64,000 nucleotides of DNA from Phascolarctobacterium sp. (GTDB lineage Bacteria > Bacillota > Negativicutes > Acidaminococcales > Acidaminococcaceae): assembly GCA_030540395.1 (NCBI GenBank), contig JAUNWI010000011.1, positions 1 to 64,000 of the forward strand. The letters run 5' to 3'. Shown here piece by piece: positions 1 to 64,000 of the stretch; positions within the stretch are counted from its first letter, which is position 1; every line of letters begins with the position of its first letter. The notes below the pieces were generated by a model. It was not told the origin of the DNA. It ran no database searches and was given only the letters and a program-made list of their open reading frames with translations. Both the position numbers and the translations under genes were made by a program.

Positions 1-110
1 AGTATACTATTAAATTGGGTGCCGATTAAGCCGGTGGTTTATTTGACGCTTACTCAATTGCAGCAAAATCTGCAATCAATCAGCCTTTCTCCCATTTTAT
101 ACTCATTTTT

Positions 111-205
111 GTGGCGGAGGCCGTTGCAACGCAAATTTTGCGTTGCGTTTACGTTGCACTTTTGCAACGCAAATCTTGCCTTTCGTTGCAATCGTTGCGC
201 AACGA
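111..205. repeat. GTTGCAACG-rich short repeats
   Basis: The words TTGCAACGCAAAT, GTTGCGTT and CGTTGCAA recur several times on both strands. Two copies of TTGCAACGCAAATYTTGC lie about 40 bp apart. Spacing is irregular, so this is not a CRISPR array. It sits downstream of the last Wadjet gene. No gene is visible in bases 1-275. Confidence 0.45.
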
Positions 206-226
206 TAATGCTTTTGGTGCATGCCA

Positions 227-268
227 TTTTGCGAAGGATTTTTGCAACCTAATGCACTACTCCTTCTC
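227..268 (-). repeat. Short hairpin repeat R1, copy 1 (degenerate right arm)
   Basis: Begins with TTTTGCGAAGGATTTTTGCA and ends with TCCTTC followed by divergent bases, so the right arm is incomplete compared with the copy at 9494-9539. It starts 8 bp beyond the jetC stop and could form the 3' end of the Wadjet transcript. Confidence 0.6.
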
Positions 269-275
269 TCCAGCA

Positions 276-3200
276 TCAAAACAAACTCGGCATCTCTCCA
301 TCATTCGTCACTTCCACCCTCGCCAAGCTCAGCACTTCCGCTTCTTCGCCAGCCAGATGCTTGCTTTTGAGGTACCGCACATGGCTCAGCTTGGAAGCAA
401 TGAGATTCAAAACATAAATATTATCGTAACAATTATAGATGGAATCACCACCCAGCCCCGTAAGGGAAATAAGCTGGGTGTTATTTTTGCGCGCCATGTC
501 CATCATGGGCGTCAACAGATGGGCCGCATTAGTCTGGGCGAAGGGATTATCCATAATCAGCACCTTGCCCTCGTTTCTATCGGCAAAAATATCGGTTTTA
601 TCCCGACGCATATAGTATAAAAGGCTGGACAAAATGACGAAAGCTGATAAAAAGCCCTCGCCGCCAGAATTACGCGCCACCTCGCGCCAACTAATGGGAA
701 CCTCCCGCTGTGCCTCGATTTTGTACAGCTTCACCCGCACATTGTTCAAGCCGATGACCTCATGATAAAGATTCTTCGTGGTCAAGCTCTTGCCCAAAAG
801 CTCTTCAATAGGTTTGTTCTGCTGTAGCAGTGCCAAGCCCTGCTCAGTCAGCTTCTCCACCAAATCCTTGATATGCAGGTGGTAAACATTGGCATTGTCG
901 TCCCAATTAGGCAGCTTCAGCTCCAGCATCTTCACCGCCCTGCCGCGCACCTTGATAGTAGAATTGTGGTCGATAGTCCCCATTTCCTTGTGCACGGCTT
1001 GCACGTAATCCTCCAGCAGCGTAACAACATGCTGCTTCTCCTGCTCCACGAATTCCAAATCCGCCTTCAGCTTTTCTGCTAGGGCTATCAATGAATCCAC
1101 GATCAGCTTTAGCTTCTCCAAAAAACCTTGAGCGCTCTCCGTCAGCATCTGCAAAGCAGCCAAGGGCTTGGTAAACAAATCGTCCTGCATAGCCCTCACG
1201 TTCAGCATCGTTTGCAGATTCTGCAGAATTCTTTCCAGCTTTTCTTGCGCCCTCTTCTGATTTTCGACACTATTTCGATATTCCTTCTGCAAATCCGCAG
1301 TATAGCGGCGCAATTCTTCGGCTGCGAAATCGGCGAAATTTTCTTCTCCACTCCACACAGCTTGCGTTTCTTGCCCACTAAAGGCCCCCAAAGCGCCGAT
1401 GTTTTCGTGGAAAAGCTTGCCTTGATTTTCCAGCTTGCGCAAATTTTCGTTGCAGCTGTGCTCCTGTCCACGCAACTGCCCCCGCAAAGCAGCAAAATCC
1501 TTGGCCACCAGCTCCTGCATGGGCAAAGGCTCGCGCTGCTCGCACTCTTTTTCCATGTCCTGCACCAGTCGTTGCTTGCGCTCCTGCACCTTGGCCAGCT
1601 GCATATTCGTCTCATTTAACCCTTGATAGGTCAGCTTTTGCTCATTTTCTGCAGCTTGTCTCTCCTTGGTAAACTCAACCACTTTCTCCCGATTGAAACG
1701 AATTCCTTGCCATACTTCAGGCTCCAAAGCGTAAAGGGCAGCTTGATTATCCAGGTCTTTTTGGCTATCTTGGACTTTTTTGGCAATTTCTGAACGCCTA
1801 TCAACTAAATTTTTTAGATCCCCTGACGCCTTCTTCATGATGGCATCAAAGCGCGCCTGCAACCCATCCATATCATTAAGCAATGCCAATTCAAAGCCCT
1901 TAGGCATCTTCGCCTGTTTATAGCTACTAAACTTGGTGAATACTTCCTCCACACCTTCTAGCTCATGGCGCAAATCATTCAGCTTGCCTAAATACTCTTT
2001 GCCGCGCTCCTGCAAAGCACTGATTTCTTTGTTTAGCTCCAGCATTTGCTGCTTCAGCTTGCGTAGCTGCTCCTCGCACTCCTGCTGCAAAGCCAAATGC
2101 TGCACATATTGCTTATACTTCTCGCCCAGCTGTTGGCATTCTTCCTGCTGCTGGGTAATTTTGCGCAGAGAATCCTCTAATTTCTTGACATCCTTAGCCA
2201 ATTCTTCCAGCTTCTCTTCCAGCTGCTTTTTGGCTTTCTTGGCAGCAATGTATTCCTCCTGCAAAGCCGCATCCTTATCCTGCAACGCAGCAAGCTCCTG
2301 CAACAGCTTGGTATAGCTAGCCTTAGTAAAGCTTTGCTGCTTCAGTTCACCATATTTGTTTTGGTAAGTGTCATATTCTTCCTTGCGCCGAGCCACCTTT
2401 TCTGCCAAAACGTTTTGCTCCTCCGCCAGCTTCTGCAACAGCTCCTGCAGCTTGGCTTCGTTGAGCAAATTGTTGTTAAACAGCATCAAAAAGTGCATGT
2501 CAGCACATTTAAATATGCCATTAGCCGATTTCTGCGTGCCAGCCTCCTTTAAGCTTTCGCGCAGCATAATGGGCACGGGGAAAGATGTAAAAATGGACTT
2601 AGGAGCCTGCTCTAAAAGTGCCACATCTTTAGCCGTCATAAGCAAGGAATAAGGCAAAAAGGGATGCTGCTCCACCAAAGCCAAGTTTTGTGCTTCGTCA
2701 TAGCCATTTTTCTTCAGCCATTCCATGCCGTAAACAAGCTGAATTCCCAATTGTTCCAGCATCTGCACCAATTCCGGCGCCAGCTCCAAGGTCCTGCCGG
2801 TTTGCAGGCTCTCCCTCTGCTTTTGCACCGCAACCAGCTCCTGCTGCAGCTTGTTTTTGCTGCTATCGATGGCCGTCAGCTTCAGTTCTAACGCTTTGGC
2901 TATTTTTTCTTGCTCAAAAAGATTTTCCTCCGGCAGCTGTAAATACTGTAGCAAAGTACGGCGCTTAGCTAGCTGCTCATCCACAAAAATCTTCTCCTGC
3001 TTTTTCAAAGCAAAGGCAGTCTTGTTAGCATTAAGCTCATTATTCACATCCTGCTGCTTGCGCTCCAGCTCCTTCAACGCCGTTTTTGCATCCTGCTGCT
3101 CCTTTTGGCACTTGTCCAAATTTTGCTTAGCCTCTGTTTGCGCGTCAGCTATTTTGGCAGCCAAAATCTCCAAGGTTCCAGCTTCGTACTCGCCCAACAT

Positions 3201-4700
3201 GTTCCTTTGCAAATCCACATGCCATTTCTTGCAAAAGCGATTCTCTTCCTCATCATAGGAGCCAACCAAAGTGTCCAAACGCCCCTTTTCTTTATTCAAG
3301 GCTTCAATGCGCTCTTGCAGCTTTTGCTGCTCCGCCTGAGTTTCCTTCAGCTTGGCAGCGCAAGCCTTGCTTTCTTCCTGCAGTGCGGCATAAGCTTCCT
3401 TGCCACTACGCAGCCGCTTTTCCCAATGCTGACGCAGCACGAAGCCAAGATAATCGCGCTCTGGCTCCAGCTCCTTGTTCTTGCGACGCAACACGTCCAG
3501 CTCCTGCTCCGCCCTCTTCAAGTCCAGCTTATCCGCATCCAAGCGTTCCTGCGCGCTAGCGCAATCATAAATATTCAGCTGCATTTGCAGCTCCTTGACC
3601 TTGCTTTCCAGCTCTGTGCGCCGCGCCTGCTGTGCCTCTTTTGTATTCGTCAATGCATCATCTTGCTCTGCCAATGCATAATATTGGGTGGAATACTCTT
3701 CATAGGCCAGACGCAAAAGCTGTTCGTGCAAGGACGCCAACTCTTCCTGACAAGCAACAGTAGCCTGCTCATTAATGGCCACCAAGCGTTGTAATTCTTT
3801 GAGATAGGCAAGAATCTTCTCCAGCTTCTCTTCCGAAATTCTCGTTGCCTCTGCATAGGCCTCGCCCTGCTCCTTGACCGGCCCCAGCTCTTGCAAAAAT
3901 TGCTGCAGCTTTTCCTGCTGCTCGATTTTCGTCACATTATCGCTGTAGGACTGAATATATTTGCCTAATAGCTCGCGAAACTTCTGCATCCTATTCTCGT
4001 CCTTGTTCAGCTTATTTTCCACAGCATCCAAGAACCACTTTTCCAGCAAACCCGTTTCATCCTTGCAGTCCACAAAAAGCTTGGACAGGCCCGATTCTTC
4101 CTCGTTGATTTTGCGAATAATATTCTGCCATTCCCGGTAATCGATGCCGTATTCTGCCAGCTTGGTGAAGTATTGCTTGCTTTGAGCCTGATTATTCAAA
4201 TCAAAGCAGAAGAATTTGTTGGGCTTTTCCTTTTTATAGCCTTCGAAAAGGTCGCGACACGCACCAAAGCTCTTCAAGCTTACCTCGTTCTCCTTGTGCT
4301 CCACCACGGGCAAATGATGAATATCCTGAACACATTGCTCCTTATACTCGCTGATAAGGGTCACCACATCCAGCTTCTCATCGTCATCAAGACTGGGATT
4401 TTTGTGCACCATCATGCCTGTCAGACAATAGCCACCATTATCCTCCAAAAGCCACTCCACCAAAATGAAGGATGGTTTGGTGCTGGTAAAATAGCTAGAA
4501 AAAGGCCGCCCCTTCACATTGCGATAGCGCTTCTGCACAAAGGGCGCTGTCAACAGCTGCACCAAAACCGATTTACCCCCGCCATTTTGCAGGGAAATCA
4601 AGGTACTTTGGCCGTTCAAATGCAACGTTTCATCGCTCACATGAATGGCATCATGATTGTAATTGACATTTATTAAACGAATAGCATTAATTTTGCTCAT
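276..4700 (-). CDS. jetC: Wadjet JetC: SMC-like coiled-coil ATPase
   Basis: A 1474-aa SMC/MukB-like ATPase, the DNA-translocating motor of a Wadjet plasmid-restriction complex. Residues 38-44 form the Walker A motif QNGGGKS. Some 1300 residues of heptad-rich coiled coil follow, and the C-terminal head carries an ABC signature (NSGGEGF, about 1344-1350) and a Walker B strand (VLIMDN, about 1380-1385), in which the usual DE is DN, a variant I associate with this subgroup. AGGAGTG precedes the ATG, which overlaps the jetB stop by 14 nt, so the subunits are translationally coupled. Known for the family: JetC with JetA (kleisin) and JetB (KITE) extrudes DNA loops, and JetD cleaves small circular DNA. 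The JetA/JetB partners resemble the DUF5716/DUF6063 type found in Clostridia, which I take to be Wadjet type III (moderate certainty). Confidence 0.9.
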   Translation of the reverse strand: MSKINAIRLINVNYNHDAIHVSDETLHLNGQSTLISLQNGGGKSVLVQLLTAPFVQKRYRNVKGRPFSSYFTSTKPSFILVEWLLEDNGGYCLTGMMVHKNPSLDDDEKLDVVTLISEYKEQCVQDIHHLPVVEHKENEVSLKSFGACRDLFEGYKKEKPNKFFCFDLNNQAQSKQYFTKLAEYGIDYREWQNIIRKINEEESGLSKLFVDCKDETGLLEKWFLDAVENKLNKDENRMQKFRELLGKYIQSYSDNVTKIEQQEKLQQFLQELGPVKEQGEAYAEATRISEEKLEKILAYLKELQRLVAINEQATVACQEELASLHEQLLRLAYEEYSTQYYALAEQDDALTNTKEAQQARRTELESKVKELQMQLNIYDCASAQERLDADKLDLKRAEQELDVLRRKNKELEPERDYLGFVLRQHWEKRLRSGKEAYAALQEESKACAAKLKETQAEQQKLQERIEALNKEKGRLDTLVGSYDEEENRFCKKWHVDLQRNMLGEYEAGTLEILAAKIADAQTEAKQNLDKCQKEQQDAKTALKELERKQQDVNNELNANKTAFALKKQEKIFVDEQLAKRRTLLQYLQLPEENLFEQEKIAKALELKLTAIDSSKNKLQQELVAVQKQRESLQTGRTLELAPELVQMLEQLGIQLVYGMEWLKKNGYDEAQNLALVEQHPFLPYSLLMTAKDVALLEQAPKSIFTSFPVPIMLRESLKEAGTQKSANGIFKCADMHFLMLFNNNLLNEAKLQELLQKLAEEQNVLAEKVARRKEEYDTYQNKYGELKQQSFTKASYTKLLQELAALQDKDAALQEEYIAAKKAKKQLEEKLEELAKDVKKLEDSLRKITQQQEECQQLGEKYKQYVQHLALQQECEEQLRKLKQQMLELNKEISALQERGKEYLGKLNDLRHELEGVEEVFTKFSSYKQAKMPKGFELALLNDMDGLQARFDAIMKKASGDLKNLVDRRSEIAKKVQDSQKDLDNQAALYALEPEVWQGIRFNREKVVEFTKERQAAENEQKLTYQGLNETNMQLAKVQERKQRLVQDMEKECEQREPLPMQELVAKDFAALRGQLRGQEHSCNENLRKLENQGKLFHENIGALGAFSGQETQAVWSGEENFADFAAEELRRYTADLQKEYRNSVENQKRAQEKLERILQNLQTMLNVRAMQDDLFTKPLAALQMLTESAQGFLEKLKLIVDSLIALAEKLKADLEFVEQEKQHVVTLLEDYVQAVHKEMGTIDHNSTIKVRGRAVKMLELKLPNWDDNANVYHLHIKDLVEKLTEQGLALLQQNKPIEELLGKSLTTKNLYHEVIGLNNVRVKLYKIEAQREVPISWREVARNSGGEGFLSAFVILSSLLYYMRRDKTDIFADRNEGKVLIMDNPFAQTNAAHLLTPMMDMARKNNTQLISLTGLGGDSIYNCYDNIYVLNLIASKLSHVRYLKSKHLAGEEAEVLSLARVEVTNDGEMPSLF

Positions 4701-5409
4701 CTTGTTTCACTCCTAGAATCCTCTGTACACGATAAAAATTATTCTTATTCAAAAGATTCCAATCCATGAAATTGTCCAGCTTGCGCGTAGTTTTTATCAT
4801 CTCGTCTTGCTCGATATAATCAATCAGGCCCTGGTCCTCCAAAAAGCGCAAAATATTATGGACAAAGCCTTCCTTGGTCGTCTTTTGTCTGCGTCCTTTT
4901 TCGTCGGACCTCAAGGAGTCATAAATCTGCTTCATGGCAGCAAAGGCCATCCCCTGCTGGGACTGCTCGTCCTCCGAGAATTTGGCCGCACCCTCCTCGA
5001 GCTTCGCAGCAATAGAATTTTGCAGTTCACCAACGCGAATAAAGTCCCTGGTTTTGCTGCTGCTGCCCTGTCCATCATAAAACTCCAGCAGCAGCACTAA
5101 AATGGCGAACTGGGCCAGATAAAAATCCTTGTCCGTGGGATTGCTTTTGCAAAGCTCTTTTTTGAGCTGGGCCTTGGAGTAGCCCAGAAAATAATTTTCC
5201 TCTTTGGGAATTAAATAAACAACCCCTGCAAAGGCCTCGATATGGCAATTGGCGATTTCCGCTTGGGATTTGACAATGTCCTGCACCTCGTCCTGCTCCA
5301 TATACGCCTTGTGCAAATCCGGCGCCTGCTCCTCTAAAAGCTCGTGGTGCTGCAGCAAATAATAAAACACCGCCTGTGCTTGCTTGATTACTTCCATCTG
5401 AATTGCCAT
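4687..5409 (-). CDS. jetB: Wadjet JetB (KITE-like subunit)
   Basis: About 240 aa, mostly helical, matching the small KITE/winged-helix subunit that bridges kleisin and SMC in Wadjet; it resembles the DUF6063 family. I chose the internal ATG (MAIQMEV) because GGAGAG lies 7 nt upstream and it begins 4 nt after the jetA stop; an in-frame ATG 33 nt earlier overlaps jetA and has no ribosome site. Its end overlaps jetC by 14 nt. Assignment rests mainly on size and on its position between JetA and JetC; no catalytic motif is expected or seen. Confidence 0.8.
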   Translation of the reverse strand: MAIQMEVIKQAQAVFYYLLQHHELLEEQAPDLHKAYMEQDEVQDIVKSQAEIANCHIEAFAGVVYLIPKEENYFLGYSKAQLKKELCKSNPTDKDFYLAQFAILVLLLEFYDGQGSSSKTRDFIRVGELQNSIAAKLEEGAAKFSEDEQSQQGMAFAAMKQIYDSLRSDEKGRRQKTTKEGFVHNILRFLEDQGLIDYIEQDEMIKTTRKLDNFMDWNLLNKNNFYRVQRILGVKQDEQN

Positions 5410-5413
5410 AATT

Positions 5414-7021
5414 TCACTCTCCGCTCGCTCTAAACATGACATCGGAACAACGAATATTCTTCAACAGGCCGCTCTGCTCGTCCAATTCCCGCAAAAGGAT
5501 GGGCTTGGCCTCTGGCAAACGCTCTACCTGCAATTTTTTCAGCCATTGCCACCGGGGATGCTTGTCCAAAATTTCCAAGAGCATGCCCTGCAAATGGAAA
5601 TCATTGGCCTCCTCTTGGATAAACTCTGCCCGTTCAGCCCGCAGACTAGCGATATCCAAGGTATTGATTTTCAACAGCTCCACCATGATTTCCTTGAAAA
5701 TGCCTATAGTCGGCACCAAGGCACACCGTTCGTCCTCATCCAGCTCGCCAATTAAAGTAGAAAGCTTCAGCTGGCGTTTCTCAACAACGTGGCTCACAAT
5801 AACAGTCAGGCTATCCTCGTAGAGGGCCAATTTTTCGGCGATGATGCGTCTTTGCTCCTTTTCCCATTCCTCCGCATCATAGGTTTCAATGGCTTCGTCG
5901 TCCCAGTCCTCCAAAGCGTGCACTCTCTGGGGCTCCAAAAAATTGTTCAAATTCACTGCTTTATCGGGATTTTGATTAAAGAGCGGACTGAAAAAGACCG
6001 CCAGCTCCTCCAAGCATTCCGGCTGCTGCAAAATTTTTTCGTATAGCTCCGTCCTCAGATTGAAGCGCTGCACCAAAGCCAATTCGGTCAGCTTGTCCAG
6101 CTCCACCTCGTAGACCTTCTTCAAATCAAAATGACTGTTTAAAATTCTTTGGTATTCGTCAATAGCGCGGCCCAAATATTGGTCTATTTCCCGCAGGTTG
6201 TGCAGCTTGGCTGTATCCTCGGTGCTCAGGACATGAATATTGATGTTCTGCTCCTCCAGCTCCTTGACTCTTTGCTGCACGTTCTTGCGATAACCAAGAA
6301 ACTTCACCTTGGTCTTATCAATGGTGTCGAGATTTTCCTGCAAAAGCTGTTTATATTCCGCAACGCTATATTCCAGAGCATTGCGCCGAATGCGCAGCAT
6401 AGCCCCTTGGATTTTTTGCAGTTGAATGCGCATTAGGTTAAAAATGTTTTTCACATCGTCCAAGGCACGGTCATAGCTCTGCTTTTGCAAATGGAGGCTG
6501 AAAATAATTTCCTGCACGCTCAGCTTCAGATTGCTCTCCACCTCCAGCGTTCCCAAAAGCAGATTATAACCATCGTCCGTGAGGAAATACGAGGTCCGCC
6601 GCACGTCCTGCTCATCATATACTATTTTGTTATTCACGTAGCTAATATGCAAATCCTCTTGTTTGTGCTCTTCGTAATTATAGGCAGCAAAGTACATGGG
6701 CTTACCCTCGTTGGAAAGCACCACATTAACAATAAAATCACCGAGCTCATGACAATCATCAGAACCCAGTGATTTTTTATAATACTGCCCATTGATGCTA
6801 TCGATAAAAGCAGCGATGTTATCCATGGTACAAATTTCTTCCTTCAAGGACTGCTCCATAATAAAAAGCAGTACGGAAAAAATCATATTCATTTGTTCGG
6901 ACAGCCCTTCAAAGCCCATTTGCCGCCAAATGGACTTTTGACTGCTGTTGGCCTGCAGCATGGCGTGCAAGCCCACGCATTTCATTCTTTTAGGGAATGC
7001 TTTCAAAAAATCGTATTGCAT
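5414..7021 (-). CDS. jetA: Wadjet JetA (kleisin-like subunit)
   Basis: About 535 aa, highly charged and helical with coiled-coil stretches in the middle and a winged-helix-like N-terminus. It matches the large non-SMC subunit (kleisin, DUF5716-like) of Wadjet complexes and should link the two JetC heads and hold JetB dimers. The start is the second of two adjacent ATGs, 6 nt after GAGG; an upstream TTG overlapping the jetD stop is less likely. The jetD stop codon lies within the ribosome site of this gene, so the genes are tightly coupled. Identity is supported by the neighbouring JetC and JetD, which have clear motifs. Confidence 0.82.
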   Translation of the reverse strand: MQYDFLKAFPKRMKCVGLHAMLQANSSQKSIWRQMGFEGLSEQMNMIFSVLLFIMEQSLKEEICTMDNIAAFIDSINGQYYKKSLGSDDCHELGDFIVNVVLSNEGKPMYFAAYNYEEHKQEDLHISYVNNKIVYDEQDVRRTSYFLTDDGYNLLLGTLEVESNLKLSVQEIIFSLHLQKQSYDRALDDVKNIFNLMRIQLQKIQGAMLRIRRNALEYSVAEYKQLLQENLDTIDKTKVKFLGYRKNVQQRVKELEEQNINIHVLSTEDTAKLHNLREIDQYLGRAIDEYQRILNSHFDLKKVYEVELDKLTELALVQRFNLRTELYEKILQQPECLEELAVFFSPLFNQNPDKAVNLNNFLEPQRVHALEDWDDEAIETYDAEEWEKEQRRIIAEKLALYEDSLTVIVSHVVEKRQLKLSTLIGELDEDERCALVPTIGIFKEIMVELLKINTLDIASLRAERAEFIQEEANDFHLQGMLLEILDKHPRWQWLKKLQVERLPEAKPILLRELDEQSGLLKNIRCSDVMFRASGE

Positions 7022-7029
7022 CATACACC

Positions 7030-8010
7030 TCAATAATCAAGCACGGTCAATATTTCTTGGGGTATGTATAAATTTTGCTCTAACAGCTTGCGCATATCCT
7101 CTTGCGTTGCGCCATCAAAATAGTCGAAGAAAAAGCCTTCCAGCTGGCGATTTTGTCCTTCCTTAGTGGTTGGCAGCTTGGCTATGCTCTTGCTTTTAGT
7201 GAGCATGAGCGCATAAGCCGCCACAAAGGGCTTAATTGCTGCTTGCTCTTTGAAGCAGGCAGCCAAGTTTTCGTAGATGCCGATGCCCTCGTAATCCAAA
7301 TCACCAAAATAGTAAAACGCATTATTCTCATTCAGCATATAAGGCTCGGCACTCAAAGCAAATTGCTGCATGCTGCTGATTACGCGTTTGCCAGAGCCAT
7401 AAATCAAGGTGCCAAATTCTTCGCCCAAAATGGTTTTGTGCCCGGCCAGCAAATGCCTGCGCATGCTGAAAAAGGTATCTTTGTTTTCTATAATTAAAAG
7501 CTTTTGCGGCGTTTTTCTGGTGAGGGTGAAGTAGGCAAAGGGCTCCGTAGTGCTGTAGCAATTGAGAAAAGCAAGGTCAAGGCCGCAATGCTTGAGGATG
7601 GTTTTGCCATTGCCTTGACTCAAGAACTTTTCGTAGCCCCAAATTTGCAAGCTCCGCTCGTTATAGGAGACCGCTGTCTGCAAAAGCTGTTTTTGCTTGA
7701 GCAAGAAGTCGTGCAGTTGGCGCACAGCCTCGCGATCTTTATCATAAACGGGCAAATTGTGCATATAATAGTCAATGTTAATACCAAGATCCATTTCGAA
7801 TAGTAACTCTTGCTCAAGGTTGGAATAATCCACCTGCTCGTCTATTAGCCAATATTCTAGGTACAACGCTGGTTTTTTGCCGTTCTTACCGGAGCTTTTG
7901 ACCGGCTTGATTTTGCCAGCGTCCAGCAAGCCCTTGATATACTCGTACTGCTCCAAATAAGGCGCACTATTCATTTCTCCCAAGATGGCTTCCAAGCTCT
8001 GGCGTTTCAT
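7030..8010 (-). CDS. jetD: Wadjet JetD: TOPRIM nuclease subunit
   Basis: About 326 aa. The C-terminal half has the TOPRIM metal site: a glutamate in LLIIENKD (near residue 178) and an acidic GDLDYEG (near 240), as in topoisomerase VI A-like JetD proteins (DUF2220). JetD is the nuclease that cuts circular plasmid DNA trapped by the JetABC motor. The N-terminal part (DUF3322-like arm) is shorter than in type I JetD. Of two in-frame ATGs, the second (8010) is preferred because AGAGG lies 6 nt upstream, whereas it abuts the first (8016). It is the first gene of the operon, which differs from the textbook A-B-C-D order. Confidence 0.85.
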   Translation of the reverse strand: MKRQSLEAILGEMNSAPYLEQYEYIKGLLDAGKIKPVKSSGKNGKKPALYLEYWLIDEQVDYSNLEQELLFEMDLGINIDYYMHNLPVYDKDREAVRQLHDFLLKQKQLLQTAVSYNERSLQIWGYEKFLSQGNGKTILKHCGLDLAFLNCYSTTEPFAYFTLTRKTPQKLLIIENKDTFFSMRRHLLAGHKTILGEEFGTLIYGSGKRVISSMQQFALSAEPYMLNENNAFYYFGDLDYEGIGIYENLAACFKEQAAIKPFVAAYALMLTKSKSIAKLPTTKEGQNRQLEGFFFDYFDGATQEDMRKLLEQNLYIPQEILTVLDY

Positions 8011-8070
8011 TTTCATCCTCTTTAGATACGGAAAGACTGTTTGGCTTTAACGAACAACATCGATACTTAT

Positions 8071-8076
8071 ATTATA
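8071..8076 (-). promoter_or_regulatory. Likely -10 box of the Wadjet operon
   Basis: TATAAT preceded by TGC (extended -10 style) on the minus strand, about 60 bp upstream of jetD. No good -35 hexamer is seen at 16-18 bp, so the promoter may rely on the extended -10. Confidence 0.55.
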
Positions 8077-8107
8077 GCATATTTTTGTGATAACCTAACT
8101 ACAAAAT

Positions 8108-9400
8108 TCACGCCAATATCCTCTCATCTAACAAGAAATCATAGATATTGACAAACAGAATGCCATTGTCATCATAATAAGGCAATATTATATCTTTAGT
8201 CACGACAATCTTCTTAAAGGAATCATCGATATTCCTAAAGGGCCTGATTTCTTGATCATGCTTGTCTGCATCTGGCAAGGAATATGCTGACTGAATATAG
8301 TATCGGGATGCTCCCATATTGCAGACAAAATCAACTTCCAGCTGCTTTCGCGAAACCTTTCCATGCTCATCTTTGGCAGCAATCTGCACAACACCAATGT
8401 CAACATTATAGCCACGCCTGCACAACTCATTATAGATAACATTTTCCATGGAATGAGTTTGTTCAAATTGGCGGAAGTTAATTCTAGCATTACGCAAACC
8501 TAAATCAGTAAAATAATACTTTTTCGGAGTCTCAATATACGCTTTTCCTTTAATATCATAGCGTTGAGCTGATTTTATGAGATAGGAATCCTCGAAATAA
8601 CCTATATATTTGTTGATAGTATTCGCAGTTATCTTTGATTTCTTAACTGATTTAAAGGTGTTTTTCAGTTTCTCAGGATTAGTGAGTGAACCAATGGCAG
8701 AGGAGAGTATATTTAACAGTTCTTCTATTTCGCCTATATTTTTGATGCGATTACGCTTAAATATATCCCGCATATAGATTTCACTAAACAAATTTTGTAG
8801 AGTTAATGCCTTATCCTGTACATTTTCACGCAATACTACTAAAGGAATCCCTCCATAAAGCATGTATTCAGCCAAGCCAGTATATTTATCTCCAGGATGG
8901 ACAGACATAAACTCTGCAAAGCTCAAAGGATACATATGAATCTCGTCACCGCGCCCGGCGAACTCAGTAATTATATCTTTGGATAAAAACTTAGCATTGC
9001 TACCAGTAACATAAACATCCATATTACTTTTGCGCAAATATCCATTTAAAACAGCTTCAAAACAATCCATTAGCTGGACTTCATCCAATAAAAGATAATA
9101 ATTCTCCTCATCTACAATTTGAGACTGAATGTAATTTACGAATTTTTCTGGATCAACGCCACGTTTTTCTTTTTCCATTTGGATCAAGCTTTCGCCTATC
9201 AACTGTAAATCATCTGCTGAATCAAAGGCAAAACGAATAATATGGTTTCGTTGAATACCGCAATCCAATAAATGCTGATAAAAAATAGTATTTAATAAAT
9301 ACGATTTTCCACATCTACGAATGCCAGTAATGACTTTTATCAAGCCATTACCTTTTCTATCTATCAGTTTATCTAAATAAAAATCTCTTCTGATCTCCAT
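8108..9400 (-). CDS. AAA ATPase with C-terminal DUF4143
   Basis: A 430-aa protein of the AAA_14/DUF4143 family, which is common in gut anaerobes and whose function is not established. Walker A is GIRRCGKS (26-33), Walker B LLLDEVQ (about 103-109), and a conserved TGSNA motif follows near residue 140. The C-terminal third matches DUF4143, a region that resembles a PD-(D/E)XK nuclease fold in parts (DFVC followed by YIQSAY). AAGGAG lies 8 nt before the ATG. A paralogue of similar layout lies at 9616-10836, separated by hairpin repeats, so they were probably inserted or duplicated as accessory genes. Confidence 0.85.
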   Translation of the reverse strand: MEIRRDFYLDKLIDRKGNGLIKVITGIRRCGKSYLLNTIFYQHLLDCGIQRNHIIRFAFDSADDLQLIGESLIQMEKEKRGVDPEKFVNYIQSQIVDEENYYLLLDEVQLMDCFEAVLNGYLRKSNMDVYVTGSNAKFLSKDIITEFAGRGDEIHMYPLSFAEFMSVHPGDKYTGLAEYMLYGGIPLVVLRENVQDKALTLQNLFSEIYMRDIFKRNRIKNIGEIEELLNILSSAIGSLTNPEKLKNTFKSVKKSKITANTINKYIGYFEDSYLIKSAQRYDIKGKAYIETPKKYYFTDLGLRNARINFRQFEQTHSMENVIYNELCRRGYNVDIGVVQIAAKDEHGKVSRKQLEVDFVCNMGASRYYIQSAYSLPDADKHDQEIRPFRNIDDSFKKIVVTKDIILPYYDDNGILFVNIYDFLLDERILA

Positions 9401-9412
9401 GTAACCAACTCC

Positions 9413-9449
9413 TTGCGAAGGATTTTTGCAACTTTACACACTTTTCCTT
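9413..9449 (-). repeat. Hairpin repeat R1, copy 2 (right arm truncated)
   Basis: Carries TTGCGAAGGATTTTTGCAAC and ACACACTTTTCCTT but diverges before the final CGCAAAA. It lies in the leader of the 8108-9400 gene and overlaps the area of its ribosome site. Confidence 0.6.
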
Positions 9450-9493
9450 TCTATAATATCACAAGCAACTGACTTCAGCAAGGATTATTGCCA

Positions 9494-9539
9494 TTTTGCG
9501 AAGGATTTTTGCAACTTTACACACTTTTCCTTCGCAAAA
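9494..9539 (-). repeat. Hairpin repeat R1, copy 3 (complete)
   Basis: A 46-bp unit with perfect 12-bp inverted ends TTTTGCGAAGGA and TCCTTCGCAAAA around a 22-bp centre. It is the most complete copy in the window. A terminator-like hairpin follows at 9547. Confidence 0.75.
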
Positions 9540-9546
9540 TGCAAAA

Positions 9547-9568
9547 CAGGGCCACCGCAGTTACCCTG
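9547..9568 (-). terminator. Terminator-like hairpin repeat R2, copy a
   Basis: CAGGG...CCCTG hairpin, one of five near-identical copies in 9.5-13.4 kb (others at 11022, 12041, 12884, 13390). Read on the minus strand it lies downstream of the 9616-10836 gene. This copy has one stem mismatch and a weak T tract. Confidence 0.6.
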
Positions 9569-9615
9569 AATATGCCTTTTAATATTAGAAAGCATGATTT
9601 TACTATACACTTAAC

Positions 9616-10836
9616 TTAAGACAACATCAACTCTTTCTTATGCAAAAGAAAATCTATTATATTCATGTGTATAATCCCGTTCTGGCTCATATCTATTTTA
9701 TCCAAAGACAGCACATATTTAGGCGAAGCATCAGTTATAGGCTTAAACGCTCCAAATTCCCTTTCTATGGTTGAGGGACTAGCTAACAAATAGGCCACCT
9801 GAATGAAGCACTTCTTGCCATCCTTTATAGCCACAAAATCAATTTCTCCCTTATATGTCTTGCCAACATAAACAGTAAATCCCTGCACACACAGTTCGTT
9901 ATAGATTACATTTTCCAAAAAGAAGGTGTCTTCATAGTTTATGGAATTGGTATTAATCGTTCTAAAGCCAGTGTCTGTAGCATAAAACTTCTCTTTTGTT
10001 TTCAACGCCTCTTTCCCTACAATATTGTATCTGGGCACAGTATGCAAAAGATAGGACTTGCGCAGCTTATCGAGATAATTATACACAGTCCTTTCAGACA
10101 CCACCTTCTTGTTATTCCTAGTAAAATAGTCTGCTATGTTGGCCGCCGAAAACTCCTTACCAGCATTTGCGAGTATATACAAGGATATATGTCTAAAATT
10201 TTGTTTATCAACATTCTTCCCTTTTTTGATAATATCCTTGTTGATGATACTATCATACAGATTAGTAATATATCTTCTTACAGAAGCTTCATCATGAAAG
10301 TTGTATCTAAGAGGTAATCCACCCCATTTAATATAGTCATATATGTCATCCTCAGAAAATGTTTCCCCATTGAGTTCTCGGTACGCTTTCGCTTCTAAAA
10401 AAGAAAAAGGAAGTACTTCAAACTCTACAGTTCTACCAGTCAATAAGCTTGCCAACTCTCCCGATAATAATGTTGAATTGCTGCCTGTAACAAAAATAGA
10501 TACATTTAGCGTCGCTCTAAACGACGCTAATGCCTTTTCAAAATTCTTGACGTGCTGTATCTCATCTAAAAACAGATAATACTTTTCTGCATCCACTATA
10601 CTGGCCTTAATTGTATTATGTAAATCACTAGCAGTTTTGATGTACTCATAATCCATATCTTCAAGATTGATGTATATGATATGACCTGCATCAATTCCCT
10701 GCTGCAACAGCTCATCTTTAATGGTCTCCAACAAAATTGATTTGCCTGCACGCCTAACTCCAGTGATAACTTTAATTAAATCGGCATCATAATAAGGACG
10801 TAGCTTTTGTAAATAGGCTTCTCTTATCAGCTTCAT
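9616..10836 (-). CDS. AAA ATPase with C-terminal DUF4143 (second copy)
   Basis: A 406-aa paralogue of the ATPase at 8108-9400. Walker A is GVRRAGKS (26-33), Walker B LFLDEIQ (88-94), with a TGSNS motif following. The C-terminal DUF4143 part contains EIDFVAIKDGKK and CFIQVAYL, an arrangement like a PD-(D/E)XK core (E...D...Q/K), though nuclease activity is unproven. AAAGGAG precedes the ATG. The two proteins are clearly diverged, so this is an old duplication or independent acquisition rather than a recent copy. Confidence 0.85.
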   Translation of the reverse strand: MKLIREAYLQKLRPYYDADLIKVITGVRRAGKSILLETIKDELLQQGIDAGHIIYINLEDMDYEYIKTASDLHNTIKASIVDAEKYYLFLDEIQHVKNFEKALASFRATLNVSIFVTGSNSTLLSGELASLLTGRTVEFEVLPFSFLEAKAYRELNGETFSEDDIYDYIKWGGLPLRYNFHDEASVRRYITNLYDSIINKDIIKKGKNVDKQNFRHISLYILANAGKEFSAANIADYFTRNNKKVVSERTVYNYLDKLRKSYLLHTVPRYNIVGKEALKTKEKFYATDTGFRTINTNSINYEDTFFLENVIYNELCVQGFTVYVGKTYKGEIDFVAIKDGKKCFIQVAYLLASPSTIEREFGAFKPITDASPKYVLSLDKIDMSQNGIIHMNIIDFLLHKKELMLS

Positions 10837-10876
10837 TAAAAATCACTCCTTTACACTTATGATACCATCATTTTTT

Positions 10877-11001
10877 AGTTTCCGCAAGTTACTCTTTCAT
10901 GAATTCAAAATTTTTCTCAGTTTATGAATGTTATTCTTTCGTAAACTCAGAAATTTTCTCAGTTTCTGCAAGATAATCTTTCATAAATCGAGTTTCTCTT
11001 C
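10877..11001. repeat. Three imperfect 42-bp tandem repeats
   Basis: Units at 10877-10918, 10919-10960 and 10961-11001 share AGTTT(C/A)TG(C/A)A and (T)CTTTC(A/G)T(A/G)AA. They fill the gap upstream of the 9616-10836 gene. The third unit is also the start of the dispersed 83-bp repeat found again at 13329-13411. Confidence 0.6.
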
Positions 11002-11042
11002 CTCTTAAATAACACAAAAAAAGGGCCACCGCAGTGACCCTG
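10960..11042 (-). repeat. 83-bp dispersed repeat R3, copy 1, ending in a terminator hairpin
   Basis: Closely matches 13329-13411 over its full 83 bp, including the 20-bp hairpin AGGGCCACCGCAGTGACCCT at 11022-11041 with a T tract on the minus strand. It lies directly downstream of the XRE gene and probably ends its transcript. Confidence 0.75.
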
Positions 11043-11075
11043 AGAATTATCCGCAGCTACGCTACCGCCTTTATT

Positions 11076-11291
11076 CTATTCCTCATCATCTTCAACGAAC
11101 TGAAATACCTCTTCCACCGGCTTGCCAAACACCTTAGCAATGTCCATAGCAAGCTTCAAAGAAGGATTGTACTTACCATTTTCCAGATTACCAATAGTCT
11201 CTCTCCGAACACCGACTATGTTTGCAAGCTCGGCCTGTTGCATTTTTCTAGCTCGGCGTAGTTCATGAATTTTTGTAACTAATCGTGACAT
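11076..11291 (-). CDS. XRE-family helix-turn-helix regulator
   Basis: A 71-aa protein consisting almost entirely of a Cro/C1-type HTH (residues about 5-60; QQAELANIVGVRRETIGNLE spans the recognition region) plus a short acidic tail. Such one-domain proteins paired with a small membrane protein are common in Firmicutes. It starts right after the stop of the membrane gene 11292-11687 and has AAAGGA upstream, so the two form one operon. Likely self-regulated through the palindrome at 11717-11731. Confidence 0.9.
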   Translation of the reverse strand: MSRLVTKIHELRRARKMQQAELANIVGVRRETIGNLENGKYNPSLKLAMDIAKVFGKPVEEVFQFVEDDEE

Positions 11292-11687
11292 TTAGCATCC
11301 TTTCCTTTCATAGTATAGAAAGAAAGACCCACTTAATATCAGGCCCAATCCCATAAAGCTATCGAGGACTGGTTTTGCAGCAATATTGAAATGACAACGT
11401 AAATCCAAGTAGGAATAAAGCGTACCCAATACCATTAACAATAAAAAGGCCATGGTATATGCACGGTTAGTATTTTCTATAGAACGCTCATCCTCTAGCT
11501 CCTTTTTCAAAAATACTAAAGTAAAACCAACTAACAGTAATGCTACAAGCCCAAAGCCTAATCCTATATTTTTAAGAATATGATCACCAGTAAGCGGTAG
11601 CAACGAGGAAGAAATGAAGCTCAATCCCCAGATAATATTCAAATATCCGTGTCTCTGAGCCAAGGTGACAGTGATGTTTTTAAACAT
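11292..11687 (-). CDS. Small membrane protein, partner of the XRE regulator
   Basis: A 131-aa protein with about four hydrophobic segments (near residues 15-32, 38-58, 75-95 and 108-125). I do not recognise a specific family. It is first in a two-gene operon with the XRE regulator 11076-11291; in similar pairs the membrane protein may bind or inhibit the regulator, but that is speculation here. GGGAGGGG lies upstream of the ATG and a consensus promoter at 11730-11758 drives the pair. Confidence 0.75.
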   Translation of the reverse strand: MFKNITVTLAQRHGYLNIIWGLSFISSSLLPLTGDHILKNIGLGFGLVALLLVGFTLVFLKKELEDERSIENTNRAYTMAFLLLMVLGTLYSYLDLRCHFNIAAKPVLDSFMGLGLILSGSFFLYYERKGC

Positions 11688-11716
11688 TTTTACCCCTCCC
11701 TATGTGGTGTATTTTT

Positions 11717-11758
11717 ATCATCTGTGATGATTATATCACTTATTTTAGAGCTAGTCAA
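11717..11758 (-). promoter_or_regulatory. Promoter and palindromic operator of the XRE operon
   Basis: On the minus strand TTGACT (11753-11758), 17 bp, TATAAT (11730-11735). Immediately downstream lies the perfect palindrome ATCATC-TGT-GATGAT (11717-11731), overlapping the last base of the -10 and the start site, a typical position for autorepression by an XRE protein. Confidence 0.7.
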
Positions 11759-11820
11759 CAAAAATGTGAAAAAAACATCACTTTATGTTGAATTTTATCT
11801 GGCTTACTTTAGACACAGCA

Positions 11821-11865
11821 TTTAGCGAAGGATTTTTGCAACCTGACACACTTTTCCTTCGCAAA
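11821..11865 (-). repeat. Hairpin repeat R1, copy 4
   Basis: GCGAAGGATTTTTGCAAC ... CTTTTCCTTCGCAAAA, arms intact except the outermost T's. It lies in the gap 11759-12111. That gap also contains the word TCGTCTTTTCCAAAAA twice (11891 and 11935 regions) and otherwise shows no gene. Confidence 0.7.
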
Positions 11866-12040
11866 ACACAGTATCCTGATTCCACCATCTAGTCGTCTTT
11901 TCCAAAAATGCTGATTTCTGTACAATCGGAATTCGTCTTTTCCAAAAAAGCCTGTTTTTGCCAAAGACAAACTAATAGTTTAAAGCGGCTGCATTTCAGT
12001 GTAAAAGTCAATACCAAATTTTAAATAAACAATAAAAAAA

Positions 12041-12062
12041 CAGGGTCACCGCAGTGACCCTG
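12041..12062 (-). terminator. Terminator-like hairpin repeat R2, copy c
   Basis: Perfect 9-bp stem CAGGGTCAC/GTGACCCTG with a CGCA loop, followed on the minus strand by seven T's. Ends the DUF2442 gene transcript. Confidence 0.8.
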
Positions 12063-12111
12063 AAATCTAAAAAATTGGGCAAATTCTTCAGAGCTCCTAT
12101 ATCTTTCGCAA

Positions 12112-12411
12112 TTATGCTATCTTTATAGTATCAGCAGCTTCTGAATTTTTGTATAGCTCCTCTGGTGATATATCAATATCTCCGTCATTCCAAACTAGCA
12201 CACCATAATCAATGTAGGCTTCTTTAAACAAAGCATAGTCCTTTAAAGGCCTAAAGGCTTCGTATTCCAACATAGGCTTAAAATCATAAATTTTAGCTTC
12301 TCCTGTGTTGAAGCGAATCCACAATTTCCAATCTGGAAGAATACGCACACCACTTACCTTGATCTCTGTTTTCGATTTTCCTGCATAAGCAATTCCATCT
12401 ATCATATCCAT
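12112..12411 (-). CDS. DUF2442 domain protein
   Basis: A 99-aa protein with the DUF2442 pattern: a strand [15 protein letters not shown] near residue 30-45 and a C-terminal [15 protein letters not shown]. Function unknown; members often sit beside DUF4160 proteins or in toxin-antitoxin-like settings, and such a DUF4160 gene occurs at 18048. GGAG lies 8 nt upstream of the ATG. No partner is adjacent here. Confidence 0.85.
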
Positions 12412-12512
12412 TTAATCAGCTCCAAATAAAAAGCATAGTAATTCAAACTAACATCTATTAACCATCGAAGTTGTTCATCCAAAACTTATATTCGAAATTT
12501 ACAAACATTTTA

Positions 12513-12541
12513 TTGTATATAAGTCTGATTTGTGCTATAAT
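12513..12541 (+). promoter_or_regulatory. Promoter of type I toxin module 1
   Basis: TTGTAT (12513-12518), 17 bp, TATAAT (12536-12541), with TGC before the -10. Predicted start near 12548, giving a leader of about 75 nt before the toxin ORF. Confidence 0.7.
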
Positions 12542-12591
12542 ACAATAGACAACCGTACCCAAAGGGCATGATATGTTGCAGGGTGGCGTTG

Positions 12592-12614
12592 CCTTCATTC
12601 CCCATGAATGGAGG
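12592..12614 (+). promoter_or_regulatory. Hairpin hiding the toxin ribosome site
   Basis: CCTTCATTC (12592-12600) pairs with GAATGGAGG (12606-12614) in a 9-bp stem with one T-G wobble and a 5-nt loop. The right arm is the Shine-Dalgarno GGAGG of the toxin ORF, so translation would be blocked until the hairpin opens. Such masking is typical of type I toxin mRNAs. Confidence 0.7.
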
Positions 12615-12622
12615 TGATGTCT

Positions 12623-12712
12623 ATGGAAAGATACTCCTTTCAGGACCTTATGGTCTTCGGAATATTTCTCTTAACATTACTTACGTTCATTGTTATGAAC
12701 AATAAAAAGTAA
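12623..12712 (+). CDS. Holin-like type I toxin peptide (module 1)
   Basis: A 29-residue peptide: polar start MERYSFQDLM, a hydrophobic span of about 15 residues (VFGIFLLTLLTFIV), and a basic tail NNKK. This matches the putative holin-like toxin family of Firmicutes (TxpA/BsrG-like), which inserts into the inner membrane. ATG 12623 is chosen because GGAGG (12610-12614) lies 8 nt upstream; the in-frame ATG and GTG a few bases earlier overlap the site. Own promoter, masked ribosome site, and an opposing RNA promoter downstream all support a type I toxin-antitoxin module. Confidence 0.75.
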   Translation: MERYSFQDLMVFGIFLLTLLTFIVMNNKK

Positions 12713-12723
12713 TCAGGGCATAG

Positions 12724-12815
12724 AAAAACCACCCCTATATACTTTGCCAGGTATCTGGGTGGCTTTCTACCTCTTATAACCGGGCAACCCACCTTGTGGG
12801 CGGTTGTCACTCTTC
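12724..12815 (-). ncRNA. Putative antisense RNA antitoxin of module 1
   Basis: On the minus strand a promoter TTGCAG (12845-12850), 17 bp, TATATT (12822-12827) would start RNA near 12815. A hairpin GGGTGG/CCACCC (12729-12762) followed by TTTTT ends it near 12724, giving about 92 nt. It lies opposite the 3' untranslated end of the toxin mRNA, as RatA and SR4 do. A 5' hairpin around GACAACCGCCC is also visible. Transcription is inferred, not shown. Confidence 0.6.
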
Positions 12816-12821
12816 ACTTAT

Positions 12822-12850
12822 AATATACCACAATCTGCACATTTCTGCAA
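12822..12850 (-). promoter_or_regulatory. Promoter of antisense RNA 1
   Basis: TTGCAG, 17 bp, TATATT on the minus strand, facing the toxin gene 12623-12712. Confidence 0.6.
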
Positions 12851-12883
12851 GAAAAAACAAAGATCATTTCATGCACACAAAAA

Positions 12884-12905
12884 CAGGACCACCGCAGTGA
12901 CCCTG
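12884..12905 (-). terminator. Terminator-like hairpin repeat R2, copy d
   Basis: CAGGACCACCGCAGTGACCCTG hairpin with a minus-strand T tract (TTTTTGTG). It lies between the two toxin modules and could end the minus-strand toxin 2 message. Confidence 0.6.
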
Positions 12906-12953
12906 ACATCTTAAAGTGAAAGCGAGCACTCTCATATTGCTAGATAAATGCTC

Positions 12954-12982
12954 TTGCTAAATTTTGCTTTATGTAGTACAAT
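12954..12982 (+). promoter_or_regulatory. Promoter of antisense RNA 2
   Basis: TTGCTA (12954-12959), 17 bp, TACAAT (12977-12982) on the plus strand, facing the minus-strand peptide gene 13071-13160. Confidence 0.65.
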
Positions 12983-12987
12983 ATGCA

Positions 12988-13080
12988 TAGAAAAGGTGTT
13001 ACCGATAGACGGTTGCCCTCTTTTCTATGACTGTTAAAGAATAACCGCCAGTTTTCTCAGGACCGGGCGGTTATTTTTTT
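12988..13080 (+). ncRNA. Putative antisense RNA antitoxin of module 2
   Basis: Predicted start about 6 nt after the TACAAT box. A 5' hairpin closes with CATAGAAAAG (12986-12995) and CTTTTCTATG (13020-13029). The 3' end is a strong terminator, ATAACCGCC (13041-13049) with GGCGGTTAT (13066-13074) and a run of seven T's. Length is about 93 nt, the same as antisense RNA 1. Its terminator overlaps the last codons of the opposing peptide gene, so it can pair with the toxin mRNA 3' part. Confidence 0.65.
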
Positions 13081-13160
13081 GCATTTTTACCAACGAGATA
13101 CCCTGCTTTAAAGCGGCCTAGGCCGAAACTCAAAATCGCAACGACATCTAGTACACTCAT
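13071..13160 (-). CDS. Small membrane peptide, likely type I toxin (module 2)
   Basis: A 29-residue ORF, MSVLDVVAILSFGLG then RFKAGYLVGKNAKK: hydrophobic first half, basic tail. AAAGGAGGG lies 7-8 nt before the ATG. A -10 box TATAAT at 13270-13275 (minus) gives a leader of about 100 nt that can fold (AATAGA with TCTATT, and CCCTC with the GAGGG of the ribosome site). I do not recognise the exact peptide family; the call rests on size, charge pattern, and the opposing RNA at 12988-13080. Confidence 0.65.
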   Translation of the reverse strand: MSVLDVVAILSFGLGRFKAGYLVGKNAKK

Positions 13161-13269
13161 GGCACCACCCTCCTTTCCAATAGACCGAACTAGTCAAATC
13201 TATTTACTCCAGAGGGCTGCTCACCCTCCGTAGAGGGACCGCCTACCGTTATGGTAACACCTTGAACTT

Positions 13270-13275
13270 ATTATA
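13270..13275 (-). promoter_or_regulatory. -10 box of toxin module 2
   Basis: TATAAT preceded by TGC on the minus strand; only a weak -35 is present (TTTCCT at 17 bp). Confidence 0.5.
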
Positions 13276-13328
13276 GCACATTTCATCGTATAAGGAAATG
13301 TATTTTCGTTCAAACACTATGCTTTTTT

Positions 13329-13411
13329 CAGTTCCTGCAAATTATCCTTTCATAAATTTAGGTTGTCTTCCTCTTAAAAAACACAAAAACAGGGCCACCG
13401 CAGTGACCCTG
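13329..13411 (-). repeat. 83-bp dispersed repeat R3, copy 2, with terminator hairpin
   Basis: Second copy of the unit at 10960-11042, ending in the hairpin 13390-13411 (CAGGGCCAC/GTGACCCTG) and a minus-strand T tract. It directly follows the stop of the SLH porin gene and should end its transcript. Confidence 0.75.
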
Positions 13412-13451
13412 TTTGTTTTTGCTCCAGTATGGAATTTTTTTAGGACCTGAA

Positions 13452-14654
13452 TTAGAAAGTGAAGTACAGGTCAGCGTACAACAGTTGAGACTTCTCGCCA
13501 CCAACTTTAGCCTTGGTGTCATAGTAGCTCAGTTCGCCAACAATGTTCTTAGCAATTGCATAGTTAGCAACTACACCATAACCCTTGAAGCCAGTCAACT
13601 TATCATCTTTTACGAAATCCCAAGTAGCATCAGTGGTTTGAGAAATAATGGTGTTGCTAGGTTGATCAAAGTAAGTTGCGGTCAAGCCCCAGGTACCCGG
13701 AGTAGCAGCGTCAGCACCCTTGTATGCCAAGGAAGCTACCCAACCATCTTTGGATACACGATCATCATACTCATCAGCAGCAGTGATGTATTCATAGCCC
13801 AAGGTCAAGTCTTTAGCAACTTCTAAGGATGCACCAACATTGTAGAGTTCTGCATTATCGTCGCCAACGATACCTTTAGTGGAACCAGTGCCTTTTGCAT
13901 ACATAGCGAATGCATCAACAACACCAATCTTAGCATTTACGCCAGCCAAATATACACGGTCAGCACCAGTTTTGGTAACTTCATCAGCCTTTTGAACCAT
14001 GCCCCAAACTTTTACTTTATCGCCATAGGTAACCTTGATACCATCACCAGTAATATCAGCTACGTTACCAGTGTTTGCAACTTCATCCCAACGACCAGCG
14101 CGCACAGCAAGACCACCAATTTTGCCGTCAACATAAGCGCGTTTAAGCTTCAGTTCATCTTCAGCATCCTTGTCATCAAATTCTTGCTCGCTTTGCAGCA
14201 TGCCAGTGTATGTCCAATCATCATTTACTTGACCAGCTACCCACAGACGAGTACGCAGGGTGGTGTCATCTTTGTCACCATCAGCCTTGTAGTCATGTAC
14301 GTTGCGGAAACGAACTTGACCAGTAATCTTAACATTGTCAGCTTTCTTTTCCAGTTTAGCAACGCGAACGCCCAGGTTATCCAGCTCATCAGCAAATTCA
14401 GCAGCCAGTTTGTCAACGTTAGCGCCTTTTGCCATTGCACGAGCAGTGATTTGAGCCATTTCATAACGGGTCATCAGCTTGTCGCCACCAAAGGTGGTGT
14501 CGCCATAACCATCAATAACGCCAGCAGCTGCCAATTTAGCGATGCTGTCATATGCCCAGTGGCCAGCAGGAACATCAGAGAACGGGCTAGCAGCGTATGC
14601 AGAAGCGGTTACGCCCAAAGCCATAGCCATTGCGAGTACTAAGGATTTTTTCAT
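13452..14654 (-). CDS. SLH-domain outer membrane porin (OmpM-like), copy 1
   Basis: A 400-aa exported protein. Signal peptide about residues 1-21 (MKKSLVL...SAYAA), then one SLH domain (FSDVPAGHWAYDSI to about residue 80) that in Negativicutes anchors the outer membrane to cadaverine-modified peptidoglycan, a short coiled coil (LDNLGVRVAKLEKKAD), and a beta-barrel that ends in aromatic LYFTF. Barrel strands are typical of a general diffusion porin. GGAGG lies 8 nt before the chosen ATG; an upstream in-frame ATG lacks a ribosome site. A paralogue of the same length lies at 16526-17728; SLH regions are nearly identical and barrels diverged. Promoter at 14830-14858 gives a leader of about 170 nt. 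Confidence 0.9.
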   Translation of the reverse strand: MKKSLVLAMAMALGVTASAYAASPFSDVPAGHWAYDSIAKLAAAGVIDGYGDTTFGGDKLMTRYEMAQITARAMAKGANVDKLAAEFADELDNLGVRVAKLEKKADNVKITGQVRFRNVHDYKADGDKDDTTLRTRLWVAGQVNDDWTYTGMLQSEQEFDDKDAEDELKLKRAYVDGKIGGLAVRAGRWDEVANTGNVADITGDGIKVTYGDKVKVWGMVQKADEVTKTGADRVYLAGVNAKIGVVDAFAMYAKGTGSTKGIVGDDNAELYNVGASLEVAKDLTLGYEYITAADEYDDRVSKDGWVASLAYKGADAATPGTWGLTATYFDQPSNTIISQTTDATWDFVKDDKLTGFKGYGVVANYAIAKNIVGELSYYDTKAKVGGEKSQLLYADLYFTF

Positions 14655-14738
14655 TGTAAATTCCTCCAATAGAATTCAAATTTGTGAATCCTCATTAGCT
14701 TGCAAATTGCACCTCGAGCGCTCTGCTTCAACCTTCAT

Positions 14739-14764
14739 GTAAGAGTTGCCTTGTTTCCTCTACC
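14739..14764 (-). promoter_or_regulatory. Conserved 26-nt leader motif of porin mRNA, copy 1
   Basis: Identical over 26 nt to 17806-17831 in the leader of the second porin. On the mRNA it reads GGTAGAGGAAACAAGG then CAACTCTTAC; GGTAGAG can pair imperfectly with CTCTTAC(C). The bases around it differ, so it looks selected. May be a small-RNA target or a protein site. Confidence 0.6.
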
Positions 14765-14829
14765 CTACTAATCAAAGACTTTGCACTAAGAGAAAATCAG
14801 CAAAACTAATGCTAGATTCACTTACGCTT

Positions 14830-14858
14830 ATTATAGCATAAGCTTCTCTAATGTACAA
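14830..14858 (-). promoter_or_regulatory. Promoter of porin 1
   Basis: TTGTAC (14853-14858), 17 bp, TATAAT (14830-14835) on the minus strand. Confidence 0.7.
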
Positions 14859-14936
14859 GCAAATTTTTGTGTATACAAAGCAGATTTATGACTTTTTTAC
14901 GAGTAAAAGAGAGCTCCGATAGTATTACAAATAATA

Positions 14937-15512
14937 TTAAGCAATATAATTGGGACTGTTATACAGTAGCACCACTTCACCAGAATCAGAATCAATTTTT
15001 TCTTTCCTTAACATGGTTAACTTCATTTGATTGGCAGTATAGTCCTTTTCGGATTTAGAGAAGAAAGACACCCCAACATAATGTTCTTTAAACGAAATCA
15101 TAAAATAATAATTCGTATTATCCTTCAAGCTCCCTTTCAGCAAATAGTCAGCTACTATGCGTGAGCCTTTGGCTTTCTTTATATCGTATTTAAAAACATC
15201 ATTAGCAGTATCTATAAAATGCTCAAGACATCCTAAGCACTTAATTCTGCCTTCTATTTCAAAAAATCTATGAGAGCTCTTGATGGTATCAAGTGTAATC
15301 TGCCCTTTAAGGATTTTCTTAAACACGATACTTGCGTTGGTTCTCAATGCAGGAATGTCATCTAGTTTATGCAAACCTGCCAAATGATAAAAATCTATTG
15401 CTGTGAACACGAGCTCTAGCCTGTGTAGCTTCTTATTCTTACCCAATGTGAAAACATATTTTTTGCTCAGCATTTGGTTATAGTTTTGAGCTGCTTGCAA
15501 AAGGTCATCCAT
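14937..15512 (-). CDS. PBECR4-like RNase-fold protein
   Basis: About 191 aa. The pattern FYHLAGLHKLDD, then F..ILKGQIT and a C-terminal EHYVGVSFFSKSEKDY resembles PBECR4 proteins (phage-Barnase-EndoU-ColicinE5/D-RelE-like nuclease 4), a predicted RNase-toxin fold found in Firmicutes and phages. Start ATG 15512 has AGAGG 7 nt upstream; the ATG 6 nt earlier is too close. A strong terminator (15527-15558) stands 10-15 nt upstream of the ribosome site, so expression must depend on read-through of the upstream RNA. No protein antitoxin is adjacent. Nuclease activity is not established. Confidence 0.6.
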   Translation of the reverse strand: MDDLLQAAQNYNQMLSKKYVFTLGKNKKLHRLELVFTAIDFYHLAGLHKLDDIPALRTNASIVFKKILKGQITLDTIKSSHRFFEIEGRIKCLGCLEHFIDTANDVFKYDIKKAKGSRIVADYLLKGSLKDNTNYYFMISFKEHYVGVSFFSKSEKDYTANQMKLTMLRKEKIDSDSGEVVLLYNSPNYIA

Positions 15513-15526
15513 ACACATACCTCTCA

Positions 15527-15558
15527 AAGAAAAAAGGCCCTGCAACAGCAAGACCTTT
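15527..15558 (-). terminator. Strong terminator between structured RNA and PBECR4 gene
   Basis: On the minus strand AAAGGTCTTGC pairs with GCAGGGCCTTT (11 bp, two wobbles, TGTT loop), then TTTTTTC. It lies just before the ribosome site of 14937-15512. Confidence 0.85.
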
Positions 15559-15708
15559 AAATGCTATTAAGCGGTTTTCTTTCAGTCCACAAGAACCTAT
15601 TCGTATCACGGTACTACCGCAAACCTACTAGTAAAGCTCCATAAGCCCCCGCTACGACTCGTGACTTACTTCTACGCTTAGCCAGGCATCTAATGTGCTT
15701 AGGCTTCT
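15527..15708 (-). ncRNA. Structured RNA of about 180 nt upstream of the RNase-like gene
   Basis: Driven by a consensus promoter (15715-15743) and ended by the terminator at 15527-15558. Its ends can pair: segment 15686-15693 with 15557-15564 (8 bp) and 15675-15680 with 15568-15573 (6 bp). Inside, 15658-15666 pairs with 15584-15593 (9 bp, one bulge) and 15653-15657 with 15601-15605 (5 bp); a small hairpin lies at 15609-15619. The result is a rod broken by internal loops. Direct repeats of CATTAGA(A/T)GCCT and TAAGC lie at the 5' end. No coding frame of note. I know no Rfam family that fits by eye; 6S-like RNA or a type III antitoxin are the leading ideas. Confidence 0.6.
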
Positions 15709-15714
15709 AATGAT

Positions 15715-15743
15715 ATTATACTCACCTTTACCTATAAAATCAA
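15715..15743 (-). promoter_or_regulatory. Promoter of the structured RNA
   Basis: TTGATT (15738-15743), 17 bp, TATAAT (15715-15720) on the minus strand; start predicted near 15708. Confidence 0.75.
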
Positions 15744-15796
15744 GCAAACAAAAAGTAAAATTTCAGTATGCCCTAATTTTCCTGCTATTTAAGGAA

Positions 15797-16378
15797 TTAC
15801 AGCTTAGACATTCTCGGAGCGTCCACCATAACCTTCTTCACTTGCAAAATGCGATTCATTTCATGACGAACAGCATAGCCCCATTCTTCGTGAACCCAAT
15901 CCCAACGGGAAGTCAAGGTTTCATCAATTTCCTTATCACTGTATATTTGATGCTGATAGTATTTGCCTGTCAAAGCATTATAAGCTACAGCCTTGCCTCT
16001 CATGGTCAGCTTCACATAACGCTCACCAGAGGGGAAAACAGGGTCATCATGAAGCTCATCCAATTGTACAGCAATAACAATATCAACCTTGGCATCTTTC
16101 GCAATTTTTTTCAAAGCAGCTTCATTAGGAACCTTATTGCCATTTTTATTGGCCTCAATAATAGCAGTAATCTGGTCGTTATCTACTATAGTATAACCCT
16201 GTTGGGCATTAATCGTACCAATGGCGCTCTTATAAAAGATTTGATTTGCAATCTCATCTCCCTTAACATTATTAATCAAGGGAAGTAAAGCTATGCTGGC
16301 AGCTTCTGCAGCAAGAGCAGGAATAGTCAAGCACAGAACTAACAAACTCATTAACAAGTAATGGTACATTTTTTTCAT
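15797..16378 (-). CDS. Secreted protein of unknown function
   Basis: A 193-aa protein with a clear signal peptide (MKKMYHYLLMSLLVLCLTIP then ALAAEA) and a mature domain beginning SIALLPLINNVKG. The motif VDIVIAVQLDEL near residue 105-120 and the N-terminal strand recall periplasmic proteins of the TolB N-terminal/CsgG-like type, which start similarly, but I cannot name the family. It stands alone between the structured RNA and porin 2. GGAGG lies 10 nt before the ATG. No cysteine follows the signal, so it is not a lipoprotein. Confidence 0.65.
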   Translation of the reverse strand: MKKMYHYLLMSLLVLCLTIPALAAEAASIALLPLINNVKGDEIANQIFYKSAIGTINAQQGYTIVDNDQITAIIEANKNGNKVPNEAALKKIAKDAKVDIVIAVQLDELHDDPVFPSGERYVKLTMRGKAVAYNALTGKYYQHQIYSDKEIDETLTSRWDWVHEEWGYAVRHEMNRILQVKKVMVDAPRMSKL

Positions 16379-16450
16379 TCTCTACAAACCTCCCAACATT
16401 TCGTATCTACAATAATATTCTGACTGAATAGTCAAATTTTATCCCTGCTA

Positions 16451-16480
16451 ACAAAAACGGGACTGCCTTCGCAGTCCCGT
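16451..16480 (-). terminator. Terminator of porin 2
   Basis: ACGGGACTGC/GCAGTCCCGT 10-bp stem with a 4-nt loop (16457-16480), then TTTTTGTT on the minus strand. Confidence 0.85.
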
Positions 16481-16525
16481 TTGTTATTGTTTGCTTTATG
16501 TTCGCAAGTAGCTTTTCTAATTGAA

Positions 16526-17728
16526 TTAGAAAGTGAATACCAATTCAGACCACAGGGTTTGGTTGTCACCATCGCCTTCGCGAGCTTCCAGATCATAGTA
16601 CTTAACAGCAGCAACAATGTTCTTAGCTACAGTGTAGTTAGCACCAACTTCGAAGCCTTTGAAGCCATCGGTAGCCACATCATCTCTAACCAAGGTAAAG
16701 CCATCGCCTTTACCATAGCTGGAAACGGTCGGTTTCAGATAGGTAGCAGCCGGTTGATCAAAGTAGTTTGCATACAGGCCCCAAGAACCAACATTAGCAG
16801 CTTTAGCGCCTTTATAAGCTAAGCCAAATACATAACCATTGTTATCGCCATCGTAATCATCAGCATCACCGTTCAGGTATTCAGCAGACAATTTCAGGTC
16901 TTTAGCAACCTTCAGAGCAGCACCAACATTGTAGATTTCTTGACCGCAGTCGTCAACCTTGAAATAGGTTGCGAACACATCAACAACACCCAATTTGGTG
17001 GAAACGTCAGCTACATACACACGATCATCAGCTTCGCCAGTTACGCTAGGAACAGCTTTGCCAGCAGCCAAGGTCAATTGTACGTCTTTGCCATAGGTAG
17101 CTTTTACGCCGTCCATGGTTTGGTCCAGAACGGTACCAGCGTGCATCTTCAGGTCACGACGACCAGCGATAACCTTCACACCGCCCAGCTTACCTTCCAT
17201 GTAAGCCCAGTTCAGCTTAGTCTCGTCATCTTTGGCATTTGTCTCGTTGTTGTTGTTCTTGAGGTCTTGTTCGTTTTGGAAACGACCATTGTAAGTCCAA
17301 TCCTCATTTACTTTGCCACTGATGAACAAACGAGTACGCAGTTTGGTTGCATAAGCACCTTTGTCAGGAGCTTGATAGTGAGCACGGATTTGGCCAGTGA
17401 TCTTTACATTGTCAGCTTTCTTTTCCAGGTTAGCTACGCGAACGCCCAGGTTATCCAGCTCGTCAGCAAATTCAGCAGCCAGTTTGTCGCAGTTAGCGCC
17501 TTTAGCCATAGCTTTTGCTACGATTTGAGCCATTTCATAACGGGTCATCAGTTTGTCGCCGCCGAAAGTAGCGTCGCCATAACCTTCGATAACGCCAGCA
17601 GCAGCCAGTTTGGAGATGCTGTCATATGCCCAGTGGCCAGCCGGAACGTCGGAGAACGGGTTAGCAGCGTAAGCGGAAGCGGTTACGCCCAAAGCCATTG
17701 CCATTGCGAGTACTAAGGATTTTTTCAT
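16526..17728 (-). CDS. SLH-domain outer membrane porin (OmpM-like), copy 2
   Basis: A 400-aa paralogue of porin 1. The first 115 residues (signal peptide, SLH domain, coiled coil LDNLGVRVANLEKKAD) are nearly identical, while the beta-barrel differs and ends ELVFTF. Such pairs allow exchange of barrels on a common peptidoglycan anchor. GGAGG lies upstream of the ATG, the promoter at 17934-17962 gives a leader of about 200 nt, and a dedicated terminator lies at 16451-16480. Expected location: outer membrane, with the SLH domain in the periplasm. Confidence 0.9.
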   Translation of the reverse strand: MKKSLVLAMAMALGVTASAYAANPFSDVPAGHWAYDSISKLAAAGVIEGYGDATFGGDKLMTRYEMAQIVAKAMAKGANCDKLAAEFADELDNLGVRVANLEKKADNVKITGQIRAHYQAPDKGAYATKLRTRLFISGKVNEDWTYNGRFQNEQDLKNNNNETNAKDDETKLNWAYMEGKLGGVKVIAGRRDLKMHAGTVLDQTMDGVKATYGKDVQLTLAAGKAVPSVTGEADDRVYVADVSTKLGVVDVFATYFKVDDCGQEIYNVGAALKVAKDLKLSAEYLNGDADDYDGDNNGYVFGLAYKGAKAANVGSWGLYANYFDQPAATYLKPTVSSYGKGDGFTLVRDDVATDGFKGFEVGANYTVAKNIVAAVKYYDLEAREGDGDNQTLWSELVFTF

Positions 17729-17805
17729 TGTTTTTTCCTCCTCTTCAATGAGAGATATTTATTTATTATAAAATCTCCTTGCAGAGGCTCGCACTCCACA
17801 GCCCG

Positions 17806-17831
17806 GTAAGAGTTGCCTTGTTTCCTCTACC
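17806..17831 (-). promoter_or_regulatory. Conserved 26-nt leader motif of porin mRNA, copy 2
   Basis: Same 26 nt as 14739-14764, here followed by CCGG, which completes a longer pairing between GGTAGAG and CTCTTACC. It lies about 80 nt upstream of the porin 2 start codon. Confidence 0.6.
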
Positions 17832-17933
17832 ATGTGGGTTACTACCTTTGCCTCAGAAATTTTATAATAGCGGGGTGTATAGCAGCTCCATTGCGCCTGC
17901 CTATTGCGCATCTTTTCCAGAACTACTAGAGCT

Positions 17934-17962
17934 ATTGTATACTATATTCGTCTTCTCGTCAA
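17934..17962 (-). promoter_or_regulatory. Promoter of porin 2
   Basis: TTGACG (17957-17962), 17 bp, TACAAT (17934-17939) on the minus strand. Confidence 0.75.
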
Positions 17963-18047
17963 GGTATTTATCAGAAAATTTCTCTTAAACTTATCAAAGT
18001 TAACAGTTTTTCTTATGAATCAGTAGTTTATGCCATCACTTACACTC

Positions 18048-18302
18048 TCACTCATTGCCAAAATGCTTATTCCACTGCGCTATGATACGGGTTTTATTTT
18101 GTGCAATAAAGCGAAGTATTTTGAGCAAATCACTTTCCGGAATTTTACCTTTGTTGTGTTCCAAGATGACTTTTTCACCAACCCATATTTTAGTGTCATT
18201 TTCACTTGGTCTGCCTTTGCCAACGTGCACATGTACAGGCTCAGAACCATCTCCCGACCAAAAATAAATAGTATACCCTAACAATTTATACAGCGTCGGC
18301 AA
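18048..18302 (-). CDS. DUF4160 domain protein
   Basis: About 84 aa with the DUF4160 core: start PTLYKLLGYTIYFWSGDG, then the HVHVGKGRPS motif where most members have PHFHV. I chose the TTG at 18302 because AAGGAGG lies 8 nt upstream and family members begin MPT; a GTG at 18320 overlaps that site. It overlaps the preceding gene by 17 nt. DUF4160 and DUF2442 genes commonly occur as a pair; the function is unknown, with a possible link to small toxin-antitoxin-like modules. Confidence 0.8.
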   Translation of the reverse strand: MPTLYKLLGYTIYFWSGDGSEPVHVHVGKGRPSENDTKIWVGEKVILEHNKGKIPESDLLKILRFIAQNKTRIIAQWNKHFGNE

Positions 18303-18606
18303 GCTTAGGACCTCCTTCACGAGCCATTTCCCAAATCAGCGCTTCGTTGTCTGTGGCAAAGTCTTTTAAATCAAGTATTTCTTCCTTTGTAAGTCCTTCC
18401 GTAGCAACTGTATCCAAATCTGGCAAAGAAATCTGTAAAAAAGCAAAACCATCGTCTGTGGGACGCTCAAAATATACATCTATGTGCTCACCATTATTAT
18501 CCCTACGAATGTCATTGAAGGTTACTAATGTACCATCTGCAAACTCGACATATACATGCTTCATGAGATTTACCTCCGAACTATTTATTCGGATATATTT
18601 TATCAT
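18286..18606 (-). CDS. Small partner of DUF4160 protein (DUF2442-like)
   Basis: A 106-aa acidic protein; the strand VYVEFADGTLVTFNDI and its position just before a DUF4160 gene suggest a DUF2442-like partner, but the rest (FLQISLPDLD, then a helical tail) is unusual. Two in-frame starts each have a strong ribosome site: ATG 18606 with AGGAGG, and ATG 18564 with GGAGG 8 nt upstream. Either may be used. Confidence 0.6.
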   Translation of the reverse strand: MIKYIRINSSEVNLMKHVYVEFADGTLVTFNDIRRDNNGEHIDVYFERPTDDGFAFLQISLPDLDTVATEGLTKEEILDLKDFATDNEALIWEMAREGGPKLADAV

Positions 18607-18683
18607 AGTTTACCTCCTAAAAAAAGCCACATTGATTTTATCTACACTTCTCGTACCAACCTGGTCAATTAAATCTAATATGG

Positions 18684-18715
18684 CAAAACCATGCCGAGAG
18701 TATTCCCGGCATGGT
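18684..18715 (-). terminator. Terminator of the pseudopilin operon
   Basis: ACCATGCCG/CGGCATGGT stem (18688-18715) followed by TTTTGCC on the minus strand. Confidence 0.75.
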
Positions 18716-18778
18716 TCGCCTGTGCCAATTTGCCAATTGTCAATAATAGAAAATTGAGGTTATGCAATGACTCGATGC

Positions 18779-19684
18779 TCAGTTCGTGAACGCGCAGGAT
18801 GTAAACGGCGCTACCACGTCCGCATCCGCGCTAAATTCAGAAGCACCCTTGAAAATTATTTTATTGGCCAAAATCAAGCCCTTAATCCTGCAGCCGCTGC
18901 CGATAGTCACCGTGGCGTAAGCATGAATGAAGGCCTTATCCATGCGCACGTTGTTGCCAATGGTAATATTTCCCTTTTGGCTGTACATGACCAAGCGGTC
19001 TGGAAAGCTTGAGCCTGCACCAATATCAATGCCGGATTTGTTGATAAAAACCGTGTCCCCCAAATAGCGGCCATTGCCTTTAAAGGTAAAGGTCTTATCC
19101 AAATCCAGATAGGTAAAATGCCTGCTCAAGCCCTCGTTGAGCGCCGTCTCCGCCGTAATGTCGCTGGCGGCCTTGTTATAGAAAAACCTTACCACCGGAA
19201 GCTTTACTTCTTCTGTGCTTGCTTGTTTATATACTGCTTCCGAGGGCAGGTATTCCAGCCCCGTCGCCGTCTTGCTGGCCAGGGCATACTGCCCGGCCAG
19301 CAATCTTTGCGGCTCGGCAAAGTCCAGTGTCAGCTGGCACAGCCGCTGTACTGCGCTACCTTGAGCAGCGGCTGTGCTCTTGACCTCTAAAAACCTGATG
19401 AGTCCATCAGTGGACTTTTCCACCTTGGCGTTAACGTTGACGCCCGCATGCCCGGGCTCCAGCTCCCCTGTAAAGAGAGCATGGCTTCCCACTGCCAAGT
19501 CACTATCCTTAAGCGACACGAAATACGAATTATTCAGATGGCGTAGCTGCTGCCCCAGTAGCCTGCGCTGAACCTTGTCCAGCTCATGGCGGCTCAAAAG
19601 CAGCCCCAGCTGCGCCAGCAAGGCCAGCACCAGCGCCACCAGAAGCAAATAAATGCTGATGCTGCCCCGTTCACCCTTCTTCAT
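18779..19684 (-). CDS. Pilin-like membrane-anchored protein with beta-helix tail
   Basis: About 301 aa. A short basic start (MKKGERGS) and one transmembrane helix (ISIYLLLVALVLALLAQL) resemble PilX/ComGG-type minor pilins, although the classical G-F-T-L-x-E site is replaced by GSISIYL. The C-terminal part (about 200-285) has repeated GDTVFI, SGIDIGAG, GNITIGNNV, ATVTIGSG and LILANKIIF strands, like a bactofilin or hexapeptide beta-helix. ATG 19684 has GAGAGG 6 nt upstream and overlaps the preceding gene by 14 nt. Last gene of the pilus operon; may sit at the pilus tip or in the periplasm. Confidence 0.65.
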   Translation of the reverse strand: MKKGERGSISIYLLLVALVLALLAQLGLLLSRHELDKVQRRLLGQQLRHLNNSYFVSLKDSDLAVGSHALFTGELEPGHAGVNVNAKVEKSTDGLIRFLEVKSTAAAQGSAVQRLCQLTLDFAEPQRLLAGQYALASKTATGLEYLPSEAVYKQASTEEVKLPVVRFFYNKAASDITAETALNEGLSRHFTYLDLDKTFTFKGNGRYLGDTVFINKSGIDIGAGSSFPDRLVMYSQKGNITIGNNVRMDKAFIHAYATVTIGSGCRIKGLILANKIIFKGASEFSADADVVAPFTSCAFTN

Positions 19685-20207
19685 CAAAAACCTCTCCATT
19701 ATAGCAGCGATAAATTTGCTCCCAGTGGCGCTGCCTGCCGCTGCCTTGAGTGTTGGCCAAAGTAAAGCTGATGCGCAGGCTATTGTCGTTAAGCTTGGCG
19801 GCCTGCCACTGGCTGACCTCCACACCGGCAATAAACAGGGGATTGGTGCCCTTGCCATTGCCGGTGGTGGTCTGCAAATACAGGCCGCCGTTGCGACAAT
19901 ACAGCAGCAGCTTTTTGTTGCCCATAATCGTATCCAGCTCCAGCTCCCCCGTGCTCTTAATATGGATGGCGGTGGCGTTGTAGCCCAAATGGCGTTCCAA
20001 AAGGCTTTGCATATAGCCCCCGGCCTGCTGCAGCGCCAGCTGCTCCTGCAGGCGCTGCCAGCTTAAGGCCGTGCGTCCCAGCCCCGTGCAGACCAAGGCC
20101 GCCAGCACCGCTCCCGCCGCCAGGCTAAAAACATACTCCATGAGCAAAAAGCCTTTTTGCTCAGGCGCTGCCTTTCTAAAGTGAGCAAAAACATTTTGCT
20201 TAAGCAC
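19671..20207 (-). CDS. Minor pseudopilin-like protein
   Basis: About 178 aa from GTG 20207. A prepilin-type segment EQKGFLLMEYVFSLAAG carries the conserved glutamate at +5 after the glycine, followed by a hydrophobic helix and a globular domain ending QIYRCYNGEVF, as in GspJ/ComGF-type minor pilins. The start is uncertain: no good ribosome site is visible and translation is probably coupled to the preceding gene (stop at 20242). The reading frame is open further upstream, but that part overlaps the previous gene and does not look like protein. Confidence 0.6.
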   Translation of the reverse strand: MLKQNVFAHFRKAAPEQKGFLLMEYVFSLAAGAVLAALVCTGLGRTALSWQRLQEQLALQQAGGYMQSLLERHLGYNATAIHIKSTGELELDTIMGNKKLLLYCRNGGLYLQTTTGNGKGTNPLFIAGVEVSQWQAAKLNDNSLRISFTLANTQGSGRQRHWEQIYRCYNGEVFDEEG

Positions 20208-20241
20208 TAAGCGCAGCCAGTGAGCGTAAGAGCAGCTTTGC

Positions 20242-20538
20242 TCATGGCCTTGCTTCCACCAGCGAGCACAGCTGCCTGCCGCCCTGCTTGTCATACACAC
20301 GCACCTCCACATACCCATAGCCATTTTGCTCACTCTCCTCCTGCTCCAGCCAATAAGCCTCTTGCTCCAGCCCTGCGGCGCCCCTTTGGGCCGCCTGCCA
20401 GGATTCGTCCAGCTGCAGGGCCCGCTGCTGCACGGCGAGGCAGGCGGCAAAGCCTTGGGCAGCAGCGGCCAGCAGCACGCAGCCAAAGCCAAGGCACAGC
20501 AGCTCGTATACCAAAAAGAAGCCTCTATTGCGCTTCAT
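20242..20538 (-). CDS. Small pseudopilin-like protein
   Basis: A 98-aa protein with an N-terminal prepilin-like helix (MKRNRGFFLVYELLCLGFGC) including glycine, phenylalanine and a glutamate in a shifted position, then a short globular part with EVRVYDKQG. It overlaps the preceding gene by 14 nt. Similar in place and size to ComGE/GspI-type proteins. Confidence 0.55.
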   Translation of the reverse strand: MKRNRGFFLVYELLCLGFGCVLLAAAAQGFAACLAVQQRALQLDESWQAAQRGAAGLEQEAYWLEQEESEQNGYGYVEVRVYDKQGGRQLCSLVEARP

Positions 20539-21013
20539 AAGCTAGCACCCTTCCCGTTACCGGCTGCACATCCACCTGATAGGCAAAGCCAGCCAATTCT
20601 CTGTGACGCAAGCGATAATAGCCGCTGGCCGTGGGCGCACCATTTTGACTAAAGGCCATTCTAGCCAGCACCGCGTCAAAATACACACCCTCGCAGGCGT
20701 AGTCCGCAAAGCGCACGGAGCTGGTGGCAACGCCCTTGGTGGTCAGGTAATAGCCTGCACGGTCAGCAGTGGGCTTTAAGTCGTGAGCGCTGGCATCGGT
20801 CTGAAACAGCGCCTGCTGCTGCAGCTGGCGCAAATCGCTGGCCAAAAGCTGTGCGCTCAGGCGCACCTGCTCCCTGTGATAATGGCGCCACAGCCTGTCG
20901 CTCTGCACAAAGACGAAGCTTGAAGCAACCATGATGCCTGCCACAAGCGCCAAAAGCTCCAGCAAAACGAAGCCTCGCTGCTTACTTAGTCTCTGGTTGA
21001 GCAGGTGTGACAT
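20525..21013 (-). CDS. Prepilin-type N-methylation protein (ComGD/GspH-like)
   Basis: A 162-aa protein: basic leader, cleavage-site motif QRGFVLLELLALVAG with glutamate at +5, a single helix, and a beta-rich C-terminus. It overlaps the end of the major pilin gene by 32 nt. Expected to be processed by a PilD-type peptidase, which is not encoded in this window. Confidence 0.7.
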   Translation of the reverse strand: MSHLLNQRLSKQRGFVLLELLALVAGIMVASSFVFVQSDRLWRHYHREQVRLSAQLLASDLRQLQQQALFQTDASAHDLKPTADRAGYYLTTKGVATSSVRFADYACEGVYFDAVLARMAFSQNGAPTASGYYRLRHRELAGFAYQVDVQPVTGRVLAYEAQ

Positions 21014-21383
21014 CTGCCTTGCTTGCCGGCGAGCTTACTGCGGTGCCGCTGGCATTTTTACCTGTTAACGAATAATCAGCACCATTAACATCAGGAGTAT
21101 ACGTCAAGCCATCCCCCGTAGCATCCTTAAACTCCAGCTTGCCTCCTAAATAGCTGCTATCCAAATCCGCTAATTTTCCAGGCACCTTGCCCGTATCCAT
21201 GCGATAAACCAGAATAGCCTGGTCGATGGCAGCCAAGTCATTGCTAAGCTTGGCGTTTTTAACCCTGTCATTGGCGCCCGACAGGGAGGGCATGAGCATG
21301 GTGGCCAAAATGCCGATTAAAGCGGCAGCTGCCACCACCTCGATAAGGGTAAAGCCCCTTTGACTACGCATTGTTGTTACCAT
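20982..21383 (-). CDS. Major pseudopilin (GspG/ComGC-like)
   Basis: A 133-aa protein with a textbook prepilin leader, SQRGFTLIEVVAAAALIGIL, glutamate at +5. The region DAILVYRMDTGKVPGKLADL followed by YLGG resembles the GspG/PulG C-terminal layout of Firmicute and Negativicute type IV pili. GGAGG lies 7 nt before the ATG. The tail is rich in A, P, K, T. It follows the PilC platform gene by 26 nt. Confidence 0.85.
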   Translation of the reverse strand: MVTTMRSQRGFTLIEVVAAAALIGILATMLMPSLSGANDRVKNAKLSNDLAAIDQAILVYRMDTGKVPGKLADLDSSYLGGKLEFKDATGDGLTYTPDVNGADYSLTGKNASGTAVSSPASKADVTPAQPETK

Positions 21384-21408
21384 AATAATCCTCCTTTTCT
21401 TGCTTTGC

Positions 21409-22452
21409 CTATTCTGGCAGAGCGGACAACATTTCTAGCAGCGGCCCCAGCACGGTACAGACTACAGCAGCAATAATTACTGCCACAAAAAGCAGAAGCA
21501 AAGGCGCCAAAATCTCTCTTAGCTTGGCAATTTTGTTCTGCATATCCTGCTGCCTGAGGGTGGCCGCCTCCCGCAGCATGGCAGGCAAGCAGCCCGTAGC
21601 CGCACCTACGCTGATTAAGTCCAGCGTCAGTGGCGAAAGCAGGCCCCGCACCCCCGCCATGGAGGTGGTAATATCTGTGCCACGCTGCAATCTGCTATCC
21701 AAAACTAAAAGCTGCTGTTTGAAATTACTGCCCGCCATGGTTGTGGCAATGGTTTGGACGGCGACAGTAATATTTAAGCCACTGTCCAAAAGCAATGCCA
21801 ATAGCTTGCAAAAGCGAATTTCCGAAAGCAGGCCATAAAAATTGCCGCACCAGCGCTTCCCCAGCAGCCACAGGGTAAGTCTTTTGCCATAGATGGCCAA
21901 AGCTATAGCTGCTACTGCAAGCAGCGCCACTAGCAGCAAGGGCTGAGCCAGCAAAAAATGGTGTACTGCTAGGAGCAGCTCCATGCTGTTAGTTGGCTGC
22001 ATGTGCATGCCCTGATAGACCGATGCCAGCATGGGCAGCACGTATAGCAAGAAGAAGAGCAAAACGCCCAAGGCCGCCGCCAACAAAAACAGGGGATAAA
22101 GCGCTGCCTTCAGCACAAAGCTGCGCAGCTCCTCCTGCTGCTGATAATAGTCTGCCAGCTCCTCCAGCACCGCCCCCAGCTCACCGCTGAGCTCGCCGGC
22201 ACGCACCAGCTGCACTGTCAGGTCCGGAAACAGCTCCTGCTCCGCAGCCATGGCTTCCGCCAGGCTGCTGCCATGACGCAAAAGCTGGTACAAATGCAAA
22301 CAGACTAAATGCAGCCTTGCATCCAGCCTTTGGCGCAAAAGCTCCATGGCTGATAAAAGAGGCAGGCCGCTTTGCAAAATCAAGGCCAGCTGTCGCAAAA
22401 ACAAAATCCGCTCCCGCCGGGTAAAAGCACGTCCGTGCAAAATCTTTATCAC
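21409..22452 (-). CDS. Type II secretion/type IV pilus platform protein (PilC/GspF)
   Basis: A 347-aa inner-membrane protein with two GspF domains: LILQSGLPLLSAMELL near residue 30-45 and LALLLDSGLNITVAVQTIA near 215-235, each followed by transmembrane helices, ending LGPLLEMLSALPE. It recruits the assembly ATPase to the pilus base. The first codon is GTG or a nearby alternative after GAGGAGG. No PilB or PilT ATPase is present in the window, so the motor must lie elsewhere. Confidence 0.85.
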   Translation of the reverse strand: MIKILHGRAFTRRERILFLRQLALILQSGLPLLSAMELLRQRLDARLHLVCLHLYQLLRHGSSLAEAMAAEQELFPDLTVQLVRAGELSGELGAVLEELADYYQQQEELRSFVLKAALYPLFLLAAALGVLLFFLLYVLPMLASVYQGMHMQPTNSMELLLAVHHFLLAQPLLLVALLAVAAIALAIYGKRLTLWLLGKRWCGNFYGLLSEIRFCKLLALLLDSGLNITVAVQTIATTMAGSNFKQQLLVLDSRLQRGTDITTSMAGVRGLLSPLTLDLISVGAATGCLPAMLREAATLRQQDMQNKIAKLREILAPLLLLFVAVIIAAVVCTVLGPLLEMLSALPE

Positions 22453-22564
22453 CTCCTCGCCCTTAATAATACTACTTTTACAAATTTTCTGTATAAATAG
22501 TTTTTGTCACAAATGAAAAATCCCTGTGAACTAGCCCAGGGTAAAAAGGGTCTTTTTAGGCAGC

Positions 22565-22603
22565 AAAAAATCCCGCCCAACCCTGCTAATGGGTTGGGCG
22601 GGA
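22565..22603 (-). terminator. Terminator of ftsH
   Basis: TCCCGCCCAACCC/GGGTTGGGCGGGA 13-bp stem (22571-22603) followed by six T's on the minus strand. Confidence 0.9.
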
Positions 22604-22664
22604 CTTGCAGTAAATTGTTTATTTTTGGTAATGACACACTTTTGCCACAAAGGTTTCACATTTT

Positions 22665-24503
22665 TTAGGCTTCCACAGGCTCCGTTTGTTCCTCTTGGCG
22701 CAGCAAAGCCATGAATTCTTCGCCGGTGATGGTTTCCTTTTCCAGCAGGAAGTTGGCCAAAACATCCAGCTTGTCGCGATTTTCGCTGAGGATTTGGCGA
22801 GCCTTTTCATGAGCTTCCTTGATGATGGACAGCACCTTGGCATCAATGAGGCCGGCGGTTTCCTGGCTGCAAGCCAGGGAAGTGTCGCCGCCCAAATATT
22901 GGTTGGTGACTACTTCGGTGGCCATCATGTCAAATTCCTCCGTCATGCCAAGGCGGGTGACCATGCTACGAGCGATGCGAGTAGCTTGCTCGATGTCGTT
23001 GGCGGCGCCGCTGGTAATGCTGCCGAAGACCAGCTCTTCGGCACTGCGGCCGCCGGTGATAGTGACGATCTTGTTGAAGAGCGTTTCCTTTTTCATGAGC
23101 ACGCTGTCGTTTTCATCAATCTGCATGGTATAGCCCAGCGCACCGTTGGTGCGCGGGATAATGGTGATCTTGTGCACAGGGGCGCTGTTCTTTTGCATAG
23201 CAGCCACCAGTGCATGGCCAATTTCGTGGTAGGCGATGACCTTCTTTTCTTCGGGGCTGATGACGGCGCCCTTGCGCTGGTAGCCCGCGATTACTACTTC
23301 AATGGATTCCTCCAAATCAGCCTGCTCCACCACCTGGCGCTGCAGCTTCACAGCGCGCAGGGCGCCCTCGTTGACGATGTTGGCCAGCTCGGCGCCGCTG
23401 GCGCCGGCGGTGGCACGGGCCAGCGCCTTAAAATCGATATCGTCAGCCATCTTGACGTCACGGGCGTGCACCCTCAAAATGGCCTCGCGGCCCTGCAAAT
23501 CGGGCAGCTCCACGGGGATGCGCCGGTCGAAACGACCGGGGCGCAGCAAAGCCTTGTCCAGGGATTCCGGCCTATTGGTGGCCGCCAAAATAACCACGCC
23601 CTTGCTGCCATCAAAGCCATCCATCTCGCTTAAGAGCTGGTTCAGGGTTTGCTCCCGTTCGTCGTTGCCGCCGAACTGGCCGCTGTCCCGGCGCTTACCG
23701 ATGGCATCAATTTCATCGATGAAGACAATGCAGGGCGCCTTTTCCTGGGCCTGCTTAAATAAGTCGCGCACACGGGCGGCGCCCATGCCCACGAACATCT
23801 CTACAAATTCGCTGCCGCTGATGGAAAAGAAGGGCACCTTGGCTTCGCCGGCCACAGCCTTGGCCAGCAGTGTTTTACCAGTGCCCGGCGGGCCCACTAA
23901 TAGTGCGCCCTTGGGCATGTTGGCGCCAATGGCCTTGTACTTGCCTGGATTATGCAAAAAGTCCACCAGCTCCATCAGTGCTTCCTTGGCCTCGTCCTGA
24001 CCGGCCACATCAGCAAAGCTTTTGCCCGTTTGGGCCTCCACATAGACCTTGGCGTTGCTCTTGCCAAAGGTCATGGCATTGCCGCCCATGCGCTTGCCCA
24101 TAAAGTACATAAAAAGCTGACCCAAGGCAAAGAAAATAAAGATGGGTAAAATCCAGTTTTTGAAGAAGCTGACAATGGCGGAATCCTCCTTGGGCACAAC
24201 CTGCGAGAATTCAACCTTGCTCTTCATCAGTCGCTCGGCCAGCTGGGGATCCTCCACGCGACCGGTAACGTAAATCTCCTTTTCCTGCTCACCCTTGCCC
24301 AAAGCAGCAATGCGCTTGTCGGTGATTTCTACCTTGGACAGCTTGCCCTCGTCCACCATCTGCATAAAGCTGTTATAGGATACATCATGCACCTTGGGAC
24401 TGAAGAAGGTGGGCATGATCACGGTATTGATGAGCATGATAATCAAAAGCGCCATAACGTAATAATACATTAGGGGCCGCTTTTTATTGTTATCACTATT
24501 CAT
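22665..24503 (-). CDS. ftsH: ATP-dependent zinc metalloprotease FtsH
   Basis: A 612-aa membrane-bound AAA+ protease that degrades unfolded and regulatory membrane and soluble proteins. Two N-terminal transmembrane helices flank a periplasmic domain, followed by Walker A (GPPGTGKT, about 190-200), Walker B (IVFIDEIDA), the second region of homology (ATNRPE...LLRPGRFDR), and the zinc site HEIGH. ATG 24503 has AAAGGAG upstream. Divergent from pyc. Full normal length. Confidence 0.97.
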   Translation of the reverse strand: MNSDNNKKRPLMYYYVMALLIIMLINTVIMPTFFSPKVHDVSYNSFMQMVDEGKLSKVEITDKRIAALGKGEQEKEIYVTGRVEDPQLAERLMKSKVEFSQVVPKEDSAIVSFFKNWILPIFIFFALGQLFMYFMGKRMGGNAMTFGKSNAKVYVEAQTGKSFADVAGQDEAKEALMELVDFLHNPGKYKAIGANMPKGALLVGPPGTGKTLLAKAVAGEAKVPFFSISGSEFVEMFVGMGAARVRDLFKQAQEKAPCIVFIDEIDAIGKRRDSGQFGGNDEREQTLNQLLSEMDGFDGSKGVVILAATNRPESLDKALLRPGRFDRRIPVELPDLQGREAILRVHARDVKMADDIDFKALARATAGASGAELANIVNEGALRAVKLQRQVVEQADLEESIEVVIAGYQRKGAVISPEEKKVIAYHEIGHALVAAMQKNSAPVHKITIIPRTNGALGYTMQIDENDSVLMKKETLFNKIVTITGGRSAEELVFGSITSGAANDIEQATRIARSMVTRLGMTEEFDMMATEVVTNQYLGGDTSLACSQETAGLIDAKVLSIIKEAHEKARQILSENRDKLDVLANFLLEKETITGEEFMALLRQEEQTEPVEA

Positions 24504-24704
24504 ACGTTCATCTCCTTTATTCTTAGATACTCTGTCGTAGTATATTGTACTATTATAAGAAGAAATACACAAATGAAAGTTTTGTAAACAAAGAAAAAAT
24601 GCACTTGAGCGAAGCGTTGACTACAAAGCCACACCATCAAACACTGCCAAGCCAACGTATTTTGTATACTAAAGAAGAATACTTGTATACATATACACTA
24701 CGTC

Positions 24705-24733
24705 TTGCATTGGCGCAGCCTTTTATATACAAT
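24705..24733 (+). promoter_or_regulatory. Promoter of pyc
   Basis: TTGCAT (24705-24710), 17 bp, TACAAT (24728-24733). Start near 24740, giving a leader of about 25 nt with AAAGGAGG. Confidence 0.7.
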
Positions 24734-24763
24734 TATGCTTGTAACTATAAAGGAGGTTCTACC

Positions 24764-27700
24764 ATGCCCAAAATTAACACAGTATTAGTTGCAAATCGTG
24801 GTGAGATCGCTATTCGCGTTTTCCGTGCCTGCAATGAGCTAGGCATTCGCACCGTTGCTATATATTCCAAAGAAGATACCCTTTCTCTGCATCGTAACAA
24901 GGCTGACGAGGCCTATCAGGTAGGCGAGGGCAAGAGCCCCACCGATGCATATTTAGACATTGAAGATATCATGCGCATCGCACGCGAGCATGATGTTGAC
25001 GCCATCCATCCCGGTTATGGCTTCCTTTCTGAAAACAGCAATTTAGCACGCCGCTGTCAGGAGGAGGGCATCACCTTTATCGGCCCCCGTTTAGAGCACC
25101 TCATTATGTTCGGCGACAAGATTAACGCCCGCAAGCAGGCCGAGCTGGCCGGCATCCCCATGATTCCCGGCAGCAAGGGCACCGTGAGCAGCCTGCAGGA
25201 GGTTCTTGCTTTTGGCGAAGAATTTGGCTATCCCATTATAATCAAGGCCGTCAACGGCGGCGGGGGTCGTGGCATGCGCGTGGTAAAATCCGCAGAAGAA
25301 GCCATTACTGCCTACGATTTGGCCAAAAGTGAAGCCAAAAAGGCCTTTGGCAATGACGAAATTTATTTGGAAAAATATCTGCAAAACCCCAAGCATATTG
25401 AGGTACAAATCATCGGCGATACCCATGGCAATTTGATGCACCTCTTTGAGCGCGATTGCTCCGTGCAGCGCCGTCACCAAAAGCTGGTGGAGATTGCTCC
25501 CGCCTTTTCCCTGCCCCTAGAGCAACGCAAGGCTATTTGCGAGGCCGCTGTGAAGCTCATGAAAAATGTTGACTATATCAGCGCCGGTACCGTAGAATTT
25601 TTGGCCACTCCAGATGGCAAATTCTACTTTATCGAGGTTAACCCCCGCATTCAGGTGGAGCACACCGTTACCGAGCAAATCACCGGCATCGATATCGTGC
25701 AAACCCAAATCAAGGTTGCCGAAGGCTACGATTTGCACAGCCCGGAAATCAACCTGCCCCAGCAGGAGGATTTGCACATCATCGGCCATGCTATTCAGTG
25801 CCGTATTACTACAGAGGACCCTGCCAACAACTTTATGCCTGACACCGGCAAGCTGATTACCTATCGCAGTGGCGGCGGCATGGGCATTCGTCTGGACGGC
25901 GGCAACGCCTTCACCGGCTCCGTTATCACCCCTTATTACGATTCCCTGCTGGTTAAGGCCACCACCTGGGGCTTGAGCCACCAAATCGCGATTACCAAGA
26001 TGCTGCGCTGCTTAAAGGAATTCCGCATCCGTGGCGTCAAGACCAATATTCAATTCTTGGAAAATGTGCTGCAAAATGAGCACTTTGTGAAGGGCGACTA
26101 TACCACGGATTTTGTGGACCAAACGCCGGAGCTCTTCGTGTTCCCGAAACCCCTGGACCGTGGCAACAAGCTGCTGCATTACATTGCCGACATCACTGTC
26201 AACGGTTATTCCAACGTGGGCGTACAGCCCAAGCCGGACTTTGCGCCGCTGAATATGCCCAAGCCCTATAATGGCATTTTGGCTTTGGGTGCTAAGCATA
26301 TCTTAGACACTCAAGGACCTGAAGGCTTGGCTGATTGGGTAATGGCGCAGCAAGAAGTGCTCGTTACCGACACCACCTTCCGTGATGCCCATCAATCCTT
26401 GTTTGCAACCCGTTTGCGTACTGCCGACATGCTGCGTGTAATGCGCGACACCGCCGGCAAGCTGCCCGGCTTCTTCTCCTTCGAATGCTGGGGCGGTGCT
26501 ACCTTCGACGTGGCCTATCGCTTCTTGGACGAAAGCCCCTGGCAGCGCTTGGCTCAGTTCCGCGAGGCTGCACCCAACGTGCTTTTGCAAATGCTGCTGC
26601 GTGGCGCCAACGCTGTGGGCTACACCAGCTATCCCGATAATGTAGTTAAGCAATTTATCCAGCTGGCTGCGAAAAATGGCATCGATGTTTTCCGTATTTT
26701 CGATAGCTTAAATGGTCTGGATAACATGCGCCTTTCCATCGATACTGTCCGCGAATGCGGTAAGGTGGCCGAAGCCGCCCTGTGCTACACCGGCGATATT
26801 CTCGACCCCCACCGCGATAAATACGATTTACAATACTACATCAACATGGCTAAGGAGCTGGAAAAGGCCGGCGCCAATATTATTGCTATCAAGGATATGG
26901 CCGGTCTCTTAAAACCCGAAGCAGCATTTAGACTGGTCAGCAGCCTGAAGTCCTATGTGGGCGTGCCCATTCACCTGCATACTCACGAGGGCAGCGGCAA
27001 CGCTATTTATACCTATGCTCGCGCTATCGATGCTGGCGTAGACATTGTGGACACTGCTATGAGCGCCATGAGCTGTGGCACGGCCCAGCCCTCCACCGCC
27101 AGCCTGTTCTACGCCCTGAGCGGACATCCCCGTCAACCCCGCCTGGATGTGGACGCTCTGAACGAAATGTCCCGTTATTGGGAAACCGTGCGTCCCTATT
27201 ACAAGGCTGCGGATAGAACGGAAAACTTCCCCAACCCCGAGGTTTACTGCCACGAAATGCCCGGCGGTCAATATACTAATCTGAAGCAGCAGGCCCAAGC
27301 CCTTGGTCTGATGAATCGTTGGGAGGATATCAAGGATATGTATCACAGAGTATCCATGATGTTTGGCGATTTGATTAAGGTTACTCCTTCCTCCAAAATC
27401 GTGGGCGACATGGCTCTCTTCATGGTGCAAAACGACCTCAGCGAGGAGGATGTTTATGCTAAGGGCGATGTGCTGGACTTCCCGGCCTCCGTTGTGGAAT
27501 TCTTTGAGGGTCGCATCGGTGTGCCCTACCAAGGCTTCCCCGAAAAGCTGCAAAAGATTATTTTAAAGGGTCGCCAACCCATTACTGTGCGCCCCGGCGC
27601 AGCTCTGCCCCCGGTGGACTTTGAAGCTGTACGCACTAAATTGTCCGAAATGGGCGCCCCCACCACGGATGAAGCCATCAGCTCCTACTGCCTCTATCCC

Positions 27701-28210
27701 AAGGTATTCACCGATTGGGTAACTCGCTATAACGAATTTGGCGATGTTTCCGTGCTGGATTCTCCCACCTTCTTCTTCGGCATGACTCCCGGCGAAAAGA
27801 TTAAGGTTGAAATTGAGCAGGGCAAGGTTTTGGTTATCAAGCTGGTACATGTTTCCGAGGCCAATGCTGCCGGCATGCGCACTGTGACCTTCGAATTCAA
27901 CGGCCTGCCCCGCGAAATCGAGATCAAGGACCGCAACGCCAAGGCCACCGAGGTCACTCGCAAGAAGGCCGACAAGTCCAACATGGGCGAAATCGCAGCC
28001 TCCCTCTCCGGCTCCGTTGTTAAAGTTCTCGTTGAAAAGGGCCAAGCCGTAACCAAGGGCACGCCCCTCATCATCACTGAAGCTATGAAGATGGAAACCA
28101 CCCTTTCCGCTCCCATCAGCGGCATTGTGAGCATCATTCACGTTGCTCCCGGCGAGCGTGTGGAAAGCGGCGACTGCCTGATGGAAATCAAAACCCAAGT
28201 GGACAAATAA
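24764..28210 (+). CDS. pyc: Pyruvate carboxylase
   Basis: A 1148-aa single-chain biotin enzyme making oxaloacetate from pyruvate, bicarbonate and ATP, feeding the reductive branch to succinate. Order: biotin carboxylase (residues 1-450, with GGGGRGMR and the ERDCSVQRRHQK segment), carboxyltransferase (DTTFRDAHQSLFATR near 540), and C-terminal biotinyl domain with EAMKMETT. ATG 24764 has AAAGGAGG at 9 nt; an upstream in-frame ATG would add 73 residues unlike the family. Monocistronic with its own terminator. Confidence 0.97.
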   Translation: MPKINTVLVANRGEIAIRVFRACNELGIRTVAIYSKEDTLSLHRNKADEAYQVGEGKSPTDAYLDIEDIMRIAREHDVDAIHPGYGFLSENSNLARRCQEEGITFIGPRLEHLIMFGDKINARKQAELAGIPMIPGSKGTVSSLQEVLAFGEEFGYPIIIKAVNGGGGRGMRVVKSAEEAITAYDLAKSEAKKAFGNDEIYLEKYLQNPKHIEVQIIGDTHGNLMHLFERDCSVQRRHQKLVEIAPAFSLPLEQRKAICEAAVKLMKNVDYISAGTVEFLATPDGKFYFIEVNPRIQVEHTVTEQITGIDIVQTQIKVAEGYDLHSPEINLPQQEDLHIIGHAIQCRITTEDPANNFMPDTGKLITYRSGGGMGIRLDGGNAFTGSVITPYYDSLLVKATTWGLSHQIAITKMLRCLKEFRIRGVKTNIQFLENVLQNEHFVKGDYTTDFVDQTPELFVFPKPLDRGNKLLHYIADITVNGYSNVGVQPKPDFAPLNMPKPYNGILALGAKHILDTQGPEGLADWVMAQQEVLVTDTTFRDAHQSLFATRLRTADMLRVMRDTAGKLPGFFSFECWGGATFDVAYRFLDESPWQRLAQFREAAPNVLLQMLLRGANAVGYTSYPDNVVKQFIQLAAKNGIDVFRIFDSLNGLDNMRLSIDTVRECGKVAEAALCYTGDILDPHRDKYDLQYYINMAKELEKAGANIIAIKDMAGLLKPEAAFRLVSSLKSYVGVPIHLHTHEGSGNAIYTYARAIDAGVDIVDTAMSAMSCGTAQPSTASLFYALSGHPRQPRLDVDALNEMSRYWETVRPYYKAADRTENFPNPEVYCHEMPGGQYTNLKQQAQALGLMNRWEDIKDMYHRVSMMFGDLIKVTPSSKIVGDMALFMVQNDLSEEDVYAKGDVLDFPASVVEFFEGRIGVPYQGFPEKLQKIILKGRQPITVRPGAALPPVDFEAVRTKLSEMGAPTTDEAISSYCLYPKVFTDWVTRYNEFGDVSVLDSPTFFFGMTPGEKIKVEIEQGKVLVIKLVHVSEANAAGMRTVTFEFNGLPREIEIKDRNAKATEVTRKKADKSNMGEIAASLSGSVVKVLVEKGQAVTKGTPLIITEAMKMETTLSAPISGIVSIIHVAPGERVESGDCLMEIKTQVDK

Positions 28211-28263
28211 TACTTGCGATTGGGCAAGTCTCATGCTATACTAATCCTACATCCGAACACACA

Positions 28264-28292
28264 AAAAGCAGCGGACCATCCGCTGCTTTTTT
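28264..28292 (+). terminator. Terminator of pyc
   Basis: AGCAGCGGA/TCCGCTGCT stem with CCA loop and six T's. Confidence 0.9.
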
Positions 28293-28319
28293 CAACGCAA
28301 TGATTTTTTATAAAGAAAT

Positions 28320-28582
28320 GAAATTCGTAATAAGCAAGCATCATGCTCGCGGTGATTTTTCGAAAGATTTACTTTTGCAACTGTCACGCACGTTGCAGAG
28401 TGCAAAAATGAAGTTGTTCATTTAGAGGCTAGACGCAAATTTCGTGGGGTCCAATTGGCCTCTGCGGGGTACTATTTGTCTCGCAGAAGAATATAGGTTT
28501 TCGAACCCTTGAGGCCATTGTACCAAGCCACTCATTTGCTAAAAATCACAGCTCACCTGCTGCTTACTTATTACTCAATTTC
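28320..28582. repeat. Large inverted-repeat element A, copy 1
   Basis: About 263 bp bounded by inverted ends of about 38 bp: GAAATTCGTAATAAGCAAGC...GTGATTTT on the left and AAAATCAC...TTACTTATTACTCAATTTC on the right. The centre, around GCAAATTTCGTGGGG and GGTTTTCGAA, matches copies at 51315-51506 and 61753-62018. No ORF. MITE-like. Confidence 0.75.
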
Positions 28583-28607
28583 AACTTATACTTCGCAAGC
28601 GAAAAGC

Positions 28608-28809
28608 GTATACCTGGGAAGTGGCGGAGGCAAGAATGCGACTACGATAGCAATTCGATGAATAATCGAATTTAGATAGCAACGGACAGACTCGCATGTT
28701 CGCGAAGCGCCTCGTCACACTTGCGGACGTTTTTCTCTTTACGGATTAAGCGCTCTATGTGAACATTGCATCAAGCATTCGCAGACCGGAGCACTTCACA
28801 GGTATACCT
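28608..28809. mobile_element. Nested insertion B, copy 1, flanked by GTATACCT
   Basis: Direct repeats GTATACCT (28608-28615 and 28802-28809) flank about 186 bp whose ends are inverted (GGGAAGTG and CACTTCAC). At 62050-62057 the same target occurs once with nothing inserted. Non-coding. The interval 28293-28865 is otherwise repeats plus an AT-rich promoter-like stretch. Confidence 0.6.
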
Positions 28810-28865
28810 TTGAGCGATAACACATAAACTTAAATATATTTTATCTATAACAATTAACAAGAACT

Positions 28866-30416
28866 ATGCAACAATCACTATACGACTTCATACAACAGCA
28901 TATTGATGAAGATGGCGTGTTCACCGAAAGAACATTGCCCGATGGCAACGACCTCACCAACATCGTCGAGCCCGGCCACACCGACGCCATCTTTTACACC
29001 TCCGAAATGCCCTCCAACGACAAGGACGCCAGCACCCTGCTTAAGGATTTGCAGGCCTACCTGGCCGAGCCCAATATGGAGAACTACCAAACCCTCTACA
29101 ACCACCTTAGGGACATGATTATGGCCGAATACGCCGACCCCTTCATCGCTGCCTTCGACAGCGACGACATGACCGAAACCACCTTTGCTCTGGCACGCCG
29201 TCTCTTTTACAATGCGCGCCACCGCGAGCCCTTAAAATTTGCCTATTTGCTCTTCGGCCTTTACGGCATGCAGCACATCGAAAAGGATGACCCGGAGCTG
29301 TGGCACGACTTGGTAACCATTGCCCACTGCGAGGAATTCACCTTCGCCTTTCTATACAGCTGCCGCGCCAACAACTATATTTCCCAGCACGCCGTGTGGG
29401 AGCTTTTAGGCTGCACCAAGGGCTGGGGCAAGGTTTACGCCATTATCGACTGCCAGTGCCCCGACGACGACCATCGCCGTTGGCTCCTCAAAAACGGCCC
29501 CGATATTGATGTGGAATATCCTCCCCTTGCCGTAAAGCTCATTTTAGCCACCCAATTGGACAAATTTTTGCAGCAGCCCCTCATTGATTACCCCTGCTAC
29601 AAAAGCGCCGTATCCATTTTGGGCAACTACATGATCCTGCTCATCAACTACAAGCCCGAAGCTGTGCGGGAGCATTATAATTTGACCGATATCGATCTAT
29701 ATAGCATGCTCAAGAACCTGCTCCGCCACGCTCTTTATCTTTCCGTAGAGGCAGAGGACATGCTGGACATGACCAGTATCGCCAACACCCTGCGGGACAT
29801 GCAGGAGGACAACGCTCTTTATTCCCTCACGCCCAACCAATTGCACGAGCTCATTGCCACCTGCGACAAAATGATTTATAACACCAACTGGGAGCCCATC
29901 ATTACCTCCCGCCTTTTTGAGGATGATCAGGTAAATTATCAGCTGGCGGATTTGGCCTACGAGCTGGAGCTGGATATTTGGCAGCCCTTGTACGACTTTT
30001 GGCTAAAGCATCCCATGGAATACACCCTGCTGCCCTACCTGCTCTCCTACGAGGGCGGCACCCGTTCCGACCGGGTTTTGGCTCAAATCACCGCCAATCT
30101 GTCTTTATATGCCAACGATGTTCATTCCTTGGTAGTGCCATTGCATTACCTGCGCAGCCATCCCGGCAAGGGCGAAACCATTTTGTACGCCGCCCTTACC
30201 TCCATCTATGAGCTGCTGCGCAACTGCGCCTGCGATGTTTTGGAGGCCTGGGGGCCGGATTATCTTTCCGAAAGCATGCAGGAGGCTATCTACGCCGCCA
30301 TGCGCATCAGCGCCGACGACCTTGTGCAGGCACGTCTGAATGCCATTTTGCAGGGCAGAAAGCTGGATATAGACGGCTTTGTAGAAAAGCTTAAAAAGAA
30401 AATTCAAAACAAGTAA
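28866..30416 (+). CDS. Large helical protein of unknown function
   Basis: A 516-aa acidic protein that looks alpha-helical throughout, with repeated LxxL-type helix pairs and many aromatic residues, in the manner of HEAT/TPR-like scaffold proteins. No signal peptide, no membrane helix and no catalytic motif recognised. The ribosome site is weak (AACAAG). It stands alone between element B and the GGDEF/EAL gene and has its own terminator. I do not recognise the family. Confidence 0.75.
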   Translation: MQQSLYDFIQQHIDEDGVFTERTLPDGNDLTNIVEPGHTDAIFYTSEMPSNDKDASTLLKDLQAYLAEPNMENYQTLYNHLRDMIMAEYADPFIAAFDSDDMTETTFALARRLFYNARHREPLKFAYLLFGLYGMQHIEKDDPELWHDLVTIAHCEEFTFAFLYSCRANNYISQHAVWELLGCTKGWGKVYAIIDCQCPDDDHRRWLLKNGPDIDVEYPPLAVKLILATQLDKFLQQPLIDYPCYKSAVSILGNYMILLINYKPEAVREHYNLTDIDLYSMLKNLLRHALYLSVEAEDMLDMTSIANTLRDMQEDNALYSLTPNQLHELIATCDKMIYNTNWEPIITSRLFEDDQVNYQLADLAYELELDIWQPLYDFWLKHPMEYTLLPYLLSYEGGTRSDRVLAQITANLSLYANDVHSLVVPLHYLRSHPGKGETILYAALTSIYELLRNCACDVLEAWGPDYLSESMQEAIYAAMRISADDLVQARLNAILQGRKLDIDGFVEKLKKKIQNK

Positions 30417-30422
30417 GCTTTT

Positions 30423-30458
30423 GATGACTGCGTTCGCACTTACGCAGTCATCTTTTTT
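30423..30458 (+). terminator. Terminator of the helical protein gene
   Basis: GATGACTGCG/CGCAGTCATC 10-bp stem and six T's. Confidence 0.9.
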
Positions 30459-30542
30459 ATTGTCGTCAATTGAGCCTGTCCGCTTGCCTTTTGTTTCTAT
30501 CATTACAAGAAAGAATAATTTCTCTGATAAGTTAAAAAATAT

Positions 30543-30572
30543 TTGCTTTTTTCCGCCTTTAGGCTATATAAT
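30543..30572 (+). promoter_or_regulatory. Promoter of the GGDEF/EAL gene
   Basis: TTGCTT (30543-30548), 18 bp, TATAAT (30567-30572). Confidence 0.55.
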
Positions 30573-30637
30573 AGACTTGGCTTTTTATGATACGAAATAT
30601 TTTTGCCAGCTAAGTGCTGGTCCTGAAGGGGATAATT

Positions 30638-33445
30638 ATGGACGCGCCAACCACCACAACTCTACACTGCATGCGAGGGCATGCACCCACGGCCCAATGC
30701 CTGTGCAAGCTGCAAAAGCTATCCGTAATCTTGGAGGCCAGTAAGCTGGACGCTTTTGAATATAGCTCCGCTACGGACACCTTAACCATTTATGACAATT
30801 GCTTAAACGTGCTGGAAAGGGTTGAGGATTTTTTGCAAAATGTAGATTATGATAGCTCTATTGATGCAGAATATCGCCCCAGCGTTAAGCAATTCATGTC
30901 AGGAGATGTCTCTAAACCAGTGCACAGCAGCGGCTTTAGGTTTCAAACAGGGACACACGTACACTGCCTGCTACAGGGCATGCTGCTGCCTGATAATGAT
31001 GACAGCTACACCATCCTCGGCACCATTAAGGATATAACCAGCTTCAGCGAAAAGGAACAGCAGCTCGAAATCAAAGCCCAAATCGACAGCCTGACTGGGC
31101 TTTTTAATCATGCCCACGGCATGGAATTAACCACCAAGGCACTGCTCACCAAAAACCCCTTCGACACCTGCGCCTTTGTGCTGGTGGATTTAGACTTTTT
31201 TAAGCAAATCAACGATACCTACGGTCATCTTTTTGGTGACCATGTCTTGTGCGAAACGGCCAACATCTTTAAGGCTGTGCTGCCCTCTGATACAATTATT
31301 TCCCGCTATGGTGGCGACGAGTTTATCCTTTTCTTCCCCAATATCAGCAAGATTGACCTCATCCAAAGGCTGAATCGCCTTATGCAACATATTCGCGATG
31401 TAGAAATGCTCAATGATACGGATAATTTGACCTGCAGCATGGGCATTTGCTTTGTTCCCGAAAACACCACCGGCTACACCTATGACCAGCTCATGGAAAA
31501 TGCTGACTGGGCCTTATATCAGGCCAAGGATAATGGGCGTGACACCTATATTTTCTGCGATGATATGAATCGCTATCAGGAGCTGCGTAACGCAGATAGC
31601 AATAGCAGAAACAAAATCGATGCCCGCTACTTCCAAAACGATCCCATTGCCACTGCCTTTGAGGTCATGGAAACCAGCCTTTCCGTGGAGGAAGGCATCA
31701 GCATGCTGCTTAAAATTATCGGTATGCGCTTTCATTTGGACAGAATCAGCATCATCGATATGAATTTAAACGAGCTCACTGCCGAGCATGCCTATTGTTG
31801 GACCAAGGATGCTTCTGTTTTTTGCTTCAAGGATGAGTTTTCCTTTAGCAAGGAAGAATTCCACCACATTTTCCAATTGCGGGACGACACCGGTTTAATA
31901 GAGCTAAGCGCTGATGGTGTTGATGCCAAAATGCCTCTAACCTACAAGGCCATCAGCTCTACTAACACCAAGACCCTTCTCCTCTCACCCATGTTTTGGC
32001 AGGGCCAGATGGTAGGTATCATAACCTTTTCCGTCTGCAATAAAACCAGGCATTGGTCCAGGCACAGCAAGCAGCAAATTAACGAGCTCACCAAAATCAT
32101 TGCTGGTCACCACCAGCAGCACAAGGTTATGAATGCACCGCAACGCAACCTGCTGGCCGATAACAAAATTGATAGGCTCACGGGGCTTATTAGCTTTACC
32201 CAGTTTTGCGAACGCATAGAGGAGATTATTTTTAGTGGCCAGGCTAAAAATCACGCCATTATCTATACGGATTTTGAGCGCTTCAACCTAATCAACCAAA
32301 AATATGGCTACGGCTTTGGCGACAAGCTTCTGCAGCTTTTCACAGGCTTTGTTACCTCCGCCCTCAACGATAAAAAGAATATTCTCTTTACCCGTGTTGT
32401 AGCGGACCAATTCATTCTTTTTAGGCCTTACGAAAATATTGCTGATGCCGAAGTAAAGGTACATGCCATCAATAACAATTTTATGGAACATGTAACCAAG
32501 CTCTATCCATATCTAAAGCTGCGTCTGCGCAGTGGCATTTATCATGTAACCGGCAAATGCAAAACTGCCACGGAAGCCATTGACGCTGCCAATTTCGCAC
32601 GTAAATCCTTATTAAACCAGCCCCTTTCCACAGCGGCCCTGTATAATGAGGAAATGGCCGCCAAGCAGCAGCTGGAGCGCATTATTTTTGCCAACGCTAA
32701 CACAGCCTTTAGCGAGAAAAACTTTAAGGTCTTTTTGCAGCCTAAGTTTTCCTTGGAGGATAATTCCTTAATCGGTGCAGAGGCACTTGTGCGCTGGTTC
32801 CGCGATGATGGCACCCAAATTTATCCTGACCAGTTTATCCCTGCCCTGGAGGACAACGGACGCATTACGGAGCTGGACTTTTTCGTCTTTGAGTGCGTTG
32901 CCAAATTTCTTGCTAAGAACAAAAGCTTGGGTCGCCAGCAGGTGCCCATTTCCATTAACGCATCCGTTCTGCACACCCAAAACGATGACACAGTGCAAAG
33001 ATATTTGGAAATATTGGAGCGCTACCAAATCGAGCCCTCCTTGGTGGAAATCGAGCTCACCGAAACCGCCGCTGCCGAAAATTACGACAAGGTTTATCAG
33101 CTTTTTGACGAGCTGCGGCAGGCAGGCATCAAAACCTCCTTGGATGATTTTGGCGCGGGCTATTCCCTGGTCAACATGGTGGTAGATATTCCCATTGATA
33201 CTGTCAAAATCGACCGCCAGCTGCTTTTGAGCTGCGAAAACAGCGTTAAAGGACGCATCTTCCTCAAAAATAGTATTGCCATGCTCCACAGTCTGGGCTA
33301 CAGCATCATCTGCGAGGGCGTAGAGACGGACGAGCAAAGGCATCTGCTTTTGGACTGCGGCTGCTACAAGGGTCAGGGCTATTTGTTCTCCCGCCCCGTA
33401 CCCATTAGCGAATACGAAGCAAGATTTTATAACACAAAGGCATAG
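30638..33445 (+). CDS. Cyclic di-GMP protein: PAS-GGDEF-GAF-degenerate GGDEF-EAL
   Basis: About 935 aa, cytosolic (no membrane helices). In order: a PAS-like sensor (first 140 residues), an intact GGDEF domain (DSLTGLFNHAHG, FVLVDLDFFKQIND, RYGGDEF), a GAF-like region, a second GGDEF-type domain in which the signature is VADQF and so is probably inactive, and an EAL domain with EALVRW, ETAAAENY and DDFGAGYS, which keeps the main catalytic residues. It may both make and break c-di-GMP, with PAS/GAF input. ATG 30638 has AAGGGG upstream; an earlier in-frame start is less likely. Single gene. Confidence 0.9.
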   Translation: MDAPTTTTLHCMRGHAPTAQCLCKLQKLSVILEASKLDAFEYSSATDTLTIYDNCLNVLERVEDFLQNVDYDSSIDAEYRPSVKQFMSGDVSKPVHSSGFRFQTGTHVHCLLQGMLLPDNDDSYTILGTIKDITSFSEKEQQLEIKAQIDSLTGLFNHAHGMELTTKALLTKNPFDTCAFVLVDLDFFKQINDTYGHLFGDHVLCETANIFKAVLPSDTIISRYGGDEFILFFPNISKIDLIQRLNRLMQHIRDVEMLNDTDNLTCSMGICFVPENTTGYTYDQLMENADWALYQAKDNGRDTYIFCDDMNRYQELRNADSNSRNKIDARYFQNDPIATAFEVMETSLSVEEGISMLLKIIGMRFHLDRISIIDMNLNELTAEHAYCWTKDASVFCFKDEFSFSKEEFHHIFQLRDDTGLIELSADGVDAKMPLTYKAISSTNTKTLLLSPMFWQGQMVGIITFSVCNKTRHWSRHSKQQINELTKIIAGHHQQHKVMNAPQRNLLADNKIDRLTGLISFTQFCERIEEIIFSGQAKNHAIIYTDFERFNLINQKYGYGFGDKLLQLFTGFVTSALNDKKNILFTRVVADQFILFRPYENIADAEVKVHAINNNFMEHVTKLYPYLKLRLRSGIYHVTGKCKTATEAIDAANFARKSLLNQPLSTAALYNEEMAAKQQLERIIFANANTAFSEKNFKVFLQPKFSLEDNSLIGAEALVRWFRDDGTQIYPDQFIPALEDNGRITELDFFVFECVAKFLAKNKSLGRQQVPISINASVLHTQNDDTVQRYLEILERYQIEPSLVEIELTETAAAENYDKVYQLFDELRQAGIKTSLDDFGAGYSLVNMVVDIPIDTVKIDRQLLLSCENSVKGRIFLKNSIAMLHSLGYSIICEGVETDEQRHLLLDCGCYKGQGYLFSRPVPISEYEARFYNTKA

Positions 33446-33457
33446 AATCATAACCCT

Positions 33458-33485
33458 AAGGGCGCCCCACGGCGCCCTTTTTCGT
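33458..33485 (+). terminator. Terminator of the GGDEF/EAL gene
   Basis: AAGGGCGCC/GGCGCCCTT stem then TTTTTC. Confidence 0.9.
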
Positions 33486-33533
33486 TGCAGTCTGAAGCAA
33501 TATAAAATTTGGCCGTCAAAAAACCGTCACGGC

Positions 33534-33591
33534 ATAGCAAAAGACACCGAAAACCCCGCATAACGCAAGGGTTTTCAGTGTCTTCTGCTAT
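33534..33591 (-). terminator. Long hairpin ending the amt transcript
   Basis: Inverted arms of about 23 bp (AGCAAAAGACACCGAAAACC and its near-complement) around a 12-nt loop, 80 bp downstream of the amt stop; T tract TTTT inside the descending arm on the minus strand. Probably a terminator or 3'-end stabiliser. Confidence 0.6.
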
Positions 33592-33673
33592 ATTAGGGAG
33601 TAATTAGGGAGAAGCTATTTTACAAACTATCTGTAAGAATTGGCATTTTAATTAGTTAGCTACTACACTCGCT

Positions 33674-35353
33674 TTAGCCTTCAATGGGCTTGTCCTGCAG
33701 AGCATCGAAGCCAGTTTCGCCGGTACGAATCTTCACAACGTCTTCAACATTGTAAACGAAGATCTTGCCATCGCCATATTTGCCAGTGTAGAGCACGGCC
33801 TTAGCAGTGTTCACAACATCGGCAACGGGGATTGCGGAAACAATCATTTCTACCTTAACCTTGGGCAGCAGGTGAGCGGCAACCTCAGCACCACGATACA
33901 TTTCGGTTTGACCCTTTTGGATGCCATAGCCCAAAACCTTGGTTACGGTCATGCCGGTGATGCCCAGCTTGTCCAGAGCAGCCTTGAGTGCTTCGAAACG
34001 ATTTTGAGAAGTAATGATGCAAACCTTGCTCAGCTTGTGCTCGCCGGTGGAAGGAGCCACGCTGGGAGCAGTTACAGCAGCGGGAGCTACATAGGTGGTG
34101 GTTACGGAGGGCATTTCCTCTACAGTGGGCATGAAGTCAGCATAGCTGCTCAGCAGACCGTGCTCTTCCATATCCAGGCCTTTGATTTCTTCTTCCTCGC
34201 TAACGCGCAGGCCGATGAGTTTATCCAGAACACCAAAGATGATGGTCATAGCAATAGCTACATAAATGGCTACGGTTACAACGCCGATGATTTGAGTAGT
34301 CAGGAAGCTGGTGCCACCGCCGTAGAACAGGCCGTCCTTAGTAGCGAAGAGGCCGGTTACGATGGTACCGAAGGCACCGCACACACCGTGTACGGAAACT
34401 GCACCAACGGGGTCATCAATCTTCAGCTTTTGGTCGAAGAATTCAACAGCTACAACAACCAGTACACCAGCCATGAGGCCGATGATTAAAGCGCCTGCCG
34501 GGCTAACAACGTCGCAACCTGCGGTGATAGCAACCAGGCCAGCCAGCACGCCGTTCAAGGTCATGGATACATCGGGCTTGCCATAGCGTACCCAGGTGTA
34601 AATCATGGTAGCAGTTGAACCAGCAGCAGCAGCCATGTTGGTGGTGATGAAGATGTCACCCATGCTAATCAATGCTTCGTCGCCGGTTGCGCACACGGTG
34701 GAAGCACCGTTGAAGCCGAACCAGCCGAACCACAGCAGGAATACGCCCAAAGCACCCAAAGGAATGCTGTGACCGGGGATTGCATTTACGGAGCCATCCT
34801 CGTTGTATTTACCAATACGAGGGCCAATCATTTTGGCGCCGATTAAAGCAGCAACACCGCCTACCATATGTACGGCAGTGGAGCCTGCGAAATCATGGAA
34901 GCCCATTTCGGCCAGCCAGCCGCCGCCCCAGATCCAGTGACCACTGATGGGATATACCAGCGCACTAATCAGTACGCTATAAATGCAGTAAACCAAGAAG
35001 TTGGTACGTTCTGCCATGGCACCGGAAACTATGGTGGCTGCGGTAGCGCAGAACATGGTCTGGAAAATGAAGAAGCTGGAGGACGGATAAGCAGCGCCGT
35101 AATCGCCCTTCACAAAGAAATCAGGTGCGCCGATAAAGCCGCCGATGTCCTCGCCGAACATCAAACCAAAGCCCAAAATCCAAAAGACGATGGAGCCAAG
35201 GCTCATGTCCATGACGTTTTTCATAACGATGTTAGCAGCGTTTTTAGCTCTGGTAAAGCCGGTCTCTACCATGGCGAAGCCAGGCTGCATAGAAAATACT
35301 AAAAAGGCACCAATCAGTACCCATATAGTGTCCACGGATACGTATTTATCCAT
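33674..35353 (-). CDS. amt: Ammonium transporter fused to a PII signalling domain
   Basis: A 559-aa fusion. Residues 1-400 are a full Amt/MEP channel (about 11 helices; opening VDTIWVLIGAFLVFSMQPGF, conserved GHWIWGGGWL). After a linker rich in A, V, T, P (about 405-440) comes a complete PII domain (SKVCIITSQNRFEALKAAL to the C-terminus) with T-loop GYGIQKGQTEMYRGAE, B-loop TGKYGDGKIFV and C-loop RTGE. Tyr51 of classical PII is replaced by valine (RGAEV), so uridylylation at that site is impossible; control by ATP/ADP/2-oxoglutarate is likely. Normally Amt and GlnK are separate; here one PII per channel subunit is tethered. Lies just downstream of glnN. Confidence 0.93.
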   Translation of the reverse strand: MDKYVSVDTIWVLIGAFLVFSMQPGFAMVETGFTRAKNAANIVMKNVMDMSLGSIVFWILGFGLMFGEDIGGFIGAPDFFVKGDYGAAYPSSSFFIFQTMFCATAATIVSGAMAERTNFLVYCIYSVLISALVYPISGHWIWGGGWLAEMGFHDFAGSTAVHMVGGVAALIGAKMIGPRIGKYNEDGSVNAIPGHSIPLGALGVFLLWFGWFGFNGASTVCATGDEALISMGDIFITTNMAAAAGSTATMIYTWVRYGKPDVSMTLNGVLAGLVAITAGCDVVSPAGALIIGLMAGVLVVVAVEFFDQKLKIDDPVGAVSVHGVCGAFGTIVTGLFATKDGLFYGGGTSFLTTQIIGVVTVAIYVAIAMTIIFGVLDKLIGLRVSEEEEIKGLDMEEHGLLSSYADFMPTVEEMPSVTTTYVAPAAVTAPSVAPSTGEHKLSKVCIITSQNRFEALKAALDKLGITGMTVTKVLGYGIQKGQTEMYRGAEVAAHLLPKVKVEMIVSAIPVADVVNTAKAVLYTGKYGDGKIFVYNVEDVVKIRTGETGFDALQDKPIEG

Positions 35354-35479
35354 TATTAATCACCCCTCAAAATAATTCAGCATCGCTTAGCCATTAAAAC
35401 GATGGAGCTTGTATTGCCACATGCCTAAGCATGTTGTTTTCAGGACTATTTATTTTATCTAGTTGTCCTAAAAAGAAGT

Positions 35480-35512
35480 GAGGTGCATTCTACTAGCTGC
35501 AGAATACACCTC
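35480..35512 (-). terminator. Terminator between glnN and amt
   Basis: On the minus strand a 14-bp stem GAGGTGTATTCTGC/GTAGAATGCACCTC, then TTCTTTTT. Beyond it two small hairpins (ACATGC/GCATGT and CATCG/CGATG) lie in the amt leader (35354-35479). Confidence 0.8.
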
Positions 35513-35549
35513 GTTGTGTACAGAGTTTTATAATTTATTTTTTATTTAT

Positions 35550-37637
35550 TTATTCGTTTACGCCGAAGAGTAACTCGCCATAGGTCGGATACGGTAAATA
35601 CTTGCCACCGGTCAGAGCTTCAGCTGCGTCAACTGCGCTACGCAGAGCTTCCATGTCAGCTACAACAGCATCATGGTAGAAGGTTGCCTGCTTCTTGCTG
35701 CATTCAATGCCAGCTGCTTCCTTCAAATCTGTATCCAGCTTCAGGCTTGCAGCATACATTTCAGCACTCAAATCGCTCAGCTTGCTTGCCAGCTCGGCTT
35801 CAAAGCCTGCGCTGATGCCAGCAGCCTTTTTATCCAGCACTGCCTTGGTCAAATCCTCGGTGTAAGCAGCAACTGCGGGGAGAATGTCCTTGTGGAACAT
35901 ATCCAGTGCGGTAGCAGCTTCGATGGAAATGGTGGTGCTGTAGTTTTCCAGCAGAATTTCCACACGGGATTTAACTTCAGCTTCGGTGAAGATGTGGTGC
36001 TTAGCAAAGAGAGCAATGTTCTTTTCGCTGCCCAGATAAGGAATAGCTTCCGGAGTGGATTTCAGGTTCAAGAGGCCGCGCTTTGCAGCTTCAGCAACCC
36101 ATTCATCGGTGTAGCCGTTGCCGTTGAAGACGATGCGTTTATGTGCCAGATAGGTTTCTTTAACCAAATCATATACAGCAGCTTCCAGGTCCGGAGCGTC
36201 AGCCAGCTTATCAGCAAACTCGTCCAGCTCTTCAGCTACGATGGTGTTCAGCACAATGTTGGGGCCGGAGATGGAGAACATGGAGCCCAGCATACGGAAC
36301 TCGAATTTGTTGCCGGTGAAGGCGAAGGGAGAGGTTCTGTTTCTATCGGTGTTATCCTTAACCAGTGCAGGAATGGTGTCGTCGCTAATCTTCATGAATT
36401 CAGCCGGGTTGCCGGTGTAAACCTTGTCAGCTGCGATTGCTTCCAAAACTGCGGTCAGCTCGGTGCCCAGGAATACGGAAACGATAGCCGGAGGAGCTTC
36501 GTTGGCGCCCAGACGATGGTCGTTGCCAGCGCTTGCTACGGATACACGCAGCAGGTCCTGGTATTCATCCACAGCCTTCAAAATAGCTGCCAGGAAGGTC
36601 AAAAAGCGCAGGTTCTTGTAGGGCTCCTTGCCGGGATCCAGCAGGTTTTTGCCCTCTTCAGTAGCCAAGGACCAGTTGTTATGCTTGCCGCTGCCATTTA
36701 CGCCATCAAAGGGTTTTTCATGGAGCAGGCACACCAGGCCATGACGCAGAGCAACGCGTTTCATGAATTCCATCATCAACTGGTTGTGGTCGGAAGCAAC
36801 GTTGGTGGAGGAAAAAATCGGAGCCAGCTCGTGTTGAGCAGGTGCTACCTCGTTATGCTCGGTTTTAGCAAGCACGCCCAGCTTCCACAGCTCTTCGTCC
36901 AAATCCTTCATGAAGGCCAAAACTCTTTGCTTGATGATACCAAAGTAGTGGTCCTCCAGCTCCTGGCCACGGGGAGATTTAGCACCGAACAGGGTGCGTC
37001 CGCAGTATACCAGGTCTTTACGCTTTTCCCACATTTTTTTGTCAACCAGGAAATATTCTTGTTCAGGACCAACGGTGCTGTTGACGCGCACGGTGTTGAT
37101 ACCAAAAAGCTTCAAAATTCTGCAGGCTGCCTTGCTTACAGCGTTCATGGAGCGCAGCAGCGGGGTCTTTTTGTCCAGCACCTCACCGGTGTAGGAGCAG
37201 AAGGCGGTAGGAATGCACAGGCAGTTATCTTTAATAAATGCATAGCTGGTGGGGTCCCAAGCGGTATAGCCACGAGCTTCGAAGGTAGCACGCAGGCCGC
37301 CGGAGGGGAAGCTGGAGGCGTCAGGCTCGCCTTGGATTAATTCCTTGCCGGAAAAGTCCATGATTACACGGCCTTCAGCGGTCGGAGAAATAAAGCTTTC
37401 ATGCTTTTCAGCAGTAATACCGGTCATGGGCTGGAACCAGTGAGTGAAGTGGGTGCAGCCATGCTCCAAAGCCCAATCCTTCATAGCGTTGGCGATGATG
37501 TTGGCGATTTCGATATTCAAGGGCTTGCCCTCAACGATTGCTTGCTTGTAAGCCTTGTAGGTTGCAGTCGGCAGACGGTCCTTCATAACAGTTTCGTTAA
37601 ATACTAAGCTGCCAAATAATTTCTGAACATCATTCAT
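35550..37637 (-). CDS. glnN: Glutamine synthetase type III
   Basis: A 695-aa GSIII enzyme making glutamine from glutamate, ammonia and ATP. Length, the N-terminal [16 protein letters not shown], the [13 protein letters not shown] block and the later [18 protein letters not shown] and NGNGYTDEW segments are typical of GlnN. Its gene partner downstream is the Amt-PII fusion, forming an ammonia uptake and assimilation unit. The promoter is at 37935-37963 with a 290-nt structured leader. GGGAGG lies upstream of the ATG. Confidence 0.96.
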
Positions 37638-37739
37638 GATTATACCTCCCTAATTTTCTCTTGCGAGATCTTGGCTTACAACCGTAAGCCCCTCATAAAT
37701 TTAATTGCAAATCAAGCTGTGCCTTTACAGATTTTTTCT

Positions 37740-37928
37740 TTTCTATGGCTCTGTAAAATAAGAAAACACCGCAGGCTGTGTTACACATACCTCGGTGCTT
37801 CGTTGCACTTTCGTCCATCACAAGAAGCTTTCTTCGTTCAAGGTTCTTTGAGGAAGGACGAATATAAAGCAAAAGCAACGATGCGGTCTGAATTCTTTAC
37901 GAATCCAACAACAACATCGTTGCTTTAT
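37740..37928 (-). promoter_or_regulatory. Structured leader of glnN, possible attenuator
   Basis: The leader (37928-37638) holds a 12-bp perfect stem AAAGCAACGATG/CATCGTTGCTTT (37872-37926) followed on the minus strand by TTTTGCTTT, a stem TTCGTCC/GGACGAA in the middle, and a hairpin CACCG...TGTG/CACA...CGGTG (about 37762-37797) followed by TTTTCTTATTTT. The first and last look like intrinsic terminators before the gene, which suggests transcription attenuation in response to nitrogen. The controlling factor is unknown. Confidence 0.55.
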
Positions 37929-37934
37929 GCGACT

Positions 37935-37963
37935 ATTATAATGCTAACCAAAGCATTTGTAAA
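37935..37963 (-). promoter_or_regulatory. Promoter of glnN
   Basis: TTTACA (37958-37963), 17 bp, TATAAT (37935-37940) on the minus strand. Confidence 0.75.
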
Positions 37964-38103
37964 GAGGGTAAACCAAAAAAATTTTAAATTTTTTTCTTGC
38001 CAGCCATCAGCAGGATTTTTGGCGCAAATGCAGAATTTTATCCGTGAATGACCTGTTGCTACGGAATATTTATGCATATTACCAAGAGGAGGAGGGTACT
38101 AGC

Positions 38104-39558
38104 ATGGAGTTAACCGCTGTTGCTCAACTAAGGCGTATGGTTTTGGAGCATTTATCACGTTACACCTGGAACGATGTGCTCATTGACCATGTTTATGATA
38201 TTCTGCAGGAGGTGCGCGAGGACACACCCCGTTATCGCTGCTGTGTTTATAAAGAGCGGGCCGTTTTGAAAAACCGCATTGATATGGCCTTAGGCCAGGA
38301 ATGTAAGGAAAATATTATCGAGGCCTCTAAAAAGACGCTTTTTGAGCCGGAGCGCAAGGATTTGCCCATCATCGACGTGCTGCCGGCGGCCTGCGACCAA
38401 TGCCCCATTGACGCCTATTATGTTACCGATATCTGTCGTCACTGCATTGCTCATAAATGCATGAACAATTGCCCTAAGAAAGCTATTAGTCTGGTGCAAA
38501 ACCGTGCCTTCATCGACCGTGACAAGTGCATTGAGTGCGGTCGCTGCAAGCAGGTATGCCCCTATGGCGCTATAATCGAAATCCATCGTCCCTGCGTGCG
38601 TGCCTGTGGCGTGGGTGCCATCAGCATTGGCGAAGACCGCAAGGCCAAAATTGACCACGACAAATGCGTCACCTGTGGCGCCTGCCGCAACGCCTGTCCC
38701 TTTGGTGCCATTGATGAGCGCAGCAACATTGTGCGGGTAATCAAGGCCATCAAGAGCGGCAAGCAGGTGGTAGCCTTGGTTGCTCCCTCCATCGTGGGCC
38801 AATATGGCTTAAAGATTTCTATGGGTCAGGTTTATGCCGCTATGAAAAAGGGCGGCTTTGCGGAAATCATCGAGGTTGGCATGGGCGCCGACATCACCAG
38901 CGTCAAGGAAGCGCGGGAATATATCGAAAAGGTGCCCAAGGAAATGAACTTTATGACCAGCTCCTGCTGCCCCGCCTTCGTCAAGATGGTGAAGACCCAT
39001 GTGCCCGAGGCCGCAGAACATGTAAGCGAAACGGACTCCCCCATGATGTCCACTGTGCGCTATGTACGTAACCATTTCCCCAATGCTGTGCTGGTTTTCG
39101 TAGGTCCCTGTATCGCCAAAAAGAACGAGGTGCGCGAGCACAGCGATTTAATTGAATTTGCCATGACCTTTGAAGAGCTTCAGTGTATGCTGGAGGGCAA
39201 GGATATTAAATTTGCCGACATGGACCCCCATGAATTTGAACGTGAAGCCTCCAAGCTTGGCTTAGGCTATCCCCTGACAGCAGGCGTTACCTCCGCTGTG
39301 AAGGCCACCGTCGCCGCCCTGGGCGGCGAGGTTAGTCAGGCCGTTTATGCCGGCGGTCTGGAAAACTGCTTTAAGACGGTTAAGGCCGCTGCCGACGGAC
39401 GCCTTGACTGCAGCTATATTGAAGGCATGGCCTGCCCCAACGGCTGTATCGATGGCCCCGGCACTGTGGGCGATTTCCACATCACCAAGGTGGCCTTGAC
39501 CAGATATGCCAACGCTGCTCCCAATCAGGAGGCCTTGGACAAAAAGCATACCAGATAA
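38104..39558 (+). CDS. [FeFe] hydrogenase-like iron-sulfur protein
   Basis: About 484 aa. N-terminal ferredoxin-like region with several CxxCxxC clusters (CRHCIAHKCMNNCP, CIECGRCKQVCP, CVTCGACRNACP), then the H-cluster domain: L1 TSCCPAFVK, L2 GPCIAKKNE, L3 EGMACPNGCIDGPG. All four H-cluster cysteines are present, but the motifs differ from the classical TSCCPxW, MPCxxKxxE and MACxxGCxxGGG, like the monomeric group B enzymes of gut anaerobes whose role is poorly known. ATG 38104 is preceded by GGAGGAGGG at 7 nt; an upstream GTG is unlikely. Maturases HydEFG are not in the window. Confidence 0.85.
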   Translation: MELTAVAQLRRMVLEHLSRYTWNDVLIDHVYDILQEVREDTPRYRCCVYKERAVLKNRIDMALGQECKENIIEASKKTLFEPERKDLPIIDVLPAACDQCPIDAYYVTDICRHCIAHKCMNNCPKKAISLVQNRAFIDRDKCIECGRCKQVCPYGAIIEIHRPCVRACGVGAISIGEDRKAKIDHDKCVTCGACRNACPFGAIDERSNIVRVIKAIKSGKQVVALVAPSIVGQYGLKISMGQVYAAMKKGGFAEIIEVGMGADITSVKEAREYIEKVPKEMNFMTSSCCPAFVKMVKTHVPEAAEHVSETDSPMMSTVRYVRNHFPNAVLVFVGPCIAKKNEVREHSDLIEFAMTFEELQCMLEGKDIKFADMDPHEFEREASKLGLGYPLTAGVTSAVKATVAALGGEVSQAVYAGGLENCFKTVKAAADGRLDCSYIEGMACPNGCIDGPGTVGDFHITKVALTRYANAAPNQEALDKKHTR

Positions 39559-39620
39559 GGCTTGTTCTGCCCAAGGTACTGGGGGCTGAGCCTGCTGCGA
39601 AAATTTAATAAAATTTATTA

Positions 39621-39655
39621 AAAGGGTGGTCCGCTTGGCGGCGCCACCCTTTTTA
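39621..39655 (+). terminator. Terminator of the hydrogenase gene
   Basis: AAAGGGTGG/CCACCCTTT stem with inner CGC/GCG pairing and T tract. Confidence 0.85.
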
Positions 39656-39677
39656 ACCACTCAATTAAAGACCCTTG

Positions 39678-39706
39678 TTGCCATTGTCCTCATGAATTGC
39701 TATAAT
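39678..39706 (+). promoter_or_regulatory. Promoter of the 101-aa protein gene
   Basis: TTGCCA (39678-39683), 17 bp, TATAAT (39701-39706). Confidence 0.65.
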
Positions 39707-39732
39707 AGTTAGATATAGAGGAGGAATAAAGA

Positions 39733-40038
39733 ATGAGTACTTTTTCTGTAACCTTAAATTATAATTGCAATTATGGATTTGTAGAATATAACGAAGAAAG
39801 CAAAACCGCTGTAGTCACCCTGCCTGTAGCAGAAGCTAAGGCTGCAGTGGAAAAGTTTTTGGCTACGCCGCTGACCTTGGACGTGCCCCAGGGCGAAACC
39901 ATCCGTGATTTTGTGACCACAACCATGGAGCCCTTGTCCAGCCTGGAAAGCTTTAAGGTTTGTCTCACCCGTTTGTGGGGTCAGACAGGCGTGCGCGTAG
40001 AATGGAGCATGCCTCCGAGAATGGCGGAAAAGCTGTAA
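39733..40038 (+). CDS. Small protein of unknown function
   Basis: A 101-aa protein beginning MSTFSVTLNYNCNYGFVEY, with beta strands first and an alpha/beta C-terminus; no signal peptide. GAGGAGGAATAAAGA precedes the ATG and a good promoter lies upstream, so it is surely expressed. I do not recognise a family; it has the look of a lineage-restricted Negativicutes protein. tRNA-Arg follows 98 nt later under its own promoter. Confidence 0.8.
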   Translation: MSTFSVTLNYNCNYGFVEYNEESKTAVVTLPVAEAKAAVEKFLATPLTLDVPQGETIRDFVTTTMEPLSSLESFKVCLTRLWGQTGVRVEWSMPPRMAEKL

Positions 40039-40090
40039 TTTTTACAATGTGAGCTCCACCACGACCATTGCTTGCAAGCATCCTTGGCTG

Positions 40091-40119
40091 TTGTCAGAAC
40101 CGCAATTTTAGTGTATAAT
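40091..40119 (+). promoter_or_regulatory. Promoter of tRNA-Arg
   Basis: TTGTCA (40091-40096), 17 bp, TATAAT (40114-40119), 17 nt upstream of the tRNA. Confidence 0.75.
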
Positions 40120-40136
40120 GAGATATTATAGCTCAT

Positions 40137-40213
40137 GGTTCCGTAGCTCAGCAGGATAGAGCAACCGCCTCCTAAGCGGTAGGTCGCCAGTTCGACTCTG
40201 GCCGGGATCACCA
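40137..40213 (+). tRNA. tRNA-Arg (anticodon CCT)
   Basis: Full cloverleaf of 77 nt: acceptor GGTTCCG/CGGGATC (with wobbles), anticodon stem ACCGC/GCGGT around loop CTCCTAA, T-arm TTCGACTC, discriminator A and encoded CCA. Reads AGG codons. Confidence 0.95.
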
Positions 40214-40224
40214 CAAAAAATAAG

Positions 40225-40257
40225 ACCAGTCTCTGTTTTACGCAGGGACTGGTTTTT
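40225..40257 (+). terminator. Terminator of tRNA-Arg
   Basis: ACCAGTCTCTG/CAGGGACTGGT stem then TTTTT. Confidence 0.85.
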
Positions 40258-40266
40258 GTATTTTAT

Positions 40267-40292
40267 GGGTAACGAAACGTTACTCGAAACAA
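40267..40292. repeat. 26-bp palindrome-containing repeat R4, copy 1
   Basis: Identical over 26 bp to 45890-45915. Contains GTAAC-GAAAC-GTTAC (5-bp arms) followed by TCGAAACAA. Lies between two convergent terminators. Confidence 0.7.
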
Positions 40293-40300
40293 AAGTTCAT

Positions 40301-40334
40301 AAAAATACCAGTCCCCGCCACTGCGAAGACTGGT
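40301..40334 (-). terminator. Terminator of ppk
   Basis: ACCAGTC/GACTGGT stem with an inner GC-rich part, then ATTTTTA on the minus strand. Confidence 0.75.
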
Positions 40335-40348
40335 AATTTTTTATACTT

Positions 40349-42451
40349 TTATCTTCTACTGAACACAGGCTGCAGGCGCTGCTCCATGGGCAGCTTATCC
40401 CCCGTCACAGCCAGCTGTGCCATCTCATAGAGCGTAGCTTGGGCGCTAACAGGCTCCAGCTTGTTATGGACTCGGCGATAGGTGCCATTGGACTGCATCA
40501 TGTGGGCGCCCACATTGTCCCTCAAATACAAATCCAGCAGGCCCTTGATGCGGTGGATATGCTCCTCCGTTTCCACAGGGAAGAACAGCTCCACGCGGTC
40601 GTTCAGGTTACGGGGCATCCAGTCCGCACTGGACAGATACAGCTGCTCCTCGCCGCCGTTGGCAAACCAGAAGATGCGACTGTGCTCCAGCTGGCGACCC
40701 ACGATGCTGCGCACCGTGATATTCTCGCTAATGCCCTCAATGCCCGTGCGCAGACCGCAAATGCCCCGCACAATCAAATCAATATGCACACCGGCGGCAG
40801 AGGCCTCGTACAGCTTTTGAATCACAGGATAGTCAATGAGGGAGTTCATCTTGGCAATAATATGCCCCTCCTTGCCCATCTGCACCATGTTGATTTCGTT
40901 ATTTATCAGGGAATAAATCTTCTCCCGCAGACCCAAGGGAGCCATGACCAGCTTGTTCCACACCGGGGGCTCGCCATAGCCGCTGAGCAGGTTAAAAAAG
41001 GCGGAAGCATCAATGCCAAATTCGTCATTGGCCGTCATTAGGCCAAGGTCCGTATAAAGCTTGGCAGTGCTGTCGTTGTAGTTGCCCGTGCCCAGATGCA
41101 CATAACGCTTGATGCCGTTGTCCTCCTTGCGCACAATGAGGATGATTTTGGCGTGGGTCTTGAGGCCTACCAGGCCGTAAATTACATGGCAGCCAGCCTT
41201 TTCCAAGCGGCGAGCCCAGAGGATATTATTCTCCTCGTCAAAACGTGCCTTTAATTCCACCAAAACCGTAACCTGCTTGCCATTTTCCGCAGCGCGGGCC
41301 AGGGCGGCAACAATGGGACTGTTGCCGCTGACGCGGTACAGGGTTTGCTTGATAGCCAACACCTTGGGGTCGTCGGCAGCATCGCTGACTAGCTTCACCA
41401 CCGGGTCGAAGCTTTCATAAGGATGGTGCAAAAGGATATCGTTTTGGCGAATAGCGGCGAACAAATCGCTGTCATCGGGCAGCTCCAAGGGGCGCTGGGG
41501 CACAAAGGGCTCGTGGAGCCAGGGCCACATGCCCTTGAGACCGGTAAACTTAAAGAAGCAGGTGGGGTCCAAGGGCCCGTTGATTTCGTAGATTTCCAAA
41601 TCGCTGACGTCGAGATTTTCTTCCAAGAACTTCTTGATGCGGCTGTTGTTGGTCTTGAAAATTTCCAAACGCACCGCAGCGCCGCGCTTACGCTTGCGCA
41701 GGGACTCCTCCACCTCCTTCAGCAGGTCCACGCTGTCCTCTTCCTCTAAATCCAAATCACTGTCGCGGGTAACCCTAAAGGGCACCACATCCAAAATTTG
41801 GCAGCCCTTGAACAAATCCTGACAATGGCTGGCAATAATGTCCTCCAAAAAGACGAAGGTGCGCCTTTCCTCTGGGGGCACCTCCAAAATACGGTCCAAA
41901 ACGGAGGGCACCTGAATAAGGCCCATGCTGTGTTCGCCGTCGGACTTAATCAGCTCCACAGCCAAATTTTGCGTTTTGTTGGCCAAAAAAGGGAAGGGAC
42001 GGGAAGCATCCACCGCCATGGGGGTCAAAACAGGATAAATGACCTCGCGATAATACTCCTCCAGCCAATCCTTGCCCATTTCCGTGAGGTTTTCCACCCG
42101 CCGAAAATGCAGCCCCACTCCATCCATTTCGCCCAAAAGGGCCATCAAATACTTGGTTTGGGTACGAATTTGCTCGTGGGCAGATTCAGAGATGGCCTCC
42201 AGCTGCTCCTTGACGGATAGGCCCGTAGCATCCACCTTTTCCACACCGTTGTCCAAGCTGTTCCACAGGCCGGCCACCCGCACCATAAAGAATTCATCCA
42301 AATTGGAGGCGGAAATGGCGATAAACTTGAGCCTTTCCAAAAGGGGCGCTTCCTTGAACATGGCCTCCTTTAAAACACGCAGGTTGAACTTCAGCCAGCT
42401 CAGCTCGCGATTATAAAAGTATTCCGGTTTATTTAATTCTAGCTTTTTCAT
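40349..42451 (-). CDS. ppk: Polyphosphate kinase 1
   Basis: A 700-aa PPK1 that polymerises the ATP gamma-phosphate into polyphosphate, reversibly. N-terminal FYNRELSWLKFN, middle QTLYRVSGNSPIVAALARAA, catalytic histidine region YVHLGTGNYNDSTAKLYTDL, and C-terminal second PLD-like part are all present; length is normal. Its start overlaps the stop of the preceding Ppx/GppA-HD gene by a few bases, so the two are one operon. Confidence 0.96.
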   Translation of the reverse strand: MKKLELNKPEYFYNRELSWLKFNLRVLKEAMFKEAPLLERLKFIAISASNLDEFFMVRVAGLWNSLDNGVEKVDATGLSVKEQLEAISESAHEQIRTQTKYLMALLGEMDGVGLHFRRVENLTEMGKDWLEEYYREVIYPVLTPMAVDASRPFPFLANKTQNLAVELIKSDGEHSMGLIQVPSVLDRILEVPPEERRTFVFLEDIIASHCQDLFKGCQILDVVPFRVTRDSDLDLEEEDSVDLLKEVEESLRKRKRGAAVRLEIFKTNNSRIKKFLEENLDVSDLEIYEINGPLDPTCFFKFTGLKGMWPWLHEPFVPQRPLELPDDSDLFAAIRQNDILLHHPYESFDPVVKLVSDAADDPKVLAIKQTLYRVSGNSPIVAALARAAENGKQVTVLVELKARFDEENNILWARRLEKAGCHVIYGLVGLKTHAKIILIVRKEDNGIKRYVHLGTGNYNDSTAKLYTDLGLMTANDEFGIDASAFFNLLSGYGEPPVWNKLVMAPLGLREKIYSLINNEINMVQMGKEGHIIAKMNSLIDYPVIQKLYEASAAGVHIDLIVRGICGLRTGIEGISENITVRSIVGRQLEHSRIFWFANGGEEQLYLSSADWMPRNLNDRVELFFPVETEEHIHRIKGLLDLYLRDNVGAHMMQSNGTYRRVHNKLEPVSAQATLYEMAQLAVTGDKLPMEQRLQPVFSRR

Positions 42452-44001
42452 TATTTATCCACCCGTTCTAAAATCGGCTTAATACCATAAACCTCCTCAA
42501 AGAAGGAGGACTTATCCTCAAAGGTCCACATTTCCAAGGCCAAATCCGTTTTGCTGACGGCCTGAATCTTAAGCTTGTTATCCTTCAGCGTTACGTTACA
42601 GCTGCGAATCTTTTGCAGATAGCTGCGATCCAAGGCATCCGCCAGGCGCACAATAGCAGCCAGCTTGGCCACCACGGCCACCATATCCCGGGGCACCTTG
42701 GGCGCCAGAGGCTTGCTTTGGTCAAAGAGCTTGTTGGCGTGGTAGTAGGAAGCCAAGGCCACAATCTGCTTATCCCTATCGCTAAGGCCCAGTATATCCG
42801 TGGAGCTAATCAGCTGATAGGTATACAAGGAATGGCTGCGCATGCAGATATATTTGCCTATATCATGGAGAATGCAGGTAGCACGCAAAAGCAGGCGCTC
42901 GTACTCACCCATGCTGTAATATTTGGCAATGGCCTCGAAAATCGTCACGGCCAAGCGCTCCACCTGTTGGACATGGTGCTTGTCGTATAAATAACGTTGG
43001 CCGATGCAATGGAAAAGGCTGATGAGCTCCTGCTCCCATTCCTTGCACAGGGCCAGATTGGTTTTGCGACCAATATGCAAAAGCTGCATACCATCAATAA
43101 AGCTGTCGCCGGTGATGACGATTTCCTGAGCCGGCAAAAGATGCAGCAGCTGCTCGTACAAAAGCACCGTTGGCAAGGCCAGCTCCGCCACATGCTCAGG
43201 AATATTATAGGCACTGATGAGCTGGGGCAGGTTCATACGCCGCATTTTGGCAAAGAAGTTGTGGAAGTCCTCGGCCTTGATGCGATGCACCATTTGGCCC
43301 TCATCCAGGCCCAGCATGCGCAACAGCAGCTCCGTTTCCGTGCCGGACAGTACCAAATATTGCACGCTGCTTTGCTTCAGCTCCTGGCGCACAGGGCCGA
43401 TGGTGCTGCTCAAAAACTCCGTCAAAGCCTTGTTAAAATGGATGCTCTCCCGGCGGTTGCGGTCAAAGCTTTCCTTGATGCGGATAATGCCCACATGGAA
43501 GTTTTCCTGGTAGCGAATCTGCTCATCCTGCACCAAGGTCACGCCCAGGCCCCCGCTGGAAATATCCATCATCAGCATGCCCTCACGCTCACTGCTGATT
43601 TTGGCATTCTTCAAGGTTTGACGAATGGCCACAAATTTGGTGTAAATTTCCTTGGGCATATCCACAACCTCGACCTCCAGGCCGGTTTTGCTATAAATTT
43701 GGTCCAAAAGAAAGATTTGGTTGCTGGCCTCCCGCACGGCGGTGGTAGCCTGCAGCTTGTATTCCTCCACCCCGTATTCCACCATCAGGCGTTTAAAGCC
43801 CTGCAAAATCTCGCAGATTTCCGAAACAAGCTCAAAGGGAATAATTTTATTTTTAAAGGTTGCCTCACCTAGGCGAATCCGTCGACTTACACGTTCGATA
43901 ACTTTATACTTATCAAGATTGCGATACTCTGTAATCTGCATACTGATCTTTTCAGAGCCCAGATGAATGGCGGCAAAGGTAGTATGTGATTTGCGTTTCA
44001 T
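42451..44001 (-). CDS. Degenerate Ppx/GppA-like protein with HD domain
   Basis: About 516 aa. The N-terminal ASKHA fold of exopolyphosphatase/pppGpp phosphatase is recognisable (FAAIHLGSEKISMQI; MDISSGGLGVTL) but the active-site aspartate of the phosphate-1 loop (normally D-x-GSNS) is histidine and the DLGGGSTE loop is DISSGGLG. A C-terminal HD-type domain (ATCILHDIGKYI near 385) remains. Compare the intact paralogue at 44177. Co-operonic with ppk, so it may regulate or bind polyphosphate rather than cut it. GGAGG lies 8 nt before ATG 44001. Confidence 0.8.
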   Translation of the reverse strand: MKRKSHTTFAAIHLGSEKISMQITEYRNLDKYKVIERVSRRIRLGEATFKNKIIPFELVSEICEILQGFKRLMVEYGVEEYKLQATTAVREASNQIFLLDQIYSKTGLEVEVVDMPKEIYTKFVAIRQTLKNAKISSEREGMLMMDISSGGLGVTLVQDEQIRYQENFHVGIIRIKESFDRNRRESIHFNKALTEFLSSTIGPVRQELKQSSVQYLVLSGTETELLLRMLGLDEGQMVHRIKAEDFHNFFAKMRRMNLPQLISAYNIPEHVAELALPTVLLYEQLLHLLPAQEIVITGDSFIDGMQLLHIGRKTNLALCKEWEQELISLFHCIGQRYLYDKHHVQQVERLAVTIFEAIAKYYSMGEYERLLLRATCILHDIGKYICMRSHSLYTYQLISSTDILGLSDRDKQIVALASYYHANKLFDQSKPLAPKVPRDMVAVVAKLAAIVRLADALDRSYLQKIRSCNVTLKDNKLKIQAVSKTDLALEMWTFEDKSSFFEEVYGIKPILERVDK

Positions 44002-44055
44002 GGTCAGCGCCTCCAAAATTATTATATATATAGTATTCTATTTACAGCGGAAAAG

Positions 44056-44113
44056 TCCTGCGTTCTTACATAAATTTGACAATTTTACACGGATTTTAAG
44101 TTTCAACGCAGGA
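44056..44113. promoter_or_regulatory. Inverted repeat in divergent ppk/ppx promoter region
   Basis: Perfect 9-bp inverted copies TCCTGCGTT (44056-44064) and AACGCAGGA (44105-44113), centres 49 bp apart, between divergent genes of the same pathway. A -10 like TATAAT for the plus gene lies at about 44137. Possible shared operator. Confidence 0.4.
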
Positions 44114-44176
44114 ATTTTGGTTTTTGTGGGTAATATAATACTTAAGTAATTTTAAATTACTTGGAGGAGAAGGAAT

Positions 44177-45796
44177 ATGCAGAGAATAGCAATCATAGAT
44201 ATCGGCTCCAACTCGGCGCGCCTGGTTGTCAGTCATATCTACAAAAACGGGGCCTATAACATGGTCTACAACCAAAAGGAAGCACTGCGCTTAAGCCAAA
44301 AGGTGGATGGGCAAAACCTATTGACCGAGGAAGCCTTCACCTGCACCATTGACACCATGCGCAGCTTCGCCCATATGTGCAAGGTTTATCAGGCTGATAA
44401 GACCATTGCGGTGGCTACAGCAGCCATTCGTAATGCGACCAATGGCGCCGAGCTGGTAGCCAAGGTGGCGGAGGAGACCGGCATTCAGCTTCACATTATT
44501 TCTGGCAAAACGGAGGCGTACATCAGCTACTTGGGCGTTATCAATACCTTGGACGTGAAAAATGGCATTATCTTCGACTTGGGCGGTGGCAGCACGGAGC
44601 TGATTTTGTTCAAGAACCGCAAGATTTTGGAGAGCGTTTCCCTGCCCCTGGGCGCCGTGAATACTACGGGTATGTTCAATATTCGCAACGAAATGCCCCC
44701 CAATGTTTATAATGATGTGAGCGCCTTTGTCATGAGCCGTCTGAACCAATATCCCTGGCTCAAGCAGAACAACCTGCCCCTCATTGGTGTTGGTGGCACG
44801 GCCCGTACTGTAGCCAAGATTATTCAGCGTGCCAAAAAATATCCTGCTACCAAAATCCATAATTATGCTTATCCTGTGCAAACCTTCCGTAGCTTTTTCA
44901 ATAAACTGCGCCTGACCAATCTCGAGCAGCGCAAAAAAATTTCCGGTCTTAGCTCCGAGCGTAGCGATATTATTTTGGCCGGCAGCAGCATTATTAGCTG
45001 TCTTTTGGAGGCCACCGGCGCCAAAAAGCTCATCACCAGCGGCTGCGGCCTGCGCGAGGGTCTTTTTTACGATTACTATTCCAAGTCCAATAACGTTCCC
45101 CTCATTGCTAAGAATATTTTGGAGCGCAGCCGGGAAAACACTCTGAGTCTTTTCGAAGCGGATACTGCCCATGCGCGGCATATTACCAAGCTGGCCCTGG
45201 CCATGTTCGATGGTTGGATGGAGCTGCACAAGGTGCGCAAGAGCTACCGCCGCCTGCTGGAGACAGCAGCACTGCTCCACGATATCGGCATTACCATCAA
45301 CTTTTACAGCCATGCTCGCCACAGCGCCTACATGATTCAGAATGCCAAGCTTTTTGGCCTCACCCACAAGGAGCAAATTATTACCAGCGCCATTGCCGGC
45401 TGGCATAATGGCATTTCCAAAAACTACTTTAAATCACGCTTTTATAAAGAAATGCTGACGGAAAGCAACTGGAAGCTCATCAACAAGCTGTCCCTGCTTT
45501 TGGCACTGGCCGAAAGTCTGGATTACTCCGAAATGCGCATGGTGCACACACTGACCCCCAGCTTCAATAAAAAGAACGCCCTGCTCACCATTCACTCCGA
45601 GCACATTCCCACCATCGAAATGCACCAGCTCCAGGACCACATGTCCTGGTTCAAAAAGGCCTTTGGGGTGGAGCTGAAGGTGGAGGTTATTCAGGACCCG
45701 GAGGACATGCTCCTGCCCTCGGAGGATGCTCCTGATAGCGCCTTGGACAGACTGTTGCAGGAGCTAGACGCGGATAAGCCCCAAAAGCAGGAGTGA
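44177..45796 (+). CDS. ppx: Exopolyphosphatase/pppGpp phosphatase with HD domain
   Basis: A 539-aa Ppx/GppA family enzyme: IDIGSNSARLVV (residues 6-17), FDLGGGSTELILF, GVGGTARTVAKI, and a C-terminal HD-like domain (AALLHDIGITINFYSHARHS). All family nucleotide/phosphate loops are intact. It hydrolyses terminal phosphate from polyphosphate or pppGpp. Divergent from the ppk operon, opposing its activity. GGAGGAGAAGG precedes the ATG. Confidence 0.92.
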   Translation: MQRIAIIDIGSNSARLVVSHIYKNGAYNMVYNQKEALRLSQKVDGQNLLTEEAFTCTIDTMRSFAHMCKVYQADKTIAVATAAIRNATNGAELVAKVAEETGIQLHIISGKTEAYISYLGVINTLDVKNGIIFDLGGGSTELILFKNRKILESVSLPLGAVNTTGMFNIRNEMPPNVYNDVSAFVMSRLNQYPWLKQNNLPLIGVGGTARTVAKIIQRAKKYPATKIHNYAYPVQTFRSFFNKLRLTNLEQRKKISGLSSERSDIILAGSSIISCLLEATGAKKLITSGCGLREGLFYDYYSKSNNVPLIAKNILERSRENTLSLFEADTAHARHITKLALAMFDGWMELHKVRKSYRRLLETAALLHDIGITINFYSHARHSAYMIQNAKLFGLTHKEQIITSAIAGWHNGISKNYFKSRFYKEMLTESNWKLINKLSLLLALAESLDYSEMRMVHTLTPSFNKKNALLTIHSEHIPTIEMHQLQDHMSWFKKAFGVELKVEVIQDPEDMLLPSEDAPDSALDRLLQELDADKPQKQE

Positions 45797-45837
45797 TGGA
45801 TTAAGCTTATCTTGAACCGAACAGTGCTATAAATGCT

Positions 45838-45884
45838 AAAGCACACTACTAACGAGTTTTTACTCTTAGTAGTGTGCTTTTTGT
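45838..45884 (+). terminator. Terminator of ppx
   Basis: AAAGCACACTACTAA/TTAGTAGTGTGCTTT 15-bp stem, T tract. Confidence 0.9.
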
Positions 45885-45889
45885 GCTTG

Positions 45890-45915
45890 GGGTAACGAAA
45901 CGTTACTCGAAACAA
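45890..45915. repeat. 26-bp palindrome-containing repeat R4, copy 2
   Basis: Same 26 bp as 40267-40292. It sits 10 bp after the ppx terminator and 10 bp before the stop of the convergent M20 peptidase gene. Both copies lie between convergent genes. Confidence 0.7.
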
Positions 45916-45925
45916 GTGTTTATAT

Positions 45926-47053
45926 TTATTCTGCCGCAGCCACCAAAATGCCGTACACCATGAGGGCGGAATTGTAAAGGTCCTCTTCCTTCAGGAATTC
46001 CTCCACCGTATGCACGTTGGCCATGCCTGTGCCTAAAATCACGCAGGGTACACCGGCAGCATTGATAAAGTTGGCATCACTGCCACCGCCGGTCAACGTT
46101 ACATCGGGAGTAAAGCCATGGGCAGCGCAGGCCTTCTTCGCCAGCTCCACCACAGGGCTATCTTCCTCAACTAGGAAGGAGCTGTATTTGTGCTCCACGT
46201 TGGCCACTGCCTTGGCACCATATTTTTCGGCGCTTTCCACAATGGTGTTGACGATTTCATCACGAATAGCAGCCAGCTTGTCGTTGTTGCGGCTGCGGGC
46301 GTCACCCTGAATGGTTACCAAATCAGGTACCACGTTGGTAGCCACGCCGCCGGCAATAATGCCGATATTGGCAGTGGTTTCCTCGTCAATGCGACCGTAG
46401 CGCTTTACGTCAGCCAAGGCCTTGGCCGCAATCATGACAGCGTTGATGCCCTTTTCCGGCTCGATGCCGCCATGGGCCTTTTTGCCATAGACCTCGATAG
46501 TATAGCGATATTGCCCCGGCGCGCCCACTACGATTTCACCAGGTGCGCCCTCGCCGTCCAGGGCGTAGCCCACGTCGGCGCGCAGGCGGGACTTATCCAT
46601 GCAGCGGGAGCCGTTGACGCCACCCTCTTCTGCAATGGTGAAGAGAATTTGGATATCGCCGTGAGGCGCGCCGCTTTCCGCCAGTAGGCGCAGGCCCTCC
46701 AAAATGCCTACCACGCCGCTCTTGTCATCGCCGCCTAAAATGGTAGTGCCATCGCTATAGAGCACGCCGTCCTTTTGCACCACAGTGGTGCCACCGCAGG
46801 GCTCCACGCCGTCCATATGGGCAGAAAGCAGCACTGCCGTAGCACCAGCCTTGGTGCCCGGCAAAAAGGCCCACAAATTGCCGCAGTTGCCGCCCAATTG
46901 CTGGCCTGCGTCATCCTCCTCCACAGTAAAGCCCAAGCCCTCCAGCTTGGCCTTAAGATAGTCAAAAACAGGACGCTCCTTGAGGGTGTGGCAGGGAATA
47001 GCCACAATCTCCTTAAATTCTGCCAGCATGCGTTCTTTATTCACTGTAATCAT
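45926..47053 (-). CDS. M20 family metallopeptidase (peptidase T-like)
   Basis: About 375 aa. Metal-site motifs: LLSAHMDGVEP (His-x-Asp), TTILGGDDKSGVVG (bridging Asp), FTIAEEGGVNGS (catalytic and metal Glu pair), ALDGEG, and a late histidine in MANVHTVEE. Lid domain begins GQYRYTIEVYGKKAHGG. Likely a di-zinc exopeptidase of the PepT-like subgroup. AAAGGAGG lies before ATG 47053; an ATG 21 nt earlier overlaps that site. Confidence 0.88.
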   Translation of the reverse strand: MITVNKERMLAEFKEIVAIPCHTLKERPVFDYLKAKLEGLGFTVEEDDAGQQLGGNCGNLWAFLPGTKAGATAVLLSAHMDGVEPCGGTTVVQKDGVLYSDGTTILGGDDKSGVVGILEGLRLLAESGAPHGDIQILFTIAEEGGVNGSRCMDKSRLRADVGYALDGEGAPGEIVVGAPGQYRYTIEVYGKKAHGGIEPEKGINAVMIAAKALADVKRYGRIDEETTANIGIIAGGVATNVVPDLVTIQGDARSRNNDKLAAIRDEIVNTIVESAEKYGAKAVANVEHKYSSFLVEEDSPVVELAKKACAAHGFTPDVTLTGGGSDANFINAAGVPCVILGTGMANVHTVEEFLKEEDLYNSALMVYGILVAAAE

Positions 47054-47124
47054 GTTTGTGCCTCCTTTGTTCATGCACTATGCGCCGTTTGGCTGCCCTG
47101 TAAAAGCACAGCCACCAGCTTGCT

Positions 47125-47682
47125 TTAGATAAAACCAGTGTGCTCCAAAACGATTTTGATGCCAATGGCAATCAAAACCAAGCCACCGATGATGTTAGCA
47201 TTTTTGCCCACGGCTGAGCCCAAGCGAAAGCCCGCCATGCCACCGAAGGTGGCAATGGCGAAGGTGACCACGCCTATCAGCGTGGAGGCCAGCCAAATAT
47301 TGGTATTTAAAAAGGCCAGACTAATACCCACAGCCAAGGCGTCAATGCTGGTTGCAATGGCCAGTACCGCCATTTCCTTGGTGGTATAGCTGTGCTTGAC
47401 GCTGCAGGCCTCCTTGGCCTCACGAATCATGTTCACGCCCAAATACAGCAAAAGGGCGAAGGCCAGCCAGTGGTCATAGGCCGTGATGTAATCGATAAAG
47501 GAAATCGCTCCAAAATAGCCGATAATCGGCATCAAAAACTGGAAGAAGCCAAACCAGATGCCAAAGCGTAACGCTCCCGCCGTTCTGTCGGCAGGAGTGA
47601 GCACCATGCTGCCGCAAATGGACACGGCAAAGGCATCCATGGCCAAGCTCACTGAAAGTAAAAGTAATTCTAAGAGACCCAT
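47125..47682 (-). CDS. mntP: Manganese efflux pump MntP
   Basis: A 185-aa inner membrane protein with six helices in two halves: LLLLSVSLAMDAFAVSICGS and ATSIDALAVGISLAFLNTN, the paired aspartate motifs of MntP. Exports Mn(II). No yybP-ykoY-like riboswitch is evident upstream. Not clearly in an operon with the carriers upstream (84-nt gap). Confidence 0.9.
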   Translation of the reverse strand: MGLLELLLLSVSLAMDAFAVSICGSMVLTPADRTAGALRFGIWFGFFQFLMPIIGYFGAISFIDYITAYDHWLAFALLLYLGVNMIREAKEACSVKHSYTTKEMAVLAIATSIDALAVGISLAFLNTNIWLASTLIGVVTFAIATFGGMAGFRLGSAVGKNANIIGGLVLIAIGIKIVLEHTGFI

Positions 47683-47766
47683 ATTCCCCTCATTTCTCGT
47701 TATATAAAAGATAAAATAGCTCTTGCTGCGTCAGTACCCTTTGCCAAACGCAGTAAAAACCTCGCA

Positions 47767-48249
47767 CTATTGTTGCTTGTCCTTGCCCAAAAGCTGTAAA
47801 AAGCGCTTGCGCTCAGCACTGATTTTGAGCACGCGGAAGAAGCTGCCTGTGAACATAATGCCCAAGGCAATGGCCGCCGCGTCAAGGCCTGCGGTCAAAA
47901 GGATGTTGATGCCCGGGTCATATTTGTTTTCGATAAGCTGGGCCATGCCGTTATACATTCCAAGGCCCGGCACAATGGGAAAGATACCGGGAATGACAAA
48001 CACAGTGGCCGGCTTTTTAAATATGCGGGCGGCCAGCTCGCTGAGCAAGGCTAAAATCAGCGTAGCACAAATATTGGCATAAAAGGAGCTGGCACCTAGC
48101 TCCTTGCGCACATACAGGAAAACCACCCAGCCCACGGCACCGATAATGCCGCTAATGGGCAGTGTCTTGCGCGGTGCCTGCAGCAGCACCGCAAAGGCAA
48201 TGGTGGTGGAAAAGGAAAAGGCCAAGGCGCTAAAATAATCTATCGGCAT
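47767..48249 (-). CDS. YjjB-like exporter subunit (ThrE C-terminal type), copy 1
   Basis: About 160 aa, four hydrophobic helices, with GIIGAVGWVVFLYVRKELGA and FVIPGIFPIVPGLGMYNGMA, the conserved core of DUF3815/YjjB. With its YjjP partner it forms a ThrE-type carrier; in E. coli YjjPB is reported to export succinate. GGGAGG precedes ATG 48249. Confidence 0.85.
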   Translation of the reverse strand: MPIDYFSALAFSFSTTIAFAVLLQAPRKTLPISGIIGAVGWVVFLYVRKELGASSFYANICATLILALLSELAARIFKKPATVFVIPGIFPIVPGLGMYNGMAQLIENKYDPGINILLTAGLDAAAIALGIMFTGSFFRVLKISAERKRFLQLLGKDKQQ

Positions 48250-48292
48250 GAGGGCACCTCCCTTGAGCAGGAAGCAGTGCATTTATAGTCCT

Positions 48293-49105
48293 TTATTTGT
48301 CGACCCATAAATCCCACCCCCAGTGATACCAAAGTAATAAGCTAAAGGCCAGGCCGATAGCGATGGAAATCGCAAAGAGCAAGGCCTCGGCAATGCGACT
48401 ATTGCCGCTGACCAGGTCCCCTGCCATGTAGTCACGCAGACCGTTGGTGCAGGCCACACCGGGCACAAAGGGCATCAGCGAGCCTACGATGATATTGGTT
48501 TTGGTGCATTGCACGCTGATGGCGCAGCATAAAATGGTGCAGGCGCCAATGGCTGCACCGGCTAGGGCATTTTCCCAAAAGGCACTGGGGCGATAGCCAC
48601 CCAGCTGCTTTAAAAGCACCATGGCCAGGCCACCTGTCACAAAGGCTGCCATAAAATCGTGGCTGTTGCCACCCAGCATACCCGCAAAGGTGGCGGAGCA
48701 AATGGCTGAAGCAAGGCACAGCGTCCATTTGCCATAGGGCGGACGACGGTGCAGAAAATTTTGCAGCTTGCTCATGGCCGTGGGGTAATCCACAGGCATT
48801 TTGCTGATGTCATAGGAAAAATCGTTGATTTCGCTAATATTGGTCAGATTGGTGCTGCGGTTGCGAATGCGGCTCATCATGGTGGAATTGGGAGCCGATT
48901 TGTCACCCAGCAAAATGACCGTGGGCGTAACGAAAACATTGATCTCGTGATAGCCACAGTTTTGGCAAAAGCGCATAATCGTATCCTCCACACGGGAGGT
49001 TTCCGCACCACTTTTCAAAAGCGCTTCGCCCATATTGAGAGCCACCTCGAGGATTTGCTCCCTGGTCATGGATTTTTCCATATTCTGTGCTTGCATTTCA
49101 TCCAT
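48293..49105 (-). CDS. YjjP-like exporter subunit (DUF1212), copy 1
   Basis: A 270-aa partner of YjjB: soluble N-terminal domain (GEALLKSGAETSRVEDTIMR, INVFVTPTVILL) and five to six helices with MPFVPGVACTNGLRDYMAGD. AAGGAG precedes the ATG. Its start overlaps the end of the second YjjB-like gene by 8 nt, so all four carrier genes form one operon. Confidence 0.85.
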   Translation of the reverse strand: MDEMQAQNMEKSMTREQILEVALNMGEALLKSGAETSRVEDTIMRFCQNCGYHEINVFVTPTVILLGDKSAPNSTMMSRIRNRSTNLTNISEINDFSYDISKMPVDYPTAMSKLQNFLHRRPPYGKWTLCLASAICSATFAGMLGGNSHDFMAAFVTGGLAMVLLKQLGGYRPSAFWENALAGAAIGACTILCCAISVQCTKTNIIVGSLMPFVPGVACTNGLRDYMAGDLVSGNSRIAEALLFAISIAIGLAFSLLLWYHWGWDLWVDK

Positions 49106-49559
49106 GCTTGTGGCTCCTTTCGCGTTTGATTTTAATTACTCTAAATAAACTGCCGATGAACATGATGCCCAGCGCAATGGCTGAAGCATCCATGCCGGCC
49201 TGCAGCAGCAGGGACATGCCCACATCGTACTGCTTTTCGATAATCATGGTCATGCCATTGTACATGGCTAAGCCCGGCACAATGGGAAAGATGCCGGGAA
49301 TGACGAAAACAGTCACCGGTGCTTTTACTGCTCTGGCGGCGAGCTCGCTAAGCAGGGCCACGGCCAGCGCCGCTGCCAAATTAGCGTAAAAGGAGTCCAG
49401 CTCCGCCCCATTGCGTAAATATATATATACTAGCCAGCCCACAGCACCCACCACGCCGCACAGGGGCAGCGAGCGGCGGGGAGCCTGAAAGATAATCCCA
49501 AAGGCCATGGTGGATAGCATGGCAAAAACAAAGGCTTCGGGATAGTTTAAAAGAATCAT
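49098..49559 (-). CDS. YjjB-like exporter subunit, copy 2
   Basis: A 153-aa paralogue of 47767-48249 sharing VFVIPGIFPIVPGLAMYNGM and ALGIMFIGSLFRV. GTAGGAGG lies before the ATG. Part of the duplicated P-B-P-B operon. Confidence 0.85.
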   Translation of the reverse strand: MILLNYPEAFVFAMLSTMAFGIIFQAPRRSLPLCGVVGAVGWLVYIYLRNGAELDSFYANLAAALAVALLSELAARAVKAPVTVFVIPGIFPIVPGLAMYNGMTMIIEKQYDVGMSLLLQAGMDASAIALGIMFIGSLFRVIKIKRERSHKHG

Positions 49560-49588
49560 GCCTGCCTCCTACCTTTTTGGAAAAATAA

Positions 49589-50434
49589 TCATCTTGGCGT
49601 TGGCCAAAGCTCCCAGCCCCAACGATACCATACTAAAAGCGTAAAGGCCAAGCCGAAGGCGATGGAAACGGCAAAGAGCAGCGCCTCGGCGATGCGGCTG
49701 TTGCCGCTAATCAAATCACCGCTCAAATAGTCGCGCAGACCGTTGGTAAAGGCCAAGCCCGGCAAAAAGGGCATCAGGGAGCCTACGATGATATTGGTAC
49801 GCGTACACTGCACGCTGATAGAGCAACAAAAAATGGCCAAGGCACCAATGGCAGCGCCAGCCACGGTGTTTTCCCAAAAGGCACCCAAGCTGTAGCTAGT
49901 GAGCTGGCACAAAAGGGTCATGGCTAAGCCGCCGGTAACAAAGGCGGCGCAAAAGTCATGGCTATTGCCACCCAGCATGCTGGCGAAGGCAGCGGAGCAA
50001 AGGGCCGAAGCCAGGCACACAGTCCACTTGCCATAGGGAGGCTGCTTTTGCAACAGATGATGCAAAAAGGCCATGGCCTCGTCATAGTCAAAGCTTTCAG
50101 GCTTAAGGCCATAGGAAAAATCGTTAACAGCCTTCACATTGCTTAAATTATTACTGCGATAGCGAATGCGACACATTAAGGAAGCGTTGGCCGTGGTTTC
50201 ATCGCCGATGATAATCATGGTCGGCGTGGCAAAGACATTGACATCGTGGTAGCCAAAGCTGCGACAAAAGCGCGTAATCGTGTCCTCCACCCGGGAGGTT
50301 TCCGCACCACTTTTTAAGAGCACCTTGCCAATGTTCAAGGCTACGTTGAGGGCCTGCTCCCTAGTGATGTAGTGCTCCGCAGGAGCCACAGCTGTGGGCT
50401 GCTCAGTTGTATTATTTTGTTTTTCTACATCCAT
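49589..50434 (-). CDS. YjjP-like exporter subunit, copy 2
   Basis: About 281 aa, paralogue of 48293-49105, with KVLLKSGAETSRVEDTITRF, NVFATPTMIII and LPGLAFTNGLRDYLSGD. First gene of the exporter operon. GGGAGGTG lies 6 nt before ATG 50434. The 50435-50563 gap shows no gene. Confidence 0.85.
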   Translation of the reverse strand: MDVEKQNNTTEQPTAVAPAEHYITREQALNVALNIGKVLLKSGAETSRVEDTITRFCRSFGYHDVNVFATPTMIIIGDETTANASLMCRIRYRSNNLSNVKAVNDFSYGLKPESFDYDEAMAFLHHLLQKQPPYGKWTVCLASALCSAAFASMLGGNSHDFCAAFVTGGLAMTLLCQLTSYSLGAFWENTVAGAAIGALAIFCCSISVQCTRTNIIVGSLMPFLPGLAFTNGLRDYLSGDLISGNSRIAEALLFAVSIAFGLAFTLLVWYRWGWELWPTPR

Positions 50435-50563
50435 CAGCCACACCTCCCAGCTACTTTTGCATCACGCTCATACTTACATACTAAGCTTTTCACTTACACT
50501 TACATTACTCTAGCCTGACCTATCTGTAGCGCTCGCACAACTTTGCACTGAGCTACCTTATCC

Positions 50564-51256
50564 TTACTCTTTACCTTTAAACAGCTCCGCTACCTGTGCT
50601 CTGAAAATCTCCGCGCCACCCATGGATGGGTGGCGCACTGCCTTACAGGCAATGCCGTAGCGTCCCAAGGTATCCGCCGCCTTTTGGCCAATGGCCACAA
50701 TCTGCATGCTGGGCACCAGCTCCAGCAGCATTTTGGCAAATTCTACACCCACATCCAGCTCCGGCGTGGAGGGCGTGCGATTGGTGAGCAGGTTGCCCGC
50801 CTTATGGGGATGCCAGGGGAAGATATTCCACAAAATGACATCGAAGGCCGCCACGCCGTGGTTTTGCAGCGTGCTCCAAACCACGGTATCCGTGGGCTCG
50901 TTGAAGCCCTTGGCCTTTTGCGTTGCGTTGAGCAGCGCACTAGCAGGATTGCTAGTGCGTTCATAGCTCCACTCGCCCAGCACACTCTCGGGCCGCACGT
51001 CCTTGTGCTGCCCTAAAAATATGCGCTCCGAGGTGATGGCAACGCCGCTAAAGTGCCCGCCCTGATAGCCCAAGGCCTCCGCAATGAAGAGATAGTGGGC
51101 GTTCTCGCGCAGCGCCAAATAGCGCCGCAAGTTCTTGCGGCGAATTTCCGGGGCCTCCGGCCCGATTTCCGTGGCATGGTCGAAGTCCCGCCACGGGTTG
51201 AAAACGTTCTCGCTTTGGTAGCTTTGCAATTTATCTATAAATGTGTTGATGTCCAT
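50564..51256 (-). CDS. Uracil-DNA glycosylase superfamily protein
   Basis: A 230-aa protein with UDG-fold features: LFIAEALGYQGGHFSGVAIT at the first motif, FDVILWNIFPWHPH in the middle, and the terminal VRHPSMGG (HPS loop that grips the flipped base). The motif 1 sequence is atypical for families 1 and 4, so its base specificity is uncertain. Own promoter at 51276-51303. Confidence 0.85.
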   Translation of the reverse strand: MDINTFIDKLQSYQSENVFNPWRDFDHATEIGPEAPEIRRKNLRRYLALRENAHYLFIAEALGYQGGHFSGVAITSERIFLGQHKDVRPESVLGEWSYERTSNPASALLNATQKAKGFNEPTDTVVWSTLQNHGVAAFDVILWNIFPWHPHKAGNLLTNRTPSTPELDVGVEFAKMLLELVPSMQIVAIGQKAADTLGRYGIACKAVRHPSMGGAEIFRAQVAELFKGKE

Positions 51257-51275
51257 ACATTTTCCTCCACAGTAT

Positions 51276-51303
51276 ATTATACCTTATCTACCGTTGGAAG
51301 CAA
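51276..51303 (-). promoter_or_regulatory. Promoter of the UDG gene
   Basis: TTGCTT (51298-51303), 16 bp, TATAAT (51276-51281) on the minus strand. Confidence 0.65.
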
Positions 51304-51314
51304 ACAAAAATATC

Positions 51315-51506
51315 AATTGCGTAATAAGTAAGCAGCATGCTCGCGGTGATTTTCTTAACGCAAATTTCGTGGGGTACAATCACGAAGCTGCGGTGTCCAA
51401 TCTGTTCGCAAAAAGCTTTAGGTTTTCGAAACACTTGCTTCTATTGTACCAGCCACTCATTTGCTAAAAATCACAGCTCGCCTGCTGCTTACTTATTACG
51501 CAATTT
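51315..51506. repeat. Large inverted-repeat element A, copy 2 (short form)
   Basis: About 192 bp with nearly perfect inverted ends AATTGCGTAATAAGTAAGCA and TGCTTACTTATTACGCAATT. It lacks about 70 bp present in copies 1 and 3 between the left end and ACGCAAATTTCGTGGGG. Confidence 0.8.
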
Positions 51507-51531
51507 CATGCATACTTCACAAGCGAAAAGC

Positions 51532-51815
51532 GTATACCTGGGAAGTGGCGGAGGCAAGAATGCGGCAAAAAAGCTCTTAGAGAGGCTCCCCTAGGGGGGA
51601 GCTGTCATTCCGCGCAGTAACTGATATTGCAAAACACAATAAATGCGGATGACTGAGAGGGGAGACGCCAAGCCTAAAGGTTCGTAGTCACCCCTCTCAG
51701 CCGCATCTTCGCCAGATGAATAGCTTTTGTTCGGAGGCGGCAGCTCCCCCCGAGGGGAGCCATTCCTTAAGCTTTTCTTTTTCATTTCTATCTATTGTAC
51801 TAAGCAGGTATACCT
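51532..51815. mobile_element. Nested insertion B, copy 2, with a further insert inside
   Basis: GTATACCT direct repeats (51532-51539, 51808-51815) flank the insert. The first 35 bp match insertion B copy 1, then the content differs: inverted arms GGCTCCCCTAGGGGGGAGCT (from 51584) and its near-complement (51739-51761) bound a third element, inside which ATGCGG-CTGAGAGGGG (51643-51662) pairs with CCCCTCTCAG-CCGCAT (51691-51706). No ORF. The whole 51257-51883 gap consists of repeats. Confidence 0.65.
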
Positions 51816-51835
51816 TTGAGCGTTTACATACAATA

Positions 51836-51868
51836 TAAAAACCACCGCTAGCATAAAACTAACGGTGG
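51836..51868 (-). terminator. Terminator of capA-like gene
   Basis: CCACCGTTAG/CTAGCGGTGG stem then TTTTTAT on the minus strand. Confidence 0.85.
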
Positions 51869-51883
51869 CTAAAAGAGAAAACA

Positions 51884-53182
51884 CTATTTAATTTCGATAA
51901 TACCAATACCGTTGTCGTTGGTGATGGTAGTGCCATAGGGAGCGGACAGCTCGCTGATTTCCTGCAGCACTCTGTTAGCAGTTTCCCTGTCGGCGAAGCC
52001 GGGGCGTCCGCGCAACGCGCGGCCAGCCTTAAAGTTCAACTCCAAGGGATGCAGCTCAATGCGACTAATCTTGCCCTCTTCAATAACAAAGGAAGCAATC
52101 GCAGATTCATAGCATTGGTGGTCCACAGCCAGGCCACGGGTATCGTTGGCACTGCGAGCATCAAGGCCATCAGCCACAGTATTATCAGCTCCTAAATCAT
52201 AAAGGTCATAGAACTCAGTCGGCTGACGTTCTACGCAGTCGTTTTGGAAGATAAAGTCACCCAAGCTGTAGAAAATAGGATGACCATTATAGATTTCAAT
52301 GCCACGCCAAATATGAGGACCATGGCCTACAAAGGCATCAGCACCGCTATCGATGCACAGCTTGGCAAAGTCCCGAGCGAAATCTGCCGGCAAATGCTTG
52401 TCCAAGCCCTTGCGCTCGTGGCTGTGATGGCTCACGAGGACAATATTAGCTTGACGCTTAGCCTCCTTGATGGCACGCACAATGCGAGCAGCATCCTTGG
52501 CATTCATCTTGGTTTCAGTACCAGGAGTATCGGAAGCCTCAAAGCGAATATTGCCAATCAGATAGCCGCCGGTCAGCGGTTTGGTGAAGCCTTCCTTTTC
52601 ATTCAGCAGACGATTGGCGTTAACCTCAGTTTGCTCAACGATTTGCTTCAGTGCTTCCAGCTCAGCGGGCTTAACCTTGTGAATTGCTTGGTAACGCAGC
52701 ACGTTAGCACCGGGACGTCCCAGTACATCGCGGCGCGGATTGCTGGCCATACCCCACTCATTCATGGTGGAGGTAACGCCGATAATTGCCACGCGGCCAT
52801 TGGGAGTGTCAAGATATTTAGGCTGGCAAGCCTCTTCCAGATTGCGGCCAACGCCGGCATGCAAGCAACCATTGTCGTCCAAATGCTTCATGGTCGTCAA
52901 AATGCCGCCCAAATTCCAGTCAATGGTGTGGTTGTTGGCCCAAGTGAACATATTAAAGCTCAAATCCTTCAAATCCTGCAGCACTGCCGGACGGGCCACA
53001 GCCCAGGTACCACCGCTAACAGGAGCCGGATAAACCTCAAAGTCATGGAGCAGAATTTCAAAATTGGTGAAGCGTACATCGTGCTTGCTCAAAAATTCGC
53101 GTAAAGCTGCAAATTTTGCATCTCTAGGCAAACGTTGCGTAATAAAAGAGTCACCAGTTAATGCAATAGATACTTTTTTCAT
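51884..53182 (-). CDS. CapA-family metallophosphatase-like protein
   Basis: A 432-aa protein of the PGA_cap/CapA family: VSIALTGDSFITQRLP start, DVRFTNFEILLHDFE, FTWANNHTIDWN, VLVSHHSHERKG, GADAFVGHGPHI, HPIFYSLGDFIFQND. These are the metal-site blocks of a calcineurin-like fold. No signal peptide, unlike CapA anchors of polyglutamate capsule, and no CapB/C neighbours, so a capsule role is doubtful; it is co-transcribed with a DcuC-type carrier 28 nt upstream. Confidence 0.85.
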   Translation of the reverse strand: MKKVSIALTGDSFITQRLPRDAKFAALREFLSKHDVRFTNFEILLHDFEVYPAPVSGGTWAVARPAVLQDLKDLSFNMFTWANNHTIDWNLGGILTTMKHLDDNGCLHAGVGRNLEEACQPKYLDTPNGRVAIIGVTSTMNEWGMASNPRRDVLGRPGANVLRYQAIHKVKPAELEALKQIVEQTEVNANRLLNEKEGFTKPLTGGYLIGNIRFEASDTPGTETKMNAKDAARIVRAIKEAKRQANIVLVSHHSHERKGLDKHLPADFARDFAKLCIDSGADAFVGHGPHIWRGIEIYNGHPIFYSLGDFIFQNDCVERQPTEFYDLYDLGADNTVADGLDARSANDTRGLAVDHQCYESAIASFVIEEGKISRIELHPLELNFKAGRALRGRPGFADRETANRVLQEISELSAPYGTTITNDNGIGIIEIK

Positions 53183-53210
53183 GTATTGTCCTCAAAACTT
53201 TTTCTACAAA

Positions 53211-54458
53211 TTACATAGCCAGAATGAACATACCAACGATCATAGCCAGAATCATGGGGATGGTGTTTCTCTTAGCAATTTCCATGGGGTTAACACCAGC
53301 AATACCTGCTACGATAATGGTTGCGCCTGCGATAGGAGACATGGTACGACCAAGGGTACCGCCCAAGGTTGCCATGGAGCCCATTTGTACAGGAGTCATG
53401 CCAAATTCTGCTGCATGGGGAGTGATTGCTTCGTTGAAGGCGAAGGTTGCAGCATCGCCGGAGCCAACGATAACGCCCAGCAGGAAAGGACCAACAGCTG
53501 CGCACAGCTTAACGATAGCGGGGTTGTTCAGCATTGCATTGGTGAATGCTTTAACAAGACCCATAGCATTCATGCCAGCTACGAACACGCCGGCAGCCAG
53601 GATGATACCAATGATATCAGCATATGCTTTGCCCATGCCATCGAAGAAGCTCTTGGTCAAAGCAGCAGGATTGGTTCTGGTTACAATCAAGGCCAGCAGT
53701 GCGCCAATAACCATTGCTTGAGCAACGCCCATTTTGAAGGCCGGCACAATCTTGGTTGCGCCCAACAGCAGGATAACGATGGGAACAATCGGCATCAGAG
53801 CGTACAAGGGATTGATTTTGAAGTTTTCTTCCATTTCCAATCCTTCTACCACATGACCCTTGTTCTCTTTGGTAATGAAGGCAATAGCGGTAATAGCAAT
53901 TGCAGCAACAATCAAGGATGCAATATTAGCATGATAGTGGAAAGCGATAACGTCCATAACGTCCACACCGGCAATTTTGGCTACAAACGGGTTGTGAGCC
54001 AGGCCCGGGTTCAGCATGCTGCCATAGGTGCCGCATTTCACAGCAGCTGCAGCCATAGCGGGATGCACGCCAGCACCCATCATGATGGGAATAAAAATTG
54101 CGCCAGCAGCAGCAGAGGTACCTGCAGCACTGGGCAGAGCAATGTTAACAGCATAAGTAGCCAAAACTACGCCAGGAATAATCAGCATATTAACCTTGGT
54201 CAAAATTTTAGCTAGGAAGTTGATTAAATGCTTGTCGCAGCCAGTGAAACGCATTACCAGCGCAAAGCCCATGCTGGAGCAAGCAGAGGAAATCATACCG
54301 CTGCCCATGCCTTTTGCGAAGGCGTTCAGGGAAGCCATGGGATTACCCGCACAAATACACATTACAATACCGGCACCAATCAGTACCATTCTTGCTTCAT
54401 AACGTTTGATCAACAATGCCAACGTGATAAGCACTAGGATACAACCTAAAATTAACAT
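53211..54458 (-). CDS. DcuC-family C4-dicarboxylate/anion transporter
   Basis: About 415 aa, roughly 12 hydrophobic segments. Motifs NIALPSAAGTSAAAGAIFIP and GVIVGSGDAATFAFNEAITP mark the ion-transporter superfamily helical hairpins of DcuC. Probably exchanges or exports a dicarboxylate or related acid. ATG 54458 has GGAGGGG upstream; the longer reading frame has no support. Shares an operon with the CapA-like gene. Confidence 0.85.
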   Translation of the reverse strand: MLILGCILVLITLALLIKRYEARMVLIGAGIVMCICAGNPMASLNAFAKGMGSGMISSACSSMGFALVMRFTGCDKHLINFLAKILTKVNMLIIPGVVLATYAVNIALPSAAGTSAAAGAIFIPIMMGAGVHPAMAAAAVKCGTYGSMLNPGLAHNPFVAKIAGVDVMDVIAFHYHANIASLIVAAIAITAIAFITKENKGHVVEGLEMEENFKINPLYALMPIVPIVILLLGATKIVPAFKMGVAQAMVIGALLALIVTRTNPAALTKSFFDGMGKAYADIIGIILAAGVFVAGMNAMGLVKAFTNAMLNNPAIVKLCAAVGPFLLGVIVGSGDAATFAFNEAITPHAAEFGMTPVQMGSMATLGGTLGRTMSPIAGATIIVAGIAGVNPMEIAKRNTIPMILAMIVGMFILAM

Positions 54459-54506
54459 AATCCATACCCCTCCATTTAATTTAATATAGTATGATAGTAT
54501 ATTATA

Positions 54507-54541
54507 AATCAAACGCCGGAGAATTTGTAGTCTCTCCGGCG
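54507..54541 (-). terminator. Terminator of the envelope operon
   Basis: CGCCGGAGA/TCTCCGGCG 9-bp stem then TTTGATTT on the minus strand. The dcuC -10 region (TATAATATAC) begins only about 10 bp beyond. Confidence 0.75.
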
Positions 54542-54598
54542 TTGTATACATTATACTTTTACATTTTCAGTTAAATTTCAGCAAAATGGCGACCAACT

Positions 54599-56626
54599 TT
54601 ACTCTTTTTGATGCCAAAGTCCATAATTATGGATAATGTAGTTGCTCAAAGCATCCTCATCATCATTGGGCGTGGGATTATCCATCTGGTCCACAAAATG
54701 CTGCGTGCCGGACCAATAAAAGGCCTTGCCGCCAAAATAACCCAAAGCAAAGGGATTTCTGGCAGGCTGCAGCAGGTTGCGACCCATAAACTTTTCCGGA
54801 ATATCCAAGCCCATAAGATAAAGCAGGGTCGGCGCCAAATCGATTTGGGAAGCATATTCGTTTGTACGCAATGCATCCAGCGGCACCAAATTTTTGCTGA
54901 TGAATAACAAAGGAATGGGCGCAATGCTCAGCTTATCATTGGCCTTCTCCACTAGCTTCGTATACTCGCCGCCGCTGTGGGGATTGTGGTCACTGGTAAG
55001 CAAAAACAGTGTCCGCTCATCCATCAGGCCCCGCTTTTCGGCTTCGGTGAAGAAATGCTCCAGGGTTTTATCCACCCAATACACCCCTCGCACCGTCACA
55101 TTGGGATTATCGCGCACACCCTCAGGCATTTCCTCCCAGCGATAGCCCGTATAAGGATAGGGCTGGTGCATATCCAGAGTTTTAGTCACCAAAAGCAGCT
55201 TTTTATCCCGATTCTCCTCCAAAATGCGCAGGGTATGCTCATACATCACATCATTGTGATAGCCCCAGCCACTGGCGCCGGTGTAGCCAAATTTTTCCAG
55301 CTGCTCCTTGGCCAAATATTCCTGCATGCCAAATTGGTCAGGATATTCCTTCAGCTCGTTGGCATAATATTGGCTGGAGGCATTCATGAAAATGCCCCTG
55401 TAGCCAGCAGCCTGCGCTACACGGAACAGGGAAGGCGTTCCCTTACCCGGCACATCCTTGTCCATAATCAAATGGGAGCGGAAGGTAGCGTTGAGGCCCT
55501 GAGTCGTGGGCACCGCCGAGGAATAATATTTATTCAAATGCGGATAACGAATCACTAGCTGATTCATATAGGGCGTGGCCTTTTCGGGAATATTCTCGTT
55601 GTAATAATTGATATAATCCCGATGCATTGATTCTAAAATCAGGAGCACCACGCGATCGTATTGGGGCGCAATTTTAGCCACAGCAGGCTTTGGAACCTCA
55701 ATGCCCAGCTTGTGCAGGGTCTTCTTATCCTTATCCGTCAGCTCACGCATTTCCACATGCTTGGCACTGGCCATTTTATCCGTATCAAAAAGAGCCTTGC
55801 TGACGAAATTGATGTTGATGGGCACGGACAGCATGTTGCGGTATATAAGCCGCGTTTTTTCGTTTTCAATAGTAATATAACTGCCAATAATCTCCTCCAC
55901 GCACCACATGCCACCGCTCAAAAGCAGCTTATCCGCCAAGTTGAGGCCGATGGTTAACATGGCCACGCACAACAAGGACCACACGAAGTTGGGCTTACGC
56001 TTGCTGGGCTTGGGCACCTGAAAAAGCAGTAAAATCAAGGCCACGCCACCGATAATGGCCGCCAAAAGAATGTTGCTCATGGTGGCCAGCACACCCTTGA
56101 TGGCGTATAGGTTCAAGTTTTGGAAGAGCACACTTTCCACATGCATGGAGGTCTGCCAAAAATAAAAGGCATCAAAAAGCAGTGTCAAGGCCGTGAAGAT
56201 GTACATCACAAAGTAAATGCCCTTCAACAAAGCATTGGGCCACTTATAATAGCACATGGCAGCCAAGAGCACCAGCAAAATATTGTTATTAATGCCGGCG
56301 ATAATGGCCAAGGTGGTTTGAGCGCCCTTGTCCAGGCTCAGCTGATATACCATGAAGCAGGCCACGCCCACATAGAGCAGGCCAATTACTACAACCGGGA
56401 AATAACGCCGCAACCTGTCCGGCAAACGCTTGCGTCGAAAATACATGGTCCAGACGATGAGTCCCAAAAGGCAATCCCGCAAAAGATGGTTGAAGATTTC
56501 AAAGCCAAATTCCTCCACCGGCATGGGGTCCAACGCGCCAAAATTATCATAGGCTAGCTTCCATTCCACTGCCCCTGCCACCAGTAGGAACAGCACTAGC
56601 ACTAGCTTATTTATTTCCTTTCTCAA
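54599..56626 (-). CDS. Membrane sulfatase-family transferase (LtaS/EptA-like)
   Basis: A 675-aa protein with five N-terminal helices (about 8-25, 40-60, 75-95, 105-160, 190-215) and an extracytoplasmic alkaline-phosphatase-fold domain: metal site VVLLILESMHRDYINYY, nucleophile region SSAVPTTQGLNATF, FLLTSDHNPHSGGEY. This layout moves glycerol phosphate (LtaS) or phosphoethanolamine (EptA) onto envelope polymers. In a diderm without known lipoteichoic acid the substrate is open. Follows GtrA and a lipid kinase in one operon. Confidence 0.85.
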   Translation of the reverse strand: MRKEINKLVLVLFLLVAGAVEWKLAYDNFGALDPMPVEEFGFEIFNHLLRDCLLGLIVWTMYFRRKRLPDRLRRYFPVVVIGLLYVGVACFMVYQLSLDKGAQTTLAIIAGINNNILLVLLAAMCYYKWPNALLKGIYFVMYIFTALTLLFDAFYFWQTSMHVESVLFQNLNLYAIKGVLATMSNILLAAIIGGVALILLLFQVPKPSKRKPNFVWSLLCVAMLTIGLNLADKLLLSGGMWCVEEIIGSYITIENEKTRLIYRNMLSVPININFVSKALFDTDKMASAKHVEMRELTDKDKKTLHKLGIEVPKPAVAKIAPQYDRVVLLILESMHRDYINYYNENIPEKATPYMNQLVIRYPHLNKYYSSAVPTTQGLNATFRSHLIMDKDVPGKGTPSLFRVAQAAGYRGIFMNASSQYYANELKEYPDQFGMQEYLAKEQLEKFGYTGASGWGYHNDVMYEHTLRILEENRDKKLLLVTKTLDMHQPYPYTGYRWEEMPEGVRDNPNVTVRGVYWVDKTLEHFFTEAEKRGLMDERTLFLLTSDHNPHSGGEYTKLVEKANDKLSIAPIPLLFISKNLVPLDALRTNEYASQIDLAPTLLYLMGLDIPEKFMGRNLLQPARNPFALGYFGGKAFYWSGTQHFVDQMDNPTPNDDEDALSNYIIHNYGLWHQKE

Positions 56627-56653
56627 CTTGCATCATACCCTCATCTATACACA

Positions 56654-57595
56654 TTAAGCTAAAAATTTAATGGGCTCGTCCTCCAGCTCGATGCTCAAGG
56701 GAGCACTGGTCACGGCGTCCCCATCCAGCTCCGCAGCAAAATCTTCCACATTGCAGCGAATCTCTAAGCGCTTCGCCCTGCGCACCACTATATCCTTGTC
56801 CAAGCCCAAAGCCTCCATGGCGATACAAGCCGCATAGCGAATGAAGTCGGCACGCTTGGCGCCGGTGAACAGCGCTGTGTAAAGCCACGGCGTGGACAAG
56901 GAAGCCCCCCGGAACAAATTATAACGACCGGCATAATAACGGCTCTTGCCCACGATAACGGAGGAAGCCTCGTGCCACTCTGTTTCGTCATCGAAGCGTA
57001 CCTCAAATCGGTAGCGCCAGTTGTTGAAGAGCACTTCCTTACGCATAAGCTCCGTGCCCTGCAGCACGTAAGCAAGCTTATTCAAAAGCTTCTTTTCCTT
57101 TTCGGTAACACTATCTACAACAAGGGAGTCAAAGCCAATGCCGGTTACGGTAAGGAATATATGCCCATTGGCTCGACCCAAATACACAGGCACCTCCACG
57201 CCCTTGAGCACGCGACGCACCCATTTATACGGGTCACCACTCATCAAAAGCTCCTTGGCAACCAAATTCACCGTGCCTGCGGGAAAAACGCTAATATAGG
57301 GCTGGAACCTGCGATTAGCCAGCTGCTCAATCATAGCGCGAATTGTGCCATCACCGCCAGCAATGATAACCCAATCCACCTGCTCAGCTTGTAATGCTTC
57401 GGCAATGGCTGGGATATCATCAAAGCGCTTAATTTCCCGCAGCTCCACTGTTTTAGAGCCCAGCTCATCCTTCAACCGTTTATAAATCTCGTTGATTTTC
57501 ATAATCATGCTGGCGAAAAGCTGCTTGCCACTGTTGCGATTATAGATGATGACAATCTTTTTAAATTTATCTACTTCAGCGTAAGTAATAGCCAT
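56654..57595 (-). CDS. Diacylglycerol/lipid kinase family protein (YegS/DagK-like)
   Basis: A 313-aa lipid kinase. IVIIYNRNSGKQ, DWVIIAGGDGTIRAMIEQL (the GGDGT nucleotide loop), SVFPAGTVNLVAKEL, then the beta-sandwich domain ending SIELEDEPIKFLA. If it acts on diacylglycerol it would recycle the by-product of an LtaS-like enzyme, which is encoded 27 nt downstream. Starts 2 nt after the GtrA stop. Confidence 0.9.
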   Translation of the reverse strand: MAITYAEVDKFKKIVIIYNRNSGKQLFASMIMKINEIYKRLKDELGSKTVELREIKRFDDIPAIAEALQAEQVDWVIIAGGDGTIRAMIEQLANRRFQPYISVFPAGTVNLVAKELLMSGDPYKWVRRVLKGVEVPVYLGRANGHIFLTVTGIGFDSLVVDSVTEKEKKLLNKLAYVLQGTELMRKEVLFNNWRYRFEVRFDDETEWHEASSVIVGKSRYYAGRYNLFRGASLSTPWLYTALFTGAKRADFIRYAACIAMEALGLDKDIVVRRAKRLEIRCNVEDFAAELDGDAVTSAPLSIELEDEPIKFLA

Positions 57596-57597
57596 TT

Positions 57598-58041
57598 TTA
57601 GCTCCTAAAAATCCATTTTTTGCGCGAAAGATAATTCCACACTACCACGATGCAGCTGGTCAGCACCTTGCTCAGCATGGGCTCCCAGCTTAAAAGAGTT
57701 ACAAAAACATACATCAGCAGCAAATTGAAGACTAAGCCCATAACGCTCACTAAAAAAACAAGACTTAGCTCCTTGCCGCGCTTATAACGACTGCCGCTGT
57801 CAAAGACCAAAATATTGCCCAGGAAATAATGAAACAGCGTGGACAGGCAAAAGGCCATGGCGGTGGCCGTCATGGTCATGGCTGTTACGCCCCAGCCCAA
57901 GCCATTTAAAAGATAGTGAATAAAGACATAAAACAAACCCCACTCAAAAAGAGCCGCCGTGCCGCCCACAAAGAGGTACAGCACCAGCTTAATAAATTCG
58001 CTATCCGTATAATCAAAGCCGAAAAGAACCTTTCTGCGCAT
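57598..58041 (-). CDS. GtrA-family small membrane protein
   Basis: A 147-aa protein with four helices and the GtrA pattern FVGGTAALFEWGLFYV near the start and WNYLSRKKWIF at the end. GtrA proteins help move lipid-linked sugars across the membrane. First gene of the operon with the lipid kinase and the sulfatase-like transferase. Confidence 0.9.
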   Translation of the reverse strand: MRRKVLFGFDYTDSEFIKLVLYLFVGGTAALFEWGLFYVFIHYLLNGLGWGVTAMTMTATAMAFCLSTLFHYFLGNILVFDSGSRYKRGKELSLVFLVSVMGLVFNLLLMYVFVTLLSWEPMLSKVLTSCIVVVWNYLSRKKWIFRS

Positions 58042-58113
58042 AAAAAAACTCCACTCAAAAGATGATACTAAATTATATCATACTTTACGTGGAGTTTACA
58101 GTGGCTTGGCAAC

Positions 58114-58731
58114 TTATTCTTGACTAGTCAAGCTAGACAGGGTAAGAATTATCCTCTGCACGGCTGCAAGGGACTGCTCCAGTGGCAGCGCCAAGCTTTC
58201 GTCCCACACCATTTCCGGCAGCAAGGGTACATGCACAAAGCCTACTTGGGTTTTACTGCCCTCAAAATGGTGGCAAGCCAAATAAAAAATATCATTGCAC
58301 ACATAACCGCCCGTGGTATAGCCCAAATGTACAGGGCAATGCTCTTTTTGCAGCTGCTGTACGATATCATGGGCAGGAAGGGTTGACATGTAAGCAACTG
58401 GACCGCCAACAATGACCGGCTCATTCCAAGGCTTATGCCCCAGATTATCCTCCACCAGCGCATCCCTTAGATTCACAGCCACAGTATCTACGTGAACATG
58501 CACGCTGCCACTGTCCATACCTGTAAGCAAAATCACATCGGGCCGTAGCTCCGTCGCTTTGTCAAGCAACATGCGCCCAGCCAAGCCAAAAATATTGGGC
58601 AGCAGAAGCTTCGTAATTTCAAAATCTCCCAGCTGCTCCGGCAAAGCCTGTACTACTTTCCAGGAAGGATTAATTTGATAGTGGGCAAATGGGTCAAAGC
58701 CTGTAATTAAAAGCTTGCGCACCTCTAGCAC
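58114..58731 (-). CDS. pcp: Pyroglutamyl-peptidase I-like protein (C15)
   Basis: About 205 aa. Family features: KLLITGFDPFAHYQINPSW at the start, catalytic cysteine in GGYVCNDIFY and histidine in VGFVHVPLLP. The block that normally reads GQAGGR...ERVAIN is GMDSGS...DTVAVN, so the third triad residue (Glu80) is aspartate and the substrate pocket is altered. Activity may be weaker or differ in specificity. Start is GTG 58731 or GTG 58722, the latter with better ribosome-site spacing. Confidence 0.8.
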   Translation of the reverse strand: MLEVRKLLITGFDPFAHYQINPSWKVVQALPEQLGDFEITKLLLPNIFGLAGRMLLDKATELRPDVILLTGMDSGSVHVHVDTVAVNLRDALVEDNLGHKPWNEPVIVGGPVAYMSTLPAHDIVQQLQKEHCPVHLGYTTGGYVCNDIFYLACHHFEGSKTQVGFVHVPLLPEMVWDESLALPLEQSLAAVQRIILTLSSLTSQE

Positions 58732-58740
58732 TTCCTTAAT

Positions 58741-58774
58741 ACAAAATAAAAAGCCCCTAGAAAAATCTAGGGGC
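58741..58774 (-). terminator. Terminator downstream of tRNA-Thr
   Basis: GCCCCTAGA/TCTAGGGGC 9-bp stem then TTTTTATTTTG on the minus strand. Confidence 0.9.
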
Positions 58775-58784
58775 GAGTTGTTTA

Positions 58785-58860
58785 TGGAGCTCCCAACAGG
58801 ATTCGAACCTGCGACCCTCTCATTACGAATGAGATGCTCTACCAGCTGAGCTATAGGAGC
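58785..58860 (-). tRNA. tRNA-Thr (anticodon CGT)
   Basis: 76 nt: acceptor GCTCCTA/TGGGAGC, anticodon stem TCTCA/TGAGA with loop TTCGTAA, T-arm GGTTCGAATCC, encoded CCA. Reads ACG. It begins 22 nt after the stop of the XRE gene 58883-59314, with no room for a separate promoter in the gap. Confidence 0.95.
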
Positions 58861-58882
58861 GATTTAAATATTTTTCCAAGCT

Positions 58883-59314
58883 TTATGCTTCAGCGTCCTC
58901 CTTGGCTGTCTCTTCAGCTGCTCGCGCAGCTGCCATTTCAGCCTTCGTCCGACGCTTTCTCACCTTTTTGGCGCTGTTGATGCCAGCCTTTTTGATCACC
59001 TTGGCCAGCTCAGAAATGATGTGCAGCTCATCCACGCTGCAGCCCTGCAACAGCTCGGACAGCTCGTGGCAGTAAATTTGCTCACTGCGATGAATATTAT
59101 CACAAAGCAGCTCATCCACGGACACATCCAGCACATTAGCCAGATGAATAATTGTAGGCAAGCCAAGCTTGGTATTACCGGTTTCTATATTACTAATATG
59201 CGGAGTAGACAAGCCGGTTAATTGGGCTATATTCCCCTGAGTAAATCCTTTGCGAGTACGTGCAGCTTTTATTCTCAGGCCAATAGCCTTATAATCAATG
59301 TCCAACTTCAACAA
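58883..59314 (-). CDS. XRE-family regulator with basic/acidic tail
   Basis: A 143-aa protein: Cro/C1 HTH at residues 10-70 (TQGNIAQLTGLSTPHISNIE), a helical middle resembling dimerisation regions of SinR-like proteins, and a low-complexity tail RKRRTKAEMAAARAAEE. The promoter overlaps a palindrome (ATAACGTTAT). tRNA-Thr follows on the same strand and may share the transcript. Confidence 0.88.
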   Translation of the reverse strand: MLKLDIDYKAIGLRIKAARTRKGFTQGNIAQLTGLSTPHISNIETGNTKLGLPTIIHLANVLDVSVDELLCDNIHRSEQIYCHELSELLQGCSVDELHIISELAKVIKKAGINSAKKVRKRRTKAEMAAARAAEETAKEDAEA

Positions 59315-59343
59315 GCTCTCCCCTTTAATCTCTTACTTTTTTC

Positions 59344-59383
59344 ATAACGTTATAATTATATCTGAATTCGTTTTAAAAGGCAA
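59344..59383 (-). promoter_or_regulatory. Promoter of XRE/tRNA-Thr with palindrome
   Basis: TTGCCT (59378-59383), 17 bp, TATAAT (59355-59360), with the palindrome ATAACGTTAT (59344-59353) just downstream at the start site. Confidence 0.7.
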
Positions 59384-59415
59384 GCAGGAGCGAGGGGAAA
59401 ATATAGTAAAATTTA

Positions 59416-60693
59416 TTATTTTTTGAGCACAGGCACGGTCAGGCTGCCTTGGGGCATGAGCAGAATCTTGTAGTCAGGACCTACATACTCTTCTGCCAGC
59501 TTGATAGCCTCGTCCACATCGTCAACAGCTTCAAAAAGCAAATCCTTGGCCAGCTTTTTATCCAAGGCGGAAACAAGGATAAACTTAGCCTTTTTCATAA
59601 GCCGCGTGATGGCGAAGGCCTTGTGAGCACCGATGACAAACTTTTTAGCCAGAGCCTCTTTAATAGCGTCGGGAGAAGGATTTTCCTGCAGTGCCTTTTC
59701 CAAAGCAGCGCTGCCACTGCCCTCCTCGCATTCACCAAGGATGATAACTACGCCACCCTCGCGCACTGCGCACCAGGCGTTGTCCATGGTCTTTTGCAGC
59801 TGATAAATATTGATATCCTTAGGATAACCGCCGCAGCTGGCAATAACGATGTCTGCAGGCTGGCTAATAGGCGCACCATAAACCTGCTCCACAAATTGGC
59901 AGGCCTCCAGATGGGACTCCTTCCAATCGCCGGCAAAAATCTTCAAAAAGCGCTTTTGAGCATCCAAAATCGCATTAAAGTTGAAGAGTCTATGCTTTTG
60001 GGCAAAGAGGGCCACACCCTCCATTTGGTCCTCATACACTGGATTGCCCTCCAGCTTGCCCAGCTGGGAGTTGGGGCTCATCATCAGGCTGTGGTTACGA
60101 CGTACCGTTTCCATGGCAGCCACACCGGGCAGCACGGCCTTGCGTCCACCGCCGAAGCCGCTAAAGAAGTGGTACACAACCGTACCTGTCATGATGACCA
60201 AATCCACATCGCAAATCAATTTATTAATGAGCACGGGAGTGCCAAAGGAAGTGGCACCAAAATAGTTAAAATCCTCATGCTTGTTGCAATCACTATTATA
60301 CATTTTGAGGCGGGCAGCAACACCCTCGCTCACCTGCTCCACCATTTCCTCGTGGCTCATGGCGCGATGGGTGCCCAAAGCAAAGACAATCTTCATGTCC
60401 TCATCCTTGACGCCCAGCTTGTTCATTTCATCCACCAAAATCGGCATAAAATCATGGGTATTGGCCACGCGAGTGGAGTCGTTGCAGATAAAGGCAATTT
60501 TCATGCCTGGCTTAACCAGCTTATCAATGGGCTCGCTGGCAATGGGATGATAAATGGCATCAAGCACAGCAGCCTTCAGATCCGTCAACGGCGGAAACTC
60601 GGCAATTTTAATTTCGTCCAGCACATGCTCCTTTTTTAAAGCAAAGGTTTTATAGCCGTGTCCATATTTATACTTATACTCTACTGTTGTCAT
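59416..60693 (-). CDS. LarA-family nickel-pincer lactate racemase homologue
   Basis: A 425-aa LarA family protein. Conserved blocks: IAFICNDSTRVANTHDF, VFALGTHRAMSHEE, TGTVVYHFFSGFGGGRKAVL (includes the lysine that holds the Ni-pincer cofactor), ASCGGYPKDINIYQLQKTMD. Members racemise lactate or other 2-hydroxy acids. LarB, LarC and LarE, needed to build the cofactor, are not in the window. GGAGG lies 7 nt before the ATG, and a TACAAT -10 at 60723-60728. Confidence 0.88.
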   Translation of the reverse strand: MTTVEYKYKYGHGYKTFALKKEHVLDEIKIAEFPPLTDLKAAVLDAIYHPIASEPIDKLVKPGMKIAFICNDSTRVANTHDFMPILVDEMNKLGVKDEDMKIVFALGTHRAMSHEEMVEQVSEGVAARLKMYNSDCNKHEDFNYFGATSFGTPVLINKLICDVDLVIMTGTVVYHFFSGFGGGRKAVLPGVAAMETVRRNHSLMMSPNSQLGKLEGNPVYEDQMEGVALFAQKHRLFNFNAILDAQKRFLKIFAGDWKESHLEACQFVEQVYGAPISQPADIVIASCGGYPKDINIYQLQKTMDNAWCAVREGGVVIILGECEEGSGSAALEKALQENPSPDAIKEALAKKFVIGAHKAFAITRLMKKAKFILVSALDKKLAKDLLFEAVDDVDEAIKLAEEYVGPDYKILLMPQGSLTVPVLKK

Positions 60694-60782
60694 AGCGGCA
60701 CCTCCATTTTAAGCTTATATATATTGTATCACATTTCTTAAAATGCTGTACTACTTTTTGTGAACTTAGGGTAAATTATCTG

Positions 60783-61655
60783 TTATTTCTTCGGTAAAGA
60801 AAGCAACAGCACGGTGAAAATGATGCAGGCCATGCCCACATAGTCCGGCAAAACCAGCTTGGTATCCAACAAGAGCACCACGGCAATTATAGATGCCAAG
60901 GGCTCGGCGCAGGAAATAAGGCTGGCCTTGGTGGAGCCAACGATTTTTAAGCCTGCCAAATACAGTGCATAGCTGGCAATAGTCGCCCCCGCGATAAGAT
61001 AGGCCATGGCTAAGCAGGCGGGCAGATTCCAGCTACCGGCAGGTGCGAAGGGATTACGAGCAGCAAGCAGTGCTAAGCCGGAAAGTAGCTGGCCCCAGCC
61101 GATAATAGCGGTGGCAGGATAATGCTTTAAAAGCTCCACTGGTTGGATGCTATAAAAGGCGTAGGAAACGGCAGACAAGAGGCCAATTGTTATGGCAGCT
61201 GGGGACAGAGCCAAGCTAGTCAGGCTGCCATGGGTAGCGATGAGAAAAACGCCCACTAACGCGCCCACAATGCCCACTAATTCCCTACCCTCGGGCCAGG
61301 AGCGATGCTTGTAGCTCATATAGACCATTACCCAGATAGGAGCACTATATTGCAGCACTGTAGCTGTCGCAGCGTTGCACAGAGAAATCGTATAGTAAAA
61401 GCCAAGCTGCGCACCCAAAATGCCCACAAAGGAAAAGCACAAAAGGGACAGCAAACGCTCCCGCATAATGGTAAAGATATTATGGCGCATGACAATTGCA
61501 GTGTAGAGCAAAAACAACAGACCTGCCACAATTTGGCGCACCATAACCAGCCACACTGCGTCCACCTGATGGTATTGGAACAAATATTGTCCTGCTACGC
61601 CGCCCAGGCCCCAACAGGCTGCTGCCAACACGATTAACACAATCCCCTTGAGCAT
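60783..61655 (-). CDS. EamA-family (DMT) transporter
   Basis: About 290 aa with ten helices in two EamA repeats (VLAAACWGLGGVAGQYLF and GLLSAVSYAFYSIQPVEL). Exports amino acids or related metabolites. ATG 61655 has GGAGAG 6 nt upstream. Ends 90 nt upstream of larA. Confidence 0.9.
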   Translation of the reverse strand: MLKGIVLIVLAAACWGLGGVAGQYLFQYHQVDAVWLVMVRQIVAGLLFLLYTAIVMRHNIFTIMRERLLSLLCFSFVGILGAQLGFYYTISLCNAATATVLQYSAPIWVMVYMSYKHRSWPEGRELVGIVGALVGVFLIATHGSLTSLALSPAAITIGLLSAVSYAFYSIQPVELLKHYPATAIIGWGQLLSGLALLAARNPFAPAGSWNLPACLAMAYLIAGATIASYALYLAGLKIVGSTKASLISCAEPLASIIAVVLLLDTKLVLPDYVGMACIIFTVLLLSLPKK

Positions 61656-61752
61656 CGCCATCTCTCCTTTCATTTAACGCATAGTATGTAATATAGCACT
61701 TTTTTGCAGCATTGTCTATCAAAATATAAGTTTTGTTTTAATGAAAAACTTT

Positions 61753-62018
61753 GAAATTCGTAACAAGCAAGCATCATTCTCACAGTGATTTTCTCAAGCG
61801 AGTCGCCAAATTGTGCAAGTGCCACGCACGCAGCAGAATTTGTGCAGGGAGCTGTCCCCTTGGGGATAACGCAAATTTCGTGGGGTACAATCACGAAGCT
61901 GCGGTGTCCAATCTGTTCGCAAAAAGCTTTAGGTTTTCGAAACTCTTGCTTCTATTGTACCAACCACTCATTTGCTAAAAATCACAGCTCGCCTGCTGCT
62001 TACTTATTACTCAATTTC
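61753..62018. repeat. Large inverted-repeat element A, copy 3
   Basis: About 266 bp with the same inverted ends and core as copies 1 and 2. Downstream (62050-62057) the target GTATACCT is intact and followed directly by TTGAGCGATAAC, so this copy carries no insertion B. The gap 61674-62159 contains nothing else but the terminator. Confidence 0.8.
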
Positions 62019-62116
62019 ATGATTGCTTAAACCTTCGCAAGCGAAAAGCGTATACCTTTGAGCGATAACGCCTTAACTAATTAACAAACTATAATTTATC
62101 CAATAGCTTACCACTC

Positions 62117-62142
62117 AAAAAGCGGACGCCGCAGCGTCCGCT
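62117..62142 (-). terminator. Terminator of the antiporter operon
   Basis: AGCGGACGC/GCGTCCGCT 9-bp stem then TTTTTGAG on the minus strand. Confidence 0.85.
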
Positions 62143-62159
62143 TAGTCTTACACAATATG

Positions 62160-63908
62160 CTATTGCATCGTCGCGATGAAATATGCGATGCTGCTTACTA
62201 AAACAGTAAGCGTAATCATCATGGGGTCGGCAATGGAGGTACGATAGTTCTCCGGATTATAATGACTGCGTTTACGGAAGGGCTTCGCATCCAGGAAGTC
62301 CATGGGATTGGCAGTCAAGTCCATGAATTTTTCGTACAGCACCTGCCAAGCATTGCCCAAGCCACCGCACAGGGCGCACAGGAGGGCACTGGTCTTGCCA
62401 ACCAAGCCAGCAAAGGGCTTGCGATAGAACCAATCAGTATCCAAGCTGATTGCTGTATGGGGCTCCATGTTCTTCAAATACATCATGAATGGAATCATGG
62501 CCATACCCAGCATTTGCACCGGCTGCAGCAGATGCGGCGCAGTAAAGGGCTGGTACGGAGTCATCTCAAAGGGGAGATGACGATACAGCAAATCGGGATA
62601 TACGCCATACAGGAAGCAGAGGAAGCCGCTGATGCTCATGGCAATCTTCATGTTAATGGGCAGCGGATTGATAACCTCTGCACCCTTGTCGTCCTTGCGC
62701 AGGAAGATGAAGTAACCCATCTTCAGCGGGATGGACAAAAAGGTACCGATGGCAGCCAGCTCCAGCAAGGTGAAGACCATGGGTTGGCCTGCAGCTGCTG
62801 CGGCGTTAACAGTAATATTCTTACTGATGAAGCCGTTGAAGGCAGGAATGCCAGCAATGGAGAAGGCAGCGGAGAAGAAGCAAACTGCAACCAACGGCAG
62901 CTTTTTCGCCATACCGCCCACCTTATTGATGTGCTTGATGCCGGTTGCATAAATAACAGCACCAGCACACATAAAGAGCAGGGATTTAAAGAGAATATCG
63001 CAGAAGGCATGGGCGGTGGCGCCGTTCATGGACATGGCCGTGCCGATACCGGCACCGGCAACCATGAAGCCGGTCTGGGAAATGATATGGTGAGCAAGGA
63101 GCTTGCGCATATCGTTTTCCATAATCGCGTAGCATGCGCCATACAGAGCCATCAGCACGCCGCCCCACATCAGGAGCTCGGTGCCTGCATATACTCTAAT
63201 CAAAGCATAAACTGCAACCTTGGTGGTAAGGCAGCTCATGAAAACGCCACCGGTGAGGGTGGAGTTGGAATATGCATCCACCAGCCATGCATTTACAGGG
63301 GGCATAGCCACGTTGATAAACATACCCAGCATTACCAGCCAATAAGCCCAATCGTGGACGCGATTGGTCAGGCTGTGAATCATCAAATCACCGTGGCCAG
63401 TGTACCAAATGCAGAAGATACCTGCCAAGAGGATGCCGCCGCCCAGCATGTGCACCAGCATATAGCGGAAGCCGGCACGCCGTGCTTCATGAGTGGGGTT
63501 ACACCAAACCAGGAACAGGGAAGTAATTGCTAGAGATTCCCAGAAGAAGATGAAGCTCAGCCAATCCTTAGCCAGGCACACGCAAATGGCGCCGCCAGCA
63601 TAAGCCATGGAGCAGAGCGCTTCCATTCTATTGGGGTTATGGGCAGCATAAATGCCACTCACCAAAGCCAGCACGGAAAAGATAAAGGCAAAAATCCAAG
63701 CCAGCTTGTCAACATACATCAGATGGAGCTGGATGTCATGGACGAAGTTTAAGGTGTACTCCGTACCAATGGGCAGCTTCAGAGCTGCACCGACAGCAGC
63801 AAGTGGTCCTAAAGCCAGGACGAATTTTCTGATACACTTGGGAGCAAGCATTGCCACAATGCCCACTACCCACAAAATCAGACCGGGGTGAAGCATTAAT
63901 TCAGTCAT
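62160..63908 (-). CDS. Mrp/complex I-like proton antiporter subunit (MrpD/NuoN type)
   Basis: A 582-aa membrane protein with about 14 helices. Proton-channel signatures: KDWLSFIFFWESLAITSLF (glutamate in helix 5), PPVNAWLVDAYSNSTLTGGV with a lysine soon after, ENDMRKLLAHHIISQTGFM and GIPAFNGFISK. The C-terminus has an extra hydrophilic stretch before the last helix. Likely part of a multi-subunit Na+/H+ antiporter or membrane hydrogenase/ferredoxin-coupled complex. Start codon shares one base with the upstream stop (TAATG). Confidence 0.88.
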   Translation of the reverse strand: MTELMLHPGLILWVVGIVAMLAPKCIRKFVLALGPLAAVGAALKLPIGTEYTLNFVHDIQLHLMYVDKLAWIFAFIFSVLALVSGIYAAHNPNRMEALCSMAYAGGAICVCLAKDWLSFIFFWESLAITSLFLVWCNPTHEARRAGFRYMLVHMLGGGILLAGIFCIWYTGHGDLMIHSLTNRVHDWAYWLVMLGMFINVAMPPVNAWLVDAYSNSTLTGGVFMSCLTTKVAVYALIRVYAGTELLMWGGVLMALYGACYAIMENDMRKLLAHHIISQTGFMVAGAGIGTAMSMNGATAHAFCDILFKSLLFMCAGAVIYATGIKHINKVGGMAKKLPLVAVCFFSAAFSIAGIPAFNGFISKNITVNAAAAAGQPMVFTLLELAAIGTFLSIPLKMGYFIFLRKDDKGAEVINPLPINMKIAMSISGFLCFLYGVYPDLLYRHLPFEMTPYQPFTAPHLLQPVQMLGMAMIPFMMYLKNMEPHTAISLDTDWFYRKPFAGLVGKTSALLCALCGGLGNAWQVLYEKFMDLTANPMDFLDAKPFRKRSHYNPENYRTSIADPMMITLTVLVSSIAYFIATMQ

Positions 63909-64000
63909 TAGTCATCACCTCTGCCATCTTCATCAAAATCATCATCGTAATAATCCTTATCTCGCTGCAGAATCGGCGCCATAATCAGCTTGGAGACGAT
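63908..64000 (-). CDS. C-terminal end of next antiporter-operon gene (partial)
   Basis: An open frame enters from the right edge and ends at a TAA overlapping the next ATG. The visible 30 residues begin IVSKLIMAPILQRDKDYY and end in an acidic tail. Tight overlap indicates the same operon; the protein itself lies outside the window and cannot be named. Confidence 0.7.
   Translation of the reverse strand: MVSKLIMAPILQRDKDYYDDDFDEDGRGDD

Follow-up and report, generated by a model that had tools for sequence, protein, structure and literature searches.

The window (the whole 64,000-nt stretch of DNA that was analysed) carries on its minus strand a promoter, a structured RNA, a Rho-independent terminator and a protein-coding gene, in that order. 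The sigma-A-type promoter (TTGATT-17-TATAAT, 15743–15715) matches the consensus at 10 of 12 positions, and transcription is expected to start at about 15708. The transcript would be about 180 nt long (15708–15528, both ends being inferred from the promoter and the terminator), with a conserved core at 15679–15567. An 11-bp terminator hairpin followed by a T run (15558–15533) separates the RNA from the gene and has a counterpart in nearly all relatives. The gene is an open reading frame of 191 codons whose ATG lies at about 15512 and whose stop codon ends at 14937; a Shine-Dalgarno-like GAGAGG (about 15525–15520) precedes the ATG. The promoter, the position of the RNA, the terminator ahead of the ribosome binding site and a PBECR4-like gene had all been placed here by the original prediction and were found as described. 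That prediction also held that long tandem repeats of the ToxI type are absent, and the repeat score of the RNA was indeed only 1.0 (shuffled sequences: mean 0.6, maximum 3.0). A TATAAT-like box recurs at the equivalent position in most relatives; promoter-like sites numbered 6 against 5.3 by chance, that is, no excess.

Two similar SLH-domain porin-like genes (13452–14669 and 16526–17728, minus strand) flank the RNA and its gene, an arrangement that looks like an insertion into a tandem pair of porin genes. An apparently full Wadjet (JetABCD) set lies about 7 kb downstream (276–8016, minus strand); JetD was identified with PADLOC (3e-115), and the three genes beside it were named by Wadjet order and size only, one of them encoding a 1474-aa coiled-coil ATPase. 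Two related AAA ATPase genes (8108–9400 and 9616–10836, minus strand) matched the PADLOC candidate defence family PDC-S01 (1e-113 and 3e-136).

The protein belongs to the Pfam family PBECR4 (PF18813; 101.2 bits against a cut-off of 27, profile positions 2–185 of 188). An AlphaFold2 model based on 33 sequences, with two plasmid rows left out, had a pLDDT of 96.6 and a pTM of 0.90. Because the first seven proteins were too diverse for a pattern search, a four-sequence alignment was used instead. His43 and Gly46 are invariant in all 35 of 35 PBECR4 proteins. His43 falls within helix 38–44 of the model, and Thr166 lies near the C-terminus, a C-terminal Thr not being universal in the family; the window protein is thus predicted to combine a catalytic His in an N-terminal helix with a C-terminal Thr/Ser. 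Structural matches were weak (Z 2–4), with BrnT at the head of the list and RelE, HigB, ParE and contact-dependent-inhibition toxins in many rows. These matches to the model agree with the Pfam fold assignment, short of proof. In the PDB, Foldseek returned nothing with E below 0.001, a profile search of solved structures gave no relative, and neither PADLOC nor NCBIfam had a match for the putative toxin; the only PHROGs match was phrog_3446, a family of unknown function.

A tblastn search of phage records with three PBECR4 proteins returned a single weak match (E 0.2), to the S. suis phage Javan577. Here an unannotated PBECR-like ORF follows the lysin gene (about 2670–3440 of L067). Ahead of the ORF come a promoter-like site, a gap large enough for such an RNA and then a terminator, possibly a phage-borne version of the same arrangement.

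Identity and structure of the RNA

A scan with Rfam identified the RNA as drum (RF02958; 58.0 bits against a gathering score of 43, full length 1–112). This was the only significant match across the region, and no 6S family was among the matches; the abiF RNA motif (RF03085) and the AbiF protein were likewise not found here with Rfam and Pfam. Model R1, which was built from 35 drums with the window drum among them, gave 74.7 bits over 15710–15567. drum is an orphan family that carries no type beyond sRNA (PMC7779021; PMC7657543; PMC11974997). The Rfam scan had been put forward as a check on the original prediction; it did match a known family, but one with no assigned role and tied to PBECR4 as described below.

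The rod-shaped structure that had been drawn for the RNA equals its minimum-free-energy fold (−52.9 kcal/mol), yet 31 of 200 shuffled sequences folded as well (z −1.04). This fold is neither conserved nor better than that of shuffled sequences, and it was rejected as the functional structure. The conserved structure was drawn by hand and comprises a 5′ hairpin, helices P1, P2 and P3, and two pseudoknots. It was scored on 35 sequences and 31 pairs, with 89.3% of the cells paired compared with 69.8% for shuffled and 33–44% for slid alignments, a figure favoured by our having drawn the structure with the same 35 sequences in view. The covariation score was 0.62 (0.26 shuffled, 0.10–0.16 slid). 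Changes on both sides of a pair, which are the stronger evidence, occurred in 243 cells versus 75.

Mapped to the window (minus strand), P1 (15679–15676/15637–15634) and P2 (15669–15665/15645–15641) are separated by K-turn-like tandem G-A pairs, the whole element including the P2 loop spanning 15679–15634. P3 is formed by 15625–15623 and 15612–15610. Pseudoknot A joins the P2 loop to the strand after P3 (15658–15654/15604–15600); it is paired in 97.7% of cells in the 35 sequences, with both-side changes at 5 of 5 pairs. Pseudoknot B pairs 15620–15617 with 15574–15571. The K-turn and covariation at 22 of 29 pairs in drum have already been published (PMC11974997). The expectation that the stems would covary was therefore borne out for the RNA, but in stems other than those originally drawn.

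Association of drum with PBECR4

The source genome contains one drum and one PBECR4 gene, adjoining each other. Among 398 genomes of the phylum, drum was found in 3 and PBECR4 in 4, and the two that have both carry them side by side; in a third genome, G222, the PBECR4 gene has upstream of it a drum whose score just equals the gathering score. Among 391 genomes of another class, drum occurred in 18 and PBECR4 in 28. Both were present in 14, compared with 1.3 expected (Fisher p 6e-15, the species not being independent since a Monoglobus-like genus, g282, supplies several joint genomes), and they are adjacent in 12 of the 14. Counted by genus, 8 of 11 drum genera also carry PBECR4, which is present in 19 of 222 genera.

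A search for the protein only (GTDB and IMG/VR) recovered 31 PBECR4 loci, and in 23 of these a drum above the Rfam gathering score lies directly upstream on the same strand. A refined RNA model added upstream drums in three more (L012, L013 and L033; 74, 70 and 41 bits) and weak ones in L037 and L038 (12 and 19 bits), but this model was trained partly on such loci and the unbiased figures are therefore the Rfam ones. drum was present at all PBECR4 plasmid loci tested: the Enterococcus and Streptococcus plasmids L008–L011 (4 of 4 with Rfam drum), and L068 and L069 (92 bits with the refined model). TIR/AAA genes adjoin the module in L069, and AbiH in L010. From these data we conclude that drum and PBECR4 constitute one module that is found across many unrelated bacteria and plasmids. 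The co-conservation on which the original prediction depended is strong.

Several loci show variations on this arrangement. The PBECR4 proteins of L027 (366–1565; 400 aa) and L036 (3998–4885; 296 aa) are extended at the C-terminus, and both are encoded behind a drum. L006 and L065 contain CCCTAGCTTCGGGACGTAAAATATAGAAGC inside a divergent drum-like RNA. Three loci from Bacilli MAGs (L039–L041) have a different RNA in common, with a terminator, upstream of PBECR4. This third RNA (GACGGGAG..GTAGCCCCAGCCTAGCTTCGGCGACCT...) lies between the promoter and PBECR4, upstream of position 4001 in L039 and L040 and of position 397 in L041.

The 30 PBECR4 genes of the 391-genome set were grouped by the RNA that precedes them, the last of the groups given here being assigned partly by eye. 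Twelve have an adjoining Rfam drum and one has a drum at the cut-off (G222). Five (L088–L091 and L098) have a divergent drum that scores 14–32 bits with model R1 and keeps the pseudoknot letters GTCAGG...CCTGAATAGG. Eight have tandem-repeat RNAs, three (L078, L093 and L094) have RNAs of other kinds with a terminator-like hairpin after them, and one (L080), with its 5′ end cut off, has none. In four of the tandem-repeat loci (L077, L079, L082 and L095) we found two copies of a 52–58-nt unit that are 69–85% identical, above all 40 shuffles; L072, L083 and L084 have corresponding units with indels, which were not significant in an ungapped test. In L092 the repeat is a 32-nt unit present twice (69% identity, also above shuffles), and each copy could form an H-type pseudoknot (AAGGTC/GACCTT with GGAACAG/CTGTTCC, and CGGTC/GACCG with GGGATGG/CCATTCC). 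Most of the tandem-repeat loci also have a terminator, and their RNAs had no Rfam match at the gathering score. These repeats reproduce the ToxI arrangement at the equivalent place within the PBECR4 family, and the loci are unannotated type III-like loci that lack an Rfam family.

Terminators, gene loss and proposed function of the module

In most loci the terminator begins 0–15 nt past the end of drum, and the distance from the end of drum to the start codon is 36–118 nt (median 51.5). In the unbiased set, a terminator was found within 125 nt for 21 of 24 PBECR4 genes compared with 112 of 389 control ORFs (29%; p 1e-8), the controls including spurious ORFs; our script chose a later hairpin in L022 and L026 and found none in L020. 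The terminator sequence varies freely between loci, and a conserved expression platform was not seen.

drum survives where the gene does not. The RNA is intact although PBECR4 is frameshifted in L025 and truncated in L052, L053 and L059, and in an E. gallinarum plasmid (L066) PBECR4 is internally deleted while drum is intact at 94.5 bits. Solo drums occur in L003, L048 and L051, and as a repeated unit in L058 and L060–L063. Conversely, among the loci found, an upstream RNA was never missing where the 5′ end of PBECR4 was intact. Although the numbers are small, this one-way loss fits an RNA that would neutralise the protein in trans and is a poor fit to a pure cis-regulator. The repeated unit, which belongs to two Monoglobus-like MAGs, is a multi-copy intergenic element with conserved flanks that contains drum without PBECR4; three of its five copies lie close to contig ends.

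Taken together, the sequence data strongly suggest that drum is the antidote of PBECR4, a predicted RNA-cutting toxin. We consider it probable that the two make up a type III-like toxin-antitoxin family in which a BECR-type RNase is paired with a single-unit, pseudoknotted RNA antitoxin. The type III-like layout of the original prediction is backed by co-conservation, by covariation and by the tandem-repeat RNAs of sister PBECR4 branches. In the proposed mechanism, the sigma-A-type promoter would direct synthesis of abundant drum RNA, most of which would end at the terminator, and occasional read-through would yield PBECR4 mRNA. Because the mRNA would arise only from this read-through, the RNA would be in excess over the protein. 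PBECR4 would be a metal-independent endoribonuclease that uses His43 and Thr166, and the doubly pseudoknotted drum RNA would bind it and block its activity. When transcription stops, as in phage attack or plasmid loss, the unstable RNA would disappear first, and the freed RNase would cut RNA, leading to growth arrest. Such a module might serve in defence or maintenance.

The same layout would be expected if drum were a cis-acting attenuator or riboswitch-like leader, in which a bound ligand or protein sets how much transcription passes the terminator into PBECR4, the RNA doing nothing in trans. Both the short, regular gap and the terminator that separates RNA from gene at nearly every locus would fit, and the AbiF/RCd22 precedent likewise includes attenuation at its terminator (PMC12373285). 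However, drums outlast lost or broken genes, which disfavours a pure cis-regulator; drum ends just before a terminator that varies freely and shows no conserved expression platform, and sister PBECR4 genes have antitoxin-type tandem-repeat RNAs at the equivalent place. We regard a purely cis-acting role as unlikely.

We also considered an RNA-protein effector in which drum, as a cofactor, sensor or guide, would switch on or steer the nuclease instead of inhibiting it. Strict co-conservation and a complex RNA fold would fit this reading too, as would the defence-like surroundings (Wadjet in the window; TIR/AAA and AbiH on plasmids). Against it, the RNA remains when the gene goes, which is the pattern expected for an antitoxin, and PBECR4 genes that keep their 5′ end always came with an RNA. 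drum shows conservation or covariation along most of its length with no guide-like variable segment seen, and PBECR relatives are predicted stand-alone RNases (PMC5512222). An effector of this kind therefore seems very unlikely. The further suggestion, that the RNA is 6S-like or some other rod-shaped housekeeping RNA and only happens to lie next to the gene, would suit the length and the rod-like minimum-energy fold, but it has almost no chance of being correct given that Rfam calls drum and no 6S family, that the rod is no stabler than shuffles and differs from the conserved structure, and that drum and PBECR4 occur together far more often than expected.

Returning to drum as an antitoxin, we favour, with less confidence than the toxin-antitoxin assignment itself, a broader proposal. 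The PBECR4 family may be a second, independently evolved type III class built on a BECR RNase instead of a MazF-like one, and its RNA antitoxin would have been replaced several times (drum, divergent drum, two 52–58-nt tandem repeats and two 32-nt pseudoknot repeats); solo drums may be decoy antitoxins. A drum antitoxin for PBECR4 would mean that type III toxin-antitoxin systems are not confined to the ToxN fold, and would illustrate how RNA antitoxins of the single-unit and tandem-repeat kinds take each other's place inside one protein family. Both the orphan Rfam family and PBECR4, of which only a predicted fold was known, thereby acquire a function that can be tested. Because the module is carried on Enterococcus and Streptococcus plasmids and also lies beside defence genes, its possible part in maintaining plasmids or resisting phages is directly testable.

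Comparison with known systems

Known type III systems consist of a single promoter, a repeat RNA, a Rho-independent terminator and a ToxN, CptN or TenpN toxin with a MazF/Kid-like fold (PMC5086642). The drum-PBECR4 module resembles ToxIN, CptIN and TenpIN in having one promoter, an upstream noncoding RNA, a Rho-independent terminator and then a (predicted) endoribonuclease gene, all of which can be read from the sequence. The RNA is pseudoknotted, the loci are both plasmid-borne and chromosomal, and sister PBECR4 loci even have tandem-repeat RNAs, the repeats being clear in L077, L079, L082, L092 and L095. The systems differ in the toxin, which here is PBECR4 of the BECR type, and in the RNA: ToxI, CptI and TenpI are short tandem-repeat arrays, whereas drum is a single unit of about 145 nt with a K-turn and two pseudoknots. 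The window RNA has no tandem repeats above the shuffled range. For the protein, Pfam gives PBECR4 only, with no ToxN, CptN or TenpN family, and PADLOC gives no match. Because the drum branch departs from the named families in both its repeats and its toxin, we call it type III-like and place it outside them.

PBECR domains are described as weapons of phages or conjugative elements, located within large proteins or solo (PMC5512222). The available part of that account does not mention an RNA partner for the PBECR domains of polyvalent proteins, unlike the drum-linked PBECR4. drum, of which the window RNA is a member, had no link to PBECR4 or any toxin in the literature searched, the scope of which did not extend to the original description of the family (Weinberg 2017, doi 10.1093/nar/gkx699). 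This suggests that, within that literature, this kind of toxin-antitoxin system is itself undescribed.

The closest tested precedent for the proposed mechanism is AbiF/RCd22 of Clostridioides difficile (PMC12373285). It too has a sigma-A promoter, a structured noncoding RNA, a terminator and a toxin gene, and RCd22 matches a family from comparative searches (Rfam abiF, RF03085; PMC12373285). Its protein is AbiF, and its RNA consists of two small abiF motifs, which distinguishes it from drum-PBECR4. In that system the toxin protein is neutralised by its RNA, while the amount of toxin mRNA is kept down by the terminator (PMC12373285).
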